From positions 71,088-135,087 of the forward strand of contig JAHYJO010000001.1 of assembly GCA_019429125.1 (NCBI GenBank): 64,000 nucleotides of DNA. Direction: 5' to 3'. Source of the stretch: Nanobdellati archaeon (GTDB taxonomy: Archaea > EX4484-52 > GLR71). A program made the translations under genes and the position numbers. The notes beneath the pieces were generated by a model. That model was not told the DNA's origin. It ran no database searches and was given only the letters and a program-made list of their open reading frames with translations. The first letter of the stretch is position 1; each line of letters starts with the position of its first letter. Positions 1-64,000 of the stretch are shown here, one piece after another.

Positions 1-41
1 ATAATTAGTCAAGTATAATTAAATTATTATCTGGTGGTCAA

Positions 42-326
42 ATGGTTGTAAACGAGAAAGAAATTAATAGTATCGTAGGTCTTGACACATTTACTGACAA
101 AGGCTTCTATTGCGGAAAAGTTTCAGATGTGGAACTTGACCTTTCAAAGTTTAGAGTAAGGACAATTGTCATTGATGCCGCAAAAGGCTCATATCTTGCA
201 AGTGTTGTGGGTAGTAAGAAAGGTGTCAAGGTGCCATTTCAGATGGTTCAGGCAGTAAATGATATTGTTATAATTAAGCATATAAAACATTCAGTACCTG
301 ATGATATGCCTGATGATGATGAATAA
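42..326 (+). CDS. PRC-barrel domain protein
   Basis: A 94-residue protein that reads as a single archaeal PRC-barrel domain: an N-terminal stretch (EINSIVGLDTFTDKGFYCG) followed by the alternating strands V-x-D-V-E-L-D and a conserved VPFQMVQAVNDIVII end. Small PRC-barrel proteins of this kind are found throughout Archaea; in other contexts the fold binds RNA or protein partners (RimM, photosynthetic reaction centre), but the role of the free-standing archaeal form is not settled. The ATG is preceded by GGTGGT at a normal ribosome-binding distance. The acidic tail (DDMPDDDE) is typical. It is a monocistronic gene in front of a convergent pair. Family assignment is fairly sure, function is not. 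Confidence 0.8.
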   Translation: MVVNEKEINSIVGLDTFTDKGFYCGKVSDVELDLSKFRVRTIVIDAAKGSYLASVVGSKKGVKVPFQMVQAVNDIVIIKHIKHSVPDDMPDDDE

Positions 327-367
327 TCTTTTATTATTTTTCTATTTTTTGTGTTTTTAATTTGATT

Positions 368-403
<36 letters not shown>

Positions 404-426
404 TTTGATTATAGTATTAATTTATT

Positions 427-1254
427 TTATATTTTTTTTACTACTTTTAAATAGAATTCTTTGTCTTTTGGATGAGTTAGAAGTTCTGAAACTTTTTCTT
501 TTTGTATCCATTTGGCTTCGGGATTGTGAGGGTCTGTAGGTCTAAGTTTTGTCTGGTCTGTCTCAAAGAGAAATATATGGATTGTTTTTAATTCTGTTGT
601 GTCTACTTCTTTAGGGTTTTTACCAATTCTGTATCTTTTATAGCTTCCTAGGTCTTTTATCAGTTTAAGCTCGGTTATTCCTGTCTCTTCTTCAATCTCT
701 CTTATGGCAGCTTGGAGTTTGTCTTCACCGGGTTCTATGTGGCCTTTAGGGAGTGACCAGGAAGTTCCTCTTTGGCTTACTACTACTACTTTGCTGTCGT
801 TTACTACTATTCCACCTGCAGTCTCTGTGTTTTTTGTAGGTATCATTTTTTGATTTATAAGTTCTTCCAGTTTTAATATTATTTCATTAATATTTTTTTC
901 ATTTCTTGTCAGATAATCTGTCTTAACGAAAAAACCATTGTAATTTATTTTGTTCCTAATTAATCTTAATTCATCTAAAAAATATATATCTGATTTCTGA
1001 AATTTTGTATTGTATGTGTCTCCTATATATTCGATAAGTGCTTTATGTGCGCCGTCACATTTTATTTTGTATCCATCAAGCATAAGAATTGAAGATATAA
1101 GTTCTGTTATTATTTCATAATATCTTTCTACAATAAGTGAGGGATATTTTGAACTGTTTAGAGTTGACATCATTTCTTGTCTTTTAGTTGCCATGTTCAT
1201 TAATGATTTGGCCTTTTCTTTGTCTGGTGTTATCTTAATCAATCTGTTTTTCAT
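427..1254 (-). CDS. HEPN-like domain fused to Nudix hydrolase
   Basis: 275 residues in two parts. Residues about 1-135 are helical and contain LRLIRNKINYNG, which resembles the RN-x-x-x-[HY] signature of HEPN domains, though without the classic histidine. Residues about 140-275 are a Nudix domain with a full Nudix box starting GHIEPGE and ending REIEEETGI, so the metal-binding glutamates are intact; an Ap4A-pyrophosphatase-like or nucleotide-cleaning activity is the usual role. The start codon overlaps the stop of the upstream HTH-nucleotidyltransferase gene as TAATG, so the two are translationally coupled. HEPN plus MNT is a known toxin-antitoxin pairing; here the HEPN half is joined to a Nudix enzyme. 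The Nudix call is firm, the HEPN call is from the motif and context only. Confidence 0.8.
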   Translation of the reverse strand: MKNRLIKITPDKEKAKSLMNMATKRQEMMSTLNSSKYPSLIVERYYEIITELISSILMLDGYKIKCDGAHKALIEYIGDTYNTKFQKSDIYFLDELRLIRNKINYNGFFVKTDYLTRNEKNINEIILKLEELINQKMIPTKNTETAGGIVVNDSKVVVVSQRGTSWSLPKGHIEPGEDKLQAAIREIEEETGITELKLIKDLGSYKRYRIGKNPKEVDTTELKTIHIFLFETDQTKLRPTDPHNPEAKWIQKEKVSELLTHPKDKEFYLKVVKKI

Positions 1255-1820
1255 TAAAACACCTTCAAGTATCCATTTAAGACAATCCCATTTATTATGT
1301 TGTTTTTTAGTTCTTCACTGAGTATTCTGAAATTGTTGCAATAGAATATGTTTATTTTCCTTTTTAATCGTTTTTCATATTTATTTAGGTTAAGTTTGGT
1401 TTCTTCGCATAATAAGAATAAATTAATATCACTCTCTTTTAGGTCTTCACCTTTTGATGCTGAACCGAATAGGATTATTACGTCGGGCATACATGTATCT
1501 TTTAGTAATGTAAGCAGACCTGAATTTTGAATGTCAAATATCATGTCTATTTTCTTTAGTGATCTGAATTTTTCGTTTTCTCTATTTGCCCAATATACTG
1601 GGTATTGATGTATTCTGTGTTTTGATTTTATGACTAAATTTTCGGTTATAAGCTCATCTAAATATTTTTTTACAGATGTTGGTGCTATTTTTGAAATTCT
1701 GCTTATTTCTCTTAGTTGGAAACCTGCATCTTTTGGTGCGGGATTATCAAAAAAGACGTTTAAAACAGTCCATCTGTTATATTTTTGTAACATATGTAAT
1801 AATATTGTTACAATTGTCAT
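1254..1820 (-). CDS. HTH-nucleotidyltransferase (MNT family)
   Basis: 188 residues. Residues about 15-75 form a winged helix-turn-helix (REISRISKIAPTSVKKYLDE), followed by a minimal nucleotidyltransferase domain with ILFGSASKGEDLKESDINLF. This matches the GSxxxG-x(5)-SDxD motif of MNT proteins, but the second aspartate of the SDxD pair is asparagine (SDIN). In MNT antitoxins this enzyme AMPylates and silences a HEPN toxin partner; the substitution could weaken metal binding. The stop overlaps the start of the HEPN-like/Nudix gene (TAATG). The HTH suggests self-regulation of the pair, as in the second HEPN/MNT module of this window at 30.7-31.8 kb. Family assignment is strong; activity is uncertain. 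Confidence 0.8.
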   Translation of the reverse strand: MTIVTILLHMLQKYNRWTVLNVFFDNPAPKDAGFQLREISRISKIAPTSVKKYLDELITENLVIKSKHRIHQYPVYWANRENEKFRSLKKIDMIFDIQNSGLLTLLKDTCMPDVIILFGSASKGEDLKESDINLFLLCEETKLNLNKYEKRLKRKINIFYCNNFRILSEELKNNIINGIVLNGYLKVF

Positions 1821-1842
1821 ATAAATGTTATGGTTGTGTTAA

Positions 1843-2856
1843 TTATTCTAATCTATATCTTAAAAAACAGATAATTCCACCAAGACCTATTAGTTTTTCA
1901 CCTGCTTCATGTGTTGAGCCGATGACTTCAACTTTACCTGCTGTGTTTTCGACTGCATTAACAATATTTTGTATCTCTTCGTTTTTTATTATACTGTCTG
2001 AAACTATGACTTTATCTATTGCACTCATAGTTGCTGCTTTTTTGACTTCGCTTATTCCATAAGTTACAAGATGGGAGTCTTTGCCAAGAGCTTCCAAGAA
2101 TTTTTCAATTTCTTTTGTCTCTCTTGATATTTCTGAGGATTTTGCAATCAGGTCTACAAAACCACGTTTTATTACTTCATAGATGCCGGTCTCCCCTGTG
2201 ACAGACGATATACCCATTACACATTTATTGTTTAATGACGTGTTTTTTTCTATCAGTTTTGTGATGTTTTCTTTTGTGAATCCGGGGCCTGCAATGATTA
2301 TCTTGTCATATCTTTTTGAGTATTCTTCGAGCGCCTTTATGATCTCTGAATAATATTTGTTGTTTTCATGCGTGTCAAACATTTTTCCTTTGTTTTCGGC
2401 TTCAATTGTTCCAAGCATGTTTACTTGTGTTGCCATCACTTCGCCAAAATCTGCCTTTCTTTCGTCAAGGACTAAAATGAGGATTGTTGTCTTTACGATT
2501 TTTGTGCATTTTTCAAGCTTGTCTATCTCATAATTTTTCCATTGTTTTGTTATAGATATTATGTCATTTGTTTGTATTCTGAAACTGTGATAGCCAAAAC
2601 TTATGTCATCAGGACCTTCCAGTATCTTTCCTTTAAGCCTTAATGATTCTGTCACTTCGTCAAATTCTACAGATTCAATTGATATCTTAAGGTACATTGG
2701 GCGTTTTTCTTTCTTGTCTGTTGTCTCTACAGTGCGGACTGTTTTTGTGCCTATAATGTCACCCTCAGATATAATTTTTGATAAGTTCCAGAGGTCATCT
2801 ATTGTCTCGGCTTTGACTTTTGTCTCTTTTTTTAGATCTTTTGCGAGGATTTTCAT
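1843..2856 (-). CDS. pelA: mRNA surveillance protein Pelota
   Basis: 337 residues, the usual archaeal length. The N-terminal Sm-like domain begins MKILAKDLKKETKVKAETID and includes the basic loop TKTVRTVE; a central eRF1 domain 2-like region holds IIIAGPGFTKENITKLI; the C-terminal eRF1 domain 3-like region runs to residue 337. Pelota enters the A site of stalled ribosomes with an EF1A-type GTPase and, with ABCE1, splits them; unlike eRF1 it has no GGQ motif and none is seen here. Only 22 bp separate it from the HTH-MNT gene on the same strand. The Rqc2/NEMF-like gene at 40 kb belongs to the downstream step of the same quality-control process. Confidence 0.93.
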   Translation of the reverse strand: MKILAKDLKKETKVKAETIDDLWNLSKIISEGDIIGTKTVRTVETTDKKEKRPMYLKISIESVEFDEVTESLRLKGKILEGPDDISFGYHSFRIQTNDIISITKQWKNYEIDKLEKCTKIVKTTILILVLDERKADFGEVMATQVNMLGTIEAENKGKMFDTHENNKYYSEIIKALEEYSKRYDKIIIAGPGFTKENITKLIEKNTSLNNKCVMGISSVTGETGIYEVIKRGFVDLIAKSSEISRETKEIEKFLEALGKDSHLVTYGISEVKKAATMSAIDKVIVSDSIIKNEEIQNIVNAVENTAGKVEVIGSTHEAGEKLIGLGGIICFLRYRLE

Positions 2857-2953
2857 AAATCATCACTTTTTATATCAATTAATCATCAATATTTAAAAAC
2901 TGATGACAACAAATATATACAGATACAGGTATTTAATTATATAGGTAATATAA

Positions 2954-4150
2954 ATGGCAGTTATAAAGCCCGCACCAACGGAACCGTTCACATTTGTGTT
3001 TGCAGCGGCAGTAGTGATATTTTTTACGTTATTTCTGCTTTTTGGGCAGGAACCTCTAACTGATACAACCTCTGATAATCCCATTACAATATCTGATAAA
3101 GGTGAAATCATATTTTTTGCAGATTCTTTAAATCTTATATCTAATAAGACACAGAGCGCAAGGACTGTTGATTTTGGGGATTTTGATGTGGGTCACATTT
3201 CAAAAGAAAGGATTGTAGAGAGCATTGATTCACTTTTGGTTGAGAAAGGGCTATTTAAATCAGCGTCAAAAGAATTTAGTTTTGATGGCGCAACTCTTGA
3301 AAATGCTCATTTGGTGTTTACTGTTTCTGATACTAATGAGTATGGCAATCTGAGGATATATTTAAATGATAAACCTATTTTTGATAATAAGACTGTCAAA
3401 GGTGCAGAATATACTGTTGAATTTAACAATCTCTTGGCACAAAATTATATCCGTATTGAGAGTCAGTCAAGTGGTATACGATTCTGGGCACCTGCAACTT
3501 ATTTGCTTTCTGATGTGAAAGTTTCTGCTGCATCTTTTGATAATGTTGACAAGATGTACTCATTTATTGTCTATGATTATGAGATGGCTGGTTTTGATGC
3601 TATGTTGAGTTATGAGGTAGGGGCTGGTTCAGTAAGACTTGATGACATGAATGTTGAGATTAATGGAAATGATATCAATAGTGAAAAAAGGCCAATGTTC
3701 GGAATTCTCTATAAGGAAACTTTTGATAGAACTGACGGCGTTATAGCTTCTAAGCCCGATACTAATTACATCAAATTCTTTGCTGATGGTGAGGCAATGT
3801 ATGAGGTTGAGGGTGCACAATTGACAATAACTTATTTTGATTCTGATAAGGCTGCGGTGTCTGAGTATACTGTAGTTATTGATGAAGATACTTATGACAA
3901 GATGGCTAACAAGACAATAGTATTGGAATATTATGCTGATAAAGTGTCAAATGATGCGCTTTTAGATGTCTCTTTGAATGAACAGATGTTCAATCATAAG
4001 ACTGTAGTTTATGAGAACCAGATTGTTTTGAGTCAGGATAATTTCAGGCGTGGCAAGACTAATTTGCTTAAGTTTTCAACTTATGGGATATACAAGATTT
4101 CAGATATTGATATAAGAATAGTTGAAGATAAGAATTTTAAGTTGTTTTAG
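2954..4150 (+). CDS. membrane-anchored extracellular protein, unknown function
   Basis: 398 residues. A single hydrophobic segment at about residues 12-33 (FVFAAAVVIFFTLFLLFGQ) after a short cytoplasmic start, then about 360 residues of alternating strands with no recognisable catalytic motif. The pattern of the C-terminal half, with repeated tyrosine-rich strand pairs and ILVLEYYADKV-like segments, suggests two jelly-roll or galactose-binding-like domains, which is inference from secondary-structure feel only. The ATG follows GGTAATATAA. It opens the surface-protein island and is divergent from pelota with only about 100 bp between, so both promoters lie in that gap. No homologue is named with confidence. 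Confidence 0.75.
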   Translation: MAVIKPAPTEPFTFVFAAAVVIFFTLFLLFGQEPLTDTTSDNPITISDKGEIIFFADSLNLISNKTQSARTVDFGDFDVGHISKERIVESIDSLLVEKGLFKSASKEFSFDGATLENAHLVFTVSDTNEYGNLRIYLNDKPIFDNKTVKGAEYTVEFNNLLAQNYIRIESQSSGIRFWAPATYLLSDVKVSAASFDNVDKMYSFIVYDYEMAGFDAMLSYEVGAGSVRLDDMNVEINGNDINSEKRPMFGILYKETFDRTDGVIASKPDTNYIKFFADGEAMYEVEGAQLTITYFDSDKAAVSEYTVVIDEDTYDKMANKTIVLEYYADKVSNDALLDVSLNEQMFNHKTVVYENQIVLSQDNFRRGKTNLLKFSTYGIYKISDIDIRIVEDKNFKLF

Positions 4151-4244
4151 GTGTTTTGTTGGGTGATGGAGATATTTACAGGATTGTGTGATTATGTTTT
4201 ATGAGCTGTTTTTTTGTGTTAGTGTTATGATTTGAGGTTTTTGG

Positions 4245-6194
4245 ATGGATGCTGTTATAGATGAGATGGAGCACAAACGGATTGAATTAACACAGAAAGC
4301 GGCTGCTGTGCAGTTTGAAATTAATGATTTGAATACAAAAATTAGTTCAAGAAAAATGCAAATTCAAAATTTTAAAAATCAAGGTAATAATTTGTTAGTA
4401 AATTCTACTTTTCAAAGTATGAAAGCTCTTCAGTACAGGGTTGGTGCAAAAGAACGGATTCTTAAATCTTTGGAAAATGAGATTAATAATCTTCGGAATG
4501 CTGAAGTCAGTGAAGTTAAGGAAGAAGCTAAAGTTGAAGAAGAGGGTATTAAGTCGGGAAATAAATATTTAGCGGGTGCAATGGCTACTCATGGTTATAT
4601 TAAAAATGTTCATGGGCGTTTTAAAGGTTTTAATCTTTTTTTTTATTTAATTGTTATTCTTGCTCTATATATTGATATTTTTAGTGTTTCAAGTACACCT
4701 TTTGGTGTGATGGTTATACCTTTTTTAGGTGTTATTCCTGTATTTATCCTAATTGAACTTTTTTTTATAGTCTGGTTTTTTATTGAGACAAAGGATGCTG
4801 GCAGTCTTGTTCTTATTTCTATAATTTTTGCGTTAAAGAGAATTATACCTATTTTTATGGATGTACCTTTTGAAAGTTATTTAAAATATGTTCCATTTTT
4901 AATTGTTATATTACTAATTAAATATAAATTACCTTATGAAGGTGGGGGTACTTCTGTAAATTTAAGAAGTATTATATGGACAAGTGTACTTTTTGTAATT
5001 TTTGCTATTATAATATCTCTAATACCTATGGTGACATCTTTGCCATCTTATTGGGGTATTGAAACTGCATCTGTAGCGTCTTATGATACAACTGCACCAG
5101 ATAGTTCTTCAACGTCTTCTGCAGTGCCGGGGATATCAGATTTATGGTGTAAGATTGCTCCTATATTTTGTGATACGTCTACAGATACATCTGGTGATAA
5201 TTCTAATATGGTGGGTAGTGGTGGAACTTCGGATGGGACTGTGAATACAGTTGATTTAGCTTTAGCTGTTCCTTTGAAAACTATTTCAACGAGGGTTGAT
5301 GATTTAGTGTCTACTGGTGAGTTTAATTGGGAAATAAAAAATGATGGTTTAAAATCAATTGATAGTGTATTATTTTTGATGGATGGTTCTCAAATACATG
5401 GTAATCATAGTGGTGAAATATATGATTTAGCCAGGGGGTATAATTCTCTATCAGATAGGCTAGAATATTCTGGAATTGACATTGATGATGGATTATTTTA
5501 TAAATCATTGGGCTTGATTCCTCAAGGAAGAATAAGTTCAATAAATGTTGAATTTGGTAGTCCTGAATGTTCACTTACACAATTTAAAGCTCCAGTGTAT
5601 TTATTATATACTTATGAGATTGATTCTAATATTATGCTTACTTTAGGAAGTAAGGATTGGTGGAATAAACTTGATGAGCAAGGTGTTGCACCTAAATTGA
5701 ATCCTACTAAATCAGTTTCGACTGTAGGACCGTTTTCTATATCTATTTATCCTGGTGAAATAAAACAACCGGTTCTTATTGATAAAGATGAATCTTTTAA
5801 AATATTTATTGAAATATCTAAGAATCATCCGGGACGTGCAGCAATAAGTAGTTTTGATATATATCTCTCTCCTAAGCTTGTACCTCAAGATATTGATACT
5901 ACTAGGTGTTCTTTTGTAGGTTCTACTTCTGATTCATCTTCAAATTTGGATTCGTATGTTCTGAGAGATATATTATTTAATCGAATAAATACTGCAGATC
6001 TTAGTTTAAATAATGGATTAAATCAGGATATGGAATATAAATGTTCATTTAAATATGATTCTGCGGATTTTGATAAGGATTTTAGTGGTGGTTCTGTTCA
6101 AAGGTATATAGGTGTACATGTAGAGTATACATATATTTATGATGGTCTTTTTATCTTAAATACTGGCAATTTTACTGATATTGATGTTTGTTAA
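4245..6194 (+). CDS. coiled-coil multi-pass membrane protein with large extracellular region
   Basis: 649 residues in three parts. Residues 1-90 are a charged coiled coil (heptad-like E, K, N, I pattern). Residues about 130-275 contain roughly six hydrophobic helices, one starting FNLFFYLIVILALYIDIF. The rest, about 280-649, is Ser/Thr/Asp-rich and strand-rich with a few cysteines (CKIAPIFC, CSLTQF, CSFVGS, CSF), consistent with disulfide-stabilised Ig-like domains outside the cell. The C-terminal part shares its general style (PG-EIKQPVLID, STVGPFSISI) with the three lipoproteins that follow. No family was recognised. Cytoplasmic coiled coil plus extracellular domain would suit a structural or sensory membrane protein; that is inference. 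Confidence 0.7.
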   Translation: MDAVIDEMEHKRIELTQKAAAVQFEINDLNTKISSRKMQIQNFKNQGNNLLVNSTFQSMKALQYRVGAKERILKSLENEINNLRNAEVSEVKEEAKVEEEGIKSGNKYLAGAMATHGYIKNVHGRFKGFNLFFYLIVILALYIDIFSVSSTPFGVMVIPFLGVIPVFILIELFFIVWFFIETKDAGSLVLISIIFALKRIIPIFMDVPFESYLKYVPFLIVILLIKYKLPYEGGGTSVNLRSIIWTSVLFVIFAIIISLIPMVTSLPSYWGIETASVASYDTTAPDSSSTSSAVPGISDLWCKIAPIFCDTSTDTSGDNSNMVGSGGTSDGTVNTVDLALAVPLKTISTRVDDLVSTGEFNWEIKNDGLKSIDSVLFLMDGSQIHGNHSGEIYDLARGYNSLSDRLEYSGIDIDDGLFYKSLGLIPQGRISSINVEFGSPECSLTQFKAPVYLLYTYEIDSNIMLTLGSKDWWNKLDEQGVAPKLNPTKSVSTVGPFSISIYPGEIKQPVLIDKDESFKIFIEISKNHPGRAAISSFDIYLSPKLVPQDIDTTRCSFVGSTSDSSSNLDSYVLRDILFNRINTADLSLNNGLNQDMEYKCSFKYDSADFDKDFSGGSVQRYIGVHVEYTYIYDGLFILNTGNFTDIDVC

Positions 6195-6245
6195 ATGTGA
6201 TATTTTGTGAATGATATATAAACAATCTAGCCCTAAATATATATT

Positions 6246-7187
6246 ATGAATAAAGGGATTATGTTTTTGGTTTTTTTTATTTTGGTTATTAGTGGCTGTA
6301 CAGGTGATGGTAATAGTAATGGTGGTTTATCTGTTTCAGGAAATAAAGATACTGAAATACTTGCAATTGATATTCTTTCAATAAATGATTTTGAAATTAT
6401 TCCTTCTGAACAACTTACTCCTGGTAAATCTTTTATACTACGGCTTGAAGCGGAGAATATTGGTAATAATCCTGTAACACTTAAAGTTGATGATTTTGGA
6501 AGTTATGATGGTGATAAGATTCTTTATGATTATTGTTCTGATATATTTAGCTTAGATGACTCTACCACTTCATTTCGATTGAATCCGTCACCTGTTGGTA
6601 TTCATAATGATATTGAGATTAAATCAAATGCTTTGCAGTTTTTTGAATGGAGAATGAAAACATCTGATGATTTAAACACAATGAATGATGCAGGTATTAC
6701 TTGTAATTTTATGTCTCAATTGTCTTATGATGCGGTTGCTTCAACAAATACTTATGTTTATTTTGCAACACCATTTGAGATACTACGAAGTTTTTATACA
6801 AAGCAAAATATGTATCTTTTAGGAAGTAATATTGCAACAAATGGACCTTTGAAAATAAATATAGTGACTGATTATGAACAACCTATTGCAATCGATAATA
6901 ATGCATGGACAATATCTATAAATATTGAAAATGTCGGTGATGGTCTTGCTGAGATTATAAGTCTCAATCTTGTGCAACCTAAAGAAATTAGTTATGATAT
7001 AAATTTTGAGTGCGATCTTAATAAGGCTGAGAATCTTGATATTTATAAAGGGGGTTCTGATTTTATAACTTGTATGTTTACACCACCTCATGAAGATGTA
7101 CTTATTGCTACTGCTTATAAGATTAAGGCTGTGGCAAAGTATACATATACAGTTACTGATAGTATTCAAGTAACTGTCAAGCCGTAA
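6246..7187 (+). CDS. predicted lipoprotein, surface paralogue 1
   Basis: 313 residues beginning MNKGIMFLVFFILVISGCTGDG: a short basic start, a hydrophobic core and a lipobox ISGC, so the cysteine at position 18 is the expected lipidated residue. The remainder is two Ig-like strand-rich halves with the phrase TNGPLKINIVTDYEQPIAI, which matches TAGPIHVNLAGQQNI and TAGPIEVVMTTEQPM in the next two genes; the three are clearly paralogues in tandem. A TATATAAA box about 30 bp upstream of the ATG and the lack of a Shine-Dalgarno suggest a leaderless transcript. Likely anchored on the outer face of the membrane beneath the S-layer. Function unknown. Confidence 0.8.
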   Translation: MNKGIMFLVFFILVISGCTGDGNSNGGLSVSGNKDTEILAIDILSINDFEIIPSEQLTPGKSFILRLEAENIGNNPVTLKVDDFGSYDGDKILYDYCSDIFSLDDSTTSFRLNPSPVGIHNDIEIKSNALQFFEWRMKTSDDLNTMNDAGITCNFMSQLSYDAVASTNTYVYFATPFEILRSFYTKQNMYLLGSNIATNGPLKINIVTDYEQPIAIDNNAWTISINIENVGDGLAEIISLNLVQPKEISYDINFECDLNKAENLDIYKGGSDFITCMFTPPHEDVLIATAYKIKAVAKYTYTVTDSIQVTVKP

Positions 7188-7264
7188 ATATTGTTTTTAT
7201 GGAATATAACCAAAAAGTATATATAGGGGGTATAATAAAGTTATTATTGTTAGCTGGTGATATA

Positions 7265-8260
7265 ATGTCTTTGAATATCAGAAAAATGTTTGTGTATGTG
7301 ATGGTTTTTATGACTGTTTTTGTACTTGGTTGTACTGGCAGTGGAAATATGACCTCGGGAGCATCGGATGTTGGTGTTGTGATAACTGAATTTATGTTTG
7401 ATACTCCTGCTGTATATCATAAAGATCAAGTAAATTTATGGCTTGTCCTTGAAAATCAGGGTGCAAAACAGGTTGCAGGTGATACTTCTGTGTTTATATA
7501 TGGACAGACAATATCTACTACTAATAAATCTTGGCAAGTATTTGGTGTACCTTCTTTAGAGCCTAAAACAGAGGATAGTAATATGGATTCTGTAACTTTG
7601 GAGGGTTCATGGAAAATACCGAATTATGATTTCCTTCCACCACAGCCTGATATGGGTGTGCCTGGTGGTGTTGCTACGTTTGAAGCAACAATGGTTGCAC
7701 CTGAATTAGAACAAGGTGAATCAACACAATATACATTTTATACAAGGGTGTGTTATCCATATGAAACAAGCATGTTATCAACTGTTACTTCAAGTTCTAG
7801 GCAAGAAATGAGGATACAGCAGGATACAAGTGCAGTTGAGAATGTAAATACTGCTGGACCTATTCATGTTAATCTTGCAGGACAACAGAACATTGTTGCA
7901 AGAGGCAGTACAATCCCTGTAATTTTCACAATAACTGATGTTGGTGGTGGGTTCTCGACATCTATGGGGACTGTATGTGCTTCAACTCCTAGTAGTATGG
8001 ATCGCGGTAAAGTTGATGTTAAAATTGAGGTTGAAGGTGTAATACTTGATGGTAGTAATACAATGCCTTATGGTGATGCTAATGGGACTCCTAACTGTAA
8101 TAAAACAGTTAAATTAATAAATGGTCAAGCAGAGATGAGATGTTCTATACCTGTTGATCCTAATCAACCTACAAGAGAATATCATATTCGTGCTGTTGCT
8201 GAATATAAGTATTATGTTGGTAGTGATGCACCGATAACAGTTGATTACATTTCGGATTAA
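7265..8260 (+). CDS. predicted lipoprotein, surface paralogue 2
   Basis: 331 residues with signal peptide and lipobox ending VFVLGC at about residue 23. The ATG at 7265 is chosen over an upstream in-frame ATG at 7199 because GGTGATATA immediately precedes it and the signal peptide then starts properly; a TATA-like GTATATATA lies near 7217. The mature part has Ig-like strands, a conserved TRVCYPYETS cysteine segment shared with the third paralogue, and AGPIHVNLAGQQNI. The C-terminal CSIPVD...YHIRAVAEYKYYV matches the C-terminus of paralogue 1 (YKIKAVAKYTYTV). No catalytic signature. Probably an externally anchored binding or scaffolding protein, but that is inference from location. Confidence 0.8.
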   Translation: MSLNIRKMFVYVMVFMTVFVLGCTGSGNMTSGASDVGVVITEFMFDTPAVYHKDQVNLWLVLENQGAKQVAGDTSVFIYGQTISTTNKSWQVFGVPSLEPKTEDSNMDSVTLEGSWKIPNYDFLPPQPDMGVPGGVATFEATMVAPELEQGESTQYTFYTRVCYPYETSMLSTVTSSSRQEMRIQQDTSAVENVNTAGPIHVNLAGQQNIVARGSTIPVIFTITDVGGGFSTSMGTVCASTPSSMDRGKVDVKIEVEGVILDGSNTMPYGDANGTPNCNKTVKLINGQAEMRCSIPVDPNQPTREYHIRAVAEYKYYVGSDAPITVDYISD

Positions 8261-8353
8261 TCATCTCTCTTTTTTTTTATTTTTTCAATAGTTCTCTTAT
8301 TTTTTTGGTTTTTGTATTTAATCTATTTAAATATGGGTGATACAAGAATTAGT

Positions 8354-9358
8354 ATGAGTTCTAATAGTCATTCTTATATCTATTTATTTGTTGCAGTTGT
8401 GCTTTTTTTATCAGGATGCACTGGTGATACTTATTCAACAGGGAGTTCATCTTCAGGTTTTTCAGGTTATGGTAACGGAATAAAGATACAATCTTTCGGG
8501 TTTTCGTCAGATAAGGTCTATAGTGGTATTCCTGCAGTCCTTTCTGTTGAAATGCAAAATCTTGGTGCAAAAGATACAGAAAATATTTATGTGTATCTTT
8601 ATGGGTTGAGCAGGGGTGAGAATGAGTGGTTCAATGATATTTCTGATATAGATTATAGTGGTGCTGAGATGGCTTCAGGAGACCCTAGGATACTTGTTAT
8701 TGATTCACTTATGGCACCTGTTAAAAGTATGGATTCAAGTGGTGAGTCTGCATATATCTCATGGGTCATGGATGCACCTCGAGATCTGCCTGAGGAACAG
8801 GTGTTTAAGTATTCAGCAGGAGTACGTATATGTTATCCTTATGAAACAACAGCTGTTGCTAAAATTGAGGTTTTAGGCAAAGAAGAATATCTTTCAAGGA
8901 ATAGTAATGGTCGTCTTAAAATGCATCCTATTGTACTTTCTACAACAGCAGGACCTATTGAAGTTGTTATGACAACAGAACAGCCCATGCTGCTTACAGA
9001 GGGGGATAAATTGACATTTAGGGCAAAGCTTGTTGATCGTGGTGGTGGCACAATTACTATGAATGATTGTATTGGTGCGGTTGATTGGGAAAATAATGTT
9101 CTTGACCTTTTTACGCTTCATGATAAGGTTATTATTACATTGGGGGGTAGAGATTGCGAGTTAGGTCTTCGGGAATTATATTTTAAAATTTCAAATTCGG
9201 AGCCACCAACAGCGGACTTTCCTGTAACTTGTAGTGTTCCATCATTTGATACTCCCGAACTTAGTCTTGATCTCGCTATGAAGCTTGATTACAATTACTT
9301 TATTGACAAGAGTGCAGTAATCAGTGTTGAGGGCATGGGTGAAAAAAAACTTGAATAG
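8354..9358 (+). CDS. predicted lipoprotein, surface paralogue 3
   Basis: 334 residues with a hydrophobic segment and lipobox LFLSGC. In-frame ATGs occur at 8312, 8333 and 8354. A TTTAAATA box at about 8326 would put transcription start near 8354, so the last one, on a leaderless transcript, fits best; 8333 is the alternative. The protein shares VRICYPYETTAVAKIEV and AGPIEVVMTTEQPM with paralogue 2, and the LDLAMKLDYNYFID end with both. Three cysteine pairs in similar positions suggest conserved disulfides. It is last in the tandem and faces the convergent gene ending at 9852 across an unusual 490-bp gap. Function unknown; the family relation is clear. Confidence 0.78.
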   Translation: MSSNSHSYIYLFVAVVLFLSGCTGDTYSTGSSSSGFSGYGNGIKIQSFGFSSDKVYSGIPAVLSVEMQNLGAKDTENIYVYLYGLSRGENEWFNDISDIDYSGAEMASGDPRILVIDSLMAPVKSMDSSGESAYISWVMDAPRDLPEEQVFKYSAGVRICYPYETTAVAKIEVLGKEEYLSRNSNGRLKMHPIVLSTTAGPIEVVMTTEQPMLLTEGDKLTFRAKLVDRGGGTITMNDCIGAVDWENNVLDLFTLHDKVIITLGGRDCELGLRELYFKISNSEPPTADFPVTCSVPSFDTPELSLDLAMKLDYNYFIDKSAVISVEGMGEKKLE

Positions 9359-9851
9359 AGGATTTAATTGTTATAGTGTCATAACTTTGACATTTATGAC
9401 CTTTTTTATTTTTTAGCGTTTTTTCAAAACCTGAATTTGACAGATATTAGTATTTTAATTGATTGCGTTTATTACGTTTTTTCACACATTTTTTAATACT
9501 TTATTTGACAGTTTGTATGCCAAAGTCAAAATATTGTATTATTGTTTGATCTATATCGAAATTCAGATTTAATCTTTAATAAAAATTGATAAAATTCACA
9601 AAAATTAGCCAAATGAATTTGACATTTGGGCTAAAATTCACAAAAATTATGAAAAAAAGAGACATTTAGTCTTATTTTTATCCAAAAATTAGTATATTTT
9701 ACTAAAAAATAAAGAAATTTCATGATTAACTCAAGCAAAAATGCTCAAAAATTGCCAACTGTCAAATAGGTTTTCAGAATTAAATAGAGATTAAACTGTC
9801 AAACTTAGGATAGTATATAAAAAATAAAAAAAGAGAAGGTATGGGGGGTTT
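9359..9851. other. intergenic region with reiterated TTTGACA motifs
   Basis: This 493-bp gap lies between two convergent genes and has no credible ORF. It carries TTTGACA at 9386, 9436, 9504 and 9618, and the complement TGTCAAA at 9760 and 9797. A 17-bp sequence AAAATTCACAAAAATTA occurs twice, at 9591-9607 and 9633-9649, on either side of a dyad. Being between gene ends, it is not an ordinary promoter region. A role in DNA binding, termination or as remnants of a repeat element are all possible. Confidence 0.7.
9605..9634. repeat. 11-bp inverted repeat flanked by direct repeats
   Basis: Left arm TTAGCCAAATG (9605-9615) and right arm CATTTGGGCTAA (9623-9634) are complementary with one bulged G; the 7-base loop contains part of a TTTGACA motif. 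The 17-bp direct repeat AAAATTCACAAAAATTA overlaps both outer edges. As RNA it would make a hairpin from either strand. Confidence 0.75.
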
Positions 9852-11927
9852 TTAGATATTATCTAAAATCTGCTTGATATCTTCTTTTCGTTCTTCGCGG
9901 ACTGCTTTTCTTTTTGGTGTTGCTTTCTTGACTTCTGCTTTTTTATCTGTGTCTTTTTTAGTCTCATTTTTTTTAACTGGTTTTTTAGCAGGTGTAATTT
10001 CAGCTTTTTTTGTGTCTTCTTTTTTTACTTCCGCTTTCTTTTCTGTAGTTGACTTTTTTTCAGTCTTGTCAGATTTCTTTTCTTCTTTTTTATCTTTAGT
10101 TTCTTTTTCTTCCTTTTTGTTCTCTTCATCTTTGTCTTCTTTTAGAAGTTCAGGGCCAAAGATAATAAGAAGAATTATTATAATTCCAACAATGATTGCA
10201 GTTAGGATGTTTGTAGGAAATTTTTTGTCTTCTTTGTCTATGTTATTTGTTTTGGTGTCTTGTGATTGTATTGTATCTTTTTTGTCATCTGTAACAGTTA
10301 CTTTTCCTGTTATTGGGGCAACTGTATCTTCTGATTTGAAAGCAAATGCAAGTTCTTTTTCAACAAGTGTTCCTAGATTAGATTTTATAGATACTTTTAT
10401 TTTATATGTACCTTCTGCAGTGTTATATTCTGGAGATGCATAGACATATATTTCTGTTGATTCGCCTGGTTTTAGGGATAGTGTATCTGGGTTGATTGTT
10501 GTCCATTTTGGGCCATCTAAAACTGCTGTGTATTCTGCATCAAATTCACCTTCATTTTTTATTGTCAATGTGTAAAGGTAGCCTTTCATATCTTCAGCAA
10601 ATATGGAATCACTGTCGCTTGTCACACTTGTACCATAACATGTGTCAAATTCTTTTATTGATACAATGAATTCTTTACTGTCTCCAATTCTTTTGGAATT
10701 GATTGTCAATAATATGTTAGTGTCTTTTGTATCTGCTTTTTCGGTTTCGATAATAAGCAATATTTTTTTACTTTCACCAGCACCAAGCGTTAGCTCTGTA
10801 TCAGATACAGATCCTTTACTTGTGGCAATTGTGTATGTATCTTCTTTTTTACCTGTATTTTTTATCTCAACTTCAAAACCAGTTGATGCACCTGGACAAA
10901 TTTTTGTTGTAGTCTTGTCTGCTAAAATTTCTGCGGTGTAACATTTTTCAACTGTTATTGTACCGTATGCAGTATCTTTAGCATTTTCTGAATTGATTTT
11001 TATGCTGTAATCTATATCACCTATATCAAGTCCTTCTGTTGAGATTTCAAGATATGTATCTGCAACTTCTTTTGATTTAAGTTCAAGTTCGTTTTTGTTG
11101 AAGTATGCATTTGGTGTGTCTGTAGATAATGTGAATGTTTCGGTCTTGTAACCTGTATTTTTTGTAGTTACAACTATTTTTGCACTGTCACCTTTACAGA
11201 CTGTTGTTTTTGGTGGGATGTTAAGCACTGCAATACCGTAGCATGCGCCTTCAGAAACAACTTCTATATCTGCTGTTGCTGTTGCGTATGATGTTGTGGA
11301 TTGTGCTTGTATGATTACAGTCTCTTTGTTTTTTGCAACAGGTATGGATAGTGTTTTTGTCTTTTCACTATTTGATTTTATCGTTATTGTATTTGTACCA
11401 AATGTGCCTGTTGAGGATTTTAATATGAATGTCTCTTCAGTTTTTCCTGTGTTTGAGAATGTTATGTCAACTGTCTTTGTATCACCAATACATGCTTCAA
11501 CAAGTTCTGTTTCAGGTGATAGTTCTATACCGTGGCATTTCATGACAATGAAATTTATGGTGTCTTTGTATTTTTTAGTTCTGTCAGAATCGGGTGTTGC
11601 AGTTAATGTTAATGTGTATTGACCATCTTCAGCATTAATTGCTGGTTTTATCCAAAGCGCAAATGTTTTTGATTTACCTGCGTCAAGAGTAATTATGTCA
11701 TTACCTATAGTTATCCAGTTACTGTCTGAGGTTATTTTGTATCGTTGTGTATCAGTACCTAAATTCTTTAGTGTTGCGGTAATCATCGTGTCTTCAACAG
11801 GACATGATGCTGCGGTCTGAGTACTTAACTCAAGAGCTGCATTATTATCAGCACCAAAAACTGGTTGTAATGTTACCAGTATGATTATGATACTTAATGC
11901 GAAAAAAGCGTATTTATTCATTTTCAT
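9852..11927 (-). CDS. Ig-repeat surface protein with TM anchor and charged cytoplasmic tail
   Basis: 691 residues. Signal peptide 1-25 ending PVFGA; about five Ig-like (COG1470-style) repeats between 30 and 520, each with the same plan: Cys-x-Gly or Cys-Tyr at the start, a second Cys before a Gly-Asp or Gly-Ala, then KNTG and a Thr-rich strand. The paired cysteines suggest one disulfide per repeat. A TM segment at about 568-590 (LTAIIVGIIIILLIIFG) is followed by roughly 100 residues that are almost entirely Lys, Glu, Asp and Thr, presumably cytoplasmic and disordered. Start ATG is preceded by GGTGGTGA. A long charged internal tail could contact DNA, ribosomes or cytoskeletal proteins, which is speculative. 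It is first-in-line of a block of minus-strand surface genes. Confidence 0.8.
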   Translation of the reverse strand: MKMNKYAFFALSIIIILVTLQPVFGADNNAALELSTQTAASCPVEDTMITATLKNLGTDTQRYKITSDSNWITIGNDIITLDAGKSKTFALWIKPAINAEDGQYTLTLTATPDSDRTKKYKDTINFIVMKCHGIELSPETELVEACIGDTKTVDITFSNTGKTEETFILKSSTGTFGTNTITIKSNSEKTKTLSIPVAKNKETVIIQAQSTTSYATATADIEVVSEGACYGIAVLNIPPKTTVCKGDSAKIVVTTKNTGYKTETFTLSTDTPNAYFNKNELELKSKEVADTYLEISTEGLDIGDIDYSIKINSENAKDTAYGTITVEKCYTAEILADKTTTKICPGASTGFEVEIKNTGKKEDTYTIATSKGSVSDTELTLGAGESKKILLIIETEKADTKDTNILLTINSKRIGDSKEFIVSIKEFDTCYGTSVTSDSDSIFAEDMKGYLYTLTIKNEGEFDAEYTAVLDGPKWTTINPDTLSLKPGESTEIYVYASPEYNTAEGTYKIKVSIKSNLGTLVEKELAFAFKSEDTVAPITGKVTVTDDKKDTIQSQDTKTNNIDKEDKKFPTNILTAIIVGIIIILLIIFGPELLKEDKDEENKKEEKETKDKKEEKKSDKTEKKSTTEKKAEVKKEDTKKAEITPAKKPVKKNETKKDTDKKAEVKKATPKRKAVREERKEDIKQILDNI

Positions 11928-12002
11928 ATTAATTCACCACCAAATAGAGTTAAAATATATTTAAGTTGTATAAACTTATAAATATTACTATATTTGTCTG
12001 TT

Positions 12003-13430
12003 TTAGAGTATTATATTGCCCCAAGGAACAAGGTATGTAGTATCTGTGTTTTTGTTCATTGTAGGTTTTGGCTGTGTATTATTGTGTATTCTCTTTAGCA
12101 TGCTTGCGTTCGGCCTTTGAATGTCTGAAAGCTCAAGGGGTTTAATTGTTTTTTTGGTTATTTTGTGAGCTATACTAAGTATGAGGCTTATTGTAAATAT
12201 CGTGAGTAACATGATAATTAGATTTATGTCTGAAGGACCTAGGAATGGTTGAGCTATTGTTTTTTTTAGATAATCATTCTCGCTTACAAAAAGCGTAAGA
12301 GGGATTTCTTTTACAATTCGTTCTTCATTTCTGACATATATTATACCATAGTATCTGCCTAGCTTATCATCAATGCTAAAATAGACTGGCAATATCTTGC
12401 TTTGTCCTGATTTGATAACTTCTGCTTCTGGAAGGAAAATAATTTTGTCTGAGAAATCGCTTGATACAGAAAAAAGATGACTTACATTTTCGTTGTTTGT
12501 TATTGTCAATCTTAATAAATTGCTTTCATATTGGTTTATATCAAGCTCTTTGTTGCTAGTTTCAACTTTTATGTAGTTAAAGTCTGTATCTTCATCTTGA
12601 TTATTGTTGGTGGTCTCTGTGATCTTTTCGATTTTTGTGTTAATATCTTTAATTTTTAGTTCAATATTTTCTATTTTGGTTTCAAGTTCTTTATTTCCTG
12701 ATGGTATCTCTTCGTTTTTTGGTTCTATTATTGTGATTATTACGTCCTTTTTTGGTTCTTTAGGTAATATTTCTGTTTCTTTTGGTATTTGTGCTATATT
12801 TATAATTTTGTGTATTTTTGTGTTTCCAACGATGATTGTTATTACATGGTCTCCAGGTTTATCTATTTTTATAAAAGTTGAATAATAGCCATTTATGTTT
12901 GCGATTATTGTTGTTTTTGGCATGCCGTTAACAAGAATTTCAATTAGTTCATCAGTTGGGTCTACATAGCCGAAAATATGTAGGTTATCGTTAATCTTTG
13001 CTTTTTTTGGATAAATATTCATTGTAAGATCAGGTGTTGGTTTTTTTTCAAGAATTTCAAATTTTTCAGTTCTGCTGTCTTCAGCCTTTAGCACACTTGT
13101 TCCTTTATATATGCGTGTGATTACTTCTGCTGTGTGCGTGCCTATTTCTAGGTCTTTGGTGTCATAGCTATATGTGTATGATTCTGATTTTTCAGAATAG
13201 TACCTTGTGATTTTTGTTTCAAGTCTGCCGTCTATATAGAAACTTAGAGTGACCTTTGATTCGTCTTCTGTTGTTTCAACATCAAAGTCTACTGTAATTT
13301 GTGCCATGTCACCTTTGTATATATTTTTTTGGGATATATCAAGGTCTGATATTGATATATCTGTTATTGCATACGCAGTTCCTGATAGTAGTGCTAATAA
13401 TATAATTGTGCTGAGTATAATATATTTCAT
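12003..13430 (-). CDS. membrane-anchored Ig-like surface protein with coiled coil
   Basis: 475 residues from the ATG at 13430; an upstream GTG at 13442 is open but the ATG has AGTGGT at ribosome-binding distance and begins a clean signal peptide (MKYIILSTIILLALLSG). The N-terminal half is two Ig-like domains, the second with PTPDLTMNIYPKKAKIND and a GYYSTFIKIDKPGDHVITI core. Residues about 250-285 form a short coiled coil (IENIELKIKDINTKIEKI). A further Ig-like domain is followed by a TM helix near 410-432 and a short tail. Same general architecture as the neighbouring 9852-11927 product, and transcribed in the same direction. No enzyme motif; adhesin or scaffold is the likely kind of role. 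Confidence 0.75.
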   Translation of the reverse strand: MKYIILSTIILLALLSGTAYAITDISISDLDISQKNIYKGDMAQITVDFDVETTEDESKVTLSFYIDGRLETKITRYYSEKSESYTYSYDTKDLEIGTHTAEVITRIYKGTSVLKAEDSRTEKFEILEKKPTPDLTMNIYPKKAKINDNLHIFGYVDPTDELIEILVNGMPKTTIIANINGYYSTFIKIDKPGDHVITIIVGNTKIHKIINIAQIPKETEILPKEPKKDVIITIIEPKNEEIPSGNKELETKIENIELKIKDINTKIEKITETTNNNQDEDTDFNYIKVETSNKELDINQYESNLLRLTITNNENVSHLFSVSSDFSDKIIFLPEAEVIKSGQSKILPVYFSIDDKLGRYYGIIYVRNEERIVKEIPLTLFVSENDYLKKTIAQPFLGPSDINLIIMLLTIFTISLILSIAHKITKKTIKPLELSDIQRPNASMLKRIHNNTQPKPTMNKNTDTTYLVPWGNIIL

Positions 13431-13566
13431 AATTTTTACCACTTATTGAAGATATATACATTATTAATTTTATAAAGGTATCGTTAAGTTTTAACTAGCA
13501 AGTAGTATAAATATTGAGTTTAACAAACATATAAAATAAAATATAAGAAAAAAAGAGTGTTTTTGA

Positions 13567-16500
13567 TTATTTTTTAATGACTATTGTGCGTATTTTTTCT
13601 CTTTTGAAGTAGACTGCGATTATTATCAACAGTATCAATAGGTAGATAATCAAGTTTGAGCTACCTATTGTTGATAAGATATTGCCAGTTGGCCCGTTAA
13701 TTACAGTTACATTTGTTTGTTCTTTATCTTCTTTGTAGTCTGTAAGCACATATTGGTATATAAGAACATCTTTTGAGTAAAGTGTTGCTTCACCTTGCTT
13801 TATTGCAATGTTGTGTGTTCCTGTAGCAAGGTTTTCAATCTTGTATGTGATTGAAAAACAATCATTTTCATCTAATTCTTGTGTCTTTACAATTTTATAA
13901 TCTATTACAAGATCTACAGTATTTGATTTAGGATTTGTTAGACATCCCTTTAAAGTCATTGTCTGGCCTATGTATAGGCTGTCTGAGAGTTCTATTTCAG
14001 AAATGTATGTTGTTGCGACGTTTTCGTCTGTTGTTTCTGTATTGGTTTCATTTACAATGATTATTGTTGAACTTCTGCTACTGCCTGAACGGCTACTGCT
14101 CCCACCACCATTATTAGTTTCAGTTGTTACAGTTATTGTTCCTGATAGATTATTGTTTGATGTGTTCTGATCATATGGTATGTATGCTGACAGTTTCAAT
14201 GTATGTGTTCCTTCGGAAGCGGTCCATCCAAATTCAACTCCGGTTGTGTTTCCGCTTGCAAGATTATATGTTTTTGTGGTTATTATGTGCCCATTTATTG
14301 ATAATGTGACATTTATTCCGTTCTCGTCGTATAGACCTGCGTTTTCAAGTACGCCTGATATAACTATAGTGTTGCCGGTGTTTGCGCTTGTAGGTGCATT
14401 GAAACTATTAATGCGTACGTCATGGGCATACCTAATATCAAAATTGGTCTTATCTGAAAATTGATGTTCTATTTCTGTAATTGTTATTTGTGGATTAAAT
14501 GTGCCTGTAGTTGTTGCATTCAAAGTCCATGTGATTGTTGTTTCTTGATTTATTTCAAGTATGTCAATGTCTATTGTCTGAGTTGTAATAAATTCAAGAC
14601 CGTCTACGCCTGAGAGTTGTGCCTTTGTGTTTATTGAAGCATCAGTACCTATGTTATTTATCTTTGCAGTTATATTAAACGTTGTACCATAGAGTATTGT
14701 TTTATTAACATCTGATTCTATTGTGATGAATGGTTGCACTGGTTCAGGGAGGTCAAGTATGTTTATCATAACACTTTCTGATGCATTGTATTCTGGTTCA
14801 AAAAGACTTATGATTGTCATATTTATCTGTTTTGGACCTGATGATGTGCTATTAATAATCCATTCTTGTCTTATTGGTGGTATTCCGTTTACAGTTGGTT
14901 CTATGTCTCCAAGCAATACTGGGTTTGTTGATGATGTTTCAAGACCTGTTTCTAAAGCAATCTCTGCTTTTGTTGCAAGTGATGTGCTATTTCCAGTATT
15001 ATAGATTACTGCAGTCACTAAAAATGATCGTCCAAGTGATATGTTGAAAGGCGCTATAGAGCTTACAGAAAGGTCAATGTATAGATGTGTATTTTTTACT
15101 GTTATTGTCTTTTCCTGCGTTATTCCATCAACTGTGATGTATATTGTTCCAGTGCCTGAACTTATGCCTTTAATTTCAAAATCAATCCATGATGCGTTCT
15201 GCTCGGTTGTGTTTGCATATATGGTTGTTATCTCCTTTGAGGATGAACCTACTATTGCTAAGTTTGATGTTGTTGAGATATTTATTGTGGCATTATTACC
15301 ATTTACAATACCTTTGTTGTATATACCTATTGCAACTTGTGTTGTATCATTTTCGACAAGTTCTTCAGGGGATGCAATTCTGAATTCATATATTGGTATG
15401 GGTGTGGATTGGACATAAATTTTTGAAGTTTTAATTTGATTATTATAATCTGCTTCTATATTTATGACATAGTCTCCCCACCATGTAGCTTCCAGTTCAA
15501 GTTCATAAGTATTATTGTATCCTACAATAATTGATATATTATCAGTTGTGTTTCCCGATATAAGTGTTAACCTTTCAGGGATAGTTATTGTTAATATACC
15601 TTCTGCAGTTGAGTATCCATAGTTTTCAAGATTTATACTTATATTGAACCTATCTGTCTGGTTAATAGTTATATTGTCTGTAGATATTTTAATGTATGGT
15701 TTTGTGTCTATTGTGAAAGATGTCATGTTTGATTCTTGGTTTGAGTTTCCATAGTTGTCTTGACATCTTGTATAAAATGTGTATGCACCGTCTGTAAGAG
15801 TTAGTTCTTGCGTATGGATCGTTGTGCCAGTTGTTGTGAATGTGTTTGCCATTGCGCTGTAATCTGTATCTATTGTATCATATTTACAGGTTGCATTTTC
15901 ATTGGTTGTAGCTCCAAGATTGAATGTGTTTACATGTTGATCTTCTGTTGGTGTAAATGTAAGTATTTGTGGGGGTGTTGTGTCTCTGATTTCAAGTTCA
16001 AGATATTTTTCATTGTTTGTTTCATTAGATTCATAAATACTATTTGTAGGGTCTACGATGACTTTAAAGTTGTGTATGCCTAGTTTTCCTAATGTGTCAT
16101 AATTAAATATTATTTCTTCAGAACTAATAGTATTTATAGTGATATCTTTTGTTGCAATTAATACTAGATTATCCCATAATTGTATCTGTGTATTTAGAAC
16201 TTCATCTCCACCGTTTACAACATGAGCTATAAGATTTATTATTAAGCCTTCACTAACGGGACTAGGTATGTTTGATTCAAATGCAGATATATGAAGGTCT
16301 GGTTTGCTTCTTACTTCAAGTGTTATTGCGTCTTTTGCAATATTACCTAAAGTATCATTTGCAATAATCATAATAGTATATTCTGTTGGTATCTCTGGTG
16401 TTGTAAATGTTCCGGTATATATATCACCTGCTTTATTCATAGTGATTGTTCCTGCAATACCATTTATTTTTGTGTATACAGTGTCTACAGCGTTTAAATC

Positions 16501-17967
16501 TGTAATTGTTGCTGTAACTGTTACAGTATTTCCAAGTCTTACTGGGTTTGGCGAAAGGTTACTATTTGTTATGATTGGTGCTTCAGTATCAACATAAAAT
16601 GACCAACTTGTAACAGTAGGGTTTCCAAAATAGTCTTTTACTCTAATTTCTATGTTATGTGTTTCATCAGAAAGGTTTTCTGAGGGTGTGTATGAGGCAT
16701 AATTTCCAGAGGTTATCATAGTTTTTGTTGTACTGTCAAGAGTAAGTTCTAATGTTGACCAATTTATTCCAAAACCTTGATCTGTTATTTTTACTTTTAT
16801 TTCTTGTCTTGGATTTGATATGATTTCATTTATAGTTGGAGTTATTATATCTATATTTGGGGGTGTTGAATCTGCTTCTCTTGAGTCAACATAAACCCAA
16901 TTACTTCCTGATGCAGTATTATTATTTGAATCAGTTGCAGTTATGTTAATATAGTAAGTATTTGTTGAAACAACAGTTCCAGAATTATCTGTTCCATCCC
17001 ATAATTGTACTATTGCATAATCTAAGGATGTACTTGAGAATGTTTGTACAATGTTGCCATATTCATTTTTTTCCCTTATTGTTATAGTGTATTTAACATC
17101 TTGTGTGGATACTGTTGCAGATATTGTTGAGGTGTCTCCCCATGTTGGTATATTTGGATATATTGTTTCTGGATTTGCTGAGACTTCGTATATTCTGAAA
17201 CCTTCTGCAGTTTCATAAATGTTAAGATAATTAAATGCTGAGTCTTGAGCGGATTCTATACATGAACAGTCATCTAAAAGACCAATGACTTCATATTTAT
17301 ATTTGTCTGCGATAGAGGGTGACCATTCTGTTGTTATTTCTGCAACACCATCTTTAATTATTGTGCCATTACTATCTTTTTTTGTTGGTATTGTAACTGT
17401 TATTTCGCCACTTGTATATGCTAGACTTCCATTACTGTAATATACATTAAAGATTACTGTGTTATCTAGATCATATATGTCAAGAGGTACTCCTGGCACG
17501 TAATTTTCTGTCCAAGATGTAATCTTATCTGTAAATGTTACGACATTATCTACTATGTAACTTGAGGATTTAACTGTAGGATTTTCAACATTTACAGTAC
17601 ATGTTCTTTTTTTGAGATTGATTGTATATTGTGGAGTATAATTTGGATCATTTATTAGGAAATTATTTTTGTAAGTAGGGACATAACAACTTCTATACAT
17701 TATAAGGTCATAATATCCATTGTCTAAATCATCATAGACATAATTATTTATTCCTGTATTTTGATTGAAATAAATATTATTTATGTTATTAACTTCAGAT
17801 CTTATGAATGTTGTTTGGTTTAATGATGCGTTTGTGTAGAAGTCTTTAGCATAATATGTAAATTGTTCAGCTGAAACAAGAGTTATTGATGCTGTAAACA
17901 GTATAACTAAGATAATTAGCAATATGTTGAATCTGTTTAATAGTTTTATATTATTTAATATTTTCAT
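13567..17967 (-). CDS. giant Ig/CARDB-repeat surface protein, adhesin-like
   Basis: 1466 residues, the longest protein here. Signal peptide 1-33 ending TLVSA; then around ten strand-rich Ig-type domains, including CARDB-like ones with KPDLHISAFESNIPSPVSEG and the TNNEKYLELE or NTSNNNLSGT endings typical of that family, and cadherin-like ones (PPNIDIITPTINEIISNPRQ). Near residue 1320 is a Gly/Ser/Arg linker (GGGSSSRSGSSRSST), then a final domain and a C-terminal TM at about 1438-1458 with a basic stop-transfer. GAGGTG precedes the ATG. It starts 12 bp after the preceding gene, so the two form an operon. Such proteins in small archaea are candidates for cell-cell attachment; here that is inference from architecture. 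Confidence 0.82.
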   Translation of the reverse strand: MKILNNIKLLNRFNILLIILVILFTASITLVSAEQFTYYAKDFYTNASLNQTTFIRSEVNNINNIYFNQNTGINNYVYDDLDNGYYDLIMYRSCYVPTYKNNFLINDPNYTPQYTINLKKRTCTVNVENPTVKSSSYIVDNVVTFTDKITSWTENYVPGVPLDIYDLDNTVIFNVYYSNGSLAYTSGEITVTIPTKKDSNGTIIKDGVAEITTEWSPSIADKYKYEVIGLLDDCSCIESAQDSAFNYLNIYETAEGFRIYEVSANPETIYPNIPTWGDTSTISATVSTQDVKYTITIREKNEYGNIVQTFSSTSLDYAIVQLWDGTDNSGTVVSTNTYYINITATDSNNNTASGSNWVYVDSREADSTPPNIDIITPTINEIISNPRQEIKVKITDQGFGINWSTLELTLDSTTKTMITSGNYASYTPSENLSDETHNIEIRVKDYFGNPTVTSWSFYVDTEAPIITNSNLSPNPVRLGNTVTVTATITDLNAVDTVYTKINGIAGTITMNKAGDIYTGTFTTPEIPTEYTIMIIANDTLGNIAKDAITLEVRSKPDLHISAFESNIPSPVSEGLIINLIAHVVNGGDEVLNTQIQLWDNLVLIATKDITINTISSEEIIFNYDTLGKLGIHNFKVIVDPTNSIYESNETNNEKYLELEIRDTTPPQILTFTPTEDQHVNTFNLGATTNENATCKYDTIDTDYSAMANTFTTTGTTIHTQELTLTDGAYTFYTRCQDNYGNSNQESNMTSFTIDTKPYIKISTDNITINQTDRFNISINLENYGYSTAEGILTITIPERLTLISGNTTDNISIIVGYNNTYELELEATWWGDYVINIEADYNNQIKTSKIYVQSTPIPIYEFRIASPEELVENDTTQVAIGIYNKGIVNGNNATINISTTSNLAIVGSSSKEITTIYANTTEQNASWIDFEIKGISSGTGTIYITVDGITQEKTITVKNTHLYIDLSVSSIAPFNISLGRSFLVTAVIYNTGNSTSLATKAEIALETGLETSSTNPVLLGDIEPTVNGIPPIRQEWIINSTSSGPKQINMTIISLFEPEYNASESVMINILDLPEPVQPFITIESDVNKTILYGTTFNITAKINNIGTDASINTKAQLSGVDGLEFITTQTIDIDILEINQETTITWTLNATTTGTFNPQITITEIEHQFSDKTNFDIRYAHDVRINSFNAPTSANTGNTIVISGVLENAGLYDENGINVTLSINGHIITTKTYNLASGNTTGVEFGWTASEGTHTLKLSAYIPYDQNTSNNNLSGTITVTTETNNGGGSSSRSGSSRSSTIIIVNETNTETTDENVATTYISEIELSDSLYIGQTMTLKGCLTNPKSNTVDLVIDYKIVKTQELDENDCFSITYKIENLATGTHNIAIKQGEATLYSKDVLIYQYVLTDYKEDKEQTNVTVINGPTGNILSTIGSSNLIIYLLILLIIIAVYFKREKIRTIVIKK

Positions 17968-17979
17968 ATAAATACACCT

Positions 17980-19389
17980 CTAAACTTTTGGTCTGTGGTC
18001 GCCGCCACCGTCGCCATCGTCGCCATCATCCTCTCTATCTTTTTTACCATCGGTTAAGGTTCCAGAGGATCCACTTTGTGGAAATAAATTTGAATTATCT
18101 TTTTCTATTTTGTTTAATTGATCCCATGCGTTTCCTGAATTATATTCACCCTTTACATATCCACATTGATTTTCAATACCTACAAGTAAGTATGTTGATT
18201 CATCCTCTTTACCTTCTAAATTCTTAAATACAACATTATTACGTTTTGTTGTAAAAATTATACCTGGTGGAACTGTGGATTTATCCTTTCTGAAATAATA
18301 TTTTTTAAGAATATGCGTTAGTTGATCTTCATCAGTATAACTTTGTTTTATTGCTAAATCTAATTCTTTTGAGCTATCTTTTGTTAAATAATTAGTAGTG
18401 TCTTCAATTGTATCTTTAGGTACGATTTTTAAGAGCATACCAGTAGGGCCTTTTTTTAGATCTTTATTTTTATAAACAATCTCTGTTATATAATCAGAAT
18501 CCAAAATCAATGAAAAATTGTCATCAATTGAATATGTATTTACAAATGGTATATCTGTTTTTTTATCAGATTCTTCTAAGATTTTCTTTGTTATTTGAGT
18601 GTAATCGTCATAGGGAACTGTATATTTTTTGTCATCCCAATAAATTAGGTTTCCTTTTGGATTAGATAATATTTCTATTATTGCATCTTTAATTGCATCT
18701 GGTATATCTATTTCGCTATCATTTTCAGGAAGATATTGTACTAAATCGTCAATCTCTTCTGTAAGTATTCCTTCTTGTTTTAGGTCTTCAAAGAAAGAGA
18801 GATAAGATCTCCAAAAAGCATTATCAAAGAATGGATTGTGTTCTTGTGTATACTCAGGAAAACTAAATTTTTCTAAGATTTTTTTTATATCGTTTGATGT
18901 AGTTTTTAGTTTTTCTCCTACTGTAAGACTACCAAATGTAAGTAGACCTAATGCTATAATACCTGTTCCTATTTTATAGATAAGAGGTCTTTCTGTTGAT
19001 GTATCAGAAATTAGAAGTTCATCTGGGATGTAATTAATTGGTGTGGTTGTCTTATTAATCAATGTTTTTTCTGAGTCATTATCAACTTGTGTGTATTCTG
19101 GTTGTGAAGATTTAAGTTGTGTATCTATTGTATATAATGCGTTTATTTGTCCTTTAATAAGATTATCTAAATTTTTCAGTTTTTTTGAGTTTGTATCATT
19201 ATTTGGTTCATTTAAAAGTTCTAGAGATGTTTTGATGGTTTCTCTAAGGTATGAGGGACTTAAACTTTTTGGGTTAGTCATATCATATGTGTTATCAAGA
19301 TAATTTGTTAGTGGTGTACCTAAATTATTTAATTCTTCAAGTACTCCATTTAAAAGTTCAATTTTTGTCGTATTATTTTTTAATCCCAT
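17980..19389 (-). CDS. membrane protein of unknown function, operon partner of the giant surface protein
   Basis: 469 residues from the ATG at 19389, which has AGGTTGA seven bases upstream; an in-frame TTG at 19398 is less likely. Residues 1-130 are helical and polar without a signal peptide, one TM lies at about 138-160 (LIYKIGTGIIALGLLTFGSL), and the C-terminal 310 residues are mixed helix and strand ending in a low-complexity tail of Asp, Gly and His (DDGDDGDGGGDHRPKV). With one TM in the middle, one half is cytoplasmic and the other outside. No family recognised. The 12-bp gap to the giant Ig-repeat gene indicates co-expression, so a role in its secretion, anchoring or regulation is possible but unproven. 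Confidence 0.7.
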   Translation of the reverse strand: MGLKNNTTKIELLNGVLEELNNLGTPLTNYLDNTYDMTNPKSLSPSYLRETIKTSLELLNEPNNDTNSKKLKNLDNLIKGQINALYTIDTQLKSSQPEYTQVDNDSEKTLINKTTTPINYIPDELLISDTSTERPLIYKIGTGIIALGLLTFGSLTVGEKLKTTSNDIKKILEKFSFPEYTQEHNPFFDNAFWRSYLSFFEDLKQEGILTEEIDDLVQYLPENDSEIDIPDAIKDAIIEILSNPKGNLIYWDDKKYTVPYDDYTQITKKILEESDKKTDIPFVNTYSIDDNFSLILDSDYITEIVYKNKDLKKGPTGMLLKIVPKDTIEDTTNYLTKDSSKELDLAIKQSYTDEDQLTHILKKYYFRKDKSTVPPGIIFTTKRNNVVFKNLEGKEDESTYLLVGIENQCGYVKGEYNSGNAWDQLNKIEKDNSNLFPQSGSSGTLTDGKKDREDDGDDGDGGGDHRPKV

Positions 19390-19701
19390 AATTTTCAACC
19401 TATGATGATTATATTCTATTTTAATTATTGATGTTTATTTTTATAAACTTTTCTATTACTTTTAGGGGATAACATCTACAATTTATTTGGGTATGGGTTT
19501 GTCTGCTATGTAAATTCCCTTTGTATTAATCCACCCCTGATACAAATTGGTATCTGCATCAATTATACTGACTAGTAATATAATTGTTTTTAATCTTTAT
19601 ATATTTCAAATTTCTGCCTGTCTGTACAAAATTTATGTTTAAAATGTAGTTTTTAAGTATTATTGAATATAATATAATGTAGGTATTAGTTGGAGTTAAA
19701 T
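19390..19701. promoter_or_regulatory. divergent promoter region with two dyads
   Basis: This gap separates the leftward surface operon from the rightward amrS operon. GTTTATTTTTATAAAC (19433-19448) is a perfect inverted repeat that also supplies the leftward TATA box. GATAC-6-GTATC (19538-19553) is a second perfect dyad. A TTTATATA box near 19594 serves the rightward amrS gene, leaving a leader of roughly 80 bases. The dyads are candidate operators; nothing identifies the protein that binds. Confidence 0.55.
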
Positions 19702-20700
19702 ATGAAAAAGGCAATGTTCTTTAAATCAATTGAAGGTTCAAGGGTACAGTGTCAGCTTTGTCCTAATAACTGTATTATTTCTGAAGGGGGTATTGGTTCG
19801 TGTCGTGTGCGAAAAAAGGTTGATGGTATTCTTTATTCTCTTAATTATGGTAAAATTGTATCTTTGGCAGTTGATCCTATCGAGAAGAAACCGCTGTATC
19901 ATTTCTATCCTGGTTCTGAGTCTCTGTCTATTGCTACTGTCGGCTGTAATTTTCATTGCAAGTTCTGTCAGAATTGGGAGATTTCGCAGTCTTCTTTTAT
20001 ATTTGGTGAGGATATGACTCCTCAGGATGTTGTTAATCTTGCTTTGTTGAAAGGGGTGAAATCAATATCTTATACTTATACTGAACCAACTATATTTTTT
20101 GAGTTTGCATATGATACTGCAAAGCTTGCACATAGTTGTGGCATTCAGAATGTATTTGTTACAAACGGGTTCATTAATTCTCTTCCTTTTAAGAAGATTG
20201 TACCGTATCTTGATGCTGTAAATATTGATTTGAAATCGTTTAATGATATATTTTATCAGAAACTTTGTAGTGTTAGGGGGGTCAGTCCAGTATTAGATAC
20301 TATACAGTTGGCTTATGGGTTAGGGATTCATATTGAACTTACAAATCTTCTCATTCCTGGATGGAATACTTCATCTGTTCAGATAAAAGCGTTGTGTGAG
20401 TGGGTTTATGCGTTGGATAAGCGCATACCTCTTCATTTCTCAAGGTATTTTCCTGCATATAAGATGACTGTTGAATCTACACCTGTTGCGGTTCTTGAGA
20501 GCGCATATGGTATTGCAAAAAAGGTAGGGCTTGAATATGTGTATGTTGGTAATGTTGTTAATGGTGTGCAAGAGACATATTGTCCTTCTTGCGGTGAGCT
20601 TTTGGTGGATAGAGGGAGAAGGGTTGAACCATTGCAAAAACTAATTAAGGGTGCATGTCCTAAATGTAAATATAAAGTTTATGGAGTGGGGTTATTATGA
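19702..20700 (+). CDS. amrS: AmmeMemoRadiSam radical SAM enzyme AmrS
   Basis: 332 residues from the ATG at 19702 (GGAG seven bases upstream; a TTG at 19690 is the alternative). The radical-SAM triad CNFHCKFC is at residues 82-89. The N-terminus has a cysteine cluster (C17, C20, C24, C34) typical of the pyruvate-formate-lyase-activating-like AmrS branch, and the C-terminus a CPSCG...CPKC knuckle. SAM cleavage to a 5'-deoxyadenosyl radical is expected; the physiological substrate of the AmmeMemoRadiSam system is not established. Its partner AMMECR1 is encoded at 37.2 kb rather than next door, and no Memo gene is in the window. The stop overlaps the next start by ATGA, coupling it to a membrane regulator. 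Confidence 0.88.
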   Translation: MKKAMFFKSIEGSRVQCQLCPNNCIISEGGIGSCRVRKKVDGILYSLNYGKIVSLAVDPIEKKPLYHFYPGSESLSIATVGCNFHCKFCQNWEISQSSFIFGEDMTPQDVVNLALLKGVKSISYTYTEPTIFFEFAYDTAKLAHSCGIQNVFVTNGFINSLPFKKIVPYLDAVNIDLKSFNDIFYQKLCSVRGVSPVLDTIQLAYGLGIHIELTNLLIPGWNTSSVQIKALCEWVYALDKRIPLHFSRYFPAYKMTVESTPVAVLESAYGIAKKVGLEYVYVGNVVNGVQETYCPSCGELLVDRGRRVEPLQKLIKGACPKCKYKVYGVGLL

Positions 20701-21641
20701 AAATGATTAAAAATGTAAATATCTTATTTTGGAGTGTATTTATTTCTATGTTTATTTTTTATCCGTCATTTTCATTTGCTCATGAATCTGATGTTTTTGA
20801 GTCATATTCTATTTTTGTGGATGTAGGTCCTAATTTAATAAAATATAGTTATGACTTTGTATTGGTTTTGGAGGGGGGTAAACATGTCTATGATTTTGTT
20901 TTTGCGCCAGATTCAAAAGATGTGCGTGTGTTGTTAAATAATGTGCCTGTTGATTGTAGTAGTTCTTTTGAGGTAGGTAAGACTATTGTCTTATGTGATA
21001 TGTCTAATGCGCTTTCTGGAAAAAATTATGTGTCTGCAGAATATATAAGTTCTTATTCATTGTTTGATTTTGAAAATATGAAGATGTTTAAGGATTCTTT
21101 TGATATTGGTGGTAATGCTATTTATTTTAAGTTATCAGTAAAACTTCCGTTAGGGTATATCCTTCCTGCTCGGTCGGATTATTTTGTGACTCCAACACCT
21201 GACATTATTTATTCTGATGGACGGCGACATATAATTTCATGGGATTATAATAATGTCTCATCATTTGATGTTTCAGTTATTTTTGAACCATCATCTGGTA
21301 TTGATAGTGGTGTGTCTTATGTATCTTTATTGTTTTATTTATTGTTTGGATTTTTAGTTGTGCGTTATTTCATATATTATCGTGTCAATCGAAAAAAAAC
21401 TGAAATTAAGGAAATTGTATATTCGCATCTTCTTGAAAGTGAGAGTGCAGTTGTGGATGCGCTTCAAGCTAATATGGGTGTTCTTAAACAGAAAGAGTTG
21501 CAGGATATAACTAGCTTTTCAAAGGCAAAATTGAGTAGGGTTATTACTAATCTTGAATCTCGTGGTATTGTTAAAAAGAAACCTTTCGGTAACAGTAACA
21601 AGATATTTTTGATTGTTGCTGATAAAGTCAAAAAGCAATAA
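20697..21641 (+). CDS. membrane-anchored winged-helix transcriptional regulator (COG2512 type)
   Basis: 314 residues. Signal peptide or signal anchor 1-28; extracellular strand-rich domain to about 205; TM near 208-228 (SLLFYLLFGFLVVRYFIYY); basic stretch; cytoplasmic winged helix at about 245-310 with KELQDITSFSKAKLSRVITN followed by a recognition wing. This is the one-component layout of archaeal COG2512-like regulators, where an outside domain is tied to a DNA-binding domain through one TM. The start overlaps amrS. A paralogue with the same phrase FSKAK-[LM]-SR lies at 23.9 kb, and the DUF5667 protein sits between them. What it senses and which genes it controls are unknown. Confidence 0.82.
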   Translation: MKMIKNVNILFWSVFISMFIFYPSFSFAHESDVFESYSIFVDVGPNLIKYSYDFVLVLEGGKHVYDFVFAPDSKDVRVLLNNVPVDCSSSFEVGKTIVLCDMSNALSGKNYVSAEYISSYSLFDFENMKMFKDSFDIGGNAIYFKLSVKLPLGYILPARSDYFVTPTPDIIYSDGRRHIISWDYNNVSSFDVSVIFEPSSGIDSGVSYVSLLFYLLFGFLVVRYFIYYRVNRKKTEIKEIVYSHLLESESAVVDALQANMGVLKQKELQDITSFSKAKLSRVITNLESRGIVKKKPFGNSNKIFLIVADKVKKQ

Positions 21642-21777
21642 AGTATGCAATAGGGGTTATTGTTTCATCTTGTTCCACATTGTTTCAAGGAATGTTTATA
21701 TAGGAGTATTATTGATTAGTTCTATGGATTGCTATTAGGTTGGCAATATTTTGTATATTTAAAAATGGTGAAATGAT

Positions 21778-23091
21778 ATGAAACGACAAAATTTAATGAA
21801 ATTGTTTGCGCTTCTTGTCGCAGCTATGTATATGGTAGTTCCTGCAGCTTTTGCAGAGGATGCAGTAACTATGTTAACTAATACTGCTATAAATACTGCT
21901 GTTGGTGATGATGTCGCTGATCTTAATGACATTGCTGTACAAAGTGACGAAGAGGATTCAGCAGAGGCTGGTGTAACTCCTGATTCTCCGTTATACAGGT
22001 TGGATGTTGCGATGGATAATATTGGTCTTATGTTTACATTCAATAAGGCAAAGAAAGCTGAGAAGAAGCTTGAGATTGCTAAGGAAAGGCTTAAGGAAGC
22101 AAAGATGATGGCTATTGCTAATAATTTGGATGCTATGGAAAAAGCAAAAAATCGTCATGATGCGATGCTTCTTTCGGCTGAAGAAGATATTGAAGCAATT
22201 AATGGTAATGAGACTAAAGCATTGATGAGCAATATTAGAATTAAGTCTATGTTAAAATTACATAATCAGGAAGTTGCTGATGTTGAACAGGAACTTACAT
22301 TGAGAGTTCGTGGAAATCTTAAGGATAAACAGCAAGAAAAACTTGATTCATTTATTGAAAGTATGAAAGGCAGTTCTAAGTCTATTGAAGTAAAAGTTCA
22401 GAATAAGGAAGAAAAGATGAAAGCAGTGGTTAAGAGGACACGTAATCTGTCTGATGATGATGTTGATGCTGAATTTGAGAAGATTAATCGTGAAACCTTA
22501 CGGGAACATATGAGTGTTAAGGCTCTTGATGTTATAGGTCAGGCTGAAGATGCAATTGGTCGTGCAGAAGATTTGATTGAAAAAAAATCTGAAGCAGGTA
22601 AGGATGTGACTTATTCAATTGAGCAACTTGACGAAGCTAAAATTATTCTTTTAAAAGCAAAAGAATCTCTTGATAATGATGATGTTGAGGATTCTATTGA
22701 ACAGGCTTTTAAGGCTAAAAGGATGGCTGTATATGCTGCAAGCGGGTTTTCTGTTGAGAAACTTATGAATACGCCTATGAAAGATAATGTGGAATTTAAT
22801 GAAATGAAAGAACAGATTCGTGAAAATATGGAAGAACGAGTACAAGTTCGTGAAAATATTCGTGAGCCGAAAGAAGAAATGATGCGGAATCGTGAAAATA
22901 TTCGTGAGCCAATGAAAGATAATAAGGGTGACAAAGATGTTGATTCTGATGATGACTTTGATGATGACTCTGATGATGAGAATAGTAATAATTCATCTAA
23001 TATATCTTTGAATGCATCTGTGTCAGGTACAGATAATAGTATGTCTGGTTCTGTGTCTGGTAATATCGGCAGTAAAAATTCCGGCCAATAA
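21778..23091 (+). CDS. secreted DUF5667-type coiled-coil protein
   Basis: 437 residues. Signal peptide 1-26 ending PAAFA. Residues about 62-150 match the DUF5667 pattern (TPDSPLYRLDVAMDNIGLMF, then Lys/Glu/Ala-rich helices with AEKKLEIAKERLKEA). More helical coiled coil follows to about 340; then a repeated Arg-Glu-Asn motif (RENIREP appears twice, with other RENxxE variants) and an acidic Asp-rich tail ending in Ser, Asn and Gly. GGTGAAATGAT precedes the ATG and a TTTATATA box lies near 21693. DUF5667 proteins are extracytoplasmic and of unknown function. It is flanked by two paralogous membrane-anchored regulators, which may sense it or control it. Confidence 0.8.
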   Translation: MKRQNLMKLFALLVAAMYMVVPAAFAEDAVTMLTNTAINTAVGDDVADLNDIAVQSDEEDSAEAGVTPDSPLYRLDVAMDNIGLMFTFNKAKKAEKKLEIAKERLKEAKMMAIANNLDAMEKAKNRHDAMLLSAEEDIEAINGNETKALMSNIRIKSMLKLHNQEVADVEQELTLRVRGNLKDKQQEKLDSFIESMKGSSKSIEVKVQNKEEKMKAVVKRTRNLSDDDVDAEFEKINRETLREHMSVKALDVIGQAEDAIGRAEDLIEKKSEAGKDVTYSIEQLDEAKIILLKAKESLDNDDVEDSIEQAFKAKRMAVYAASGFSVEKLMNTPMKDNVEFNEMKEQIRENMEERVQVRENIREPKEEMMRNRENIREPMKDNKGDKDVDSDDDFDDDSDDENSNNSSNISLNASVSGTDNSMSGSVSGNIGSKNSGQ

Positions 23092-23141
23092 TAAATTTTA
23101 ATTTAAAGGGGTTTTTATAACTCTCCTTTTTTTCTTTTTTC

Positions 23142-23309
23142 GGCACTGTTCAAAAAGTGAGTTATTTTTAATATTTTTAAAATATTGTTTGTTTATAAAC
23201 TCCGGCAGAAATCCATTTAATATACACATTTTACGTAGAATTACAAAATAAATGAAGGTATTTAATTAACTACATTTTGTTTGAAATCACTCAAAAAATG
23301 AACTGTGCC
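23142..23309. mobile_element. 168-bp MITE, copy 1, with 8-bp target duplication
   Basis: Starts GGCACTGTTCA and ends TGAACTGTGCC, so the termini are inverted repeats with one mismatch in the first eleven bases, and the inner GAGT / ACTC segments extend the pairing. The element is flanked on both sides by CTTTTTTC (23134-23141 and 23310-23317), a perfect 8-bp target-site duplication. It encodes no protein. Two further copies are at 38898 and 61934. The GGCACTGTT end and 8-bp duplication resemble IS6-family elements; no such transposase is in this window. Confidence 0.92.
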
Positions 23310-23460
23310 CTTTTTTCAAAAGATATATAAACTTGTATTGCTATTATTATGTGTGGAACGGTTTTATTTAAACGTTTCATCGGTTATTTTATTGTTCAAT
23401 AAGGTCATTTTGACTTTTTTTTCGATTTATGTTTTTAATTGATAATTATAGGTGATTTAA

Positions 23461-23901
23461 ATTAGTGAATTAAATGTAGACAAGCTTGTAAGTGAAGGTT
23501 GGATTAATGCGTGGCTTGTGTTTGATACTCAGGCTGTTGATAAAACTGTTCTAAAAGGACTTTTATCTGGTCTTTTGAATAAGATGAAACTTATTAAAGA
23601 TGTAAAATTTATTAGTGATTCTCTAACTGAGCCTGAACCAATTGAACCTTCCGAACAGTTTACTAAAAAAGGTATAACTAAAGTCTTCAGTCAGGTGCTT
23701 GAGGTTGAGATTCTTGCAAAAGATTTTGAGACTTTATTGTATTTTGTCATAACATTCGGACCTACAACACTTGATGTTCTTGCTCCGAAATCTATAAAGT
23801 TTGATATGCGCCAGATGCAGAATACGCTTATACTTGTTTCTGAACTGATGCATAGTTATGCGGCGGCCGGTGCTGGTGGCATGGTACTTACAAAAGTATG
23901 A
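23461..23901 (+). CDS. conserved archaeal protein of unknown function, probable ATT start
   Basis: About 146 residues if read from ATT at 23461. The first conventional in-frame start, GTG at 23518, would cut off EGWINAWLV, a segment I recognise as part of this conserved DPANN-type family, which begins with a conserved Gly-Trp. Upstream of 23461 is an in-frame TAA at 23458 and the best ribosome-binding site in the area, GGTGAT at 23451, five bases away. There is no ATG, GTG or TTG between. The rest includes a conserved EVEILAKDFETLLYFVI core and a glycine/alanine C-terminus (AAAGAGGMVL). It precedes the second membrane regulator by 9 bp, so they are co-transcribed. Function unknown. Confidence 0.7.
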   Translation: MSELNVDKLVSEGWINAWLVFDTQAVDKTVLKGLLSGLLNKMKLIKDVKFISDSLTEPEPIEPSEQFTKKGITKVFSQVLEVEILAKDFETLLYFVITFGPTTLDVLAPKSIKFDMRQMQNTLILVSELMHSYAAAGAGGMVLTKV

Positions 23902-23910
23902 TTGGTTTAG

Positions 23911-24834
23911 ATGTTTAAAAATAAATATTATGGGATATGTGTATCTTTTCTTTTACTCTTATTAATATCTGTTCCTGTGTCTGCTTCGCAGATAAGAAAT
24001 CATGATATTGTTATTGCAATTGATGATTTTGGGGTTGCTAAGACCTCTGTTATTGTGGATTATGAATCTTTGACTACTGACGAGATTTATTATTTTGTGT
24101 TTGCACAGATTGATTCTTTTGGTGCACGGGATGATTATGGGATGCTGTTGTGTAATACTAATAGGTATTCATATGGGACTCAGATAACGTGTAAGCCAAA
24201 CATTGTTGAAACTGTAAATTATACTGTATATCTTGATTTTAATATGGTCGGGTTGCAGTCTGTTTCTGCTGATGGTTTCTTTTTCTCTTATGATTATGGT
24301 ATGAAAATTCCAACAAATAATTTTAGCATATCATTTGTGCTTCCTACTGGTACTGCTATGGTCAAGCAGAATTCAGGTATTGCTCCATATTTTCCTGAAG
24401 GCGCAGTTATTGGTAGCACTGATGATGGCAGGCATATTACTGTTACTTGGAGTGTGGATGAACCTGAATTAGGTAGTGATTATTCTTATAAGGTTTTTTA
24501 TGAGAAAGTTGTGGAGATTTATGCAAATCGTTGGTTTTATCCTGTTGTTGCATTTTTGAGTATTTTGCTTGTATTATTGTCGTTTATGTTGTTTAAGTTT
24601 AAGAAAGCAAGAAAGATAAAGACTGTTCTTTCTGTTTTGCATGATAGTGAGCGTAAGGTCATTGAGATTCTTATGGCAAATGAAGGTAAGTGCGACCAAA
24701 GGCAACTTGTTAAAGAAACTGGGTTTTCAAAGGCAAAGATGAGTAGGATGATGCTTGACCTTGAGGAGCGGGGTCTGATTACTAAGACTCGCCGTGGCAG
24801 GACTAATATTATTGAGCTTGTTGAGAAAAAGTAA
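23911..24834 (+). CDS. membrane-anchored winged-helix transcriptional regulator (COG2512 type), second paralogue
   Basis: 307 residues with the same layout as the 20697-21641 product: signal peptide 1-25 ending PVSAS, an extracellular strand-rich domain, a TM at about 210-230 (FYPVVAFLSILLVLLSFMLF), then a basic segment and a cytoplasmic winged helix (VIEILMANEGKCDQRQLVKE, then TGFSKAKMSRMMLDLEERG and the wing TKTRRGRTNIIEL). Two cysteines in the outer domain may form a disulfide. It follows the 23461 gene with a 9-bp gap. The signal and targets are unknown; conservation of the DNA-reading helix between the two paralogues suggests related operators. Confidence 0.82.
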   Translation: MFKNKYYGICVSFLLLLLISVPVSASQIRNHDIVIAIDDFGVAKTSVIVDYESLTTDEIYYFVFAQIDSFGARDDYGMLLCNTNRYSYGTQITCKPNIVETVNYTVYLDFNMVGLQSVSADGFFFSYDYGMKIPTNNFSISFVLPTGTAMVKQNSGIAPYFPEGAVIGSTDDGRHITVTWSVDEPELGSDYSYKVFYEKVVEIYANRWFYPVVAFLSILLVLLSFMLFKFKKARKIKTVLSVLHDSERKVIEILMANEGKCDQRQLVKETGFSKAKMSRMMLDLEERGLITKTRRGRTNIIELVEKK

Positions 24835-24954
24835 AGATTGAGTTTTTAAGTTTAGAGTTTTTGGTGGTATTTTTATTTATAATGTCACCTTTTGTCACCT
24901 TGATTATATAATAGCGTCCTCTTCCTGTTATGGGATCCAGTTGAGTAATTAGAT

Positions 24955-25167
24955 TCATTTTAGTTTTTGGACAAATGCATGTTCTGTCTTTTGTGGATTG
25001 TTTAGGCCTATTGGGTTCTTATTGTCATCAACACCTATGATTATCTTTCCCCCTCTGGAATTATAGAATGAGGTTACTAATTGTGCTACTTTTTTTGGGT
25101 TTGATAATATCTCTTTGAACTCTATGTCACTGTTTTCTTCTTGATTTAATAGTTGTTTAAAGTCCAT
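24955..25167 (-). pseudogene. broken Schlafen/AlbA_2 protein (COG2865 type), N-terminal remnant
   Basis: The 70 residues match the start of an AlbA_2 (Schlafen-like) domain: EDxSDIEFKE-type beginning, VAQLVTSFYNSRGGKIIIGV and DDNKNPIGL. The normal protein is several hundred residues long. After the stop, the downstream sequence in another frame reads PITGRGRYYII, which resembles the C-terminal winged helix of such proteins, so a large internal deletion plus frameshift is likely. The C-terminal fragment of a related protein is at 30278-30622. A degenerate member of the promoter-like repeat family lies just upstream of both. Remnant status is fairly clear; the original function is nucleic-acid or NTP related by family. 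Confidence 0.65.
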
Positions 25168-25188
25168 GTGTCTATATTGTTTCTTGTG

Positions 25189-25234
25189 CTTGCATATAAT
25201 TGGGTTACAACTGGGGTGGTGATTTTAGGGAGTT
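25189..25234. repeat. degenerate copy of the 58-bp repeat family
   Basis: Shares CTTGC, ATATAATT, GTGGTG and the TTTAGGGAGTT end with the exact repeats at 30629 and 31881, with several substitutions and a few bases missing. It lies upstream of the AlbA_2 remnant on the minus strand, as the 30629 copy lies upstream of the COG2865 C-terminal fragment. Confidence 0.6.
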
Positions 25235-25265
25235 AGAAAAATATTAGAAAAAGAAAAAAGAGGTT

Positions 25266-25679
25266 TTATTTCTTTTTTACTGCCTTAGTGACTTTAGGAA
25301 GTGCTATGACGGGGGGTATTCCTGCCATTTCTGAAAGCATTAGTGCCTTTAGTCCTGCAGTCTTGAAAAGATGGTTTATGATTTCTATGTGTTCTGTCTC
25401 TGGCAGTTTTTTGTTCTTTGTCCATTCGTCCATTATTTTTTTGTTGTCTTCGCCTGTGTATATGATTGTACCTTCTATGTCAAGTTTTGCAACTTCTGGT
25501 TCAAATGTACTTTTGAAACTGAACTTTATGTTTAATATGTCGCTTTTTGTGCCAAATGCGTTGATGTTTCCTTCTTTTACATCTTCAATCTTTGGTACTG
25601 TGTTGATTGAAAGCTTCTGGTTTGTGTTTCCAGTTTTGTTAACATTTAATTTATTGTAGTTTATGCTGATTACACCCAT
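25266..25679 (-). CDS. conserved archaeal protein, unknown function
   Basis: 137 residues beginning MGVISINYNKLNVNKT. The centre is a strand-rich FKSTFEPEVAKLDIEGTIIY followed by a polar linker, a helix containing EHIEIINHLFKTAGLKALML, and a C-terminal GIPPVIALPKV with a Lys tail. I recognise this layout (strand half, then the helix, then IPPxxxLP) as a small conserved family in DPANN genomes, without an assigned function. The SecB-like feel of strand-then-helix is not enough for a call. The ATG follows a GGTGATATAACATG context. It has its own transcription unit with a T-rich end. Confidence 0.65.
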   Translation of the reverse strand: MGVISINYNKLNVNKTGNTNQKLSINTVPKIEDVKEGNINAFGTKSDILNIKFSFKSTFEPEVAKLDIEGTIIYTGEDNKKIMDEWTKNKKLPETEHIEIINHLFKTAGLKALMLSEMAGIPPVIALPKVTKAVKKK

Positions 25680-25914
25680 GTTATATCACCTATATTTATT
25701 TTTGGGATTAAGATTTATAAGGGTTTTGATTATTATTTTGTCTTTTTTGGGTTTGTTGGTATTAGGATAGCAGGTTGTTTATAAATAGACTAGGATTGGA
25801 ATCCCGAAAGCTTTATAATGTGTGTTTGAAAGTTGTAATCTCTATCGGTAGCTTTTGGCTAAAACCTAACGATGTATCAGAAGGTTTATATGGTTTTTGA
25901 GTGTATTATTTAGT
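25680..25914. promoter_or_regulatory. divergent leader region with dyads
   Basis: Contains GGATTGGAATCC (a perfect dyad near 25795), a CTTTATAAT box near 25811, a GGTAGC-TTTTG-GCTA stem near 25850 and a TTTATATG box at about 25885 that would start the ATPase transcript almost at its ATG. The stretch between the two TATA boxes could be a short transcript of its own, but this is not supported further. Confidence 0.4.
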
Positions 25915-27222
25915 ATGAACTCAATTGAGATACTTGAAATATTGAATGATTGGAACTTTTGGAAAAAGAAGCAATTTGTGGGTGTTCGGCGGTCAGACGT
26001 TTTTGATAAAATAAAAAAACTTATAGAACTTGATGAGATTATCGTGATTAGTGGTGCTCGTCGTACTGGTAAATCAACTGTACTTATGCAGATTTGTGAG
26101 GATTTGATAGTTAATGGTGTTGATTCTTGTGATATTCTTATAATTAATTTTGAGGATCCTCGTTTTAAAAGTATTAATCTTGAATTACTTAATAAAATAT
26201 ATGATGTTTATTTAACTGATGTATCTGTTGGTTCTGGAAAACAGTATGTTGTTCTTGATGAGGTTCAAATTGTTTCGGGGTGGGAAAAATTTGCTCGTTT
26301 TTTGCATGAGAATAAAAAAGTGAAGGTATTTGTTATAGGTTCAAGTTCAAAGCTTTTGAGTTCTGAATATTCAACAGTTCTTTCTGGGCGTTATGTTGAT
26401 ATTGTTATGTATCCTTTATTTTTTAAGGAGTTTGTTGAATTTAATGGTGTGGATATAAAAAATAATTTGGATCTTGTGTCTAAACGCCATGCTGTCAAAA
26501 AATTATTTTTACAATATATGGAATCTGGGGGTTTTCCGAAAACTGTACTTATTGATGATGCTGATAATCGAAAAGTCTTGCTTAATTCTTATTTTCAGAG
26601 TATATTGATGAAAGATATTGTTATGAGGTATAATATTAACGATGTTTTTAAACTTGAAGAATTGACTAAGTATTATTTGTCAAATATATCCTCTTTGCAT
26701 TCTTTTAATAAAATTAAAAATATTATTGGTGGGAGTATTGACACTGTTGAACGGTATTCATCATATCTTCGTAATGCTTATATGTTATTTTTTGTTCGTA
26801 AATTTTCATATACTCTTAAAGATCAAATATTGAATCCTCGAAAGGTATATTGTATTGATATGGGTCTTAGAAATTCAGTATCTTTTTATTTTTCAAAGGA
26901 TTATGGGAAGATTATAGAAAATATAGTGTATCTTAAGTTACTTGAAAATAAAGGTTTTGATATTTATTATTGGAAAGATTCTAAGCAGCGCGAAGTTGAT
27001 TTTTTAGTTAAAGAGAAAGATAGGATTTGTCAAGCCATACAGGTGTGTTGGGATGTTAGTAATCCTGTCACTAAAAAAATAGAGGTTGATGCACTTTTGT
27101 CGGCTCTTTCAACATTTGGTCTTAAAGAAGGTCTTGTTCTTACTGAAGATTATGATGAAGTAGTTGTGATTGATGAGAAAAGAATAACATTTATGTCTGT
27201 TTGGAAATGGTTGTTTTTGTGA
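25915..27222 (+). CDS. AAA_14/DUF4143 family ATPase
   Basis: 435 residues from the ATG at 25915, which sits about 25 bp after a TTTATATG box (leaderless); an in-frame TTG at 25897 is the alternative. Walker A GARRTGKST, Walker B-like YVVLDEVQ, an arginine-sensor region GSSSKLLSSEYSTVLSGRY, and the DUF4143 C-terminal domain with YYWKDSKQREVDFLV, which looks like the restriction-endonuclease-like end seen in this family. These ATPases are widespread in archaea, often in many copies and near mobile DNA; their role is not firmly known. Gene context here (broken Schlafen gene, dead DUF4325 gene, TA module) is a typical accessory neighbourhood. Confidence 0.85.
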   Translation: MNSIEILEILNDWNFWKKKQFVGVRRSDVFDKIKKLIELDEIIVISGARRTGKSTVLMQICEDLIVNGVDSCDILIINFEDPRFKSINLELLNKIYDVYLTDVSVGSGKQYVVLDEVQIVSGWEKFARFLHENKKVKVFVIGSSSKLLSSEYSTVLSGRYVDIVMYPLFFKEFVEFNGVDIKNNLDLVSKRHAVKKLFLQYMESGGFPKTVLIDDADNRKVLLNSYFQSILMKDIVMRYNINDVFKLEELTKYYLSNISSLHSFNKIKNIIGGSIDTVERYSSYLRNAYMLFFVRKFSYTLKDQILNPRKVYCIDMGLRNSVSFYFSKDYGKIIENIVYLKLLENKGFDIYYWKDSKQREVDFLVKEKDRICQAIQVCWDVSNPVTKKIEVDALLSALSTFGLKEGLVLTEDYDEVVVIDEKRITFMSVWKWLFL

Positions 27223-27556
27223 GGAGTTATAATTTATATTGGTAACTGTAGGTATTTATGTTTTTAGTTGTTAATTTTTGATAAAAAAGAGCAGTGTTTT
27301 TTTAAAGCGTTGTTTTCTATCTTTATTTTAAAAAAAAGGCTAATATAGTTTTTTTGAACAATTATGTGTCCATTTGAATCTTTGTTTTATTTTTTAAGGG
27401 TGTATTATAGGTGTTATTTAGGTAAGTGGAACTGTTTTCAGACAACCTTATATATACTGGCAGATAATATGTAGTTAATCGGTTCTGTGAGATGTATCAA
27501 TATTCTCTATAGGACGTAGGTTTTTTATTGAACAAATAAAAACTTGGTGAATAAAT
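27223..27556 (+). promoter_or_regulatory. S-layer gene promoter and leader
   Basis: The 334-bp gap has no ORF. A strong TTATATATA box at 27448-27456 puts the transcription start near 27480, giving a leader of about 75 bases that ends in GGTGA (27546-27550) six bases before the ATG. A long leader with a good ribosome-binding site is uncommon here, where many genes look leaderless, and suits a very highly expressed gene. Confidence 0.7.
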
Positions 27557-29704
27557 ATGCAATTAAGAAAAATCGGAACAGCACTTGTTGGTGCTGTATT
27601 GACGAGCGCAACTCTAATGGGTGGCGCTTTGGCTGCTGATTTGGGAACTTTCCCTGCACCATTCGCAACTGATAATGGAATTCAATCCACTATTGTTGTC
27701 GGATCAAGTGGATCAGTACAAGATGTTATAGGCGCAATAAACATTGGCGCAGCTCTAGCACAGGTTGGCGGTACAGTCGCTGGCGGTGTAGGTGCAACTA
27801 CAACAGCTACAGGAGTAAAGACAGATGATTTAAAACTTAATGAAGCTGTAAATGTTTTAGGTACAACTCTTAAAGGCAATAAAATCGCAGGTCTTATTGA
27901 TACAAAAATAACTTTTGATGATGGAACAAAATCAAGAAATTATGATGTTCATGAAGAGATAGGTCTAACACCAACTCTTAAGGTTCTTTCCAGTGTTGAT
28001 GATGCTGATTTTGGAGCAGAGATTGTACTTGCAACTATAAATAAACCAGCTGTAACATACACATATGTTTTTGAAAAGGATTCAAACATGGATATTTCTA
28101 AAATAACAGCTACAAATCCACTTGAAGTTACAATACTTGGTAAGAGACTTAAAATAACTAACGTTGATAATGCATCTAATTCAATAACAGTACAAGAAGG
28201 TATGGAAGTTGCAATGGGTATGGATACTAAAGTAGAAATTGATGGCAAAGTGCTTGAAGTTACTGCAATAGGTCAGGGTACTGCTGCATTCAAAGTTGGT
28301 GTACATACGGCATTTATTAACTATAATTCCGAGTCTCCTGTAACTAAAGAAATTGGAACATCCGGTATTAAAGTAACACTTGATAACCTTCTTTATACAG
28401 ATGATGCAGGTTCAAGACAGGTTCTTGTAACTGCTGGAACATCAACAACTGATACAATAACTGATGGTGATCCAATGACTATGTTTGGTGAAGTTGATGA
28501 TTCAACTGATGCTGTATGGCTTTGGTCTATAGAGGCTTCAGAGACTCCTGGTGAGGAGCTCAGAATTGGTGCTAAACATAACCAGAAATATGATGAACTT
28601 GATGAAGATGTAATAACTCTTGGCAACAAACTATCATTCCCTAATGACTATGCTGCTATATCTCTTGATGCATTAACTGTTTCCGATTTTGGTAGATATG
28701 AACTATATTTTGAAACGGTTGACTTTACTGTTGGTCCAGATGAACAATCTATTACTACAATTGAAAATGTAAATGTTATAACTTTGCGTGCAATTGATGG
28801 AAACGATGATGGATTTAAAGTCAGTGTACCAGGTAGTATTGATGAAGATGCAGATATTGTTTATATCGGTTTGAAGGATACTACTAATGGTGGTCTTATA
28901 TATGGGTTTAAAAACTCAAATAATAAGAACCAGATTGCATCATACGGTGAGGAATCTGCTGCTGAGTTTAACTTGACTTTTGAAGATACAGTTATGGCTG
29001 TTGCAGGTGATAATGAAACAAATCAGGTTACTATTACTGATGCAAACAATGACATAATAGCTCTTAATGTAAGTGCTACATGGAATTCATTACAAAAGAA
29101 AACTGATGCAGAGGCTGATGATGTTGTTATTGCAACTAAATCTAAGGGTACAGAAGAAAATGATGTAAGAATGACTTACGGAACTCTTATTTTGGCACCT
29201 AAAGCAAATGCAGAGAAGGATAAAGTAATCTTCGAAGTACCTGCTGAAGTTCTTAAAGTAACTGTAACTGTTAGTGGACCTGGTTCATCTGTAACTACTG
29301 TTGCTGGTGTTGCTGGTGGATACACTCCTGCTGCACTTCCTGCTACAGGTATTGCAAAGCTTGACAGTGATGCTGAAGCTGCAAAGACTGGTAACTTAAT
29401 CCTAGTTGGTGGTCCTGCTGTAAACAGTATTGTTGCTGAACTTGCTGCTGCTGGTAAGACTCGAACTACTGCTCAGTGGAGAACTGAAACTGATGGTGTA
29501 AGAGATTATAAAGACAGTGCTCTTATACAGGCAGTTGACAGTGCATTCACAAACGGTAAAACAGCTCTTGTAGTTGCTGGTTATGGTGCTGATGACACAG
29601 GTAACGCTGCATACGTTCTACAGAACTATGCTAAGTTCGCTGATCAGCTTGCTGGTAAGTCTGAAGTAACTGTTACAGGTACAACAACTGATGCTGTACA
29701 GTAA
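27557..29704 (+). CDS. S-layer protein
   Basis: 715 residues. Signal peptide MQLRKIGTALVGAVLTSATL with cleavage near GALAA-D at about residue 26. The mature start (GTFPAPFATDNGIQSTIVVG, with VGSSGSVQDVIGAINIGAAL) and the C-terminus (NLILVGGPAVNSIVAELAA ... ALVVAGYGADDTGNAAYVL) match the N- and C-terminal domains of archaeal S-layer proteins of the Methanocaldococcus type. Codon choice is visibly different from the neighbours, with many GCT, GGT and AAC codons and fewer rare ones, as expected of a major protein. There are no cysteines. It has its own promoter with a leader and a stem-loop terminator. It would form the outer lattice; N-x-[ST] sites are present for glycosylation. Confidence 0.93.
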   Translation: MQLRKIGTALVGAVLTSATLMGGALAADLGTFPAPFATDNGIQSTIVVGSSGSVQDVIGAINIGAALAQVGGTVAGGVGATTTATGVKTDDLKLNEAVNVLGTTLKGNKIAGLIDTKITFDDGTKSRNYDVHEEIGLTPTLKVLSSVDDADFGAEIVLATINKPAVTYTYVFEKDSNMDISKITATNPLEVTILGKRLKITNVDNASNSITVQEGMEVAMGMDTKVEIDGKVLEVTAIGQGTAAFKVGVHTAFINYNSESPVTKEIGTSGIKVTLDNLLYTDDAGSRQVLVTAGTSTTDTITDGDPMTMFGEVDDSTDAVWLWSIEASETPGEELRIGAKHNQKYDELDEDVITLGNKLSFPNDYAAISLDALTVSDFGRYELYFETVDFTVGPDEQSITTIENVNVITLRAIDGNDDGFKVSVPGSIDEDADIVYIGLKDTTNGGLIYGFKNSNNKNQIASYGEESAAEFNLTFEDTVMAVAGDNETNQVTITDANNDIIALNVSATWNSLQKKTDAEADDVVIATKSKGTEENDVRMTYGTLILAPKANAEKDKVIFEVPAEVLKVTVTVSGPGSSVTTVAGVAGGYTPAALPATGIAKLDSDAEAAKTGNLILVGGPAVNSIVAELAAAGKTRTTAQWRTETDGVRDYKDSALIQAVDSAFTNGKTALVVAGYGADDTGNAAYVLQNYAKFADQLAGKSEVTVTGTTTDAVQ

Positions 29705-29715
29705 ATTGTTTGAAT

Positions 29716-29750
29716 GAGGAGCTTTATGCTCCTCTTTTTCTTTTCTTTTT
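29716..29750 (+). terminator. intrinsic-type terminator after the S-layer gene
   Basis: GAGGAGC-TTTAT-GCTCCTC is a perfect seven-base-pair stem followed by TTTTTCTTTTCTTTTT. It starts 12 bases after the stop codon. Such a clear stem plus T-tract is unusual in Archaea, where T-tracts alone suffice. Confidence 0.85.
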
Positions 29751-29849
29751 TAATGTTGATTATTTGTTCTTGAAAATTTTATTTTTTGTGTGGTATGAGT
29801 ATTTTTATAAGTATTAGGATTCCTTATTCTCTAAAAAATGTGGATATTT

Positions 29850-30159
29850 ATGATTACATCGACTAAAATATTGATTGCTGAATAAGTATCAACAGATTTA
29901 GCTTTAAGAAATTCCGCAGATAGATTCTTTGATTTTATTGATTCAATTAAACAAGATAATATAATTATTGATTTTAAAACGGTTGAATTTATATCTCAAT
30001 CGTTTGCACATCAGTATTATTTAAGAAAAAAAGTTCTAAAAAAATAATTAATGAAATAAATATGTCATTAAATATAAAAAAATGTTTAAAATTGTTTCAG
30101 AACAAAAACAAAAAAAGCAAGTAATTACTATGAATGCATCTGATGCGATAAGTATTTGA
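29850..30159 (+). pseudogene. decayed DUF4325 (STAS-like) protein gene
   Basis: Reading from ATG 29850 gives about 100 residues interrupted by an in-frame TAA at 29883 and a frameshift in the A-rich run near 30030-30045. The pieces are characteristic of the DUF4325 STAS-like domain: an ALRNSADRFFDFIDSIK helix, IIIDFKTVEFISQSFAHQYY core and, in the other frame, INEINMSLNIKKMFKIVSEQ. Intact members are about this length and are usually paired with a DNA-binding partner. No partner gene is left here. It lies between the S-layer terminator and the COG2865 fragment. The family call is good; the gene is clearly dead or mis-sequenced at two places. Confidence 0.75.
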
Positions 30160-30241
30160 GAAAGTTAGTTGGTTTTTTAGTGATTGGTGTTGTAGTAATT
30201 AATTATATTATACTTTTGTATATTTTATTTTTCCAATATGT

Positions 30242-30282
30242 CTGCATATAATTTAATGATTACTTTTTGTGATGTGTCTATG
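30242..30282. repeat. degenerate copy of the 58-bp repeat family
   Basis: CTGCATATAATTTAATGATT and the following TGTGATGTGT resemble the 30629 repeat (CTGTATATAATTTAGTGACC, then GGTGGTGTAT) with scattered substitutions. It overlaps the 3' end of the COG2865 fragment, so that fragment is bracketed by one good and one poor copy. Confidence 0.5.
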
Positions 30283-30622
30283 ATGTTTTTTCAATAACTT
30301 CCCAATGTCCACCTTTATCAGGACCTATGCGTTTAAGCCGACCTTTTTCTTTTAGCTTCTTGATGTTTTCTTTTATCTTTCTTTGAGAAATATCCATCAA
30401 TTCAGATAATTCATTTGCTGAAATACCAGCATCTTTAAGTATAAATTTTATAATATTCTTTTGATTTTTGGTTAATTTTTCTCCGACCTTTTCAGTGACC
30501 TTTTCTCCGACCTTACCATTCAATATTGAAAGATTTTTTCGTTTAAAAACAGCCACAAACGTACCAAATACATCTTTAAATTCAGTTTCGGGCTCTTTGA
30601 ATGTTTTTGTTTCTAAATACAT
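30278..30622 (-). CDS. C-terminal fragment of a COG2865/Schlafen-type protein, winged helix
   Basis: 114 residues. The first 30 (PETEFKDVFGTFVAVF) match the region that follows the central domain in COG2865 proteins, where FxxxxGxFxVxF precedes the C-terminal winged helix; the rest is that winged helix (KNQKNIIKFILKDAGISANE, LSELMDISQRKIKENIKKL) ending GHWEV. The N-terminal AlbA_2 and ATP-binding parts are missing. A TATATAAT-type box inside the 30629 repeat, in the minus-strand orientation TTATATA, lies about 30 bp before the ATG, so the fragment could still be expressed as a small DNA-binding protein. The KVGEKVTEKVGEKLT stretch is a short degenerate repeat. Either a truncated pseudogene or a domesticated regulator. 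Confidence 0.6.
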   Translation of the reverse strand: MYLETKTFKEPETEFKDVFGTFVAVFKRKNLSILNGKVGEKVTEKVGEKLTKNQKNIIKFILKDAGISANELSELMDISQRKIKENIKKLKEKGRLKRIGPDKGGHWEVIEKTS

Positions 30623-30628
30623 AATTGG

Positions 30629-30686
30629 GTTTGTTCAACTTGCCTGTATATAATTTAGTGACCACTTTTGGTGGTGTATTTAGGGA
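30629..30686. repeat. 58-bp direct repeat, left copy flanking the HEPN/MNT module
   Basis: Identical over 58 bases to 31881-31938 and in the same orientation. Contains TATATAATTT and the dyad ACCAC-TTTTG-GTGGT. The two copies bracket the HEPN and HTH-MNT genes exactly, with nothing else between. Recombination between them would excise 1252 bp. Confidence 0.92.
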
Positions 30687-30714
30687 GTTTTACTTAGTTA
30701 TGTATTTTTTGAGA

Positions 30715-31230
30715 CTAAATTTTGCTATTAATTATTTCTTTGACTTTTGATACAAACATTACTGTATTGATTCTTAATTGTTCTATCTCATCATTATCAA
30801 ATAGTATGTTTGCGGAATATGATGCAAGTTCTCGTTTGTTTTTTGAGTCTACATAGAATAAGATGTCTTTATAATTAAGAAAAAGTGAGATTAATTCTAT
30901 ATCGTTTCTTGTTAATTCTTTACTGTAAAATTCTTTAATTAGGATACAGAGTGTTGCAAGGTGACTTTTTGAAGAATAGCCTTTACTTAATATTAATGCC
31001 AATGCAGCATGGTAACAGGCATAATAACATCCGGTTATTGCCCAGTCTGGATAATTCAACTGTATTGCATCTTTTATGAAATTGAGATTATGTTTGGCTT
31101 TTTGGAAATGACCTTTTATTTCTCCTTTTGATGATTCTTTTTTAATTATTTTTTTATGTATAAAATTTTCTATTCTTTTTTCAACTAAATGTGGATTATT
31201 AAGCATATTATTTAATTCGTAGATATTCAT
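30715..31230 (-). CDS. HEPN domain protein, putative toxin of HEPN/MNT pair
   Basis: 171 residues, all helical. The core WAITGCYYACYHAALALILS followed by KGYSSKSHLATL is the typical HEPN helix pair (YYAxxHAAxALL, then GxxxKxH). The family includes RNA-cleaving toxins, with the downstream R-x(4-6)-H motif as active site in many; a clean version is not obvious here, so catalytic activity is uncertain. It overlaps the upstream HTH-MNT gene by 23 bp. The same gene order (HTH-MNT then HEPN) occurs at 1.8-0.4 kb. Flanking 58-bp direct repeats and accessory neighbours suit a mobile or exchangeable toxin-antitoxin module. Confidence 0.82.
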   Translation of the reverse strand: MNIYELNNMLNNPHLVEKRIENFIHKKIIKKESSKGEIKGHFQKAKHNLNFIKDAIQLNYPDWAITGCYYACYHAALALILSKGYSSKSHLATLCILIKEFYSKELTRNDIELISLFLNYKDILFYVDSKNKRELASYSANILFDNDEIEQLRINTVMFVSKVKEIINSKI

Positions 31231-31822
31231 CGTAAATGCACGTATAATAGTATATATGGTTGGTTAACGGATAACCTGTCTCAATTGCAGATTGAATGAC
31301 TGGTTCTTCTTTAATTTTAATTTCTTTTTTGAATTTTGGAAGTGTGATCTGAAAATCATTTATTTTCATAGATGTTTGTGTCTCAACATAGTTTTTTGCA
31401 TTTGTTGTATCTATTTTTTTATTTGATATGAGCAAAATATCTATATCGGATTCTTTTGTATAATTATTTTTTGCAGTTGATCCGAAAAGGAACATGATTA
31501 TCGGTTTTTCGTCTAAGGTGTCTATAAATATGTTAATTGCGTCTTTTCTGAGAGTATTTAATTGTTGCATTTTTTCTGTGTCAAAACAGGTAAATAATGC
31601 ATATGTCTCTTTTGTTTTTTTTATTTTGTATCTTTTCATATTCCCTTCTTTTTCAGAACTTAAGATTCTTGAGAGTTCAAGTTTATTTAGGAATCTGTAT
31701 GCACTGTTTTCATTAAGTTCTGTTTTTCTGGCAAGTTCTCTAAGGTGAATACATTGATTCTTATTTTCATAGAAGAATCTAAGGATTCTTTCAATTCCCG
31801 GAGTTATAATATTGTTTAACAT
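31208..31822 (-). CDS. HTH-nucleotidyltransferase (MNT), putative antitoxin of HEPN/MNT pair
   Basis: 204 residues. Winged HTH at about 1-75 (CIHLRELARKTELNENSAYR), then the nucleotidyltransferase with FLFGSTAKNNYTKESDIDIL, where the GS and SDxD residues are all intact, unlike the SDIN of the paralogue at 1254-1820. MNT antitoxins add AMP to a tyrosine of the HEPN partner. The HTH suggests autorepression, and a perfect inverted repeat lies 12-30 bp upstream of its start. The C-terminus extends about 40 residues past the usual domain and ends in a Tyr-rich segment (NHIYYYTCIYDEYLRIK). Overlaps the HEPN gene by 23 bp, so they are co-translated. Confidence 0.84.
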   Translation of the reverse strand: MLNNIITPGIERILRFFYENKNQCIHLRELARKTELNENSAYRFLNKLELSRILSSEKEGNMKRYKIKKTKETYALFTCFDTEKMQQLNTLRKDAINIFIDTLDEKPIIMFLFGSTAKNNYTKESDIDILLISNKKIDTTNAKNYVETQTSMKINDFQITLPKFKKEIKIKEEPVIQSAIETGYPLTNHIYYYTCIYDEYLRIK

Positions 31823-31827
31823 ATTTC

Positions 31828-31852
31828 AACAATTGTTTAATTGTTTTAAACA
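31828..31852. promoter_or_regulatory. candidate operator of the HEPN/MNT module
   Basis: Two overlapping perfect dyads: AACAATTGTT (31828-31837) and TGTTTAA-5-TTAAACA (31834-31852). They sit just upstream of the HTH-MNT start at 31822, where an autorepressor would be expected to bind. Confidence 0.6.
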
Positions 31853-31880
31853 GTTATATGTTTGTTGGTTATATCAATAT

Positions 31881-31938
31881 GTTTGTTCAACTTGCCTGTA
31901 TATAATTTAGTGACCACTTTTGGTGGTGTATTTAGGGA
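31881..31938. repeat. 58-bp direct repeat, right copy flanking the HEPN/MNT module
   Basis: Same 58 bases and orientation as 30629-30686. On the minus strand its TATA-like segment could drive the HTH-MNT gene. The flanking bases outside the two copies differ, so the identical block is sharply bounded. Confidence 0.92.
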
Positions 31939-31981
31939 AATGTCTTTTAATATTTAAAATTATACATACCTTATCTATTTT

Positions 31982-33121
31982 ATGGATAAAATAAAGGCAA
32001 AATTGAAGCAGATGCCATCTGATTTTGTTGTGAAAGAGATATTACCTGATAAGCGCATTCTTGATATTAATACCCAATTTGATTATCCAAATGAGGGAAA
32101 TACTTTACATTGTATACTTAAAAAAGAGGATTTTGATCAGTTCCGCGCTGTAGGCATCATTGCATCTGAATTGGGAATTGCTTCAAAAGATGTTGCTATA
32201 TGTGGAACAAAGGATAAGATAGCGCATACAACACAGAGAGTGTCTATTAAAGGGTGTAAGAGTGTTGATATAGATAAACTTGTGTTGGGCGACATAAGTA
32301 TTAAATATCTTGGCAGAGGGCCTGAATTGCGCATTGGTGAGCTTTACGGCAATCACTTTGAGATTGTTTTGAGAGGCATTGATATAGATAAAGAGGAACT
32401 CTCAAAATATCTTCAAAAAATAAAAGACAATCCTAAATTTCCCAATCATTTCGGTGAGCAGAGGTTTGGGTCTATAAGACCTATATCACACATTGTAGGA
32501 AAACATGTAATTCTTGGTGATTTTAAGGGTGCTGTGCTTGATTATATCTGTCTTTGCTTTCCTCGGGAGTCTGAAATGATACAAAAAGCCAGAATTAAGG
32601 CAAAGAGTGACATTAAGGCTGCTCTTGAACTGTTTCCTAAGTCTTCATATTATGAGCGGGTGATGATGTCTCATCTGATTGAGAAACCAGAGGATTATCG
32701 TGGTGCCTTTTTTAGGTTGCCACCCAATCTTCAGAAACTTATGGTGCACGCTTATCAGTCATATCTTTTTAATAGGATTTTAGATAAAGTAATAGCTTCA
32801 GGTTTTGGTAATCGTATGCTTGAGATACCTCTGTTCGGGTTTGGGATGAACATACCAAAAGATCCTAAATTAGTTGCTATAATGCGCGAGGTCCTTAAGG
32901 CAGAGAATATTAGTCTTGGTAATTTTAGGGATGATTCTTCAAGACAATTGGGGTCAAAAGGTGGTCGCAGAAAGGCATTTCAGACTGCAGAACAATTTAA
33001 GGTTGTAGAAATCGGTGACGATGAACTTAATTTAGGAAAAATAAAATGTAAAATATCTTTCTCGCTTCGTAAAGGGACATATGCAACTGTTTTTTTAGGT
33101 AATAATTTTGACTTGTCTTGA
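31982..33121 (+). CDS. truD: tRNA pseudouridine(13) synthase TruD
   Basis: 379 residues. The TruD motif CGTKDKIAHTTQRVSI is present with the catalytic aspartate at residue 78, and the second family motif NHFGEQRFGS follows at about 160. An RELEIPLFGFG-like segment and the C-terminal FSLRKGTYAT are also typical. The family inserts pseudouridine at position 13 of tRNA (in archaea and eukaryotes often a broader set of RNAs, as Pus7). The ATG is about 25 bp downstream of a TTTAAAATTATA stretch, so the message may be leaderless. It begins 44 bp past the repeat that ends the HEPN/MNT module, marking the return to core genes. Confidence 0.94.
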   Translation: MDKIKAKLKQMPSDFVVKEILPDKRILDINTQFDYPNEGNTLHCILKKEDFDQFRAVGIIASELGIASKDVAICGTKDKIAHTTQRVSIKGCKSVDIDKLVLGDISIKYLGRGPELRIGELYGNHFEIVLRGIDIDKEELSKYLQKIKDNPKFPNHFGEQRFGSIRPISHIVGKHVILGDFKGAVLDYICLCFPRESEMIQKARIKAKSDIKAALELFPKSSYYERVMMSHLIEKPEDYRGAFFRLPPNLQKLMVHAYQSYLFNRILDKVIASGFGNRMLEIPLFGFGMNIPKDPKLVAIMREVLKAENISLGNFRDDSSRQLGSKGGRRKAFQTAEQFKVVEIGDDELNLGKIKCKISFSLRKGTYATVFLGNNFDLS

Positions 33122-33124
33122 AAT

Positions 33125-33559
33125 TTATTTGTTTGCTCTAATTATCCATGCTGTATATGTTTCATTGTTGCCTAAATCACAGTCACATCTGCAGTGTTTT
33201 TCGGTATTTGCATCTATGAACGGGTCAAGGTCAGTCGGTTTTTCTGATGGGTAGCATGAACAGTCATAGTTTAAGTCAGGGTGGTTTTGTATTGCAAGAC
33301 ATTGTTCTTTTGCAAAACTATTGTTGTAGCTTGTAAACATTATCCAGCCAGTACCAAGTATAAGTATAATAAATATCGTAATGACTATGGTTTTTGTAAA
33401 GTCTTTTTTTGGTATTTCGTCTTTTTGAGAAGTCTTGTTTTTTGTATCTGTCTCTTTAGTCTCAATTACTTTTTTATTGATATCTTTTTTTTGAGTATTT
33501 TTAAGTTTATTATCATTATCTTCAATTTCTTTTTCGGTGGTATCTTTTTCCCCCATCAT
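33125..33559 (-). CDS. small single-TM membrane protein, Cys-rich extracellular end
   Basis: 144 residues. Residues 1-58 are very rich in Lys, Glu, Asp and Thr and presumably cytoplasmic; a TM follows at about 60-80 (IVITIFIILILGTGWIMF); the last 60 residues carry cysteines at CLAIQNHPDLNYDCSCYP and HCRCDCDLG, consistent with disulfides or a metal-binding knuckle outside the cell. It ends with TAWIIRANK. It precedes another single-TM protein in the same direction by 38 bp. No known family; similar small proteins with a charged N-tail and Cys-rich end occur in related genomes as far as I recall. Convergent with truD with 3 bp between stops. Confidence 0.65.
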   Translation of the reverse strand: MMGEKDTTEKEIEDNDNKLKNTQKKDINKKVIETKETDTKNKTSQKDEIPKKDFTKTIVITIFIILILGTGWIMFTSYNNSFAKEQCLAIQNHPDLNYDCSCYPSEKPTDLDPFIDANTEKHCRCDCDLGNNETYTAWIIRANK

Positions 33560-33597
33560 GTATCACATAAAATATTGTAAGTATATAAGTATTTGGT

Positions 33598-34299
33598 TTA
33601 TTGGTATATATTAAAGATGGTCTCAAGTTCGTCTTTTTCGACAAAACCTTTTCTTATAGTGTCAAAATTGATTATCATTGCTGGTAAATTATCTATATCT
33701 ATATTGTAGCTATTACGTATTGTGCTTATCAATGGGTCTTTATCATATTCACCGTCTATTGATAGAACTACAAGTTTTCCGTGTTTTTTGTATCCGTTTT
33801 CTTGTTTTGTGTCATCATTGTATTTTTTTACAAATTCGTCAAGTATGTATCCTTGTATTTCTGAAGTTTTATCATCTATCTTGTAAAAATACAGTATAGG
33901 TGTATACTCATCTTTGCATGAATCCTGATAGTTGTGTATATGATTATAAAATTTTATTTCCATCAGGAAATATCTGCGTTTCAGGTATTCAAATTCTGTT
34001 TTTTTGAAATCAGATGCACTACCGTATCGTTGCAGTTCACGGCCAGTCTCGCCAAGGTCTTTACTTATCATTTCTATTCTAGGGGTTAGTATCTTACAAT
34101 CTATGTTTCCTATGTTTTCTAAAAATATCCATTCTATATTATAGCTTTCACTGTTTAGTTCATTGTCTTTTATTATGTTTAATACTTCATTAGTCCTGTA
34201 ATTGTCAAGAACCCAACCTATCATGATACCGCTTGTGAAGATGACTATTGCTGCTATAAGGCTTGTTATAAATATGTGTTTTATGTATTGTTCTTTCAT
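33598..34299 (-). CDS. membrane-anchored protein with possible thioredoxin-like fold
   Basis: 233 residues. TM at about 10-31 (IFITSLIAAIVIFTSGIMIG), then an extracellular domain. The second half reads like a thioredoxin fold lacking the CxxC: a strand GKLVVLSIDGEYDKDPLIST, a helix, then NLPAMIINFDTI, where the LPA looks like the cis-proline loop. The two cysteines present (NIDCKIL and QDSCKDE) are far apart. A DsbA-like ancestor without redox activity is a reasonable guess, but no more. Same strand as the 33125 gene and likely co-transcribed. Function unknown. Confidence 0.6.
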   Translation of the reverse strand: MKEQYIKHIFITSLIAAIVIFTSGIMIGWVLDNYRTNEVLNIIKDNELNSESYNIEWIFLENIGNIDCKILTPRIEMISKDLGETGRELQRYGSASDFKKTEFEYLKRRYFLMEIKFYNHIHNYQDSCKDEYTPILYFYKIDDKTSEIQGYILDEFVKKYNDDTKQENGYKKHGKLVVLSIDGEYDKDPLISTIRNSYNIDIDNLPAMIINFDTIRKGFVEKDELETIFNIYQ

Positions 34300-34355
34300 T
34301 TAAAGTCCTCTGTTTTTGATTATGATATTAATTTCATCAGATATATTTAAAAATG

Positions 34356-35603
34356 CTACCATACTCGTTTTGATTTGCGTAATTCAAGAATTAAGGAACA
34401 TATCCAGCTTAGAGTTACAATCCATGAATATACGGTGAGGAATAGTAAAAATGCTATTATAGATTTAGGGGATAAATCTATTTTATTTTCTATAAGTTTG
34501 TGTGCTTTATACATCATGTATAATCCAATTGCTGTTATTATTAATAGTGGTATTGTTATCTTAAAATTTATGGTCAATAATGTTTGTTTTATTGTGAGTA
34601 TATCTATTAGATTAAGTATTGAGGTCTCTGCAATTATTGTTCGTTGATATATGTATTTTAACCAAGTAAATATGCCATTAAAGACAATTGTTGTGGTTAA
34701 GAATACTATAAATATTCCTAGTATATTAAGGGGTAGCATGAATAGTCCTAAGAGCCCGAATTCTTTGTTTAAATGCATGTGTTTGTATTTTCGTGCATTA
34801 TATATGTAACCTCTAAACCATCTGATTCTTTGACGCATCAATGCTTTAAACGTGTCTGGTGCATTCGTGTGTGTTATGCTTCTAATCTCAAATGCGATGT
34901 GTTTATGTTTGTTGTGGAGGCGTAATGCAATTTCTAGGTCTTCAGTTATGTTGTCAGCTTCATCAAAATAACCTTCAGTTTTGAGGTCTTCTGTCCTGTA
35001 TACACTTAAGACACCAGGGGTTACGTACATACAGTTTATGAATGAATATAATGTTCTAAATATTGCTGCATACATGTATTCAAATACTTGAATTTTTTCA
35101 ATAATTTTTTTGTGATTTCTAATTAATATACTGCTTGAGCAACCTGATATTTCTTTCTTTCTGAAATGTTGGACAAGGCGTATTACTGATTCTTTTTCGA
35201 TGTATGAATCAGCATCTACACAGGCGAACAATTCTTTTTTTGATCTTTTTAGTGCAACATTTAATGCATGGCCTTTGCCATGATTTTTTGTGCTTATGAC
35301 TATTACGCCTTCTTTTTTGTATTTTTTTGCGATTTTTGCAGTGTTGTCTTTTGAGCCGTCATCTATTACAAATATTTCGTATCTGTCTTTGGGATAGTCT
35401 ATATTTAATATTGATTCTATTGTTTTTGCTATTGTAGTCTCTTCATTATAGGCTGGGATTGTGAAAGTTATTGAGGGGTAATAGCCTTTTTTAGGTTTAA
35501 TACTTTCTTCAATCTCTTTTTTACTTAGAAAAAGTAGATTTATCCAGATGATTGAAATGTATAATCCTATGAATGAAATTATGAGCATGACGTATTCAAG
35601 CAT
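34356..35603 (-). CDS. family 2 glycosyltransferase, processive membrane type
   Basis: 415 residues. N-terminal TM (1-28), a GT2 catalytic domain at about 40-280, and three or four C-terminal TMs. Catalytic features are all visible: DDGSKDNT, CVDADSY (DxD), ITEDLEIALRLHN (the TED acceptor-site triad) and RQRIRWFRG (QxxRW). This combination is shared with hyaluronan, chitin and cellulose synthase-like processive enzymes and poly-GlcNAc synthases. The probable donor is a UDP-sugar, and the window itself encodes the whole UDP-GlcNAc route (55.4-60.0 kb), so GlcNAc polymer or glycan synthesis at the surface is plausible. The exact product cannot be read from sequence. Confidence 0.88.
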   Translation of the reverse strand: MLEYVMLIISFIGLYISIIWINLLFLSKKEIEESIKPKKGYYPSITFTIPAYNEETTIAKTIESILNIDYPKDRYEIFVIDDGSKDNTAKIAKKYKKEGVIVISTKNHGKGHALNVALKRSKKELFACVDADSYIEKESVIRLVQHFRKKEISGCSSSILIRNHKKIIEKIQVFEYMYAAIFRTLYSFINCMYVTPGVLSVYRTEDLKTEGYFDEADNITEDLEIALRLHNKHKHIAFEIRSITHTNAPDTFKALMRQRIRWFRGYIYNARKYKHMHLNKEFGLLGLFMLPLNILGIFIVFLTTTIVFNGIFTWLKYIYQRTIIAETSILNLIDILTIKQTLLTINFKITIPLLIITAIGLYMMYKAHKLIENKIDLSPKSIIAFLLFLTVYSWIVTLSWICSLILELRKSKRVW

Positions 35604-35621
35604 ATTGGTTCACTTTTGTTT

Positions 35622-35960
35622 TCAATAAAGTTTTAGATAGCCTGTTATCTTGTCTATCTTTTCATCAGTATCAGGGCCTATGGCAAGTGCTGTGATTGTT
35701 CCTGATGGTACTTCTGTCTTTCCTGCATCGCGTATCAGTGCGGGTTTCATCTTTTCTGCGTTTGCTTTGTTGAATAGGTCTATAATATCTTTTTCGCTAT
35801 CTATTTTTAGGACTACTTTTTTTTGGCCTTGCATTTCCCATATATTTTTGTTTTCTGCTGGTGCTTTCTTGTAGGCTTCAAGGGATGCGTGGCTCGCTTG
35901 GGCTGCCATCTTTCCTTTTCCCATATTCAAATCTTTTCGGATTATGATTGCTTGCTTCAT
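35622..35960 (-). CDS. pth2: peptidyl-tRNA hydrolase, archaeal Pth2 type
   Basis: 112 residues, full length for Pth2. Family landmarks: KQAIIIRKDLNMGKGKMAAQ at the start, ASHASLEAYK with the conserved histidine, VVLKIDSEKDI, and the RDAGKTEVPSGTITALAIGP segment that forms the active site. It hydrolyses peptidyl-tRNA dropped from ribosomes, which complements the ribosome-rescue factors Pelota and Rqc2 elsewhere in the window. Divergent from the DUF63 gene with a shared 70-bp promoter region. It ends 18 bp before the GT2 start on the same strand, so they may be co-transcribed. Confidence 0.95.
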   Translation of the reverse strand: MKQAIIIRKDLNMGKGKMAAQASHASLEAYKKAPAENKNIWEMQGQKKVVLKIDSEKDIIDLFNKANAEKMKPALIRDAGKTEVPSGTITALAIGPDTDEKIDKITGYLKLY

Positions 35961-36030
35961 AGTATTTATTTTGAAAAACTAACTTTTTAAATGCTATGTT
36001 TATATAGTTATTTTATGTTAATTAATTGGT

Positions 36031-36828
36031 ATGGCTGGTAACTTAAGCAGTTTTATTAATGAGCAGATAGTGTATCCTCTTTTGAATGATAATCCTTATT
36101 ATACACTTGGTGAAACTGTTCTTTATGGGTTGGCATTTCTTTTTTTCGTGTGGTTGGCATCAAAGTTTTTTGAGAAGATGAAGATTGATATTGGTCTTAA
36201 GTTTTTGGTCGGTTGGTCTGGGTGGATACTTATAATGGCTGGAACACGGGTTTTAAAAGATCAAGGTGTTCTTACCTCTCTTATTTTTATTACACCTTTT
36301 AATGATGTCTTTTTTGTATCTATTGCATTTTCATTGATGTTTATTCTTAAGATTTTAGAGAAAAAAGGTGTTGTTGACTTTTATTCTGTTTGGATGCGCT
36401 TGCCTTATGTTTTGTTTATTCCAATATTATTCTATCTGTCTTATTCAAATATTATTGGAGGGTTCTATATATTTTTTATATTTTCGGTGTTTATGAGTTT
36501 ATTGTATTTGGTGCGCAAGAAGTTTTCATATATATTGTCTTTTGAAAATATGGTTGCGATGGCATCTCATATTCTTGATGCATCTGCTACGTTTGTTGCT
36601 ATGTCTTTTTTTGGTGCTTTTGAGAAACACATAGTGCCTAATATATTTATTGGTACATTTGGCCCTATTGCCATGTTTCCTTTAAAAATAATTGTTGTTG
36701 GGTTTGTGCTTTATTATATTGATAAAGAAGTTGATAATGATTATGAAAGGCGATTTTTTAAGTTGATGATATTTTCTTTAGGGCTTGGTCCAGGGCTTCG
36801 CGGACTGATACAAGTTATGGGGTACTAA
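36031..36828 (+). CDS. DUF63 family membrane protein
   Basis: 265 residues with about eight hydrophobic helices. The start, FINEQIVYPLLNDNPYYTLG, the segment GWILIMAGTRVLKDQGVL, FITPFNDVFFVSIAFS, MASHILDASATFVAM and the closing LGLGPGLRGLIQV are the conserved blocks of the archaeal DUF63 family. These are integral membrane proteins conserved across many archaea with no established biochemical role. The ATG is preceded by a TTTATATAG box 25-30 bp upstream, suggesting leaderless expression. It is followed immediately by a heavily structured 140-bp segment described separately. Confidence 0.88.
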   Translation: MAGNLSSFINEQIVYPLLNDNPYYTLGETVLYGLAFLFFVWLASKFFEKMKIDIGLKFLVGWSGWILIMAGTRVLKDQGVLTSLIFITPFNDVFFVSIAFSLMFILKILEKKGVVDFYSVWMRLPYVLFIPILFYLSYSNIIGGFYIFFIFSVFMSLLYLVRKKFSYILSFENMVAMASHILDASATFVAMSFFGAFEKHIVPNIFIGTFGPIAMFPLKIIVVGFVLYYIDKEVDNDYERRFFKLMIFSLGLGPGLRGLIQVMGY

Positions 36829-36833
36829 ATACA

Positions 36834-36970
36834 GGCTTCAGAATTATGGAACTAAAGTTCCAAGCTTTTAAGTAAGCTGAAAAAGCCCGGGTATCTTTAT
36901 GATACGACCTTAACAAAGGTTGACCATGTGAGCGCATTGACTTTCAGTCAACGCACATGTCTGTTTTTTT
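36834..36970 (+). ncRNA. candidate structured RNA with five hairpins and a terminator
   Basis: Within 137 bases: an outer pairing GGCTT (36834-38) with AAGCC (36883-87), extended by CAG/CTG; GGAAC-TAAA-GTTCC (36848-61); AGCTT/AAGCT (36863-78), which competes with the CAG/CTG extension; GTATC-TTTAT-GATAC (36891-905); ACCTT-AACA-AAGGT (36907-20); and a long stem CATGTG...TTGAC-TTTCA-GTCAA...CACATG (36925-59) followed by eight or more Ts. It begins six bases after the DUF63 stop and has no ORF. It may be the 3' UTR of that gene or a processed independent RNA. No match to SRP RNA, RNase P, tRNA or 5S features was found. Confidence 0.6.
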
Positions 36971-37017
36971 TGTATGTAATTAGAATATGATTTAATTCGT
37001 TAAAAATTAAAAAGTAA

Positions 37018-37090
37018 TGGGTCGAGCCAGATTTGAACTGGCGACCTTCGCCTTGTAAGGGCGACGTCATAGCCACTAGACTACCGACCC
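37018..37090 (-). tRNA. tRNA-Val(UAC)
   Basis: Acceptor GGGTCGG pairs with TCGACCC (one G-U), D-arm with GTCTAGTGGCTATGAC, anticodon stem TCGCC/GGCGA around loop CTTACAA giving anticodon TAC, T-arm GCCAG-TTCAAAT-CTGGC, discriminator A. No intron and no encoded CCA. Confidence 0.95.
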
Positions 37091-37158
37091 AAAGTAGAAG
37101 TGCTAAGTATCTTTTTTTGCGACAACTTTATATGCTTTTATATTTTTGTGGGTAAATT

Positions 37159-37758
37159 ATGGTCATGCTTACTCTTGAACAAGGTGCAAAGCTTGTAAAA
37201 TATGCAAGATTGTCGATAAAGGATTATCTGTCTGGCGGTGCGTTAGAAGTTAAAGATTTTTCGTTTGCGCGTGATAAACAGGGTGTATTTGTGACTCTCT
37301 TGACATATCCCGAAAAGGAGCTTCGCGGGTGTATCGGGTTTCCTGAACCAGTTTTACCCCTATATGACTCTATATCTAAAGCGGCAGTATATGCTGCGGT
37401 TGATGATCCGCGATTTATTGAATTGTCTTTGGTTGAGTTGGATAAAGTTATTGTTGAAATATCTGTCCTTACGGTTCCTGAAAAGATAGTGTTGTCTGAT
37501 ACAAAAAGGTATGAGGATAAGATAACAATCGGTAAAGATGGGTTGATAATTCGGCGCGGGAATGTTTCAGGGCTTCTTCTGCCACAGGTGCCTGTTGAAT
37601 TTGGCTGGGATAAGAAACAGTTTCTTGCGCAGACTTGTGTCAAGGCAGGGCTTCCTTCTGATTGTTATCTTTTGTCTGGTGTGGGTGTATACCGGTTTCA
37701 GGCGCAGATATTTTCTGAAGAGAGTCCTTATGGTGTTGTAGTTGAAAAAATACTTTGA
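37159..37758 (+). CDS. amrA: AMMECR1 domain protein (AmmeMemoRadiSam system protein A)
   Basis: 199 residues, one AMMECR1 domain. Conserved blocks: LEQGAKLVKYARLSI, KELRGCIGFPEPVLPL (the six-residue LRGCIG signature), AAVYAAVDDPRFIEL, VEISVLTVPEKI, KDGLIIRRGNVSGLLLPQVP and KKQFLAQTCVKAGLP. It is the usual partner of the radical-SAM enzyme AmrS, which in this genome is encoded 17 kb away. AMMECR1 has been linked to amine or lipid chemistry only tentatively. GTGGGT precedes the ATG. The next gene on the other strand ends 3 bp past its stop, so this is a single-gene unit. Confidence 0.9.
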   Translation: MVMLTLEQGAKLVKYARLSIKDYLSGGALEVKDFSFARDKQGVFVTLLTYPEKELRGCIGFPEPVLPLYDSISKAAVYAAVDDPRFIELSLVELDKVIVEISVLTVPEKIVLSDTKRYEDKITIGKDGLIIRRGNVSGLLLPQVPVEFGWDKKQFLAQTCVKAGLPSDCYLLSGVGVYRFQAQIFSEESPYGVVVEKIL

Positions 37759-37761
37759 TTT

Positions 37762-38897
37762 TTATTGAATTAATACATTATTATAGGGATAGTCATAATC
37801 ACTTCCAGATATATTTATCTTGTTAATCTCATTCAGGTTGTTAAGTCCATTTATCTTTATTAGGCCATCTGATATGGTATATAGAAAATCACCAATGTAT
37901 AATGATCTTTTTATCGAGTATTTTGAGCCATAATAATACCAGTTGTTATTGTCTATATTTTCATCTTCATCTGAGTGGGTGATTCTGTCTCTTAATTGTA
38001 TGCCGTTATTTGTGTCAATGTTGAATACGTACGCGCCTTGCCATTTATATTCACCATAAGCCCAACTAGGTATTTCATCTTTATATTGACTTTTGTCAAT
38101 TTCAGCTAAAAGTATTGGTATTACAAGCAGGTTTTTTTCTTTGTCAAACAGGAATGCTTTAGGGTCTTGTAGTGCGTATGAATCTGTGCCACGGTCACCT
38201 ATTTCAAATTTAGATATCTCTATTGGGGTATCTATGTATGTCACGTCAAAAAGCGCAATTTTTACTCCTGTATACCATGCAAAGTCGCCAGTTTTTGATG
38301 CTATTGCTTCTTTACCTATTCCGATTATATGATTTTTATCATATGGATGAAGATAGTCTGAGGATCCTGGTATCTTTAATTTTCCTGCGACTGTCGGTTT
38401 TGTTGGGTCTTTAAGGTCTATTACAAATAATGGGTCGACTTTTTTGAATGTGACCATGTATGCTGTGTCACCCATGAACCTTGCTGAGTATATGCTTTCA
38501 CCAGGTGCTAAATCTTCTACTTTTCCTATTATATTCATTTTTTCATCAAGGACATATAGGTTGTTTATTGTAGTGGGTAGGGTTGGTCTTGATTTTACTA
38601 TCTGTGTCGGTGCTATTTTTTGTGCGATTGCTATTGTTGATTCAGTGTTCGTTTGAGTATCTGTTATTGATGATGTGGATGTCATTTCTTGTTGACTATT
38701 AGATACTACAGTTGCAGTATTTAGAATTGCTGGAACCATTGTTCTTGTCTGTGTTCTAATTCCCATACTCACATTATTTACTCTAACAGTGGTTCCTATC
38801 CTGAAATATTCGTTGTGTTCATCTATCGAAAATTGGTTGAGTGGGGTACCAGGAACTTCTCCCGAATCTTCATAGTTTATATTTCCATCCTTTATTC
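37762..38897 (-). pseudogene. beta-propeller domain gene truncated at a MITE (PF09826 type)
   Basis: The frame is open from 38897, where a MITE begins, to the stop at 37762. Reading upstream of the nominal GTG start (38772) still gives family sequence: GEVPGTPLNQFSIDEHNEYF, which matches the GxLNQFSMDEYNGYLRVATT block that lies in the middle of secreted beta-propeller proteins. Downstream follow NLYVLDEKMNIIGKVEDLAP, YSARFMGDTAYMVTFKKVDP and further blades (YLHPYDKNHIIGIGKEA). Complete members have a signal peptide and several hundred more N-terminal residues; between the MITE and tRNA-Leu there are only 70 bp, so that half is gone. Without its export signal the remnant is unlikely to work. 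Confidence 0.78.
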
Positions 38898-39065
38898 TGC
38901 ACTGTTCAAAAAGGGAGTGATTTTAAATATTTTTTAAATATTGTTTGTTTATAAACTCTGGCAGAAAACCCTTTAATATATACATTTCACGCAGAATTAA
39001 AAAAGAAATGAAGGTATTTAATTAACTACATTTTGTTTGAAATCACTCAAAAAATGAACTGTGCC
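38898..39065. mobile_element. 168-bp MITE, copy 2, flanks not duplicated
   Basis: Same orientation and closely similar sequence to copy 1, including the TTGTTTGTTTATAAACT core and the right end TGAACTGTGCC; the first base of the left end is T instead of G. The 8-bp flanks (CTTTATTC on the left, GGTTTTGT on the right) do not match. It marks the exact point where the beta-propeller gene is broken. Confidence 0.88.
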
Positions 39066-39134
39066 GGTTTTGTTCGGGTGTTATCCCTAAAGAATTTGGT
39101 GATTTTTTGGTTTTTAATTATAAATAAAGGTTAA

Positions 39135-39260
39135 TGCAGGGGAGGGGATTCGAACCCCCGAACTCCTACGAGAGTGGATCTTGAGTCCACCGCCTCTTGC
39201 CGAATGATACCCCTTAATACATTTAAGGTATGTTCTTTGACCAGGCTGGGCGACCCCTGC
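39135..39260 (-). tRNA. tRNA-Leu(CAA) with an intron in the D-arm
   Basis: Acceptor GCAGGGG / CCCCTGC with discriminator A, anticodon stem GTGGA/TCCAC around CTCAAGA giving anticodon CAA, long leucine-type variable arm (CTCGTAGGAG), T-arm GGGGG-TTCGAAT-CCCCT. Between the D-loop (GGTCAAAG) and the 3' side of the D-stem (GGC) lie about 40 extra bases, roughly 39195-39234, which contain CCTTAA-ATGTA-TTAAGG, a perfect hairpin. Removing them restores a normal D-arm (GCCC/GGGC). Splice sites are uncertain by a few bases. The 5' end is 2 bp downstream of the coiled-coil gene stop, so the two are probably co-transcribed. Confidence 0.88.
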
Positions 39261-39262
39261 AT

Positions 39263-39952
39263 CTACAAATTTTCAATCTCGGTCTTTAGTTTTGTAATCT
39301 CTGATTGTAAATTGTCAAGGTCTGCGTCAGTTGCTTGGATATTTATGGTTGACGGACTTGAAAATTCTTTTGGAGTTACAAGATTGCTGTCAATGTTCTC
39401 TAGTTTTTCGTCAAATACATTTAACCGTGTTTCTATTTTTTCGACAGCTTCAGATTTAAGCTTTTCGGCTTTGTTTAGAAGAGAAATAGTTTCAAGCATC
39501 TTTTTCATCTCAATACGGGTGTTATGGATATCATCAGTAATCTCTACGTGCCTATCGATTTTTACAAAAAGTGCAGAATTAGCTGCGGAGGTTGGTGCAG
39601 GAGCTCTTTGTGTCGGGACATTTGGTTTCTGTGTCTGTTCAATTGGTTGCTGAGGTCGTGGTTGTTGTGGTATCAGATTTGATTGGGTTGGGTGAGTATG
39701 GTCCATATTCATGTTTTGTGCAAATGCTTGTGGTCTTGGTTGTGGGGGGATGTTTGATTGTGGTAATATAGACTTTGGCTGTATAGGTGGTATAGTTGTT
39801 TGTGCTCTTGGCATTTCTGGTTGTCTTTCCGGATTTTGCATATATTGTGCCTGTCCTGTTGATGTAAGTGGCTGATTTATAGGAGCATGACTGTGATCAA
39901 AATCTATTCCTATTGCCTTTTTTAGCCTTTCAATATTTTCGTTTGAAACCAT
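39263..39952 (-). CDS. Pro/Gln-rich protein with C-terminal coiled coil
   Basis: 229 residues. A short helix 1-20 (NENIERLKKAIGIDFDHS), then about 110 residues dominated by Pro, Gln, Thr and Asn, then two coiled-coil stretches (EKLKSEAVEKIETRLNVF and LDNLQSEITKLKTEIENL). No signal peptide or TM, so it is cytoplasmic. The layout resembles the 62217 product, which has a coiled coil and a Gln/Pro-rich tail in the opposite order. GGTGAAC precedes the ATG. tRNA-Leu begins two bases after its stop on the same strand. No known family; a scaffold or assembly role is a guess from composition. Confidence 0.65.
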   Translation of the reverse strand: MVSNENIERLKKAIGIDFDHSHAPINQPLTSTGQAQYMQNPERQPEMPRAQTTIPPIQPKSILPQSNIPPQPRPQAFAQNMNMDHTHPTQSNLIPQQPRPQQPIEQTQKPNVPTQRAPAPTSAANSALFVKIDRHVEITDDIHNTRIEMKKMLETISLLNKAEKLKSEAVEKIETRLNVFDEKLENIDSNLVTPKEFSSPSTINIQATDADLDNLQSEITKLKTEIENL

Positions 39953-40066
39953 AAGTTCACCTTTTATTATCTTATTTATGTTTTGCTTATATATATCTTT
40001 AATCTTTGTGCGGTTTTTATGTGCATCTGATTCAACTTATTAATATATCATTGAATAATTAATCAT

Positions 40067-41986
40067 ATGCCAGAATTGTCAAGTTTTGATTTTAAGATAC
40101 TCGCTGAGGAGCTACAGTTTTTATCAGGGGGGAAGATACAGAAGATATATCATGAGGGTAAGCATCTTCATATGTCTATCTTTGTCAAAAGCGGTGGGAC
40201 TAACATGCTCATAACAGGAGATGGTAAGTTCTTTACGACACCGCATTCATTGAAACATAAGTTGCGACCGACTGGTTTTTGTATGTTTTTAAGGAAACGG
40301 CTTTCAGGGCAGTGGATTGATAGCATAAAGCAAATTGGTTTTGAACGTATAATTATTATTGAGACACAGGATTATAGGATATATCTTGAGCTTTTCAGGA
40401 ATGGTAATACTATAATAACTGACAAAAATGATAAGATTGTGTCTGTCATGTCTGTGCAGATATGGAAAGACAGGGTGCTTAAGGCAAATGAGATATATAA
40501 GATGCCACCTGTGTCAATTGATATTTTGGGTTTAAATATTGATAGTTTTTCACTTGTATTGTCAAAGTCATCAAAGAATATCATATCGTTTCTTGCGCGT
40601 GATATGAGTCTTGGGGGTAACTATGCAGAGGAAGTGCTTACTGATGCGAAAATGGACAAGGATTTGATTGCAAAAAAGTTAGATGCCACACAGACTAAAA
40701 AGATATTTAAGGCAATGTCTTCTCTTTTCAAAAGAAAAAAAGAACCTCGTCTTGTCCTTGAAAAAGAGAAGTATTTGGACATGTCATCTTTTTCTTTGGT
40801 TAAATATGTAAATTATGAAACTAAAATGTTTGACACTCTAAATGAGGTAGCAAGTGAGTTTTATGTGTCACAGATGGAACTTGAGGATGAGAAAGAGACT
40901 ACAATAAAAACAGATAAGGTGATGGGGTCTCTTGAACACAGGTTAAAGACACAGGATGATGCTCTTTTGACTGTCAACAAAAATATTGAGGATTCTACCC
41001 GAAAAGCTGAGATGATATATTCTAATTATAATGTACTGGATGAGATGATTAGGCAGGTAAATGAAGCATGCAGTCTGAAAGGCTGGGACTTTGTGCAGAA
41101 AACTATCAGGTCTGGCAAGATTGACAAGATAAAAAGTATCGATATGAAAAACAAGATAATGGTCGTTGATTTTGGCGAGAAACTGAATATATATCTTGAA
41201 AAGCCATTGAACTATAGCGCTGAAGTATATTACCAAAAAGCAAAAAGGTCAAAGCAGAAGATACCAGGCATTCAAAAATCTATGGGTCTGACTAAAGACA
41301 AGATTGAAAAATCTGAAGTAGAGACGGTTAAAAAACATAAACCTAATGTTAAAAGAGTGCTGAAGAAGAAAGAATGGTTTGATAAGTTCCGGTCTTTTAC
41401 GTCATCCACTGGTTTTCTTGTGCTCGGTGGGAAAGATGCGACTACAAATGAGATATTGGTCAAGAAACACACAGATGCAGAAGACATAATATTTCATGCA
41501 GACATTGCGGGGTCATCATTTGTCGTCATAAAATCCGACGGTAAAAAGGTTGATGATACTACAATTTCTGAGGCTGCGCAGTTTGCGGGGTCATATTCTA
41601 AGGCGTGGAAGATGAAGGCAGGGACGGTTGATGTATTCTGGGTTGCGCCTGAGCAGGTGTCTAAACAGGCACCTACTGGTGAATATATTCAGAAGGGGTC
41701 GTTTATGGTGCGTGGCAAGAAAAACTGGGGGAAACCCGAATTGCGCGTTGCATTTGCGTTGATTGGGGATGAGCTTGTATGTGCACCTGTCGTTACAGTA
41801 TCATCAAAAACTAAGAAATATGTTGCTATTGCGCCTGGGTACAAAAAATCAAAAGAGTTGGCGAAAGAGATAAGGACAAAACTATTTTTAGTCTGTTCAA
41901 AGGCTGAGCAGGAAATATTGAGAGAGATATCTGTTGATGATATACAGAAACATATACCTGCCGGAACTGGGGAAATATTGAAATAG
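40067..41986 (+). CDS. Rqc2/NEMF-like NFACT ribosome quality-control protein
   Basis: 639 residues. N-terminal NFACT-N domain (SFDFKILAEELQFLSGGKIQ, KIYHEGKHLHMSIF, KHKLRPTGFCMFLRKRLSGQ); a helical middle part with coiled coil about 290-420; then the NFACT-R (DUF814) domain with WFDKFRSFTSSTGFLVLGGK, DAEDIIFHADIAGSSFVVIK and VDVFWVAPEQVSKQAPTGEY; and a C-terminal extension. Family members bind 60S/50S subunits carrying stuck peptidyl-tRNA and, in eukaryotes and bacteria, direct untemplated C-terminal tailing. The archaeal function is presumed the same. The ATG follows a TTAATATATC box at leaderless distance. Functionally linked to Pelota and Pth2 in this window. Confidence 0.93.
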   Translation: MPELSSFDFKILAEELQFLSGGKIQKIYHEGKHLHMSIFVKSGGTNMLITGDGKFFTTPHSLKHKLRPTGFCMFLRKRLSGQWIDSIKQIGFERIIIIETQDYRIYLELFRNGNTIITDKNDKIVSVMSVQIWKDRVLKANEIYKMPPVSIDILGLNIDSFSLVLSKSSKNIISFLARDMSLGGNYAEEVLTDAKMDKDLIAKKLDATQTKKIFKAMSSLFKRKKEPRLVLEKEKYLDMSSFSLVKYVNYETKMFDTLNEVASEFYVSQMELEDEKETTIKTDKVMGSLEHRLKTQDDALLTVNKNIEDSTRKAEMIYSNYNVLDEMIRQVNEACSLKGWDFVQKTIRSGKIDKIKSIDMKNKIMVVDFGEKLNIYLEKPLNYSAEVYYQKAKRSKQKIPGIQKSMGLTKDKIEKSEVETVKKHKPNVKRVLKKKEWFDKFRSFTSSTGFLVLGGKDATTNEILVKKHTDAEDIIFHADIAGSSFVVIKSDGKKVDDTTISEAAQFAGSYSKAWKMKAGTVDVFWVAPEQVSKQAPTGEYIQKGSFMVRGKKNWGKPELRVAFALIGDELVCAPVVTVSSKTKKYVAIAPGYKKSKELAKEIRTKLFLVCSKAEQEILREISVDDIQKHIPAGTGEILK

Positions 41987-42045
41987 TCGGTTTGATAGGT
42001 ATTTCAAAGGCTATTTATTTAAAGTTTTCATTCTATAGTGGTAGT

Positions 42046-42558
42046 ATGTCTTTGCTTGAAAACTATTATCTTTCAAAAGATGAAATTGTGATTAATGAGG
42101 TGAAAGGAGGTAGTAGTTATCATTTTTTATTTCCTGTATTGCCTGAATTTTTACCTTTTGAAGTTGCACTTTATGGTGCTTTAGACAGAAATCTCTATAT
42201 TTCTGATGATGATTTTTATGTTGATCTTAATTCTGATGCGATTTTTGAGTTTTTTGGTAATGGTTTTCTGAAGAACCTATATCTTAAAAAGGATTGTGGT
42301 GTGATATTTTCATCATATAATTCTAATTGTTGTCTTTATAGTAAGAATAATTTTAATATGTCTGAAGAAAAATTTAATCTGTTTTTTAGGGATATGCAAC
42401 ATATTGGTGAGGTGGTTATCGGTAAAGGGTCTGTATTTGAGACTAAGAATGTTTCTGATTATGGGACTGCGTGTATTTTGCGCGATTATTTGTGTCAGTT
42501 ACATAATAAGGCAGTTAATCTTATTTTTGAGTCTTATCTTTCCCAAGACGTTCTTTGA
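42046..42558 (+). CDS. hypothetical protein, unknown function
   Basis: 170 residues from the ATG at 42046. A TATTTATTTAAA box about 25 bp upstream supports a leaderless start there; a TTG at 41992 would also be in frame but lies before the box. The sequence is rich in Phe, Tyr, Asn and Ser, with alternating strands and a CCLYSKNNFNM segment; no signal peptide, TM or recognised motif. Its last 38 bases overlap the convergent 3' end of the deoxyhypusine synthase gene. Conservation unknown. It could be a small beta-sandwich protein. Confidence 0.5.
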   Translation: MSLLENYYLSKDEIVINEVKGGSSYHFLFPVLPEFLPFEVALYGALDRNLYISDDDFYVDLNSDAIFEFFGNGFLKNLYLKKDCGVIFSSYNSNCCLYSKNNFNMSEEKFNLFFRDMQHIGEVVIGKGSVFETKNVSDYGTACILRDYLCQLHNKAVNLIFESYLSQDVL

Positions 42559-43483
42559 TTGCTGCGCTCAATAATGGTAGTGCTATTGTTGCATCACAGG
42601 TCACATTAACATATTTCGCTTTCTTGTCAAGTTTTCCCCAGGATATTCCTTCTCGTAGTTCTGCACCTGATGAACCGCCTGATTCTGGTCTGTCAGTTGT
42701 TATCTGGATTGCATATGATGCGGCTGTTGGTGCAAATTGAAGCGCTTGCTGGATATAATTTTTTGGTACACCTCCGCCTATGTATAATACACCGTTTGTC
42801 TCTGAAGTCCAGGTTATGTCTATCATGTCTTTTAGGTCATCAAATGCGGAAACGTCAATCTTATTGTCTTGCATGTAACCCCATACTTGAAGACCTATAC
42901 CTGAATCGCTTAGTGCGGGGCAGAAGATAGGAATTTTTTTGTCTGCGCAAACTTTCAGTATTGAATTTTCGTAAGGTACTTCTTTTCCTAGGAGCCAAAG
43001 GAACTCTTTTATGTTCATTTTCTCTTTTGGCATCTTGGCGAATGTTTTTTTGCAGAATTTTTCAAGGCCTTCATAGACTTCATCAGGCATGAATGCGTCA
43101 TAGATTCTGTCTACTCGTATCTTGTTTAGTTCTTCGTCGCTTATCATGTGTGTGCCTTGATAATGATGGTATCCTAGAGCTTCTACAAGGTCATGGGTTA
43201 GGTTTGCGCCTGTCGTTACGATGACATCTACCCAACCGTCTTTTAGCATGTCTATGATTATCTGTTTCTGGCCACCGGGTACCATTGCACCTGCTAGACC
43301 CAAAAATACTGTGCATTTCTTGTTTTTTATCATAATTTCCATTATGTTTGCAGCTTTGGCTATTGTGCCTGCGCCCATGACACCTGATTTATCCATCTGG
43401 TCTACAAGCTCGTTGCAGGTCATGTTTTTTTTTGTTTGTATCTGATGAACTTTCTCAAGGTCTTTGTGCATATTCTTGTGCAT
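42521..43483 (-). CDS. dys: deoxyhypusine synthase
   Basis: 320 residues from the ATG at 43483, which has GTGATATAT just before it; a TTG at 43501 is open but less likely. The family blocks are clear: the NAD-binding FLGLAGAMVPGGQKQIIIDM, VIVTTGANLTHDLVEALGYH, IFCPALSDSGIGLQVWGYM, VLYIGGGVPKNYIQQALQ and the active-site region SSGAELREGISWGKLDKKAK with the catalytic lysine in WGKL. It transfers the aminobutyl group of spermidine to a lysine of aIF5A, the first and in archaea often the only dedicated step of hypusine formation. Its 3' end overlaps the unknown 42046 gene. Spermidine supply genes are not in the window. Confidence 0.95.
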   Translation of the reverse strand: MHKNMHKDLEKVHQIQTKKNMTCNELVDQMDKSGVMGAGTIAKAANIMEIMIKNKKCTVFLGLAGAMVPGGQKQIIIDMLKDGWVDVIVTTGANLTHDLVEALGYHHYQGTHMISDEELNKIRVDRIYDAFMPDEVYEGLEKFCKKTFAKMPKEKMNIKEFLWLLGKEVPYENSILKVCADKKIPIFCPALSDSGIGLQVWGYMQDNKIDVSAFDDLKDMIDITWTSETNGVLYIGGGVPKNYIQQALQFAPTAASYAIQITTDRPESGGSSGAELREGISWGKLDKKAKYVNVTCDATIALPLLSAAIKERLGKDKTQK

Positions 43484-43568
43484 ATATATCACTTGAAACA
43501 ATATCTATAAGTATTATAGATGTTCTATATGTATATAAATGTTAAAAATATTATAAAGGTAATATGTT

Positions 43569-44171
43569 ATGTCAATTCTTAATAATCTCAGCAAAAGGTA
43601 TCGTGAACAGAAAAATCTTATAGATGAGGGTAAATCTAGAAATCCTGAATATGTCCTTAAAAATATTGAGGCTGTGCTTGAGAATGCAAGGTCTTTTCGA
43701 AATCTAAACAGGCCACAGGCGATAAAACTCTCAAATAAGGCGATAGATGATTGTGATGTGGCACTTGTGCTGTATAGGCAAAAAGACAATATTGATATGA
43801 TATTTGAGATAAATGCTCTCAAAAGTGAGATACAGGCATTTTTGACTAATTTTTCTGTTGAGGAGATAGACCGGGCACTGCATAAGTCTGATGGTGATAA
43901 TTATCTTGATGAGGCACGGCAGAAGTTTATCCTTGCACAAAAGATGAAGAATATCAGACGTGTTGAGTCAATAACTTATGCGCTTGGGTCTATTTCTCGG
44001 TATGATGATGCGCTTATTTTTTTCAAACAGGAAAGTATCCCACGCAAGGATATTGCTGAGGCTGAAAAAAACGGAGTTCTTGAATTCTTGCAATTGTTTA
44101 CGGAGGATGAGATTGCCGATGCAAAAAAGCTTGTGCTTAAGAATAAGGATTCTGATTTGTCTGATTTTTAG
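43569..44171 (+). CDS. helical cytoplasmic protein, unknown function
   Basis: 200 residues, almost all predicted helix. It starts MSILNNLSKRYREQKNLIDE, followed by ENARSFRNLNRPQAIKLSNK, which has the look of a TPR-like helical pair, and ends in an acidic helix (EDEIADAKKLVLKNKDSDLS). No cysteines beyond one, no membrane segment, no catalytic signature. TATGTTATG context with a GGTAATATGTT site just upstream. It is divergent from deoxyhypusine synthase. Its stop lies 4 bp before the first of three phased palindromes, so the operator array is between it and the secreted protein downstream. It might be the operator-binding protein, but no HTH is seen. Confidence 0.6.
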   Translation: MSILNNLSKRYREQKNLIDEGKSRNPEYVLKNIEAVLENARSFRNLNRPQAIKLSNKAIDDCDVALVLYRQKDNIDMIFEINALKSEIQAFLTNFSVEEIDRALHKSDGDNYLDEARQKFILAQKMKNIRRVESITYALGSISRYDDALIFFKQESIPRKDIAEAEKNGVLEFLQLFTEDEIADAKKLVLKNKDSDLSDF

Positions 44172-44174
44172 GGA

Positions 44175-44257
44175 TTACGGGACTCCGTAAGGTTTTGTAT
44201 TATTTTCTTACGGAAAAGCGTAAGGTTTTTGAATCAAAGTTTACGGAAAAGCGTAAA
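44175..44257. promoter_or_regulatory. three palindromes spaced exactly 33 bp apart (operator array)
   Basis: TTACGG-GACT-CCGTAA (44175-44190), CTTACG-GAAAAG-CGTAAG (44207-44224) and TTTACG-GAAAAG-CGTAAA (44240-44257). Their centres are at 44182.5, 44215.5 and 44248.5, so each step is 33 bp, about three helical turns. The shared half-site is TTACG. A TATATATA box follows at 44270 and the secreted-protein ATG at 44314. Cooperative binding of a dimeric regulator on one DNA face is the simplest reading. Confidence 0.82.
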
Positions 44258-44313
44258 GTTTAGGATTTTTATATATATAGATTGTGCATAAATAAATTAT
44301 ATTGGTAATTATT

Positions 44314-45132
44314 ATGAATAAAAAGATGATGCTTCTATTTTCGTTATTTGTTCTATCTTTTGTCTTTATTTCTGGGACAGTTTATGCTTTTAGTTTTGGT
44401 GATGTGTATTCTGTCTTATTCGGGTCAGTCTTGTCAGTTTTTGATACTTCTGATACTGTTCCTGTCATAAATGCTGCATATCTTGATAAGCAGAAGTATA
44501 TGCCCGGTGAGCAGATGATTGTGACTGCGTCAGTTTCAGGTGCAAAATATGTCAAGGCATATATTGAGACTGATGTCGGTGTTGATGAGGTTGACATGGT
44601 TTTAGTTACAGGTACAAAAGAAGATGGTACCTGGCAGGTTGCGTGGACGTTGCATGATACTGTTACTAAAGAATATTTTACAAAGATTGTGGCTGTTTCA
44701 AAAGATGATATTGAGGATGAAAAAGTTCTTATTTGGGCTGATCCTACAGTGAGTCATTCATGGGATGAAACTGTATGTGATAATAATTTATGTGTGGATA
44801 CAATTAATAATCGTATTGGGATTGGGATTACTACACCTATTGAAACATTAGATGTTGTTGGAAATATTAAAATCAAAGATGGTACTCAGGCGGATGGAAA
44901 AGTTTTAACTTCTGATGCTGATGGATTGGCTAGTTGGCAAGAGGTGAGTGGGGGGGTAATTCCTTCTATGATTGTTGCTTTAGCAAATGTGACTTGTGAT
45001 ACACGATGTGCAAATGTTGGAAAAACTTGTTGGGGTGCATTTGAGACAAATGGTATTCCTCAGACGTACCCAATTTCTTGTTCATATTCTATGAATCCAA
45101 CAAGCTTTATTCTATCTTGTTTTTGTTATTAA
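44314..45132 (+). CDS. secreted protein with Ig-like domain and tail-fibre-like segment
   Basis: 272 residues from the ATG at 44314, with GGTAATT just before it (a TTG at 44302 is also in frame). Signal peptide 1-24 ending GTVYA. Residues about 50-150 form an Ig-like domain (PGEQMIVTASVSGAKYVKAY). Residues about 165-210, GIGITTPIETLDVVGNIKI, then DGTQADGKVLTSDADGLASW, are the repeat found in phage tail fibres and secreted fibre-like proteins. The C-terminus has three paired cysteines (CDTRCANVGKTCWG, CSYSM, CFCY). Controlled, from its position, by the three-palindrome operator array. It may be an adhesin or fibre subunit; function is inferred from domain type. Confidence 0.75.
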   Translation: MNKKMMLLFSLFVLSFVFISGTVYAFSFGDVYSVLFGSVLSVFDTSDTVPVINAAYLDKQKYMPGEQMIVTASVSGAKYVKAYIETDVGVDEVDMVLVTGTKEDGTWQVAWTLHDTVTKEYFTKIVAVSKDDIEDEKVLIWADPTVSHSWDETVCDNNLCVDTINNRIGIGITTPIETLDVVGNIKIKDGTQADGKVLTSDADGLASWQEVSGGVIPSMIVALANVTCDTRCANVGKTCWGAFETNGIPQTYPISCSYSMNPTSFILSCFCY

Positions 45133-45373
45133 AATATATTAATTTTCATAAGAACCAAACCAATTTGTTATTTTGTCTATTATCTATCGCAATGGAAAAA
45201 TTATATTGGTTTTTTGTTTGTTGTAGTAGGTATTTAACAGGCAATAAATTTATTGTGTATCGAACCGGGTTGAAATAGGTTCCTTTTAATTGTATACTTA
45301 TTTTGGGTTTTATTCAGTTCGAATATTTGATTTTGGGCAATATCTTTTATTTTTAATCTGTTAAATCTTGTCT

Positions 45374-47716
45374 ATGCAACTTGATGAAATCTCGTCTAAA
45401 TATCCAGTTCTTGAACCAGTCATTAAGATAATAAAAGAAAAGGAAGGTATTACATCTCTTTTTCCGCCACAGGCTGATGCGGTTCGTGCAGGATATCTTG
45501 ACGGGAAAAATATGCTTCTTGCAATTCCTACTAGTGCGGGCAAGACTTTAGTTTCTGAGCTTGCAGCGCTTAAAGTAGTTCTTGAAACGCGCAAGAAAGT
45601 GCTTTATCTGGTGCCACTTAAGGCGCTAGCTATGGAGAAATATCATGATTTCAAAGAAAAATATGAGTCAATCTGTGTCAAGACGGCGGTTAGTATCGGC
45701 AATTTTGATGGACGTGACCAATGGCTCTCTGAGTTTGATATAATTGTGACTTCAGTTGAAAAGGCGGATAGTCTCTTACGGCACAAGGCGGAATGGTTTT
45801 CTGATATTGGTCTTGTGATAGCTGATGAGGTGCATCTTTTGGATGATCCGTCTCGTGGTCCGACATTAGAGATTGTGCTTACGCGAATTAATGAGATTGC
45901 GTCTGCGCAGGTGATAGCGCTTTCGGCTACTATAAACAATCGTCGTGAGCTTGCAGATTGGCTCAATGCTATTCTTGTTGAATCGGATTTCAGGCCGACT
46001 GTGCTTCATGAGGGGTATGTTTCAGAGGGTAAGGTTGTTTTTTCAGGTAATACAAGACCGTCTTTTTCATTGCCTAAAGTCTCAGACACACTTGATGCAG
46101 TCATTTCTAAAGTTGCAGAGGACAATAAGCAAGGGATTATTTTTGTGTCATCTAAAAAGAGTGCGGAAAAAGTTTCTGAAGATATTGCTAAGATAATTGT
46201 TAAAGTTTTGTCTGCGACTGAAAAGATTAAGCTTTTGGAACTTTCAGAATCAATATTGCGTTGTGTGTCAAGTCCGACAACTCAATGCAGGCGGCTTGCG
46301 CGTGTGGTTAAAAGTGGTTCTGCATTTCATCATAGTGGTCTTATTCATAGCCAGAAAGCGCTTGTTGAAGATGCGTTTAGGTCGGGCATATTGAAATTTG
46401 TGTCTGCGACAACTACGCTGGCTTATGGTATGAATCTTCCTTGTGATTATGTCATTATGCGCGATGTCAAGAGATTTTATGGAACTCGTGGGTATGATTA
46501 CATACCTGTGTTGGAATATAAGCAGTGTGTAGGTCGTGCGGGTCGTGCCAAGTATTCAAAAGAGGGTAGTTCGGTCATTATTACAAAAAATTCTGATGAT
46601 GCCCGCGAGTTTGAAAAGATATTTATTAATGGGCTTCCTGAAAATATTTATTCTAAATTGTCTCTTGAGCCTGTTCTTCGTATTCATCTATTAAGCCTTA
46701 TCGCAACAGGGCATGTGAAGATGGTGTCTGATCTTGAGGCGTTTATCTCAAAGACGTTTTATGCGCATCAGTTTAAGGATCTTCGCGAGCTTTTCTTAAA
46801 GATTGAGGCTATGATGGATATGCTTTCTGAGTTTGGTATGGTTAAATCTTTTGATGGTAAACTTATCGCTACACCTTTCGGGCTTCGTGTTGCTGAGCTT
46901 TATATTGATCCTTTGACTGCGGATATGTTTGCGCGAGCTATAAAGCAGTCATTTGTGATTGCTGATAATATGGATTCGTTAGGTACGGTATCTAAAGATA
47001 AAGTTGTTGATAAGGTGGATGTATTGGGTTTTGTATCAGGGGCAAAGATTCTTGAAGAGAAGTCAAAAGTTCTTAATAATTTTAGCATATTTAATCTTCT
47101 GTCGCAGGCGCTTGAGTTAAGACCTGCGGTTCGCGCTAAAAAGGCTGATGTTGAAATGCTGGAAGAAGTTGTCAGTTCCTGTTCAAAAAATATATTGGTT
47201 AATGTGCCATCGCAATGGGACTGGGAACGGAAGGCATTTTTGGATTCTGTTAAGACTGCGCTTCTTTTTGATGCGTGGATAAAAGAGAATACTGAAGATT
47301 TCATCTGCAAGCATTATTATGTTACTCCTGGTGAATTTAAGATTAAGCTTGATAATGCTGACTGGTTGCTTTATTCAATTTGTGAATTTTCTAAGCTTTT
47401 TGAGTTGAAAGATGTTTTTAGGGTTGTCAGTCGTCTTCGGGTGCAGCTTAAAAATGGTGTGTCTTCTGAGTTATTGAAACTTGTTGTTGTGAAAGGGATT
47501 GGTAGGGTTCGGGCTCGCGCTCTTTATGATAAGGGTTTCAGGTCGGCGTCAGATGTTCGTGGTGGAGATGTTTCTGTTCTTGAGAAGATTGTAGGCAAGA
47601 AGACTGCGATGAAGCTGAAAGGGTTGAATGTTGATGGGGTTGGTGATGATGAACAAAAGGTTGTGTTAAAGTCTGCTAAAAATAAAGGTTTGCAAAAAAG
47701 TCTTTCTGATTTTTGA
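45374..47716 (+). CDS. Hel308-type Ski2-family DNA helicase
   Basis: 780 residues from the ATG at 45374 (TTG at 45368 is the alternative). Superfamily 2 motifs in order: PPQADAVRAG (Q-like), IPTSAGKT (Walker A, 51-58), VPLKALAMEKY (Ia), TSVEKAD, ADEVHLL (DExH box), LSATINN (III), IFVSSKKSAEKV (IV), SATTTLAYGMNLP (V) and YKQCVGRAGRAKYSKEG (VI, QxxGRAGR). The C-terminal helix-hairpin-helix VVKGIGRVRARALYDKGFRS is typical of Hel308. These 3'-5' helicases act at stalled replication forks and in recombination. The length is slightly above usual, with an acidic/basic tail. The nearest promoter elements are weak, and it follows a 240-bp gap with nothing recognised. Confidence 0.92.
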   Translation: MQLDEISSKYPVLEPVIKIIKEKEGITSLFPPQADAVRAGYLDGKNMLLAIPTSAGKTLVSELAALKVVLETRKKVLYLVPLKALAMEKYHDFKEKYESICVKTAVSIGNFDGRDQWLSEFDIIVTSVEKADSLLRHKAEWFSDIGLVIADEVHLLDDPSRGPTLEIVLTRINEIASAQVIALSATINNRRELADWLNAILVESDFRPTVLHEGYVSEGKVVFSGNTRPSFSLPKVSDTLDAVISKVAEDNKQGIIFVSSKKSAEKVSEDIAKIIVKVLSATEKIKLLELSESILRCVSSPTTQCRRLARVVKSGSAFHHSGLIHSQKALVEDAFRSGILKFVSATTTLAYGMNLPCDYVIMRDVKRFYGTRGYDYIPVLEYKQCVGRAGRAKYSKEGSSVIITKNSDDAREFEKIFINGLPENIYSKLSLEPVLRIHLLSLIATGHVKMVSDLEAFISKTFYAHQFKDLRELFLKIEAMMDMLSEFGMVKSFDGKLIATPFGLRVAELYIDPLTADMFARAIKQSFVIADNMDSLGTVSKDKVVDKVDVLGFVSGAKILEEKSKVLNNFSIFNLLSQALELRPAVRAKKADVEMLEEVVSSCSKNILVNVPSQWDWERKAFLDSVKTALLFDAWIKENTEDFICKHYYVTPGEFKIKLDNADWLLYSICEFSKLFELKDVFRVVSRLRVQLKNGVSSELLKLVVVKGIGRVRARALYDKGFRSASDVRGGDVSVLEKIVGKKTAMKLKGLNVDGVGDDEQKVVLKSAKNKGLQKSLSDF

Positions 47717-47781
47717 GCGTTTTTATTCTGTTTGAAATGAAATATATATATCAATTCGAATTAAATGTATAATAGAGAATT

Positions 47782-50700
47782 ATGTATTTTCAAAAATCGG
47801 GTTGCATTATTGTCTTAATTTTATCTATCTTAATTATGTCTGTCAGTGTATTTGCAGTCGATGGTATTTTGATTTGGACAGCAGATAATGATTGGGATGG
47901 TGGAATATACATCAATATGTTCTCCAATTCTGGCAATTTAGTACTTTCTGGTTTTTTTAATGAGTATAGTGATTGGTTATATCAAAATAAGATTATAGTT
48001 AATAATACAGGGAATGTTGAGGATATTACTGATTATCAAGTTCTTGTAAATCTTAGTTCATCTGATTTTGATTTTTCAGCAACAACATCTAATGGTGATG
48101 ATATAAGATTTACTTGGTTAAATGAAACTTCAGATGTAGAACAGAAAATATATTTTTGGATAGAGTCATGGGACTCAACTGCTGAAGAAGCATTAATCTG
48201 GGTAAAAGTGCCCTATGTTGCATCAAGTACAAATGGGTCTATTTATATTTATTATGGGAATCAGTCTGCAAGTTCTGAAAGTAATTTTTCTTCAATTACT
48301 GAAAATTTCTGGTTAAATCTGACAAGTTACAGTGCAACACCATCTATACAGACACCTTATTCCTTTACTGTTGAATCTGACCGGAATAGTTGGGGTGGTG
48401 GTACATGGAGCACCGGATATAATGGAATTCGGTTCAATTATACAAATACACAGGACATTTTTGTTATGAATTTTACAACGAAATTTACATTATTCAATAA
48501 TCCCGGTTCATATTTGGATCGTTCTGTTTATTTTCTTGATGTTTATACTATAGACAATAATATGATTTTTTCAATGTTTCGATATGGTAATACAATGTAT
48601 ATTTATGACGGTGTACAACCCTGGACTTTTAGTACTATAAGAAATACCGCATACAGTAAAAATATAGGTGCTATGAATACTGGGACTGAATATGATATAG
48701 GTCTAATTTTTGATGGAACTATCTGGTCTGTATATGTAGACAGTGTATTGAAAAGAACAATTACACAGTCGACATTTAAGAATAGTCCTGCCGGATGGCT
48801 GAGTATAACTGGAAGACCAACTACAAATTTTAATGGCGCTTCAGATACTGAAAATCAGATAACAATAAAGTCAGATACTTTTTATCAGAATCAATACACA
48901 TTAACCGAACCAAATACAATAATTTATTCACAAGAAATTCCTCTGATAATAGGTCAGTATACCTCAAACACTATAGACACGCTTAACATCATTTCAAGAC
49001 TCAAGGCGACATGGAACACATCAGACAGCTGGGCATACAAGAAAGAGATAAATATCTCAAACACTGGTGCAGAACTCACAGACTATCAGTTTAAGATAAT
49101 TATTGATAAAGAGATTAGCATGAATGCAGACTATTCTGATCTGCGATTCACAGATAATAACAATTATCAATTGAATTACTGGGTTGAAGAGAATAACATA
49201 GTCCATGCTATCGTCTGGGTAAAAGTAAATCTTTCTGCGTTTACTAATACAACAATTAATGTGTATTATGGTAATCCTTATGCGACAAGTAAAAGTAATG
49301 AGAGTAATATATTTTTATTTTACGATGATTTCTCTAGCAGTTCTTTCATAAGTTATGAGAATGACTGTAAGCCGGATTCTATGAGCACGTCAACAACTCA
49401 ATCCGGCACATATTATACCGCCCCTTATGGGGCGTTTATTGATACTGGGTATAATGGTTTTTGTGGTGATGCTGGGCTTGTGAAAGAGATAACACTTCCG
49501 GATATTTCTGGAAATATTTCTATTGCATTTGCGATAAAAGGTTGGGGTGCGTTTTGGTCAGGTTCAAGAGGGATTATTATTGAGCGTGATGGTTATGATT
49601 ATGGCCCCAAAGCCTGCGATTTAGGTCAGACATATTTTTGGCTTGCGTGTGCAACACGACGCGGAAATAGTTGTGGTAGCCTAACACATCCTGAGACAGG
49701 ACTTTTATATACTCCGCCAATAATTACTGGGAGTTGGCAAGAATTTACTCGAGATATAACTCCTTTTTCTGGAAAGACTTTTAGGTTAAGGATATTGACA
49801 CATGATTATTCTAATATTTATTGTAATTTTGGTGATCATGCTCAAGACTTATGGGTTGATGATATAAAAATAAAAAAAGATACAGAAATTAAACCAACTA
49901 TCTCAACTGTAAGTCCACCTATGTCAGGTGATATCTCCGTCGAATTCAGTGCAGACGGAACTAATTGGCTTGAAATATCAAATAACACAAATTACACAAT
50001 AGGTGGTGGTATCGGTTCAGGCACAGAAATCCGGTACCGCATAAACATGTTGACATTGAATGCTCGCCAATCACCAAAAGTTCATGATATAACTTTAGAA
50101 TATGATTCTGGTTTTAATTCTTGTGGCAGTTTATCTGATGAAAATAGACAGTATCTGTTAAATAATGATGTGTCTGCATCAGGAACTTGTTTTACGATTG
50201 ATGCGGACAATATAACTCTTGATTGTCAAGGATATATTATTAATTATTCACAAAGCGGGGTTGGTTACGGGGTTGAGGTAAATAGTGGTTATGATAATAT
50301 TACTGTTAAAAATTGTAATATTGTGCAAGGGAGTGAAACAGATAATTCATATGCTGTTGATTTATCTTCAAGTTGGGATAGTGTGTTATTAAATAATACA
50401 ATTACAACTGTCGGTGATAATAGTTATGGTATTTATTTTTCAAATTCTAAAAATAATACAGTGTATAATACTTATTTTTCTGTTGTTGATGATGTTGATA
50501 TCTATGTGCGCGGAACTGGAAACTATAAAAATGTTATAATTAATTCAACTTTTGATGTTGATGAGATTTATTTTGAATCTGATAATTCTGGCAGTATTGA
50601 AGTCTTATTTTATTTTAATCTATATGTGAACGATTCAAATGGAAGTTCTATAGAGGGTGTAAATGTGACTGTTTGGCAGATTGATGGCACTTTTGAATTT

Positions 50701-51879
50701 AGTATGCTTACGGATGTTTCTGGAAATATAGAGACACAAATCTTGTCAGATTTTATGCAGAATTATACTGCTAAATATATTAGTGATTATGTTATGAATA
50801 TTACTAAATCTGGTTATGTGCCGATTTCGATGCCTGTTACATCGAGTTTTAAATCCATTAATGTTACACTTTTGGTTAATAATCCACCACAAATAACTAT
50901 TGATTCACCATTGAACAGTCTATATAATCATCAAGCAATCTGGTTTAATATTAGTGTGACTGATGATTGGAATTTAATTGATTGGTGTGGTTATAGTCTT
51001 AATGGTTCAGAGAATGTAACTATGTATGAAGATTCTCTTGATCATTTTTCGTTATTAAATGATACTGTATTTGTTGGATCTTATGACCTTGTATTTTATT
51101 GCAATGATACTTATGGTCTTTATAATAGTACTGATATGATTTATTTTGAAGTATTATATGATTGTATGAGTGATTCGGATTGTTCTCTTGTGGGGGATAT
51201 TTGTATACAGAATGGTTGTGTTGATATAGGTTGTACTGAGTTTTGTACTTATAATGTTGATACTTTGTGTCATTCGGATTGTCATAAGGTAAATGGTTGT
51301 GATTTTTATGATAGTGTCGCTGAAACAGTTTGTAATAATAAACCTTATGGTCAATGGGTTGTTTATGATGCTACTCAGGTCATAAATTGCTGTGAAGGTA
51401 TACCTAAAACATCATATGAACCTGATGTGACTTATGCAGGGCTTAATCCGTTAACGGTTTATCTGGGGGATGTGGCTGATGTTGTTGTGTCTATCAGGAA
51501 TAGGAATGATTTTGAAGATACTTTTACTGTTTCTCTTGAGAGTGCATCAACTCTTAAATATTGGTCATGGTTTGCAACACATAAAAATGATGAGAAAAGA
51601 ATGAGTATGGATATGTCTTTTAAGCCATATGAGCAGAAGTTTGTAAGTCTTAAGGTGTTAGGTGCAACGGACGGTTGCTTTAAAGGCGGTTCTTCTTTAG
51701 GTATTAATGTGATTACTTCGTTTGGTAAGTCTGATAAAGAATATATTGAAGTATGTATGTTACCATCTAAAACATCTAAGTCATTTAGTCGGAATGTTTC
51801 TGGGCTGAACTATATTGGTTTTATTATCTTGATTCTTATGTCTCTTGTAATCTATAATTTTAGAGCTAATAAAGTTTGA
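47782..51879 (+). CDS. giant surface protein with DUF2341 and beta-helix domains
   Basis: 1365 residues. Signal peptide 1-26 ending VFAVD; a first DUF2341 domain at about 70-175 (VNNTGNVEDITDYQVLVNLS ... IYIYYGNQSASSESN); a laminin-G/DUF1080-like segment; a second DUF2341 at about 415-510 (NISNTGAELTDYQFKIIID ... INVYYGNPYATSKSN); a galactose-binding-like segment; a right-handed beta-helix at about 795-915 with the NosD-like start LDCQGYIINYSQSGVGYGVE; Ig-like domains; a Cys-rich knot (CSLVGDICIQNGCVDIGCTEFC) near 1130; and a C-terminal TM with a short basic tail. It is probably a cell-anchored glycan- or protein-binding adhesin. Codon style shifts inside the gene, most obviously about 48.85-49.26 kb and 49.9-50.1 kb. 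Confidence 0.85.
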   Translation: MYFQKSGCIIVLILSILIMSVSVFAVDGILIWTADNDWDGGIYINMFSNSGNLVLSGFFNEYSDWLYQNKIIVNNTGNVEDITDYQVLVNLSSSDFDFSATTSNGDDIRFTWLNETSDVEQKIYFWIESWDSTAEEALIWVKVPYVASSTNGSIYIYYGNQSASSESNFSSITENFWLNLTSYSATPSIQTPYSFTVESDRNSWGGGTWSTGYNGIRFNYTNTQDIFVMNFTTKFTLFNNPGSYLDRSVYFLDVYTIDNNMIFSMFRYGNTMYIYDGVQPWTFSTIRNTAYSKNIGAMNTGTEYDIGLIFDGTIWSVYVDSVLKRTITQSTFKNSPAGWLSITGRPTTNFNGASDTENQITIKSDTFYQNQYTLTEPNTIIYSQEIPLIIGQYTSNTIDTLNIISRLKATWNTSDSWAYKKEINISNTGAELTDYQFKIIIDKEISMNADYSDLRFTDNNNYQLNYWVEENNIVHAIVWVKVNLSAFTNTTINVYYGNPYATSKSNESNIFLFYDDFSSSSFISYENDCKPDSMSTSTTQSGTYYTAPYGAFIDTGYNGFCGDAGLVKEITLPDISGNISIAFAIKGWGAFWSGSRGIIIERDGYDYGPKACDLGQTYFWLACATRRGNSCGSLTHPETGLLYTPPIITGSWQEFTRDITPFSGKTFRLRILTHDYSNIYCNFGDHAQDLWVDDIKIKKDTEIKPTISTVSPPMSGDISVEFSADGTNWLEISNNTNYTIGGGIGSGTEIRYRINMLTLNARQSPKVHDITLEYDSGFNSCGSLSDENRQYLLNNDVSASGTCFTIDADNITLDCQGYIINYSQSGVGYGVEVNSGYDNITVKNCNIVQGSETDNSYAVDLSSSWDSVLLNNTITTVGDNSYGIYFSNSKNNTVYNTYFSVVDDVDIYVRGTGNYKNVIINSTFDVDEIYFESDNSGSIEVLFYFNLYVNDSNGSSIEGVNVTVWQIDGTFEFSMLTDVSGNIETQILSDFMQNYTAKYISDYVMNITKSGYVPISMPVTSSFKSINVTLLVNNPPQITIDSPLNSLYNHQAIWFNISVTDDWNLIDWCGYSLNGSENVTMYEDSLDHFSLLNDTVFVGSYDLVFYCNDTYGLYNSTDMIYFEVLYDCMSDSDCSLVGDICIQNGCVDIGCTEFCTYNVDTLCHSDCHKVNGCDFYDSVAETVCNNKPYGQWVVYDATQVINCCEGIPKTSYEPDVTYAGLNPLTVYLGDVADVVVSIRNRNDFEDTFTVSLESASTLKYWSWFATHKNDEKRMSMDMSFKPYEQKFVSLKVLGATDGCFKGGSSLGINVITSFGKSDKEYIEVCMLPSKTSKSFSRNVSGLNYIGFIILILMSLVIYNFRANKV

Positions 51880-51933
51880 ATTTTAATTGATAATTTTTGA
51901 ATTTAGTTAGTGAGAAATTAAAAAAATAGAAGA

Positions 51934-52060
51934 TGGGCTCGAAGGGGTTTGAACCCTCGACTTCCGGCTCTCCAAGACCAATACTTAGGAAAGCAAGTTC
52001 CGAATTTATGAAACGTGGCCATATAAGACCGGCGCTCCAACCAGACTGAGCTACGAGCCC
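51934..52060 (-). tRNA. tRNA-Ile(UAU) with a 52-base intron
   Basis: Exon 1 (52060-52022): acceptor GGGCTCG, D-arm GCTC-loop-GAGC, anticodon stem CCGGT, loop CTTATA. Exon 2 (51969-51934): A, then GCCGG closing the anticodon stem, T-arm GAGGG-TTCAAAC-CCCTT, acceptor CGAGCCC and discriminator A. Joined, the loop is C-T-T-A-T-A-A, so the anticodon is TAT, reading AUA. The intron lies at the usual 37/38 site (51970-52021) and can pair GGCC with GGTC at its ends. No CCA is encoded. The isoleucine identity follows from the anticodon and the GGGC-A73 features. Confidence 0.85.
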
Positions 52061-52150
52061 TTCTATTAAAAGTTATTGCAAAACCAATATAAAGTTTAGC
52101 AACATTTATCTGATTTAATAGACAATTTTATATATATTGTGGCGTTTGGC

Positions 52151-53053
52151 ATGCAAAACTCGGTAATTGAATACATAAAAAAAGGATTAATTGGAAGGGA
52201 TTTTGAGCTTATTCAGTTCGAGCGCTATTGTTTTGATATCGCGGCTAAAAAGAAAGATGCATTTATCCTTATAAAAATTCTTTCAAATGTGGATAGTTTT
52301 TCGAGTGCGCAGGCAGATGACCTTAAAAATATGGGTTCGGCAATAGGGGCTTCACCTGTAATCTGTGGTATTCGTGGTCGTAATTTTAAGATTTCTGAGA
52401 ATTATGTATATGAACGTTTCGGTATATATGTAGTACATCCTGAAACATTTTTGAATTCTTTAGATCTTGTTCTTCCTTTTATATTATCTCGGAAAGGAAA
52501 AAATACAGTTTCAATTGATACTGAGCGCCTTCATGACATAAGGATCCATCTTGATCTATCTTTTCAGAAGATGTCTGGTACAATTGGCGTATCTAAAAAG
52601 ACACTTTATCTTGCTGAGAAAACTGGGCGTACCAGTGATTATGTTGTAGAAGCTATTGAGGAATTGATTAATGAAGTGATACGGCGCCCCGTGGATATAT
52701 TTTCATCAGAGATGCATTTTAGGCAGCGCGAAAAGACTATGTTGGAAAAGAAACTTACACAGATGACTTCTAAGTTTGGTTATTCTGATTTTGTGTTTCA
52801 TACTGCACCCGTAAAAATAGTACTTAAAGCTGATGATGATTCGTGCATGTGTGATGCAGAGTCTAAATTTATTAATGAACAGAAGATGTCAGATCTTAAG
52901 AAATTGAGTGAATTTTGTGATTTTTTACCGGTTGTTATTGTTGAGAACACATCCTCTGAATCATCTTGCGGGATTGCATTCGTTGATATCAAAGAGATTC
53001 GGAAGATTCATTCTAAGAAAGAATTGATTGAACTTATATATGGTAGGATTTGA
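52151..53053 (+). CDS. putative HTH transcriptional regulator, COG1395 family
   Basis: 300 residues from the ATG at 52151, about 20 bp after a TTTATATATA box (leaderless; a GTG at 52139 is also in frame). Archaea-specific COG1395 family. The N-terminal half is a degenerate nuclease-like fold (ELIQFERYCFDIAAKKKDAF, then LIKILSNVDSFSSAQADDLK); the middle holds a helix-turn-helix typical of the family (ERLHDIRIHLDLSFQKMSGT, then IGVSKKTLYLAEKTGRTSDY); the C-terminal part (EFCDFLPVVIVENTSSESSC) is an additional domain. Members sit in many archaeal genomes next to tRNA or ribosomal genes without a known regulon. Here it follows tRNA-Ile on the other strand. Confidence 0.88.
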   Translation: MQNSVIEYIKKGLIGRDFELIQFERYCFDIAAKKKDAFILIKILSNVDSFSSAQADDLKNMGSAIGASPVICGIRGRNFKISENYVYERFGIYVVHPETFLNSLDLVLPFILSRKGKNTVSIDTERLHDIRIHLDLSFQKMSGTIGVSKKTLYLAEKTGRTSDYVVEAIEELINEVIRRPVDIFSSEMHFRQREKTMLEKKLTQMTSKFGYSDFVFHTAPVKIVLKADDDSCMCDAESKFINEQKMSDLKKLSEFCDFLPVVIVENTSSESSCGIAFVDIKEIRKIHSKKELIELIYGRI

Positions 53054-53158
53054 ATATTTAAGGGATGTTTGTTTAGTATTTAGTGTGTTCAGGTGAAATC
53101 TAATTTGTAAGATTTATGATGAATATTTTTTTATATTTTTGATGGATAATATATAGTT

Positions 53159-53343
53159 ATGTTAGAAAATGCGGAACGCTTTTTTAAGGTCTATTCAGGT
53201 ATTCCAATTGACGAAAGAAGTAAGCCTATAGTAATTATTGATGAGGAACTATAAACTGGAAGTTAATTCATGAAGAGATAAGTAATGAAACTGAAAGGGT
53301 AAAGGCAATTTTGAAAATGTTAATTGAGTTGGAAATAATATGA
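53159..53343 (+). pseudogene. small gene A of a caspase-like module, frameshifted
   Basis: The frame from ATG 53159 gives about 31 residues (FFKVYSGIPIDERSKPIVII, DEEL) and stops at 53252. Adding one base near 53249 makes it continue as INWKLIHEEISNETERVKAI, then LKMLIELEII, ending at the TGA at 53341. The rejoined protein would be about 62 residues, acidic then helical. The stop overlaps the ATG of gene B (ATGA). I do not recognise a named family. The single missing base is either a real mutation or a sequencing error; see the two downstream genes. Confidence 0.55.
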
Positions 53344-53553
53344 GTAACGAAAAAGAGATTTTAATAAAAAGGATAGTAATAGAACGTATTAAAACTATGG
53401 CTCCAAATGTTAAGATTGTATTAGGGGTCTAATGGTGGATTTTTAGATAGGAATGGGTTACTTTTAGAAATTAATAATAATACTGATATAAGAAATAAAA
53501 TTATTGAAATTCAATTAAAATATATGCGTGCGTTGAAGGAAGTTTTAGTATAA
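53340..53553 (+). pseudogene. small gene B of a caspase-like module, frameshifted
   Basis: From ATG 53340 the frame gives 30 residues (MSNEKEILIKRIVIERIKTM, APNVKIVLGV) and stops at 53430. Removing one G from the GGGG run at 53424-53427 joins it to SNGGFLDRNGLLLEINNNTD and on to KYMRALKEVLV, stop at 53551. The rejoined protein is about 70 residues, with a helical first half and a strand-helix second half. It overlaps gene A by ATGA and precedes gene C by 2 bp, so the three were one operon. Family unknown. Confidence 0.55.
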
Positions 53554-53555
53554 AT

Positions 53556-54195
53556 ATGAAAACTATATTTTTTGTTAGACCTTGTCATGATTCTGTTACT
53601 TCTTATTTGCATTATTATAGTAAACAATTGTTAAACGAATCAGAGGATAGAGGTTTAAAAACAATAAATAAAGACAAAGAGGATGCAAATAGGGAGGTAG
53701 TAAAGAAGGTTATTAATAAAATAAATCCTGATTTTATTATGTTTAATGGGTATGGTAATCCTACAATGATTTGTGAACATAATAATGACGTGATTATTGA
53801 AAAGGATGATAATCATGATTTATTTAAAGACAGGATAATTTATTCTTTATCGTGTAGTTCTGCATTAGAATTAGATAAAACTGTGGGGGGGTAGCAGTAC
53901 TACTTTTATTGGTTATGTTGATGATTTTGCATTGAGGACGGATAATAATTGTCAAGCTACAATTCATAGAGATAATAGGGCAAATTTATTCCTTGAACCT
54001 TCAAATTTATTGGTTGAATCTATTTTAAAAGGAAATTCTGCAAAAGAAGCAGTTCTAAAGGCAAAAACGTTGATGAGAAGAAATATTTCAATATTGAAAA
54101 CAGATCAGTTTCCCGATGTAAAGGATTATCTCCCTTATCTTTTTAATAATTATTTGATTTTGGATATTATAGGTAATGAATCTGCACGTTTGTGA
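53556..54195 (+). pseudogene. caspase/CHAT-like peptidase gene, frameshifted, catalytic His changed to Tyr
   Basis: Two frames joined by removing one G from a run of seven at 53885-53891. The protein (about 212 residues) begins MKTIFFVRPCHDSVTSYLHY and has the clan CD layout: a strand then FIMFNGYGNP, where peptidases of this type usually have NGHG, and a second strand ending YSLSCSSALELDKTVGG with the expected catalytic cysteine. In this copy the histidine position reads tyrosine, which would inactivate it unless the histidine is elsewhere. After the shift it continues SSTTFIGYVDDFALRTDNNC. Related peptidases are used in cell-death or defence systems. Genes A and B are upstream. Fold assignment is tentative. 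Confidence 0.5.
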
Positions 54196-54203
54196 GTTTC
54201 CCT

Positions 54204-55148
54204 TCATTCTAAAACCTTAATACTATCAACTTTACCATCACCATCAATGTCAAGACCTTCAACTACACAGGCCCAGTTGTCTTCGCCGTTGTATTTTTCA
54301 AGGATTGTTTCTGTGAATCTTGTGAGCGCTAATACGGCAGCTTTTGTTCCGTTTGCTCTGTTTCCTGCAAAGATTAGTATACTTTTGGTTGTGTTTATTG
54401 GGTTTACTATTTTTGCGATGACCCCTATGTTGTCTTCATTATAAGTTTTTCCAGTCTTTTTGGATATTATGCCTCTGAATGGAAACGTGTCTATTTTGAA
54501 TTTGACTTGTAGGTAATTGTTTACATCACTTGTTATTAGATTTGTGAGCGGACCGCCTACGATTATCAGATTGGTGTCTATTGTGTCTTTGGATTTTATG
54601 TCAATGTCAAGCGCTGTTGTGAACTTTTCAGGCATAGATACAATCTGTCCTAGAAATAATGCTACGTCTATTGCGTAATGACCGTCTCTTGCGCGCACTT
54701 GATGGGGTCCGTGAGGGTCGGGTGAGCCTACAACTATATGGGCGTTTAATTGTCCGTTGTTTATGAAGGGATAAAGGAATGATTTTTGCTTTTCAGATTC
54801 ATTTCTCATCGGAAAATCTGCAAGTTTCATGTCGCCGGATGGCAGTTCAAGTGCAAATGCGTTGTTTGTTACTGTATAATATTTCGCGAGAGTACCACCT
54901 TGTTCTTTTTTGCTTTTTACTTCAATGAGACCGTTTGCTTCAAGCTGTTTTATGTGGTAGTAAACTTTTTGCTCGTGAATATGAAGATATTTTGCGATGT
55001 CTGCAGGGTATCTCGGTCGCTCTGCAAGAAGTTTTAGGATTTCCCATCGCGTATTGTTTAGAAGACCTTTTAGTTTTTCAGGTTCATCTACAAGAATTGC
55101 ATCTTTTGAGAAGAATTTGCCGTTAATCTCTTTTATTATCTGTGCCAT
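54204..55148 (-). CDS. HTH regulator fused to S-layer C-terminal-like domain
   Basis: 314 residues. Winged HTH at about 25-95 of the ArsR type (LNNTRWEILKLLAERPRYPA, then DIAKYLHIHEQKVYYHIKQL). The remaining 200 residues resemble the C-terminal domain of the window's S-layer protein: NLIIVGGPLTNLITSDVNNY compares with NLILVGGPAVNSIVAELAA, and SILIFAGNRANGTKAAVLAL with TALVVAGYGADDTGNAAYVL. There is no signal peptide, so the S-layer-like domain would be in the cytoplasm. The end has DIDGDGKVDSIKVLE, an EF-hand-like or dockerin-like Ca site. Similar fusions occur in archaeal genomes; the regulated genes are unknown. It starts within a 310-bp divergent region shared with glmS. Confidence 0.8.
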   Translation of the reverse strand: MAQIIKEINGKFFSKDAILVDEPEKLKGLLNNTRWEILKLLAERPRYPADIAKYLHIHEQKVYYHIKQLEANGLIEVKSKKEQGGTLAKYYTVTNNAFALELPSGDMKLADFPMRNESEKQKSFLYPFINNGQLNAHIVVGSPDPHGPHQVRARDGHYAIDVALFLGQIVSMPEKFTTALDIDIKSKDTIDTNLIIVGGPLTNLITSDVNNYLQVKFKIDTFPFRGIISKKTGKTYNEDNIGVIAKIVNPINTTKSILIFAGNRANGTKAAVLALTRFTETILEKYNGEDNWACVVEGLDIDGDGKVDSIKVLE

Positions 55149-55458
55149 ATTAATCTAATCCTATTTTATTATTTATTTTGTGTATTTTTTTAATATTTTT
55201 GTGTATTTTTTTCTGTGTTATAATTTATGTGAATATACGTGATTTTATGTAAATATTAGTTATGATTTGTTTTTTAGTATTATTATAAGTTTGATTATAA
55301 TAGTCTTCATTATTTGTATATTTGTCGTCTTTTTCTTTATAAATGTTTGGTTTAGTATATAAACCCCATTATAAAACCAGTTGTAATACCCTTAATCACT
55401 TTTGAAAAACCTTTTTATAGCTCGTTTTATTATTATATTTTGTTATTTGGTAAATTAT
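55149..55458. promoter_or_regulatory. divergent promoter region upstream of glmS
   Basis: 310 bp, very AT-rich, no ORF. It contains two near-repeats of TTTTTGTGTATTTTT close to the HTH gene and, on the glmS side, TATATAAA (55356-55363) followed by ATTATAAAA. The glmS ATG is about 70 bases downstream of the likely start site, so this message has a leader. No riboswitch-like fold was recognised. Confidence 0.5.
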
Positions 55459-57240
55459 ATGTGTGGGATAGTCGGCTATAAAGGAAAAAGAGAGGCTTAC
55501 AAGATTATACTTGACAGCCTTAAGACTCTTGAATATAGAGGTTATGATTCTTGGGGTGTTGCTGTTATCGGTAATCCTTCAATTTCTGTTGTGAAAGAAG
55601 TAGGCATGATAAGTGATGCTGATTCTTTGATAAATAATACTAAAATTACTAAGGGTACAACGGGTGTTGGGCATACTCGATGGGCGACACATGGTAATGT
55701 TACAGAAGCTAATTCTCATCCGCACTTGTCAACTGATGGCAAGATTGCTGTGGTTCATAATGGTATAATTGAAAATTATCAGTCTCTTAGGGGCGAACTT
55801 AAGAAAAAAGGATATGTGTTCAAGTCTGATACAGATAGTGAGGTAATCCCATATCTTATTGAAGATTTTTTGAAAAGTGAAACCGGTATTTCTTTTGAGG
55901 ATGCTTTCCGTAAGACATTATATCTTCTTGAAGGTACATATGCAATTGTTGCGATAGATAAAGATTCAGAGACTATGTTGTGTGTACGTAAAGATTCACC
56001 TATTGTTATAGGTGTGGGTGATGGTGAATATTTTATCGCGAGCGATGCTCCTGCATTTATTGAACATACAAAAAATGTTATATTTTTAGAAAATGATGAG
56101 CTTGTAGCATTTAATGGTGATATGAAAATTATAGATCTAGTTACTGGTAAAAAATTATCTAAAAAACCACAAGTCATTGATTGGGATGTTGAGCAGGCAA
56201 AGAAAGGTGAATTCAAACATTACATGCTTAAAGAGATTTCAGAACAGAAAGAGACAATAAATAAGGCGATACATCAGGATAATAAAGTAATTCAAGATAT
56301 AGCCGATGCAATAAATGAGTCTTACGGTACATTTTTTATAGCTTCAGGATCGTCTTACCATGCTGCGCTTTCAGCATCATATACATTTTCTAGGATTGCA
56401 AAAAAACATATCAATGTTGTTGATGCATCTGAATTTCCTAATTATGAGCATTTCTTGACTCCGCAGACGCTAATGATTACTGTGTCACAATCAGGTGAGA
56501 CAGCAGATGTACTTGATGCGGTCAAGGTTGCCAAAAAGAAAGGGGTCAAGATAATCTCCATTGTCAATGTCATGGGTTCTTCTCTTATGAGAAATTCTAA
56601 TTATTCGCTTCTTATGAATGTAGGTCCAGAAATCTGTGTCCTTTCAACTAAAAGTTATACGTCGCAACTGTCAATCCTTACACTTTTAGCTTATGCATCT
56701 GTTGGTAAGCTTGATGAAGGTAAAGCACTCTTGAAATGTGTTGCCAATCATGTGGGTGAACTTACAGACCCTAAAGTGCTCCTTGATACTGTTGAGGTTG
56801 CTTCATATCTTAAAGATAAGGAACATCTGTATGTGATTGGTCGTGGGCAGAGCTATCCGACTGCACTTGAGGCAGCACTTAAAATTAAAGAGGTGTCATA
56901 CATCCATGCAGAAGGGTTTGCGGGTGGGAGTCTTAAACATGGTCCTATTGCCCTAATTGAGAAAGGTACACCTTGCATTGTCTTTGCACCAAATGACGAG
57001 ACTAAAAAAGAGGTTTTGAGTAATGCTATGGAAATAAAATCTCGTGGGGGGTACATAATAGGTGTATCTGATATGGATAATGAAATATTTGATTATTTTA
57101 TCAAGGTTCCTGATGTGGGGCATGCGTCGCCAATCTGTGACATCATCCCTATTCAGGTGCTGTCATATTATCTTGCTATACTTCGTGGGTGCAATCCTGA
57201 TAGGCCACGAAATCTTGCAAAGAGCGTGACTGTCAAATGA
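55459..57240 (+). CDS. glmS: glutamine-fructose-6-phosphate aminotransferase GlmS
   Basis: 593 residues from the ATG at 55459. This start is required: processing must expose Cys as residue 1 (MCGIVGYKG), and the longer frame from 55402 would bury it behind a false hydrophobic leader. Glutaminase domain about 1-220 (TRWATHGNVTEANSHPHLST, VVHNGIIENY, DTDSEVIPYLI); two SIS isomerase domains follow (FFIASGSSYHAALSASYTF; TVSQSGETADVLDAVK; ALEAALKIKEVSYIHAEGFA). It ends RNLAKSVTVK, the conserved C-terminal tail. It makes glucosamine-6-phosphate from fructose-6-phosphate and glutamine, the first committed step to UDP-GlcNAc. glmM and glmU follow directly. Confidence 0.95.
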   Translation: MCGIVGYKGKREAYKIILDSLKTLEYRGYDSWGVAVIGNPSISVVKEVGMISDADSLINNTKITKGTTGVGHTRWATHGNVTEANSHPHLSTDGKIAVVHNGIIENYQSLRGELKKKGYVFKSDTDSEVIPYLIEDFLKSETGISFEDAFRKTLYLLEGTYAIVAIDKDSETMLCVRKDSPIVIGVGDGEYFIASDAPAFIEHTKNVIFLENDELVAFNGDMKIIDLVTGKKLSKKPQVIDWDVEQAKKGEFKHYMLKEISEQKETINKAIHQDNKVIQDIADAINESYGTFFIASGSSYHAALSASYTFSRIAKKHINVVDASEFPNYEHFLTPQTLMITVSQSGETADVLDAVKVAKKKGVKIISIVNVMGSSLMRNSNYSLLMNVGPEICVLSTKSYTSQLSILTLLAYASVGKLDEGKALLKCVANHVGELTDPKVLLDTVEVASYLKDKEHLYVIGRGQSYPTALEAALKIKEVSYIHAEGFAGGSLKHGPIALIEKGTPCIVFAPNDETKKEVLSNAMEIKSRGGYIIGVSDMDNEIFDYFIKVPDVGHASPICDIIPIQVLSYYLAILRGCNPDRPRNLAKSVTVK

Positions 57241-57304
57241 AAAATGTATAAACTATTTATGTGACTGTTGAATAATCTGTTATATTGAAAGTTTTGGTGA
57301 AAAT

Positions 57305-58678
57305 ATGGATATGTCAATTTTTAGGGCCTACGATGTCCGTGGTGTGTATGGTAAATCTTTGACTGACGAAGTTATGGAAAAAATTGGTCTTGCGCTTTCC
57401 ATGCTCATGAAATCAAAGGATATGGGTTCTGAAATTTTGGTAGGGGCTGATATAAGGTCATCTAGTCCTGCTCTTCTGGATGCGTTTGTTCGTGGGGCTA
57501 CTCGCGGTGGGCTTGATGTGGTCAATTGTGGCATAACATCATTTGGGGTTGCTCTTTTTTCTGGCTGGAAACTTAAGAAAGATGTTACTGCATTTATTAC
57601 TGCATCTCACAATCCTTCTGAATGGAACGGTATTAAGTTTTATGATAAGGAGTGCATTGGTTTTTTTGAGGATGTGAATCGCGAGCTTGGTGAGATTGTG
57701 GCTCACGGTGTTTTTGTACAACCTGATTCTGTTGGTAAGGTGTTATCAGTTGATATGTGCGATGATTATGTTAAATATTTGTCTGATGCATTTTCTATTG
57801 ATAAAAATGTAAAGGTTGTGGTTGATTGCGGTAACGGGAGTACTTCTCTTTCTGCACCTAATGTTTTTGCAGTAGTTGATAATATTGATTCGACTGTTAT
57901 CTTTGATAATGTGGATCCTAATTTTTCAGATAGGGGTTCTGATGTTGAGGCTGAAAATCTTCAAAAGCTTAAAAGTAAGGTCTTGGAGACGGGGGCTGCT
58001 TTTGGTGTGGGTTTTGATGGCGATGGTGACAGGGCGGGCATTGTTGATGATACTGGGCAGATACTTAATTCAGATCAGGTGACTTATGCGCTTGCGAAGT
58101 ATATGTTTTCCGGTAATAATGATGTTTTAATAATCAATGTTGAGTGTTCAATGGCAACTGAAAAGCAGGTTGAAAAAATGGGTGGGCGTGTCGTGAGGAT
58201 TCCTGTAGGTCATACATACATGATGCAGTCTGCAAAGGAGGAGAATGCAATACTTGGTGAAGAGACTGCATTTCATTTTGTGATTCCTCAATATTTCCCG
58301 TTTGATGATGCAATTTTAGTGCCATTGAAGCTTGCTGAAATCCTTTCAAAGACTGACATGAAACTTTCAGAGATTGTATCTGAATTTCCGTTGTATCCTA
58401 AACGAAGGGTTGCTCTTGATTGTCCGGATGATATCAAGTTTGATGTAGTCTCTAATCTTAAGGACAATTTTATTGAGCAGTATGGGAATGAAAAAGTCAA
58501 TACTCTTGATGGTGTCCGTGTGGATTTCTCTGATGGGTGGGTTCTTATCAGGGTGTCTAATACTGCACCCATACTTCGTGTGACCAGTGAGGCAATTTCG
58601 GAGCAGAGGATGAATGAGATACTTGAAAATTATTCTTTGATTGTTAAGGATGTGATTGAAACGTTGAGGGGTGTGTGA
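57305..58678 (+). CDS. glmM: phosphoglucosamine mutase / phosphomannomutase
   Basis: 457 residues, four-domain phosphohexomutase. IFRAYDVRGVYGK at the start; active-site serine in ITASHNPSEWNGIKF at about residue 101; metal loop FGVGFDGDGDRAGI near 240; sugar-binding loop ILGEETAFHFVI near 320; phosphate-binding loop IRVSNTAPILRV near 430. The family covers phosphomannomutase, phosphoglucomutase and phosphoglucosamine mutase; location directly between glmS and glmU argues for GlcN-6-P to GlcN-1-P. It has GGTGAAA just before the ATG. The next gene's start lies 5 bp past its stop, with a possible overlapping start inside. Confidence 0.9.
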   Translation: MDMSIFRAYDVRGVYGKSLTDEVMEKIGLALSMLMKSKDMGSEILVGADIRSSSPALLDAFVRGATRGGLDVVNCGITSFGVALFSGWKLKKDVTAFITASHNPSEWNGIKFYDKECIGFFEDVNRELGEIVAHGVFVQPDSVGKVLSVDMCDDYVKYLSDAFSIDKNVKVVVDCGNGSTSLSAPNVFAVVDNIDSTVIFDNVDPNFSDRGSDVEAENLQKLKSKVLETGAAFGVGFDGDGDRAGIVDDTGQILNSDQVTYALAKYMFSGNNDVLIINVECSMATEKQVEKMGGRVVRIPVGHTYMMQSAKEENAILGEETAFHFVIPQYFPFDDAILVPLKLAEILSKTDMKLSEIVSEFPLYPKRRVALDCPDDIKFDVVSNLKDNFIEQYGNEKVNTLDGVRVDFSDGWVLIRVSNTAPILRVTSEAISEQRMNEILENYSLIVKDVIETLRGV

Positions 58679-58682
58679 TTTT

Positions 58683-60026
58683 ATGCAGGCACTTATTCTT
58701 GCGGCTGGAAAAGGTACAAGGATTATGCCTTTTACTTGTACGCGCCCAAAACCTATGATATCTGTTGCTAATAAATCAATACTTGAGCATAATCTTATTC
58801 AACTTTTAGGGCTTGTGGACGAAGTCATAATTGTTGTGGGATATCGTTCTGATATAATAAAAAATCATTTCGGTGATTCTTTTAAAGGGGTGCGAATTAG
58901 GTATATATCTCAGAAAGATCAGCTTGGAACAGGGCACGCGGTTCTTCAGGCAGAAACGATGATTAAAGGAAAATTTATAATCCTTTATGGAGATGATCTT
59001 TATCATAGGGACGATATCAAAAGATGTATTGGGCATGATTTCAGTGTTTTGGCAAAAGAAGTATTTGATCCAAAACGGTTCGGTGTTTTTACAGTCAAGG
59101 GTAATAAAGTTGTCGATCTTGTTGAAAAACCTGAAAAACCTAAATCTAATCTTGTAAATACTGGCGTGTATGTCCTTGATGATAATATATTTTCCATACT
59201 AAAAAAGATTGATAAATCTAAACGTGGAGAATATGAATTCACTGATGCAGTGCTTGAAATTTCAAAGTCAAATGATGTATTCTGCGAGGTTGTGAAAAAA
59301 TATTGGATTCCTGTGGGGTATCCTTATGATATTCTTCTTGCTAATGAAATAAAGGTTGCTGAAGTGTTTGAGAAATCTAAAGATTCCAGTAAATTAATTG
59401 ATAAAGGTGCTATTATTGAAGATGGCGTAGTCCTTAAAGGTGATGTTGCTGTCGGGTGTGGTACTGTCATAAAGAGTGGTACTTATATTGAAGGTCCGTG
59501 TGTCATAGGTAATGATTCAAAGATTGGTCCAAATGCATATATACGCGCAAGGACTGCAATTGGTAATAATTGTCACATCGGTGCATTTGTTGAACTCAAG
59601 AACACTATTGTTATGAATAATTCTAATGTTCCGCATCTGTGTTATATCGGTGATTCAGTCATTGGTGAGCATGTCAATCTTGGTGCGGGTACAATAGGTG
59701 CTAATTTGCGCCATGATGGAACTAATGTCAAACTAATGTGTAATGGCGGTGTGCTGATAGATAGTGGTCGCAGAAAGCTTGGATGTTTTATTGCAGACTA
59801 TTCTAAGACGGGGGTAAAAACAGTTTTGTCTCCAGGAATTATGATTGGTCCGTTTTCTTGGACTAGTTCTGCTGAAGAGGTTAACAGGAACCTGAAACCG
59901 TTTGAGATTCTTTCGAGAGGTAAGGTATCGGCTATTAATGTATCGCGATTTGATAAACTACTTAAGACAAAACATGACCGTAAGGTTATGGAATCTCTTT
60001 ATTCTTATGTCAAGGTAAAGTATTGA
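58683..60026 (+). CDS. glmU: bifunctional sugar-1-phosphate nucleotidylyltransferase/acetyltransferase, GlmU type
   Basis: 447 residues from ATG 58683, preceded by GGTGTGTGAT; a GTG at 58671 inside glmM would also be open. The N-terminal domain starts MQALILAAGKGTRIMPFTCT with the RPKPM motif, LGTGHAVLQAE and ILYGDDLY (metal-binding Asp), then the DAVLEI-type end. From about residue 235 a left-handed beta-helix of hexapeptide repeats begins (IEDGVVLKGDVAVGCGTVIK). This is the archaeal-type layout that acetylates GlcN-1-P and transfers UMP, giving UDP-GlcNAc; related enzymes also act on other sugars. Last gene of the glmSMU unit. Confidence 0.92.
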   Translation: MQALILAAGKGTRIMPFTCTRPKPMISVANKSILEHNLIQLLGLVDEVIIVVGYRSDIIKNHFGDSFKGVRIRYISQKDQLGTGHAVLQAETMIKGKFIILYGDDLYHRDDIKRCIGHDFSVLAKEVFDPKRFGVFTVKGNKVVDLVEKPEKPKSNLVNTGVYVLDDNIFSILKKIDKSKRGEYEFTDAVLEISKSNDVFCEVVKKYWIPVGYPYDILLANEIKVAEVFEKSKDSSKLIDKGAIIEDGVVLKGDVAVGCGTVIKSGTYIEGPCVIGNDSKIGPNAYIRARTAIGNNCHIGAFVELKNTIVMNNSNVPHLCYIGDSVIGEHVNLGAGTIGANLRHDGTNVKLMCNGGVLIDSGRRKLGCFIADYSKTGVKTVLSPGIMIGPFSWTSSAEEVNRNLKPFEILSRGKVSAINVSRFDKLLKTKHDRKVMESLYSYVKVKY

Positions 60027-60073
60027 GGGTTTTTAAGTTGGTTTTGATATTTTTATATTTTATTATTTGTTTT

Positions 60074-60182
60074 CGTATACGCACATAATCATAAAGATTT
60101 ATAAAACTTGGTTACGAATGAATCATTACTTTTTACAGAATTAGATTATACAGTTTCTTAGAAAATATGGAGGATGGAAGAT
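60074..60182 (+). promoter_or_regulatory. thermosome promoter and ribosome-binding site
   Basis: TTTATAAAA (60098-60106) is the TATA box, with a CGTATACG palindrome (60074-60081) about 17 bp upstream and TTACGAATGAATCATT just downstream. The transcript start would be near 60128. GGAGGA at 60169-60174 is the best ribosome-binding site in the window and fixes the start at 60183. Confidence 0.6.
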
Positions 60183-61820
60183 ATGAATGGACAGATTGGT
60201 GGACAACCTATAATTGTGGTATCTGAAGGTACTTTTAGAGAAAGCGGAAGGAATGCGCAGATGGCAAATATTGCTGCTGCAAGAGTTGTGGCTGATGCAG
60301 TCAGGACAACGCTTGGTCCAAAAGGGATGGATAAGATGCTTACTGATTCTCTTGGTGAAGTTGTAATCACAAATGATGGCGTGACTATTCTTGAAGAGAT
60401 GGAAATATTGCATCCGGCTGCAAAGATGGTTGTTGAAGTTGCAAGAGCACAAGACGAAGAAGTTGGTGATGGTACAACTACTGCTGCAATTCTTATGGGT
60501 GAGCTCTTAAAGCAGGCTGAAGGTCTATTAGAGCAGAAGATACATCCTACAAGCATTGCTCAGGGTTACAGGCTTGCAAGAGAAAAGAGTCTTGAGATTC
60601 TTGCTAAGATTGCTATAGATGTTGATATAAAGGATAAAGATATGCTTACAAAGATTGCACTTACTTCAATGACTGGTAAATCCAGCGAGTCTGCAAAAGA
60701 GTTTTTGGCAAAGATTGCAGTTGAGTCTGTAATTCAGGTAGCAGTTGAAGTTGATGGAAAGACTGTTGTTGATCTTGAACAGATTAAGCTTGAGAAGAAA
60801 GCAGGTGGGTCTACAGATGATACAACTCTTATTAGTGGGCTTATAATTGATAAAGAAATAGTACATTCAGGCATGCCTAAAAAGATTGAAAATGCAAAGA
60901 TTGCGCTTATCAACAGTGCGATTGAAGTGAAAGAATTAGAGAGTGATGCGCAGATAAGAATTACTGATCCGTCTCAGATGAATGCATTTTTAGAACAGGA
61001 AGAAAAGATGCTTAAGGGGATGGTCGAAAAGATAGTAGTTTCAAAGGCAAATGTTGTTTTCTGTCAGAAAGGTGTTGATGATATGGCACAGCATTATCTT
61101 GCAAAAGCGGGAATTATGGTAATGCGAAGAGTCAAGAAGTCGGACATGGATGCACTTTCAAAAGCTACAGGTGGAAGTATCATATCAAATCTAGATGAGA
61201 TGACTGAAAAAGATTTAGGTTTGGCAGGCATTGTTGAAGAGAAGAAGATTTCAGGCAGTGAGATGATTTTTGTAAGAAAGTGCAAAGATCCAAAATCAGT
61301 GTCAATACTCGTCCGGGGTGGTACTGACCATGTTGTGGATGAAATCGAGAGGGCTATGAAAGATGCTCTTGGTGGTGTTTCTGCATCTATTGAAATGGGT
61401 AAGATTGTTGCTGGTGGCGGTGCTCCTGAAGCTGAGATTGCAAAAGAGCTTAGGAAATATTGTGAATCTGTGGGGGGACGTGAACAGCTTGCAATTGCTG
61501 CTTTTGCTAATGCTATTGAGATAATACCTAAGACTCTTGCTGAGAATGCGGGAATTGACCCTATTAATATACTTGTTGAACTTCGTTCGGCTCATGATAA
61601 AGGTAATCTTTGGGCAGGCATTGATGTGTTTACAAATAATACTCAAGATATGCTTAAACAAGGTGTTGTAGAACCTGTAAAAATTAAGACTCAAGCAATA
61701 AAATCCGCGTCAGAGGCTGCTGAGATGATACTTAGGATTGATGATGTCATTTCTGCATCAAAGCTTGGTGGTGGCGGTGGAATGCCTCCTATGGGTGGTG
61801 GAATGCCCCCTATGATGTAG
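60183..61820 (+). CDS. thsA: thermosome subunit (group II chaperonin)
   Basis: 545 residues from the ATG at 60183, chosen for its distance from GGAGGA; an ATG at 60174 lies directly against that site. Group II chaperonin motifs: [25 protein letters not shown] (ATP-binding), [30 protein letters not shown] near 400, and [12 protein letters not shown] near the C-terminus. The tail is Gly/Met-rich ([17 protein letters not shown]). It folds proteins in an ATP-dependent double-ring cage. Codon usage is biased toward frequent codons and the promoter is strong. Followed by a T-rich stretch that would end transcription, then a MITE. Confidence 0.97.
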
Positions 61821-61933
61821 GAGTTAGCATCTTTTCTTTTTTTTATTTCATTTTTTAGTTTTTTAGTTCTGATTGATTTTAAAAATAGTTTAATCTTTTT
61901 GTATTTATTGTTATTAGGGGGAAGATGATAACC

Positions 61934-62102
61934 GGCACTGTTCATTTTTCGAGTGATTTCAAACAGAATGTAGTTAAATTAAAGACCTTTATTTCTTTTG
62001 TAATTCAACGTGAAATGTGTATATTAAATGGATCTCTGCAGGTGTTTATAAACAAACAATATCTAAAAAATATTCAAAATCACTCACTTTTTGAACAGTG
62101 CC
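61934..62102. mobile_element. 169-bp MITE, copy 3, inverted, with 8-bp target duplication
   Basis: Inverted relative to copies 1 and 2. Both ends are exact on this copy: GGCACTGTTCA at the left and TGAACAGTGCC at the right, extended by GAGTGATTT / AAAATCACTC. The flanks TGATAACC at 61926-61933 and 62103-62110 are identical, an 8-bp target-site duplication. The body aligns by eye with copy 1 throughout, including TTGTTTGTTTATAAAC. No coding capacity. Confidence 0.93.
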
Positions 62103-62216
62103 TGATAACCATTATCTATATATACTCAGTAATGTCAATATATAAAATAGGTAGTTTTTGAGGTATTAATATTTTTGTATTAACCTCATTATCAAAGTAA
62201 TATTGTTGGTGAAATA

Positions 62217-62780
62217 ATGGTTAAAAAAGAAGATTATGAGCAGATATCTGATGATGAAGATTATGAGGTAGTACCTTTAACTCCTCTCAGACGGCTTGAA
62301 AAAAGAATAACCAGTATGGAATCTTCTAAGTCATTTTCAAATATGGAAAGGATGATGGATAAAATATTAGATATGGTTGAGCTTAATCAGAGAATTGTTG
62401 ATGAGATGGTAAAAGCTAATACGTCTCTTCGCGGTGATCTTGCAACACTTATTGGTAAGATTGATTCGCTTCAGGGAAAACTTACAAATTTTATTGATAT
62501 AGTTGAGGACGCAGGTAAAGAAGATGTTGATGAGTCTGAGGCCGTATCTGCACTTCGTGGCATGGTTGTTCCTCTAGTAAAAAGCATAACTGATGCTAAT
62601 GAGAAATTGTTAAAGAGTAATGAGGTGATTGCTGAGAACCTGTCTATAATAGATAAACGACTTAAACGTTCAGGTGGTGTTGTACCATCTATAGGTGGTC
62701 AGATTTCACAAAATCCGTCTCCATATCAGATGCAACAGCAAGCTGTACCTCAACAGAATAATCCTTATGGTGGTGTTTAA
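62217..62780 (+). CDS. coiled-coil protein of the pilin-linked cluster
   Basis: 187 residues. Acidic start (KEDYEQISDDEDYEVVPLTP), then LRRLEKRITSMESSKSF, a long coiled coil to about 150 (LDMVELNQRIVDEMVKANTS), and a Gln/Pro/Asn-rich tail (QMQQQAVPQQNNPYGGV). The short VVPLTPLRRLEKRI block is one I recognise from DPANN clusters with pilin-like genes, though no function is assigned. GGTGAAATA precedes the ATG. It is 3 bp upstream of the small membrane protein gene and part of the same unit. The layout, like the 39263 product, suggests an assembly or cytoplasmic scaffold protein for the pilus; inference. Confidence 0.7.
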   Translation: MVKKEDYEQISDDEDYEVVPLTPLRRLEKRITSMESSKSFSNMERMMDKILDMVELNQRIVDEMVKANTSLRGDLATLIGKIDSLQGKLTNFIDIVEDAGKEDVDESEAVSALRGMVVPLVKSITDANEKLLKSNEVIAENLSIIDKRLKRSGGVVPSIGGQISQNPSPYQMQQQAVPQQNNPYGGV

Positions 62781-62783
62781 TTT

Positions 62784-62999
62784 ATGAAACTTGGACCTGA
62801 GATGCTTGAAAATTTTTTAATTGTATGTATAATGCTGATGACAGTATCTGCCTTTTTGATTTTAGGTGGTGGAATGCTTAGTTCAGAGTATTTAGCAGTA
62901 AGCATAACTAATATGTTGCTTTTGCTTGTAGTTGGGGCAATGTATTTCAATGCAATGATACTTTTAAGGATTTATAAAACAATGATTACTAAGAAATGA
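62784..62999 (+). CDS. small two-TM membrane protein of the pilin-linked cluster
   Basis: 71 residues with two hydrophobic helices (FLIVCIMLMTVSAFLILGGG and SITNMLLLLVVGAMYFNAMI) joined by a short loop, and a basic tail (RIYKTMITKK). Begins 3 bp after the preceding stop and is in the same operon as the coiled-coil and pilin-like genes. No family recognised. Its size and place suit a small membrane partner for pilus assembly. Confidence 0.65.
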   Translation: MKLGPEMLENFLIVCIMLMTVSAFLILGGGMLSSEYLAVSITNMLLLLVVGAMYFNAMILLRIYKTMITKK

Positions 63000-63036
63000 T
63001 ATGGAACAATGAGTATTAAAAAAATGAGTGATAATT

Positions 63037-63537
63037 ATGTCAAAAGAAAATGTAAATCGAAAGGGAATTACTCCCATAATCGCAATAGTTCTTCTTCTTA
63101 TGATGACTGTTGCAGCAGCAGGTCTTGCTTATGAGTTCATAATGAATATGAGTGACAAGCAGACATCAGCTATTGATGATCAAGTGAATGCACAGTCTGA
63201 TAAGATGCGGACTGATTTGAGGATATTACAGGTTCAAAAGAATAGTGGCAATCTTAATTTTATTATCAAGAATATGGGTTCAGTTGTGATTGCAGGGATT
63301 AATGACACTACTACGGATTATATAGTAGATGGTAAAATTAATGCAATAACACCTAGTTTTAGTGGTGATTGTAATACTAAGCCAACTATTGAAATTTCAG
63401 AGACTTGTACTTTAACTGTTACTGGTGAAACCCTTCCTATGGTGGGGACTACAAAGACTTTTGAATTTATACTTAAGAATGGTTATAAATTATCATATGG
63501 GTGTAATGTTGCGTCTAGTACAGATGATTTCTGTTAA
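63037..63537 (+). CDS. archaeal type IV pilin-like protein
   Basis: 166 residues from the ATG at 63037 (GAGTGATAATT just upstream; the GTG at 63028 is part of that site). A class III signal peptide is clear: NRKG-ITPIIAIVLLLMMTVA, with the basic residues and KG cut site followed by the hydrophobic pilin helix. FlaK/PibD-type peptidase would cut before Ile. The mature part is strand-rich with two cysteine pairs (GDCNTKPTIEISETC and YGCNVASSTDDFC). Likely subunit of an adhesion pilus or archaellum-like filament. The peptidase and ATPase genes are not in this window. Confidence 0.85.
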   Translation: MSKENVNRKGITPIIAIVLLLMMTVAAAGLAYEFIMNMSDKQTSAIDDQVNAQSDKMRTDLRILQVQKNSGNLNFIIKNMGSVVIAGINDTTTDYIVDGKINAITPSFSGDCNTKPTIEISETCTLTVTGETLPMVGTTKTFEFILKNGYKLSYGCNVASSTDDFC

Positions 63538-63736
63538 GTATTTTATTTTCTGATTTTTTTCATTTTTTCATTTATTTTTCTTTTAATTTTTTTTTATTTT
63601 TATAATTTTATCTTATTATTTTGTTTTTTGGTATTTTTTCTTAAAAACTATATATTCTATTAAAACGAATTATAAATAACTAATTTACTAAATAAAGTTA
63701 ATCATCAAATTCATCAATATAATAAGGGTAGTTTTT

Positions 63737-64000
63737 ATGAAATCAGTAATTGTTCGGAAAAAGGCGCAGGTACAGATAATATCTATGATATTGCTTACTG
63801 GAATTAGTATTGCTGCAGTTTCAGGTGCACTTTGGTGGGGGCTTCCAATGCTTGACAAAAGTAAGACTAATTCAGAAGTAACTCAAGCATTTTCACTTAT
63901 GCAAGATATAAAATCAGCAATTGGTGAAGTATCATCATCTGGTGGCTCACGTGTAATTAATCTGAATCTTGCTGGTGAGATGAGGATTGAAGGTGGTAGT
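63737..64000 (+). CDS. pilin-like membrane protein, partial at window end
   Basis: At least 88 residues from ATG 63737; the gene continues beyond the window. It begins MKSVIVRKKAQVQIISMILL with a long hydrophobic helix (TGISIAAVSGALWWGLPML), resembling another pilin or prepilin-like N-terminus. The KKAQ could be a class III cleavage site. A TATATTC box and T-rich spacer lie upstream. Part of the same pilin-related cluster as 62217-63537. Confidence 0.7.
   Translation, partial: MKSVIVRKKAQVQIISMILLTGISIAAVSGALWWGLPMLDKSKTNSEVTQAFSLMQDIKSAIGEVSSSGGSRVINLNLAGEMRIEGGS

Follow-up and report, generated by a model that had tools for sequence, protein, structure and literature searches.

Three copies of a short repeat in the window

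The window, a stretch of 64,000 nucleotides, is part of contig 16 of a 1.16-Mb archaeal genome assembled in 32 contigs and estimated to be 93% complete. It carries three copies of a repeat of 168 to 169 bp, two in direct and one in inverted orientation, with a mean column identity of 93% over 168–169 aligned columns. The following features were recorded at these loci (positions are those of the window).

23134..23141, unstranded, left target-site duplication of MITE copy 1, CTTTTTTC (direct reading and boundary scan)
23142..23309, plus strand, MITE copy 1, 168 bp (direct reading, genome search and alignment)
23142..23167, plus strand, left terminal inverted repeat of MITE copy 1, outer block GGCACTGTTCA followed by a mutated inner block
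23284..23309, minus strand, right terminal inverted repeat of MITE copy 1, GGCACAGTTCATTTTTTGAGTGATTT reading inward
23310..23317, unstranded, right target-site duplication of MITE copy 1, CTTTTTTC (direct reading and boundary scan)
37762..38895, minus strand, truncated beta-propeller gene (PF09826), coding frame continuing into MITE copy 2, profile positions 1–236 absent
38898..39065, plus strand, MITE copy 2, no target duplication, left junction within the truncated gene
61926..61933, unstranded, left target-site duplication of MITE copy 3, TGATAACC (direct reading and boundary scan)
61934..62102, minus strand, MITE copy 3, inverted, 169 bp (direct reading, genome search and alignment)
62103..62110, unstranded, right target-site duplication of MITE copy 3, TGATAACC (direct reading and boundary scan)

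Direct reading bore out what a first-pass annotation had described here, namely three copies of 168–169 bp at these positions, two of them (copies 1 and 3) with perfect 8-bp target duplications. The family consensus is 168 bp long and its ends are bipartite inverted repeats, each consisting of GGCACTGTTCA, five unpaired bases and then TGAGTGATTT. In the consensus, the outer blocks pair at 11 of 11 positions and the inner blocks at 10 of 10 (21 of 26 end bases in total), and the five unmatched bases between them form an A-run on the left and a T-run on the right. The element has no long open frame, no ORF of at least 100 amino acids overlaps it within the window, and no Rfam family matches it.

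Copy 2 differs from the other two in that its first base is T, versus the usual G, and it has no target duplication. Its left junction lies within a beta-propeller gene (PF09826; 37762–38772) that has lost its 5′ half. The coding frame of this gene continues as far as the edge of the MITE, and its protein, when translated to 38895, spans only profile positions 237–494. Because the junction falls inside a gene that is missing its 5′ half, the lack of a duplication would be accounted for by insertion of the MITE into the beta-propeller gene and a later deletion or rearrangement.

Copies, insertion sites and age of the family

A search of the genome with the element, the check proposed along with the initial description, returned 37 matches: 29 copies that are complete or almost complete, 3 that are interrupted by other DNA, and end fragments as the remainder; one apparent end fragment (contig 3, L032) is a strongly diverged full-length copy. 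The family thus numbers about 30 copies, or roughly 0.4% of the assembly. An automatic boundary scan found perfect 8-bp duplications at 18 of the 29 copies, and a 19th (L021) was recognized when the boundary was shifted one base beyond a small terminal deletion; in two further copies, 7 of the 8 duplicated bases match. Given the composition of the flanks, a chance 8-bp match is expected at about 1.2e-4 per copy (about 1 in 8,500). A 26-base end pattern was matched 32 times in the genome, versus no match for its reversed control. Insertion appears to have been mostly intergenic, since 27 of 31 reconstructed sites are not crossed by any reading frame of at least 80 codons (the other 4 are), and the orientation of the copies relative to neighboring genes is mixed. 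The repeats are therefore a MITE family: they are short, non-coding and present in many copies, they have terminal inverted repeats and carry no transposase gene, and their duplications, at 18–19 of 29 copies, are of a constant 8 bp.

Could these repeats instead be dispersed regulatory or RNA elements, such as a structured transcript or a promoter cassette, with no transposon involved? The consensus RNA folds better than shuffled sequences (z = -6) and a TATA-like TTTATAAA is present. However, the RNA fold consists mostly of the terminal inverted repeats pairing with each other, copy 1 folded as DNA does not stand out (z = -1.6), and Rfam offers no match. The 8-bp duplications and mixed orientation relative to neighboring genes favor transposition, leaving this alternative with only a very slight probability.

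Several loci carry other repeats. Copies at the end of contig 18 (L076), at the start of contig 13 (L028) and on contig 19 (L029) are interrupted by a second repeat with ends GTATTTGTTTAGC. The contig 18 and contig 13 halves have 8 MITE bases in common (ATATTTTT), which suggests a single insertion of the GTATTTGTTTAGC-ended repeat that split the assembly. A palindromic repeat, ATCCAGTTAAGG...CTTAACTGGAT, occurs at three or more places in the genome (L024, L022 and L034).

All but three copies lie 1.8–7.7% from the consensus, while the three oldest are 12–25% off. Within the main group, nearest pairs are 1.2–6.5% apart and no two copies are identical. All 16 duplicated bases are intact in about 73% of the main group (26 copies), which would correspond to roughly 2% change per site since insertion. 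The burst is therefore old enough for the copies to have drifted and young enough for their duplications to be readable. An earlier impression that the family looks active finds no support in these values, with most copies about 2–8% from the consensus, none identical and no intact source in the assembly. As for movement having been fairly recent, the duplications can still be read, but the divergence among the copies makes the case weak.

Two genomes of the same genus (G005 and G006) each carry one copy, 75% and 73% identical, respectively, and an 8-bp duplication, TTTTCTGT, flanks the one in G006. When compared with the consensus of the genome studied here, the first 24 bases of these copies are 83–100% alike, versus only 33–42% at positions 61–72; conserved ends and a drifting middle are what recognition by a transposase predicts. 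The two-block end pattern, written GGCACTGTTCAN{5}TGAGTGATTT, was found 66 times in the genome itself and twice in each of the two congeners, whereas 17 single matches were found outside the genus among 394 relatives, a number close to the 14 for the reversed control. As far as searched, sequence matches thus place the family within the genus only. Viral contigs yielded 0 and 0 matches to the end patterns, plus one chance match in a phage-like gene, and no credible end; a plasmid search with a 30-base end returned only weak matches to bacterial records. In the literature, the end sequence led to unrelated papers only, and searching text for MITEs in combination with DPANN archaea turned up no paper on such a family.

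Candidate sources of the transposase

The terminal bases and the duplication length had been taken, in the first-pass annotation, to indicate mobilization by an IS6-family transposase, and in these two respects the elements are compatible with that family. Members of the IS6 family have GG tips, the motifs cTGTt and caaa, and 8-bp duplications (PMC7986276), and the archaeal IS6-type elements have longer ends of at least 18 bp that lack G10 (PMC6807381), a pattern that the MITE ends match. The left end, GGCACTGTTCAAAA, has GG, cTGTt and caaa, as well as G at position 7, while the right end has CATTTTT where caaa is expected. Within the IS6 family, IS1006 begins GGCACTGTTGCAAATA with an outer tip, GGCACTGTT, that is like the MITE tip, and the tip of IS6100 and ISS1-type elements, GGYTCTGTT, is akin to it. 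These three continue with GCAAA (GCGAA at one end of a Lactococcus element), whereas the MITE continues with CAAAA or CATTTTT and, unlike them, has a second, inner end block. For the IS6 family, two MITEs, of 227 and 336 bp (PMC7986276), as well as MITEBth2 and MITEHarch3 (PMC6807381), have been reported; compared by description only, they are likewise non-coding with GG-tipped inverted ends and expected 8-bp duplications. Relative to IS6-family MITEs, the elements described here differ in their length of 168 bp, in their bipartite ends of about 26 bp, and in that no IS6-type transposase was found.

The last of these differences weighs against an archaeal IS6-type transposase that moved the MITEs and has since been lost from the lineage. 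An IS6-type gene with matching ends, which the initial description had called for, was searched for and not found: PF13610 (IS6-type transposase) is absent from the genome and, although present in 12 of 394 relatives, it is in none of the same genus or family. None of the IS6-like loci fetched from other archaea has GGCACTGTTCA or GGCACTG ends, and the N-terminal frame of the candidate source described below has no Pfam or NCBIfam match. Judged by the tips and the duplication length, an archaeal IS6-like element would be the most natural candidate for the source, and we place it somewhat below even odds. On sequence grounds, the MITEs appear to behave like DNA moved by an IS6-type enzyme, a resemblance that is compatible with, and short of establishing, membership in the family.

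No intact transposase-encoding element with the MITE ends was found in the genome, in 33 genomes of the same order or in about 390 archaeal relatives; an intact source may be missing from an assembly that is 93% complete in 32 contigs. The first-pass annotation had held that its proposal would fail if no autonomous element shared the end. None that is intact does, and the left end does recur in two longer elements, both decayed, at contig 15 (29205–31073) and contig 21 (47827–48313). These wrecks, here termed element B, have 24 of 24 (L034) and 23 of 24 (L074) left-end bases in common with the MITE. The contig 15 wreck is 1869 bp long, starting GGCACTGTTCAAAAAGTGAGTGAT and ending TGAACAGTGCC, and the contig 21 wreck shares exactly its bases 1–178. 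In both, an N-terminal frame, MTNIQMCLNNFNGVE(R/L)..SIFPQS(N/D)DFEFT, begins some 90 bases inside the left end and is preserved over 30–54 residues, with one stop, at the Q, in the contig 21 frame. Degradation has affected their right ends, which are unlike one another and unlike the inner block of the MITE, and no flanking duplication is visible; for these two reasons element B, the best candidate source, can be assigned that role only with uncertainty.

The preserved frame raises the possibility that the source was a member of an undescribed or unrecognized archaeal IS family whose transposase began with these residues. Both element B wrecks, which carry the left end of the MITE, keep this frame; searches of Pfam, NCBIfam, plasmids and viral contigs left it unmatched, and other archaeal genomes offered nothing convincing. 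However, the frame amounts to 30–54 decayed residues, and conservation is poor in the N-terminal domains of transposases, so that a missing match says little. We consider this origin possible but rather doubtful, a notch behind the IS6-type one. Still more tentative is the fuller version of it, in which such a family, with a GGCACTGTTCA-N5-TGAGTGATTT site and 8-bp duplications, would have become extinct in the lineage after the MITE burst.

Other transposases were rejected as partners. On contig 15, GGCACTGTTCAAAAAGTGAGTGAT and TGAACAGTGCC enclose a decayed, frameshifted IS1634-type transposase, which made an IS1634-family enzyme plausible as the mobilizer at first. The IS1634 part, however, has inverted ends of its own, near bases 181 (AACCTTAACTCTGC) and 1725 (AACCTTAACTTTGC) of the 1869-bp wreck, and its similarity to other IS1634 copies begins at about 182 and fades near 1640. 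The second GGCAC-ended wreck, on contig 21, has only bases 1–178 in common with the contig 15 wreck. No flanking duplication is seen. The separate ends, the limits of similarity and the 178 shared bases together indicate that the IS1634 element is a later intruder nested in the older element B, and these nested boundaries make its role as mobilizer improbable. An IS5-type (NF033581) partner was dismissed in the same manner. A truncated remnant (L027; contig 15, 58866–59385) lies within one MITE copy, but a fuller IS5-type copy on contig 19 (L080; about 50.2–51.2 kb) lacks the MITE ends, which points to another intruder. At the ends of contig 27 (L083 and L085) are an apparently intact IS701-type transposase of 392 amino acids and a second IS1634-type transposase of at least 445 amino acids that runs off the contig. 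Neither has GGCAC ends nearby, and they represent other insertion sequences that may be live.

A probable, largely fossil MITE population

The explanation that we favor, at a probability of about 85%, is that a DDE-type transposase recognizing the bipartite ends of about 26 bp acted in trans to move the MITEs, that its source has decayed or been lost, and that the family is a largely fossil population. It draws on the terminal repeats, the multi-copy spread, the 8-bp duplications, the conserved ends with a diverged middle, and the copies in two congeners. The transposase would have recognized GGCACTGTTCA, 5 nt and TGAGTGATTT as a single terminal inverted repeat and cleaved A+T-rich, mostly intergenic target DNA with an 8-bp stagger; action in trans and DDE chemistry are the probable mode. 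Its source may now survive only as the two element B wrecks with the same left end, and its decay or loss would have left the family largely fossil.

A comparable situation may be that of the MITEs of Haloquadratum walsbyi (PMC3119063), which are likewise archaeal and have only terminal bases in common with a transposon that is broken in all its copies (HqIRS39 / HqIRS12); host and partner are different, and the likeness is drawn from their description. The family described here is an ordinary but clean one, new in sequence, with a transposase source that is decayed or missing, and it leaves the understanding of transposition unchanged. It documents a well-formed MITE family in a small-genome archaeon and provides an example both of copies that have apparently outlived their transposase and of a MITE junction within a truncated gene.

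Follow-up and report, generated by a model that had tools for sequence, protein, structure and literature searches.

Three copies of the palindrome TTACG-N6-CGTAA, placed at 33-bp steps before the TATA-like box of a gene for a secreted protein, in all likelihood constitute an operator array of the type that belongs to genes of AAA_14/DUF4143 ATPases (PF13173 plus PF13635, COG1373). A step of 32-34 bp between palindromes (32-33 bp in bacteria) is the hallmark of the promoters of these ATPase genes, and this palindrome-pair layout is the new part of the result: literature searches on DUF4143, COG1373, AAA_14 and related terms gave no titles or abstracts that describe such operators. The window, that is, the whole 64-kb stretch of DNA that was analyzed, from what is presumably a DPANN-type archaeon, comes from a genome of 1,158,795 bases, and the features that bear on the array are collected in Table 1.

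Table 1. Positions in the 64-kb window of the palindromes, the TATA-like box and the genes discussed in the text
Feature	Positions	Strand	Sequence or remarks
Palindrome copy 1	44175..44190	.	TTACGGGACTCCGTAA
Palindrome copy 2	44208..44223	.	TTACGGAAAAGCGTAA; 18-mer with flanks CTTACGGAAAAGCGTAAG; 33 bp past copy 1
Palindrome copy 3	44241..44256	.	TTACGGAAAAGCGTAA; 33 bp past copy 2
TATA-like box of the secreted-protein gene	44268..44277	+	TTTATATATA; read from the sequence
Secreted-protein gene, 272 aa	44314..45132	+	Signal-peptide-like start; no Pfam family
Upstream gene, 200 aa	43569..44171	+	No Pfam match; kept in the genus even without the array (G006)
AAA_14/DUF4143 ATPase gene	25915..27222	+	36% identical to the L159 ATPase

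The preliminary description of the locus had put the palindromes exactly 33 bp apart, and both start-to-start steps are indeed 33. When the whole genome was searched for TTACG-N6-CGTAA, as that description had suggested, the three array copies were the sole exact matches; a genome-wide repeat or a transposon end is ruled out by this confinement to one locus. The motif did not arise in any of 40 simulated 64-kb windows (Markov simulations), and no further palindrome pair at 32-34 bp was detected elsewhere in the window. With an array defined as at least two identical-armed palindromes at 32-34 bp, the locus thus has one, with three copies spaced by 33 bp. Between copies 2 and 3, the palindromes agree at 16/16 positions and the spacers at 8/17 (Fisher p = 0.0009), so that the sequence between copies is broadly unrelated, as had been stated, except that GGTTTT follows both copies 1 and 2. 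The wording "exact helical phasing" of the preliminary description is loose, as 33 bp corresponds to 3.14 turns at 10.5 bp per turn and to three whole turns only at 11 bp per turn. No Rfam match above the gathering score was found at the array, the window having three tRNAs only. Two tRNA matches, at 51934-52060 and, on the minus strand, at 39135-39260, are 126-127 bases long and therefore probably hold introns.

The connection with the ATPases comes from a gene-side test, in which PF13635 matches were collected from 61 related archaeal genomes and the 115 upstream regions were scanned with a motif-free pair detector (6-nt arms, up to 2 mismatches, steps 20-50). A pair was present in 50 of the 115 regions and at 32-34 bp in 46, compared with 3.2, about 0.3 of them at 32-34 bp, expected from dinucleotide shuffles. 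At the same loci, 24/46 ATPase genes had a 32-34-bp pair versus 5/181 other genes, four of these five being preselected or neighbours of an ATPase array. Among bacterial ATPases, taken from genomes that were reached via the TTACG motif, 18/69 carried a pair (14/69 at 32-33 bp; 0.6 pairs in shuffles over all steps), and the palindromes before several genes of this sample (TGACATT or GTGTAA, for instance) bear no relation to that motif. The palindrome changes from one ATPase subfamily to the next and the step is common to all; that the step stays constant whatever the palindrome points to a fixed protein geometry. Many ATPase genes lack a detectable pair, including the one in the window, before which no phased pair was found. 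The TATA-like box clusters half a step from the palindrome centre (mean phase 0.51, Rayleigh ~1e-4) and stands either in the interval that separates the palindromes or shortly downstream of the proximal copy. Operator likeness is limited to close ATPases (Mantel r 0.28, 0/2000 permutations). This would be expected if the operator is read by the gene product or by a co-inherited factor; common ancestry of the promoters is a possible alternative source. The claim that phased operators precede a TATA box here is well supported, since dozens of promoters from a single gene family repeat the step. These ATPases reach 10-25 copies in many of the bacterial genomes sampled (G105 and others).

Searches for related arrays extended the picture beyond the locus. 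Across the order, a 33-bp pair pattern with up to three mismatches found arrays in six genomes; since the reversed control pattern also produced matches, single ones, in six genomes, the weakest arrays, those with three mismatches, may be due to chance. In G014, arrays immediately precede the TATA boxes of AAA_14/DUF4143 ATPase genes. The own genome contains a second three-copy 33-bp array, of GTTACG flavour (G000:C26:12665-12746; L041 ~7666-7747), and this contig 26 array directly precedes the TATA box of a broken AAA_14/DUF4143 ATPase gene. Two Micrarchaeota ATPase promoters (L130 and L159), with tandem palindromes at 33 bp, carry the identical 18-mer CTTACGGAAAAGCGTAAG and thus share an operator sequence with the window. 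In L130, a second TTACG 33-bp pair (~4655-4710) is located ~100 bp beyond the first, toward the divergent neighbour of the ATPase gene.

A species-wide scan covered the genomes of 84,980 species with the gap left free, and its counts are samples among the matches listed. In these, ATPase starts adjoined the arrays at 13/29 loci with a step of 32, 3/11 with a step of 33 and 4/16 with steps of 39-40, compared with 0/68 loci for steps 26-31. At least 48 loci, mainly in Rhodobacteraceae, had a step of 27, and a DUF4143 ATPase was present at 0/48 of them among the matches listed. HipA (L048, array 2781-2850) and HTH_3 (L063) genes lie near two Pfam-checked loci of this kind, so that the Rhodobacteraceae arrays are probably HipBA operators; the HipBA system autoregulates. 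Such operators resemble the present array in having tandem TTACG-N6-CGTAA near a gene of a self-regulating system but differ in their 27-bp step. The locus does not fit a HipA/HipB-type operator: its neighbours are the 200-aa and secreted-protein genes without Pfam matches, and the step is 33. The preliminary description would have been undermined by a motif that is common and unphased elsewhere; this does not apply to the own genome, but TTACG-N6-CGTAA is not exclusive to such promoters, occurring at other steps in bacterial HipA/HipB-type and XRE loci, and the motif alone was accordingly rejected as a marker.

Archaeal transcription starts from TBP/TFB promoters, and archaeal repressors of the Lrp, TrmB and CopR families use palindromic, repeated promoter sites that overlap BRE/TATA and can exclude TBP/TFB. 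These families work like the proposed array, through repeated palindromes at a promoter; they are not known to have a sequence-independent 33-bp step. The operators, as double-stranded DNA, would take a dimeric regulator, with dimers side by side at the ~33-bp step. The ATPase itself may bind its own operators via a winged helix at the start of the DUF4143 part, its oligomerisation would set the step, and the bound ATPase would block access of TBP/TFB and thereby repress its own gene. We regard it as moderately probable that the ATPase family is the binder of such arrays. The regulator, described previously as unknown, is thus not wholly so, given that the layout belongs to AAA_14/DUF4143 ATPase genes, although the binder is a predicted one.

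For the L159 ATPase, the AlphaFold model (mean pLDDT 84.6) comprises an AAA domain plus a PD-(D/E)XK-like C-terminal part, and its region 229-303 forms three helices together with two strands, an arrangement compatible with a winged helix. Among the top Foldseek matches are PABY2304, which is an ATPase, Can2, and Cdc6/Orc1 on origin DNA, and two bacterial ATPases have weak HTH_36 and FUR Pfam matches in the corresponding part. To speak of a winged helix and of a nuclease is our reading of the model, the fold search and the Pfam matches. No sequence relatives of the ATPase were found in the PDB.

The locus shares with the ATPase promoters the tandem 33-bp palindromes before a TATA box and the 18-mer. 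Unlike them, it has the secreted-protein gene directly downstream instead of an ATPase gene, three copies instead of two, and the centre of the TATA-like box ~23 bp beyond that of copy 3 (28-30 bp in the sister species G003 and G005) instead of at the half-step of ~16.5 bp. In G003 and G005, a two-copy array with the 33-bp step precedes the orthologous secreted gene, and copy 3 of the window aligns with the promoter-proximal copy. In G006, the 200-aa gene and a Hel308-like helicase are kept, but neither the secreted gene nor any of the palindromes is present. By this joint presence or absence the array goes with the secreted gene; the upstream gene, conserved in G006 where the array is missing, is probably not the target, and the array as an element of that gene was rejected. 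Comparison of arms and spacers across the three species involves few changes. Regulation conserved across the secreted-protein family at large was rejected because no arrays were found before the homologues in G029. The N-terminal part of the orthologues (L014, L016) is 79-86% identical to that of the window protein, and the C-terminal part (window 44820-45132) is unrelated in each sister species, a pattern resembling that of a surface protein with exchanged tips.

At this locus, the array would probably put the secreted gene under an ATPase of the AAA_14/DUF4143 family or a related regulator; alternatively, it could be what remains of the promoter of an ATPase gene of this kind. No ATPase with a CTTACG-type operator was found in the 93%-complete own genome, where the best ATPase is 38% identical to that of L159, and the TATA-like box departs from the half-step, so that regulation, including the cooperative binding proposed earlier and the predicted binding by a DUF4143 ATPase, can here only be inferred. 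No ATPase match was found in G003 (75% complete) either. The array may be controlled in trans by an ATPase that has diverged or is missing from the assembly, it may serve another regulator, or it may be a relic. Function is favoured by the sequence identity between copies 2 and 3 and by the way in which array and secreted gene occur, or are missing, together; decay is favoured by the TATA distance and by the broken arms in sister species (one arm of copy 1 in G003, one of copy 2 in G005). We consider the chances evenly balanced that the array still functions for the secreted gene. The explanation as a whole, an operator array for a dimeric regulator, likely a DUF4143 ATPase autorepressor, placed before a secreted gene, appears likely.

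If the array is instead a relic, the site was formerly that of an ATPase gene with CTTACG operators; this gene disappeared or gave way to the secreted gene, leaving the palindromes to decay without function. ATPase genes do break in the own genome (contigs 17 and 26) and orphan arrays without an adjacent ATPase exist at G006:C9, L064 and L093, which, with the broken arms and the unusual TATA spacing, lend this account some weight. Decay does not readily explain why copies 2 and 3 are identical despite their diverged spacer, why the 33-bp step was retained when a third unit was added in the own genome, or why three species have retained the array together with the secreted gene, and no ATPase remnant was found nearby; we therefore judge it unlikely. 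The best BLAST match for such a remnant (E 0.003 over ~120 queries) falls within the secreted reading frame and was taken as chance.

It is still less probable that the TTACG palindromes serve some other regulator, XRE/HipB-like or another helix-turn-helix protein, whose sites have the 33-bp spacing by coincidence. The archaeal 33-bp step is found almost only at DUF4143 ATPase genes, and the identical 18-mer precedes such genes in Micrarchaeota, even if bacterial TTACG-N6-CGTAA arrays with steps of 27-32 bp do lie close to HipA and XRE genes, the cognate ATPase was not found in the own genome, and a 33-bp GTTACG array in G005:C56 precedes a gene with HATPase_c_4 and winged-helix domains. In that array (L042 3791-3839), the protein of the nearest gene, which is not a DUF4143 ATPase, is apparently a C-terminal half. 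It is highly improbable that the copies form RNA hairpins which, one after another, terminate transcription of the upstream gene: the array begins 3 bases beyond the stop codon of that gene, the copies are followed by stretches rich in T, and each of the palindromes is able to fold (-6.6 to -7.3 kcal/mol; z -0.8, -1.9, -3.0), but the palindromes do not stay with the upstream gene in G006, arrays elsewhere sit directly before TATA boxes, and terminators need no fixed step with free spacer sequence.

Returning to the operator reading, we tentatively advance, as a possibility short of even odds, that AAA_14/DUF4143 ATPases of archaea and bacteria, with up to 25 copies per genome, are sequence-specific autorepressors that would bind as winged-helix dimers, spaced by 32-33 bp, on either side of the TATA box or the -35 element, with a private operator for each subfamily and with operators also recruited to other genes, such as that of the secreted protein. 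If true, a large, nearly uncharacterised ATPase family, half of which is a domain of unknown function, would gain its first concrete activity, namely, the recognition of palindromes that are private to each subfamily and set in a fixed geometry within the promoter of the ATPase gene itself. As the operators can be predicted from sequence, binding, repression and step dependence are directly testable. Arrays before non-ATPase genes would then mark targets of the family or past insertions, and the array at the secreted gene, a stray example of a layout usual before ATPase genes, hints at the role of these ATPases.
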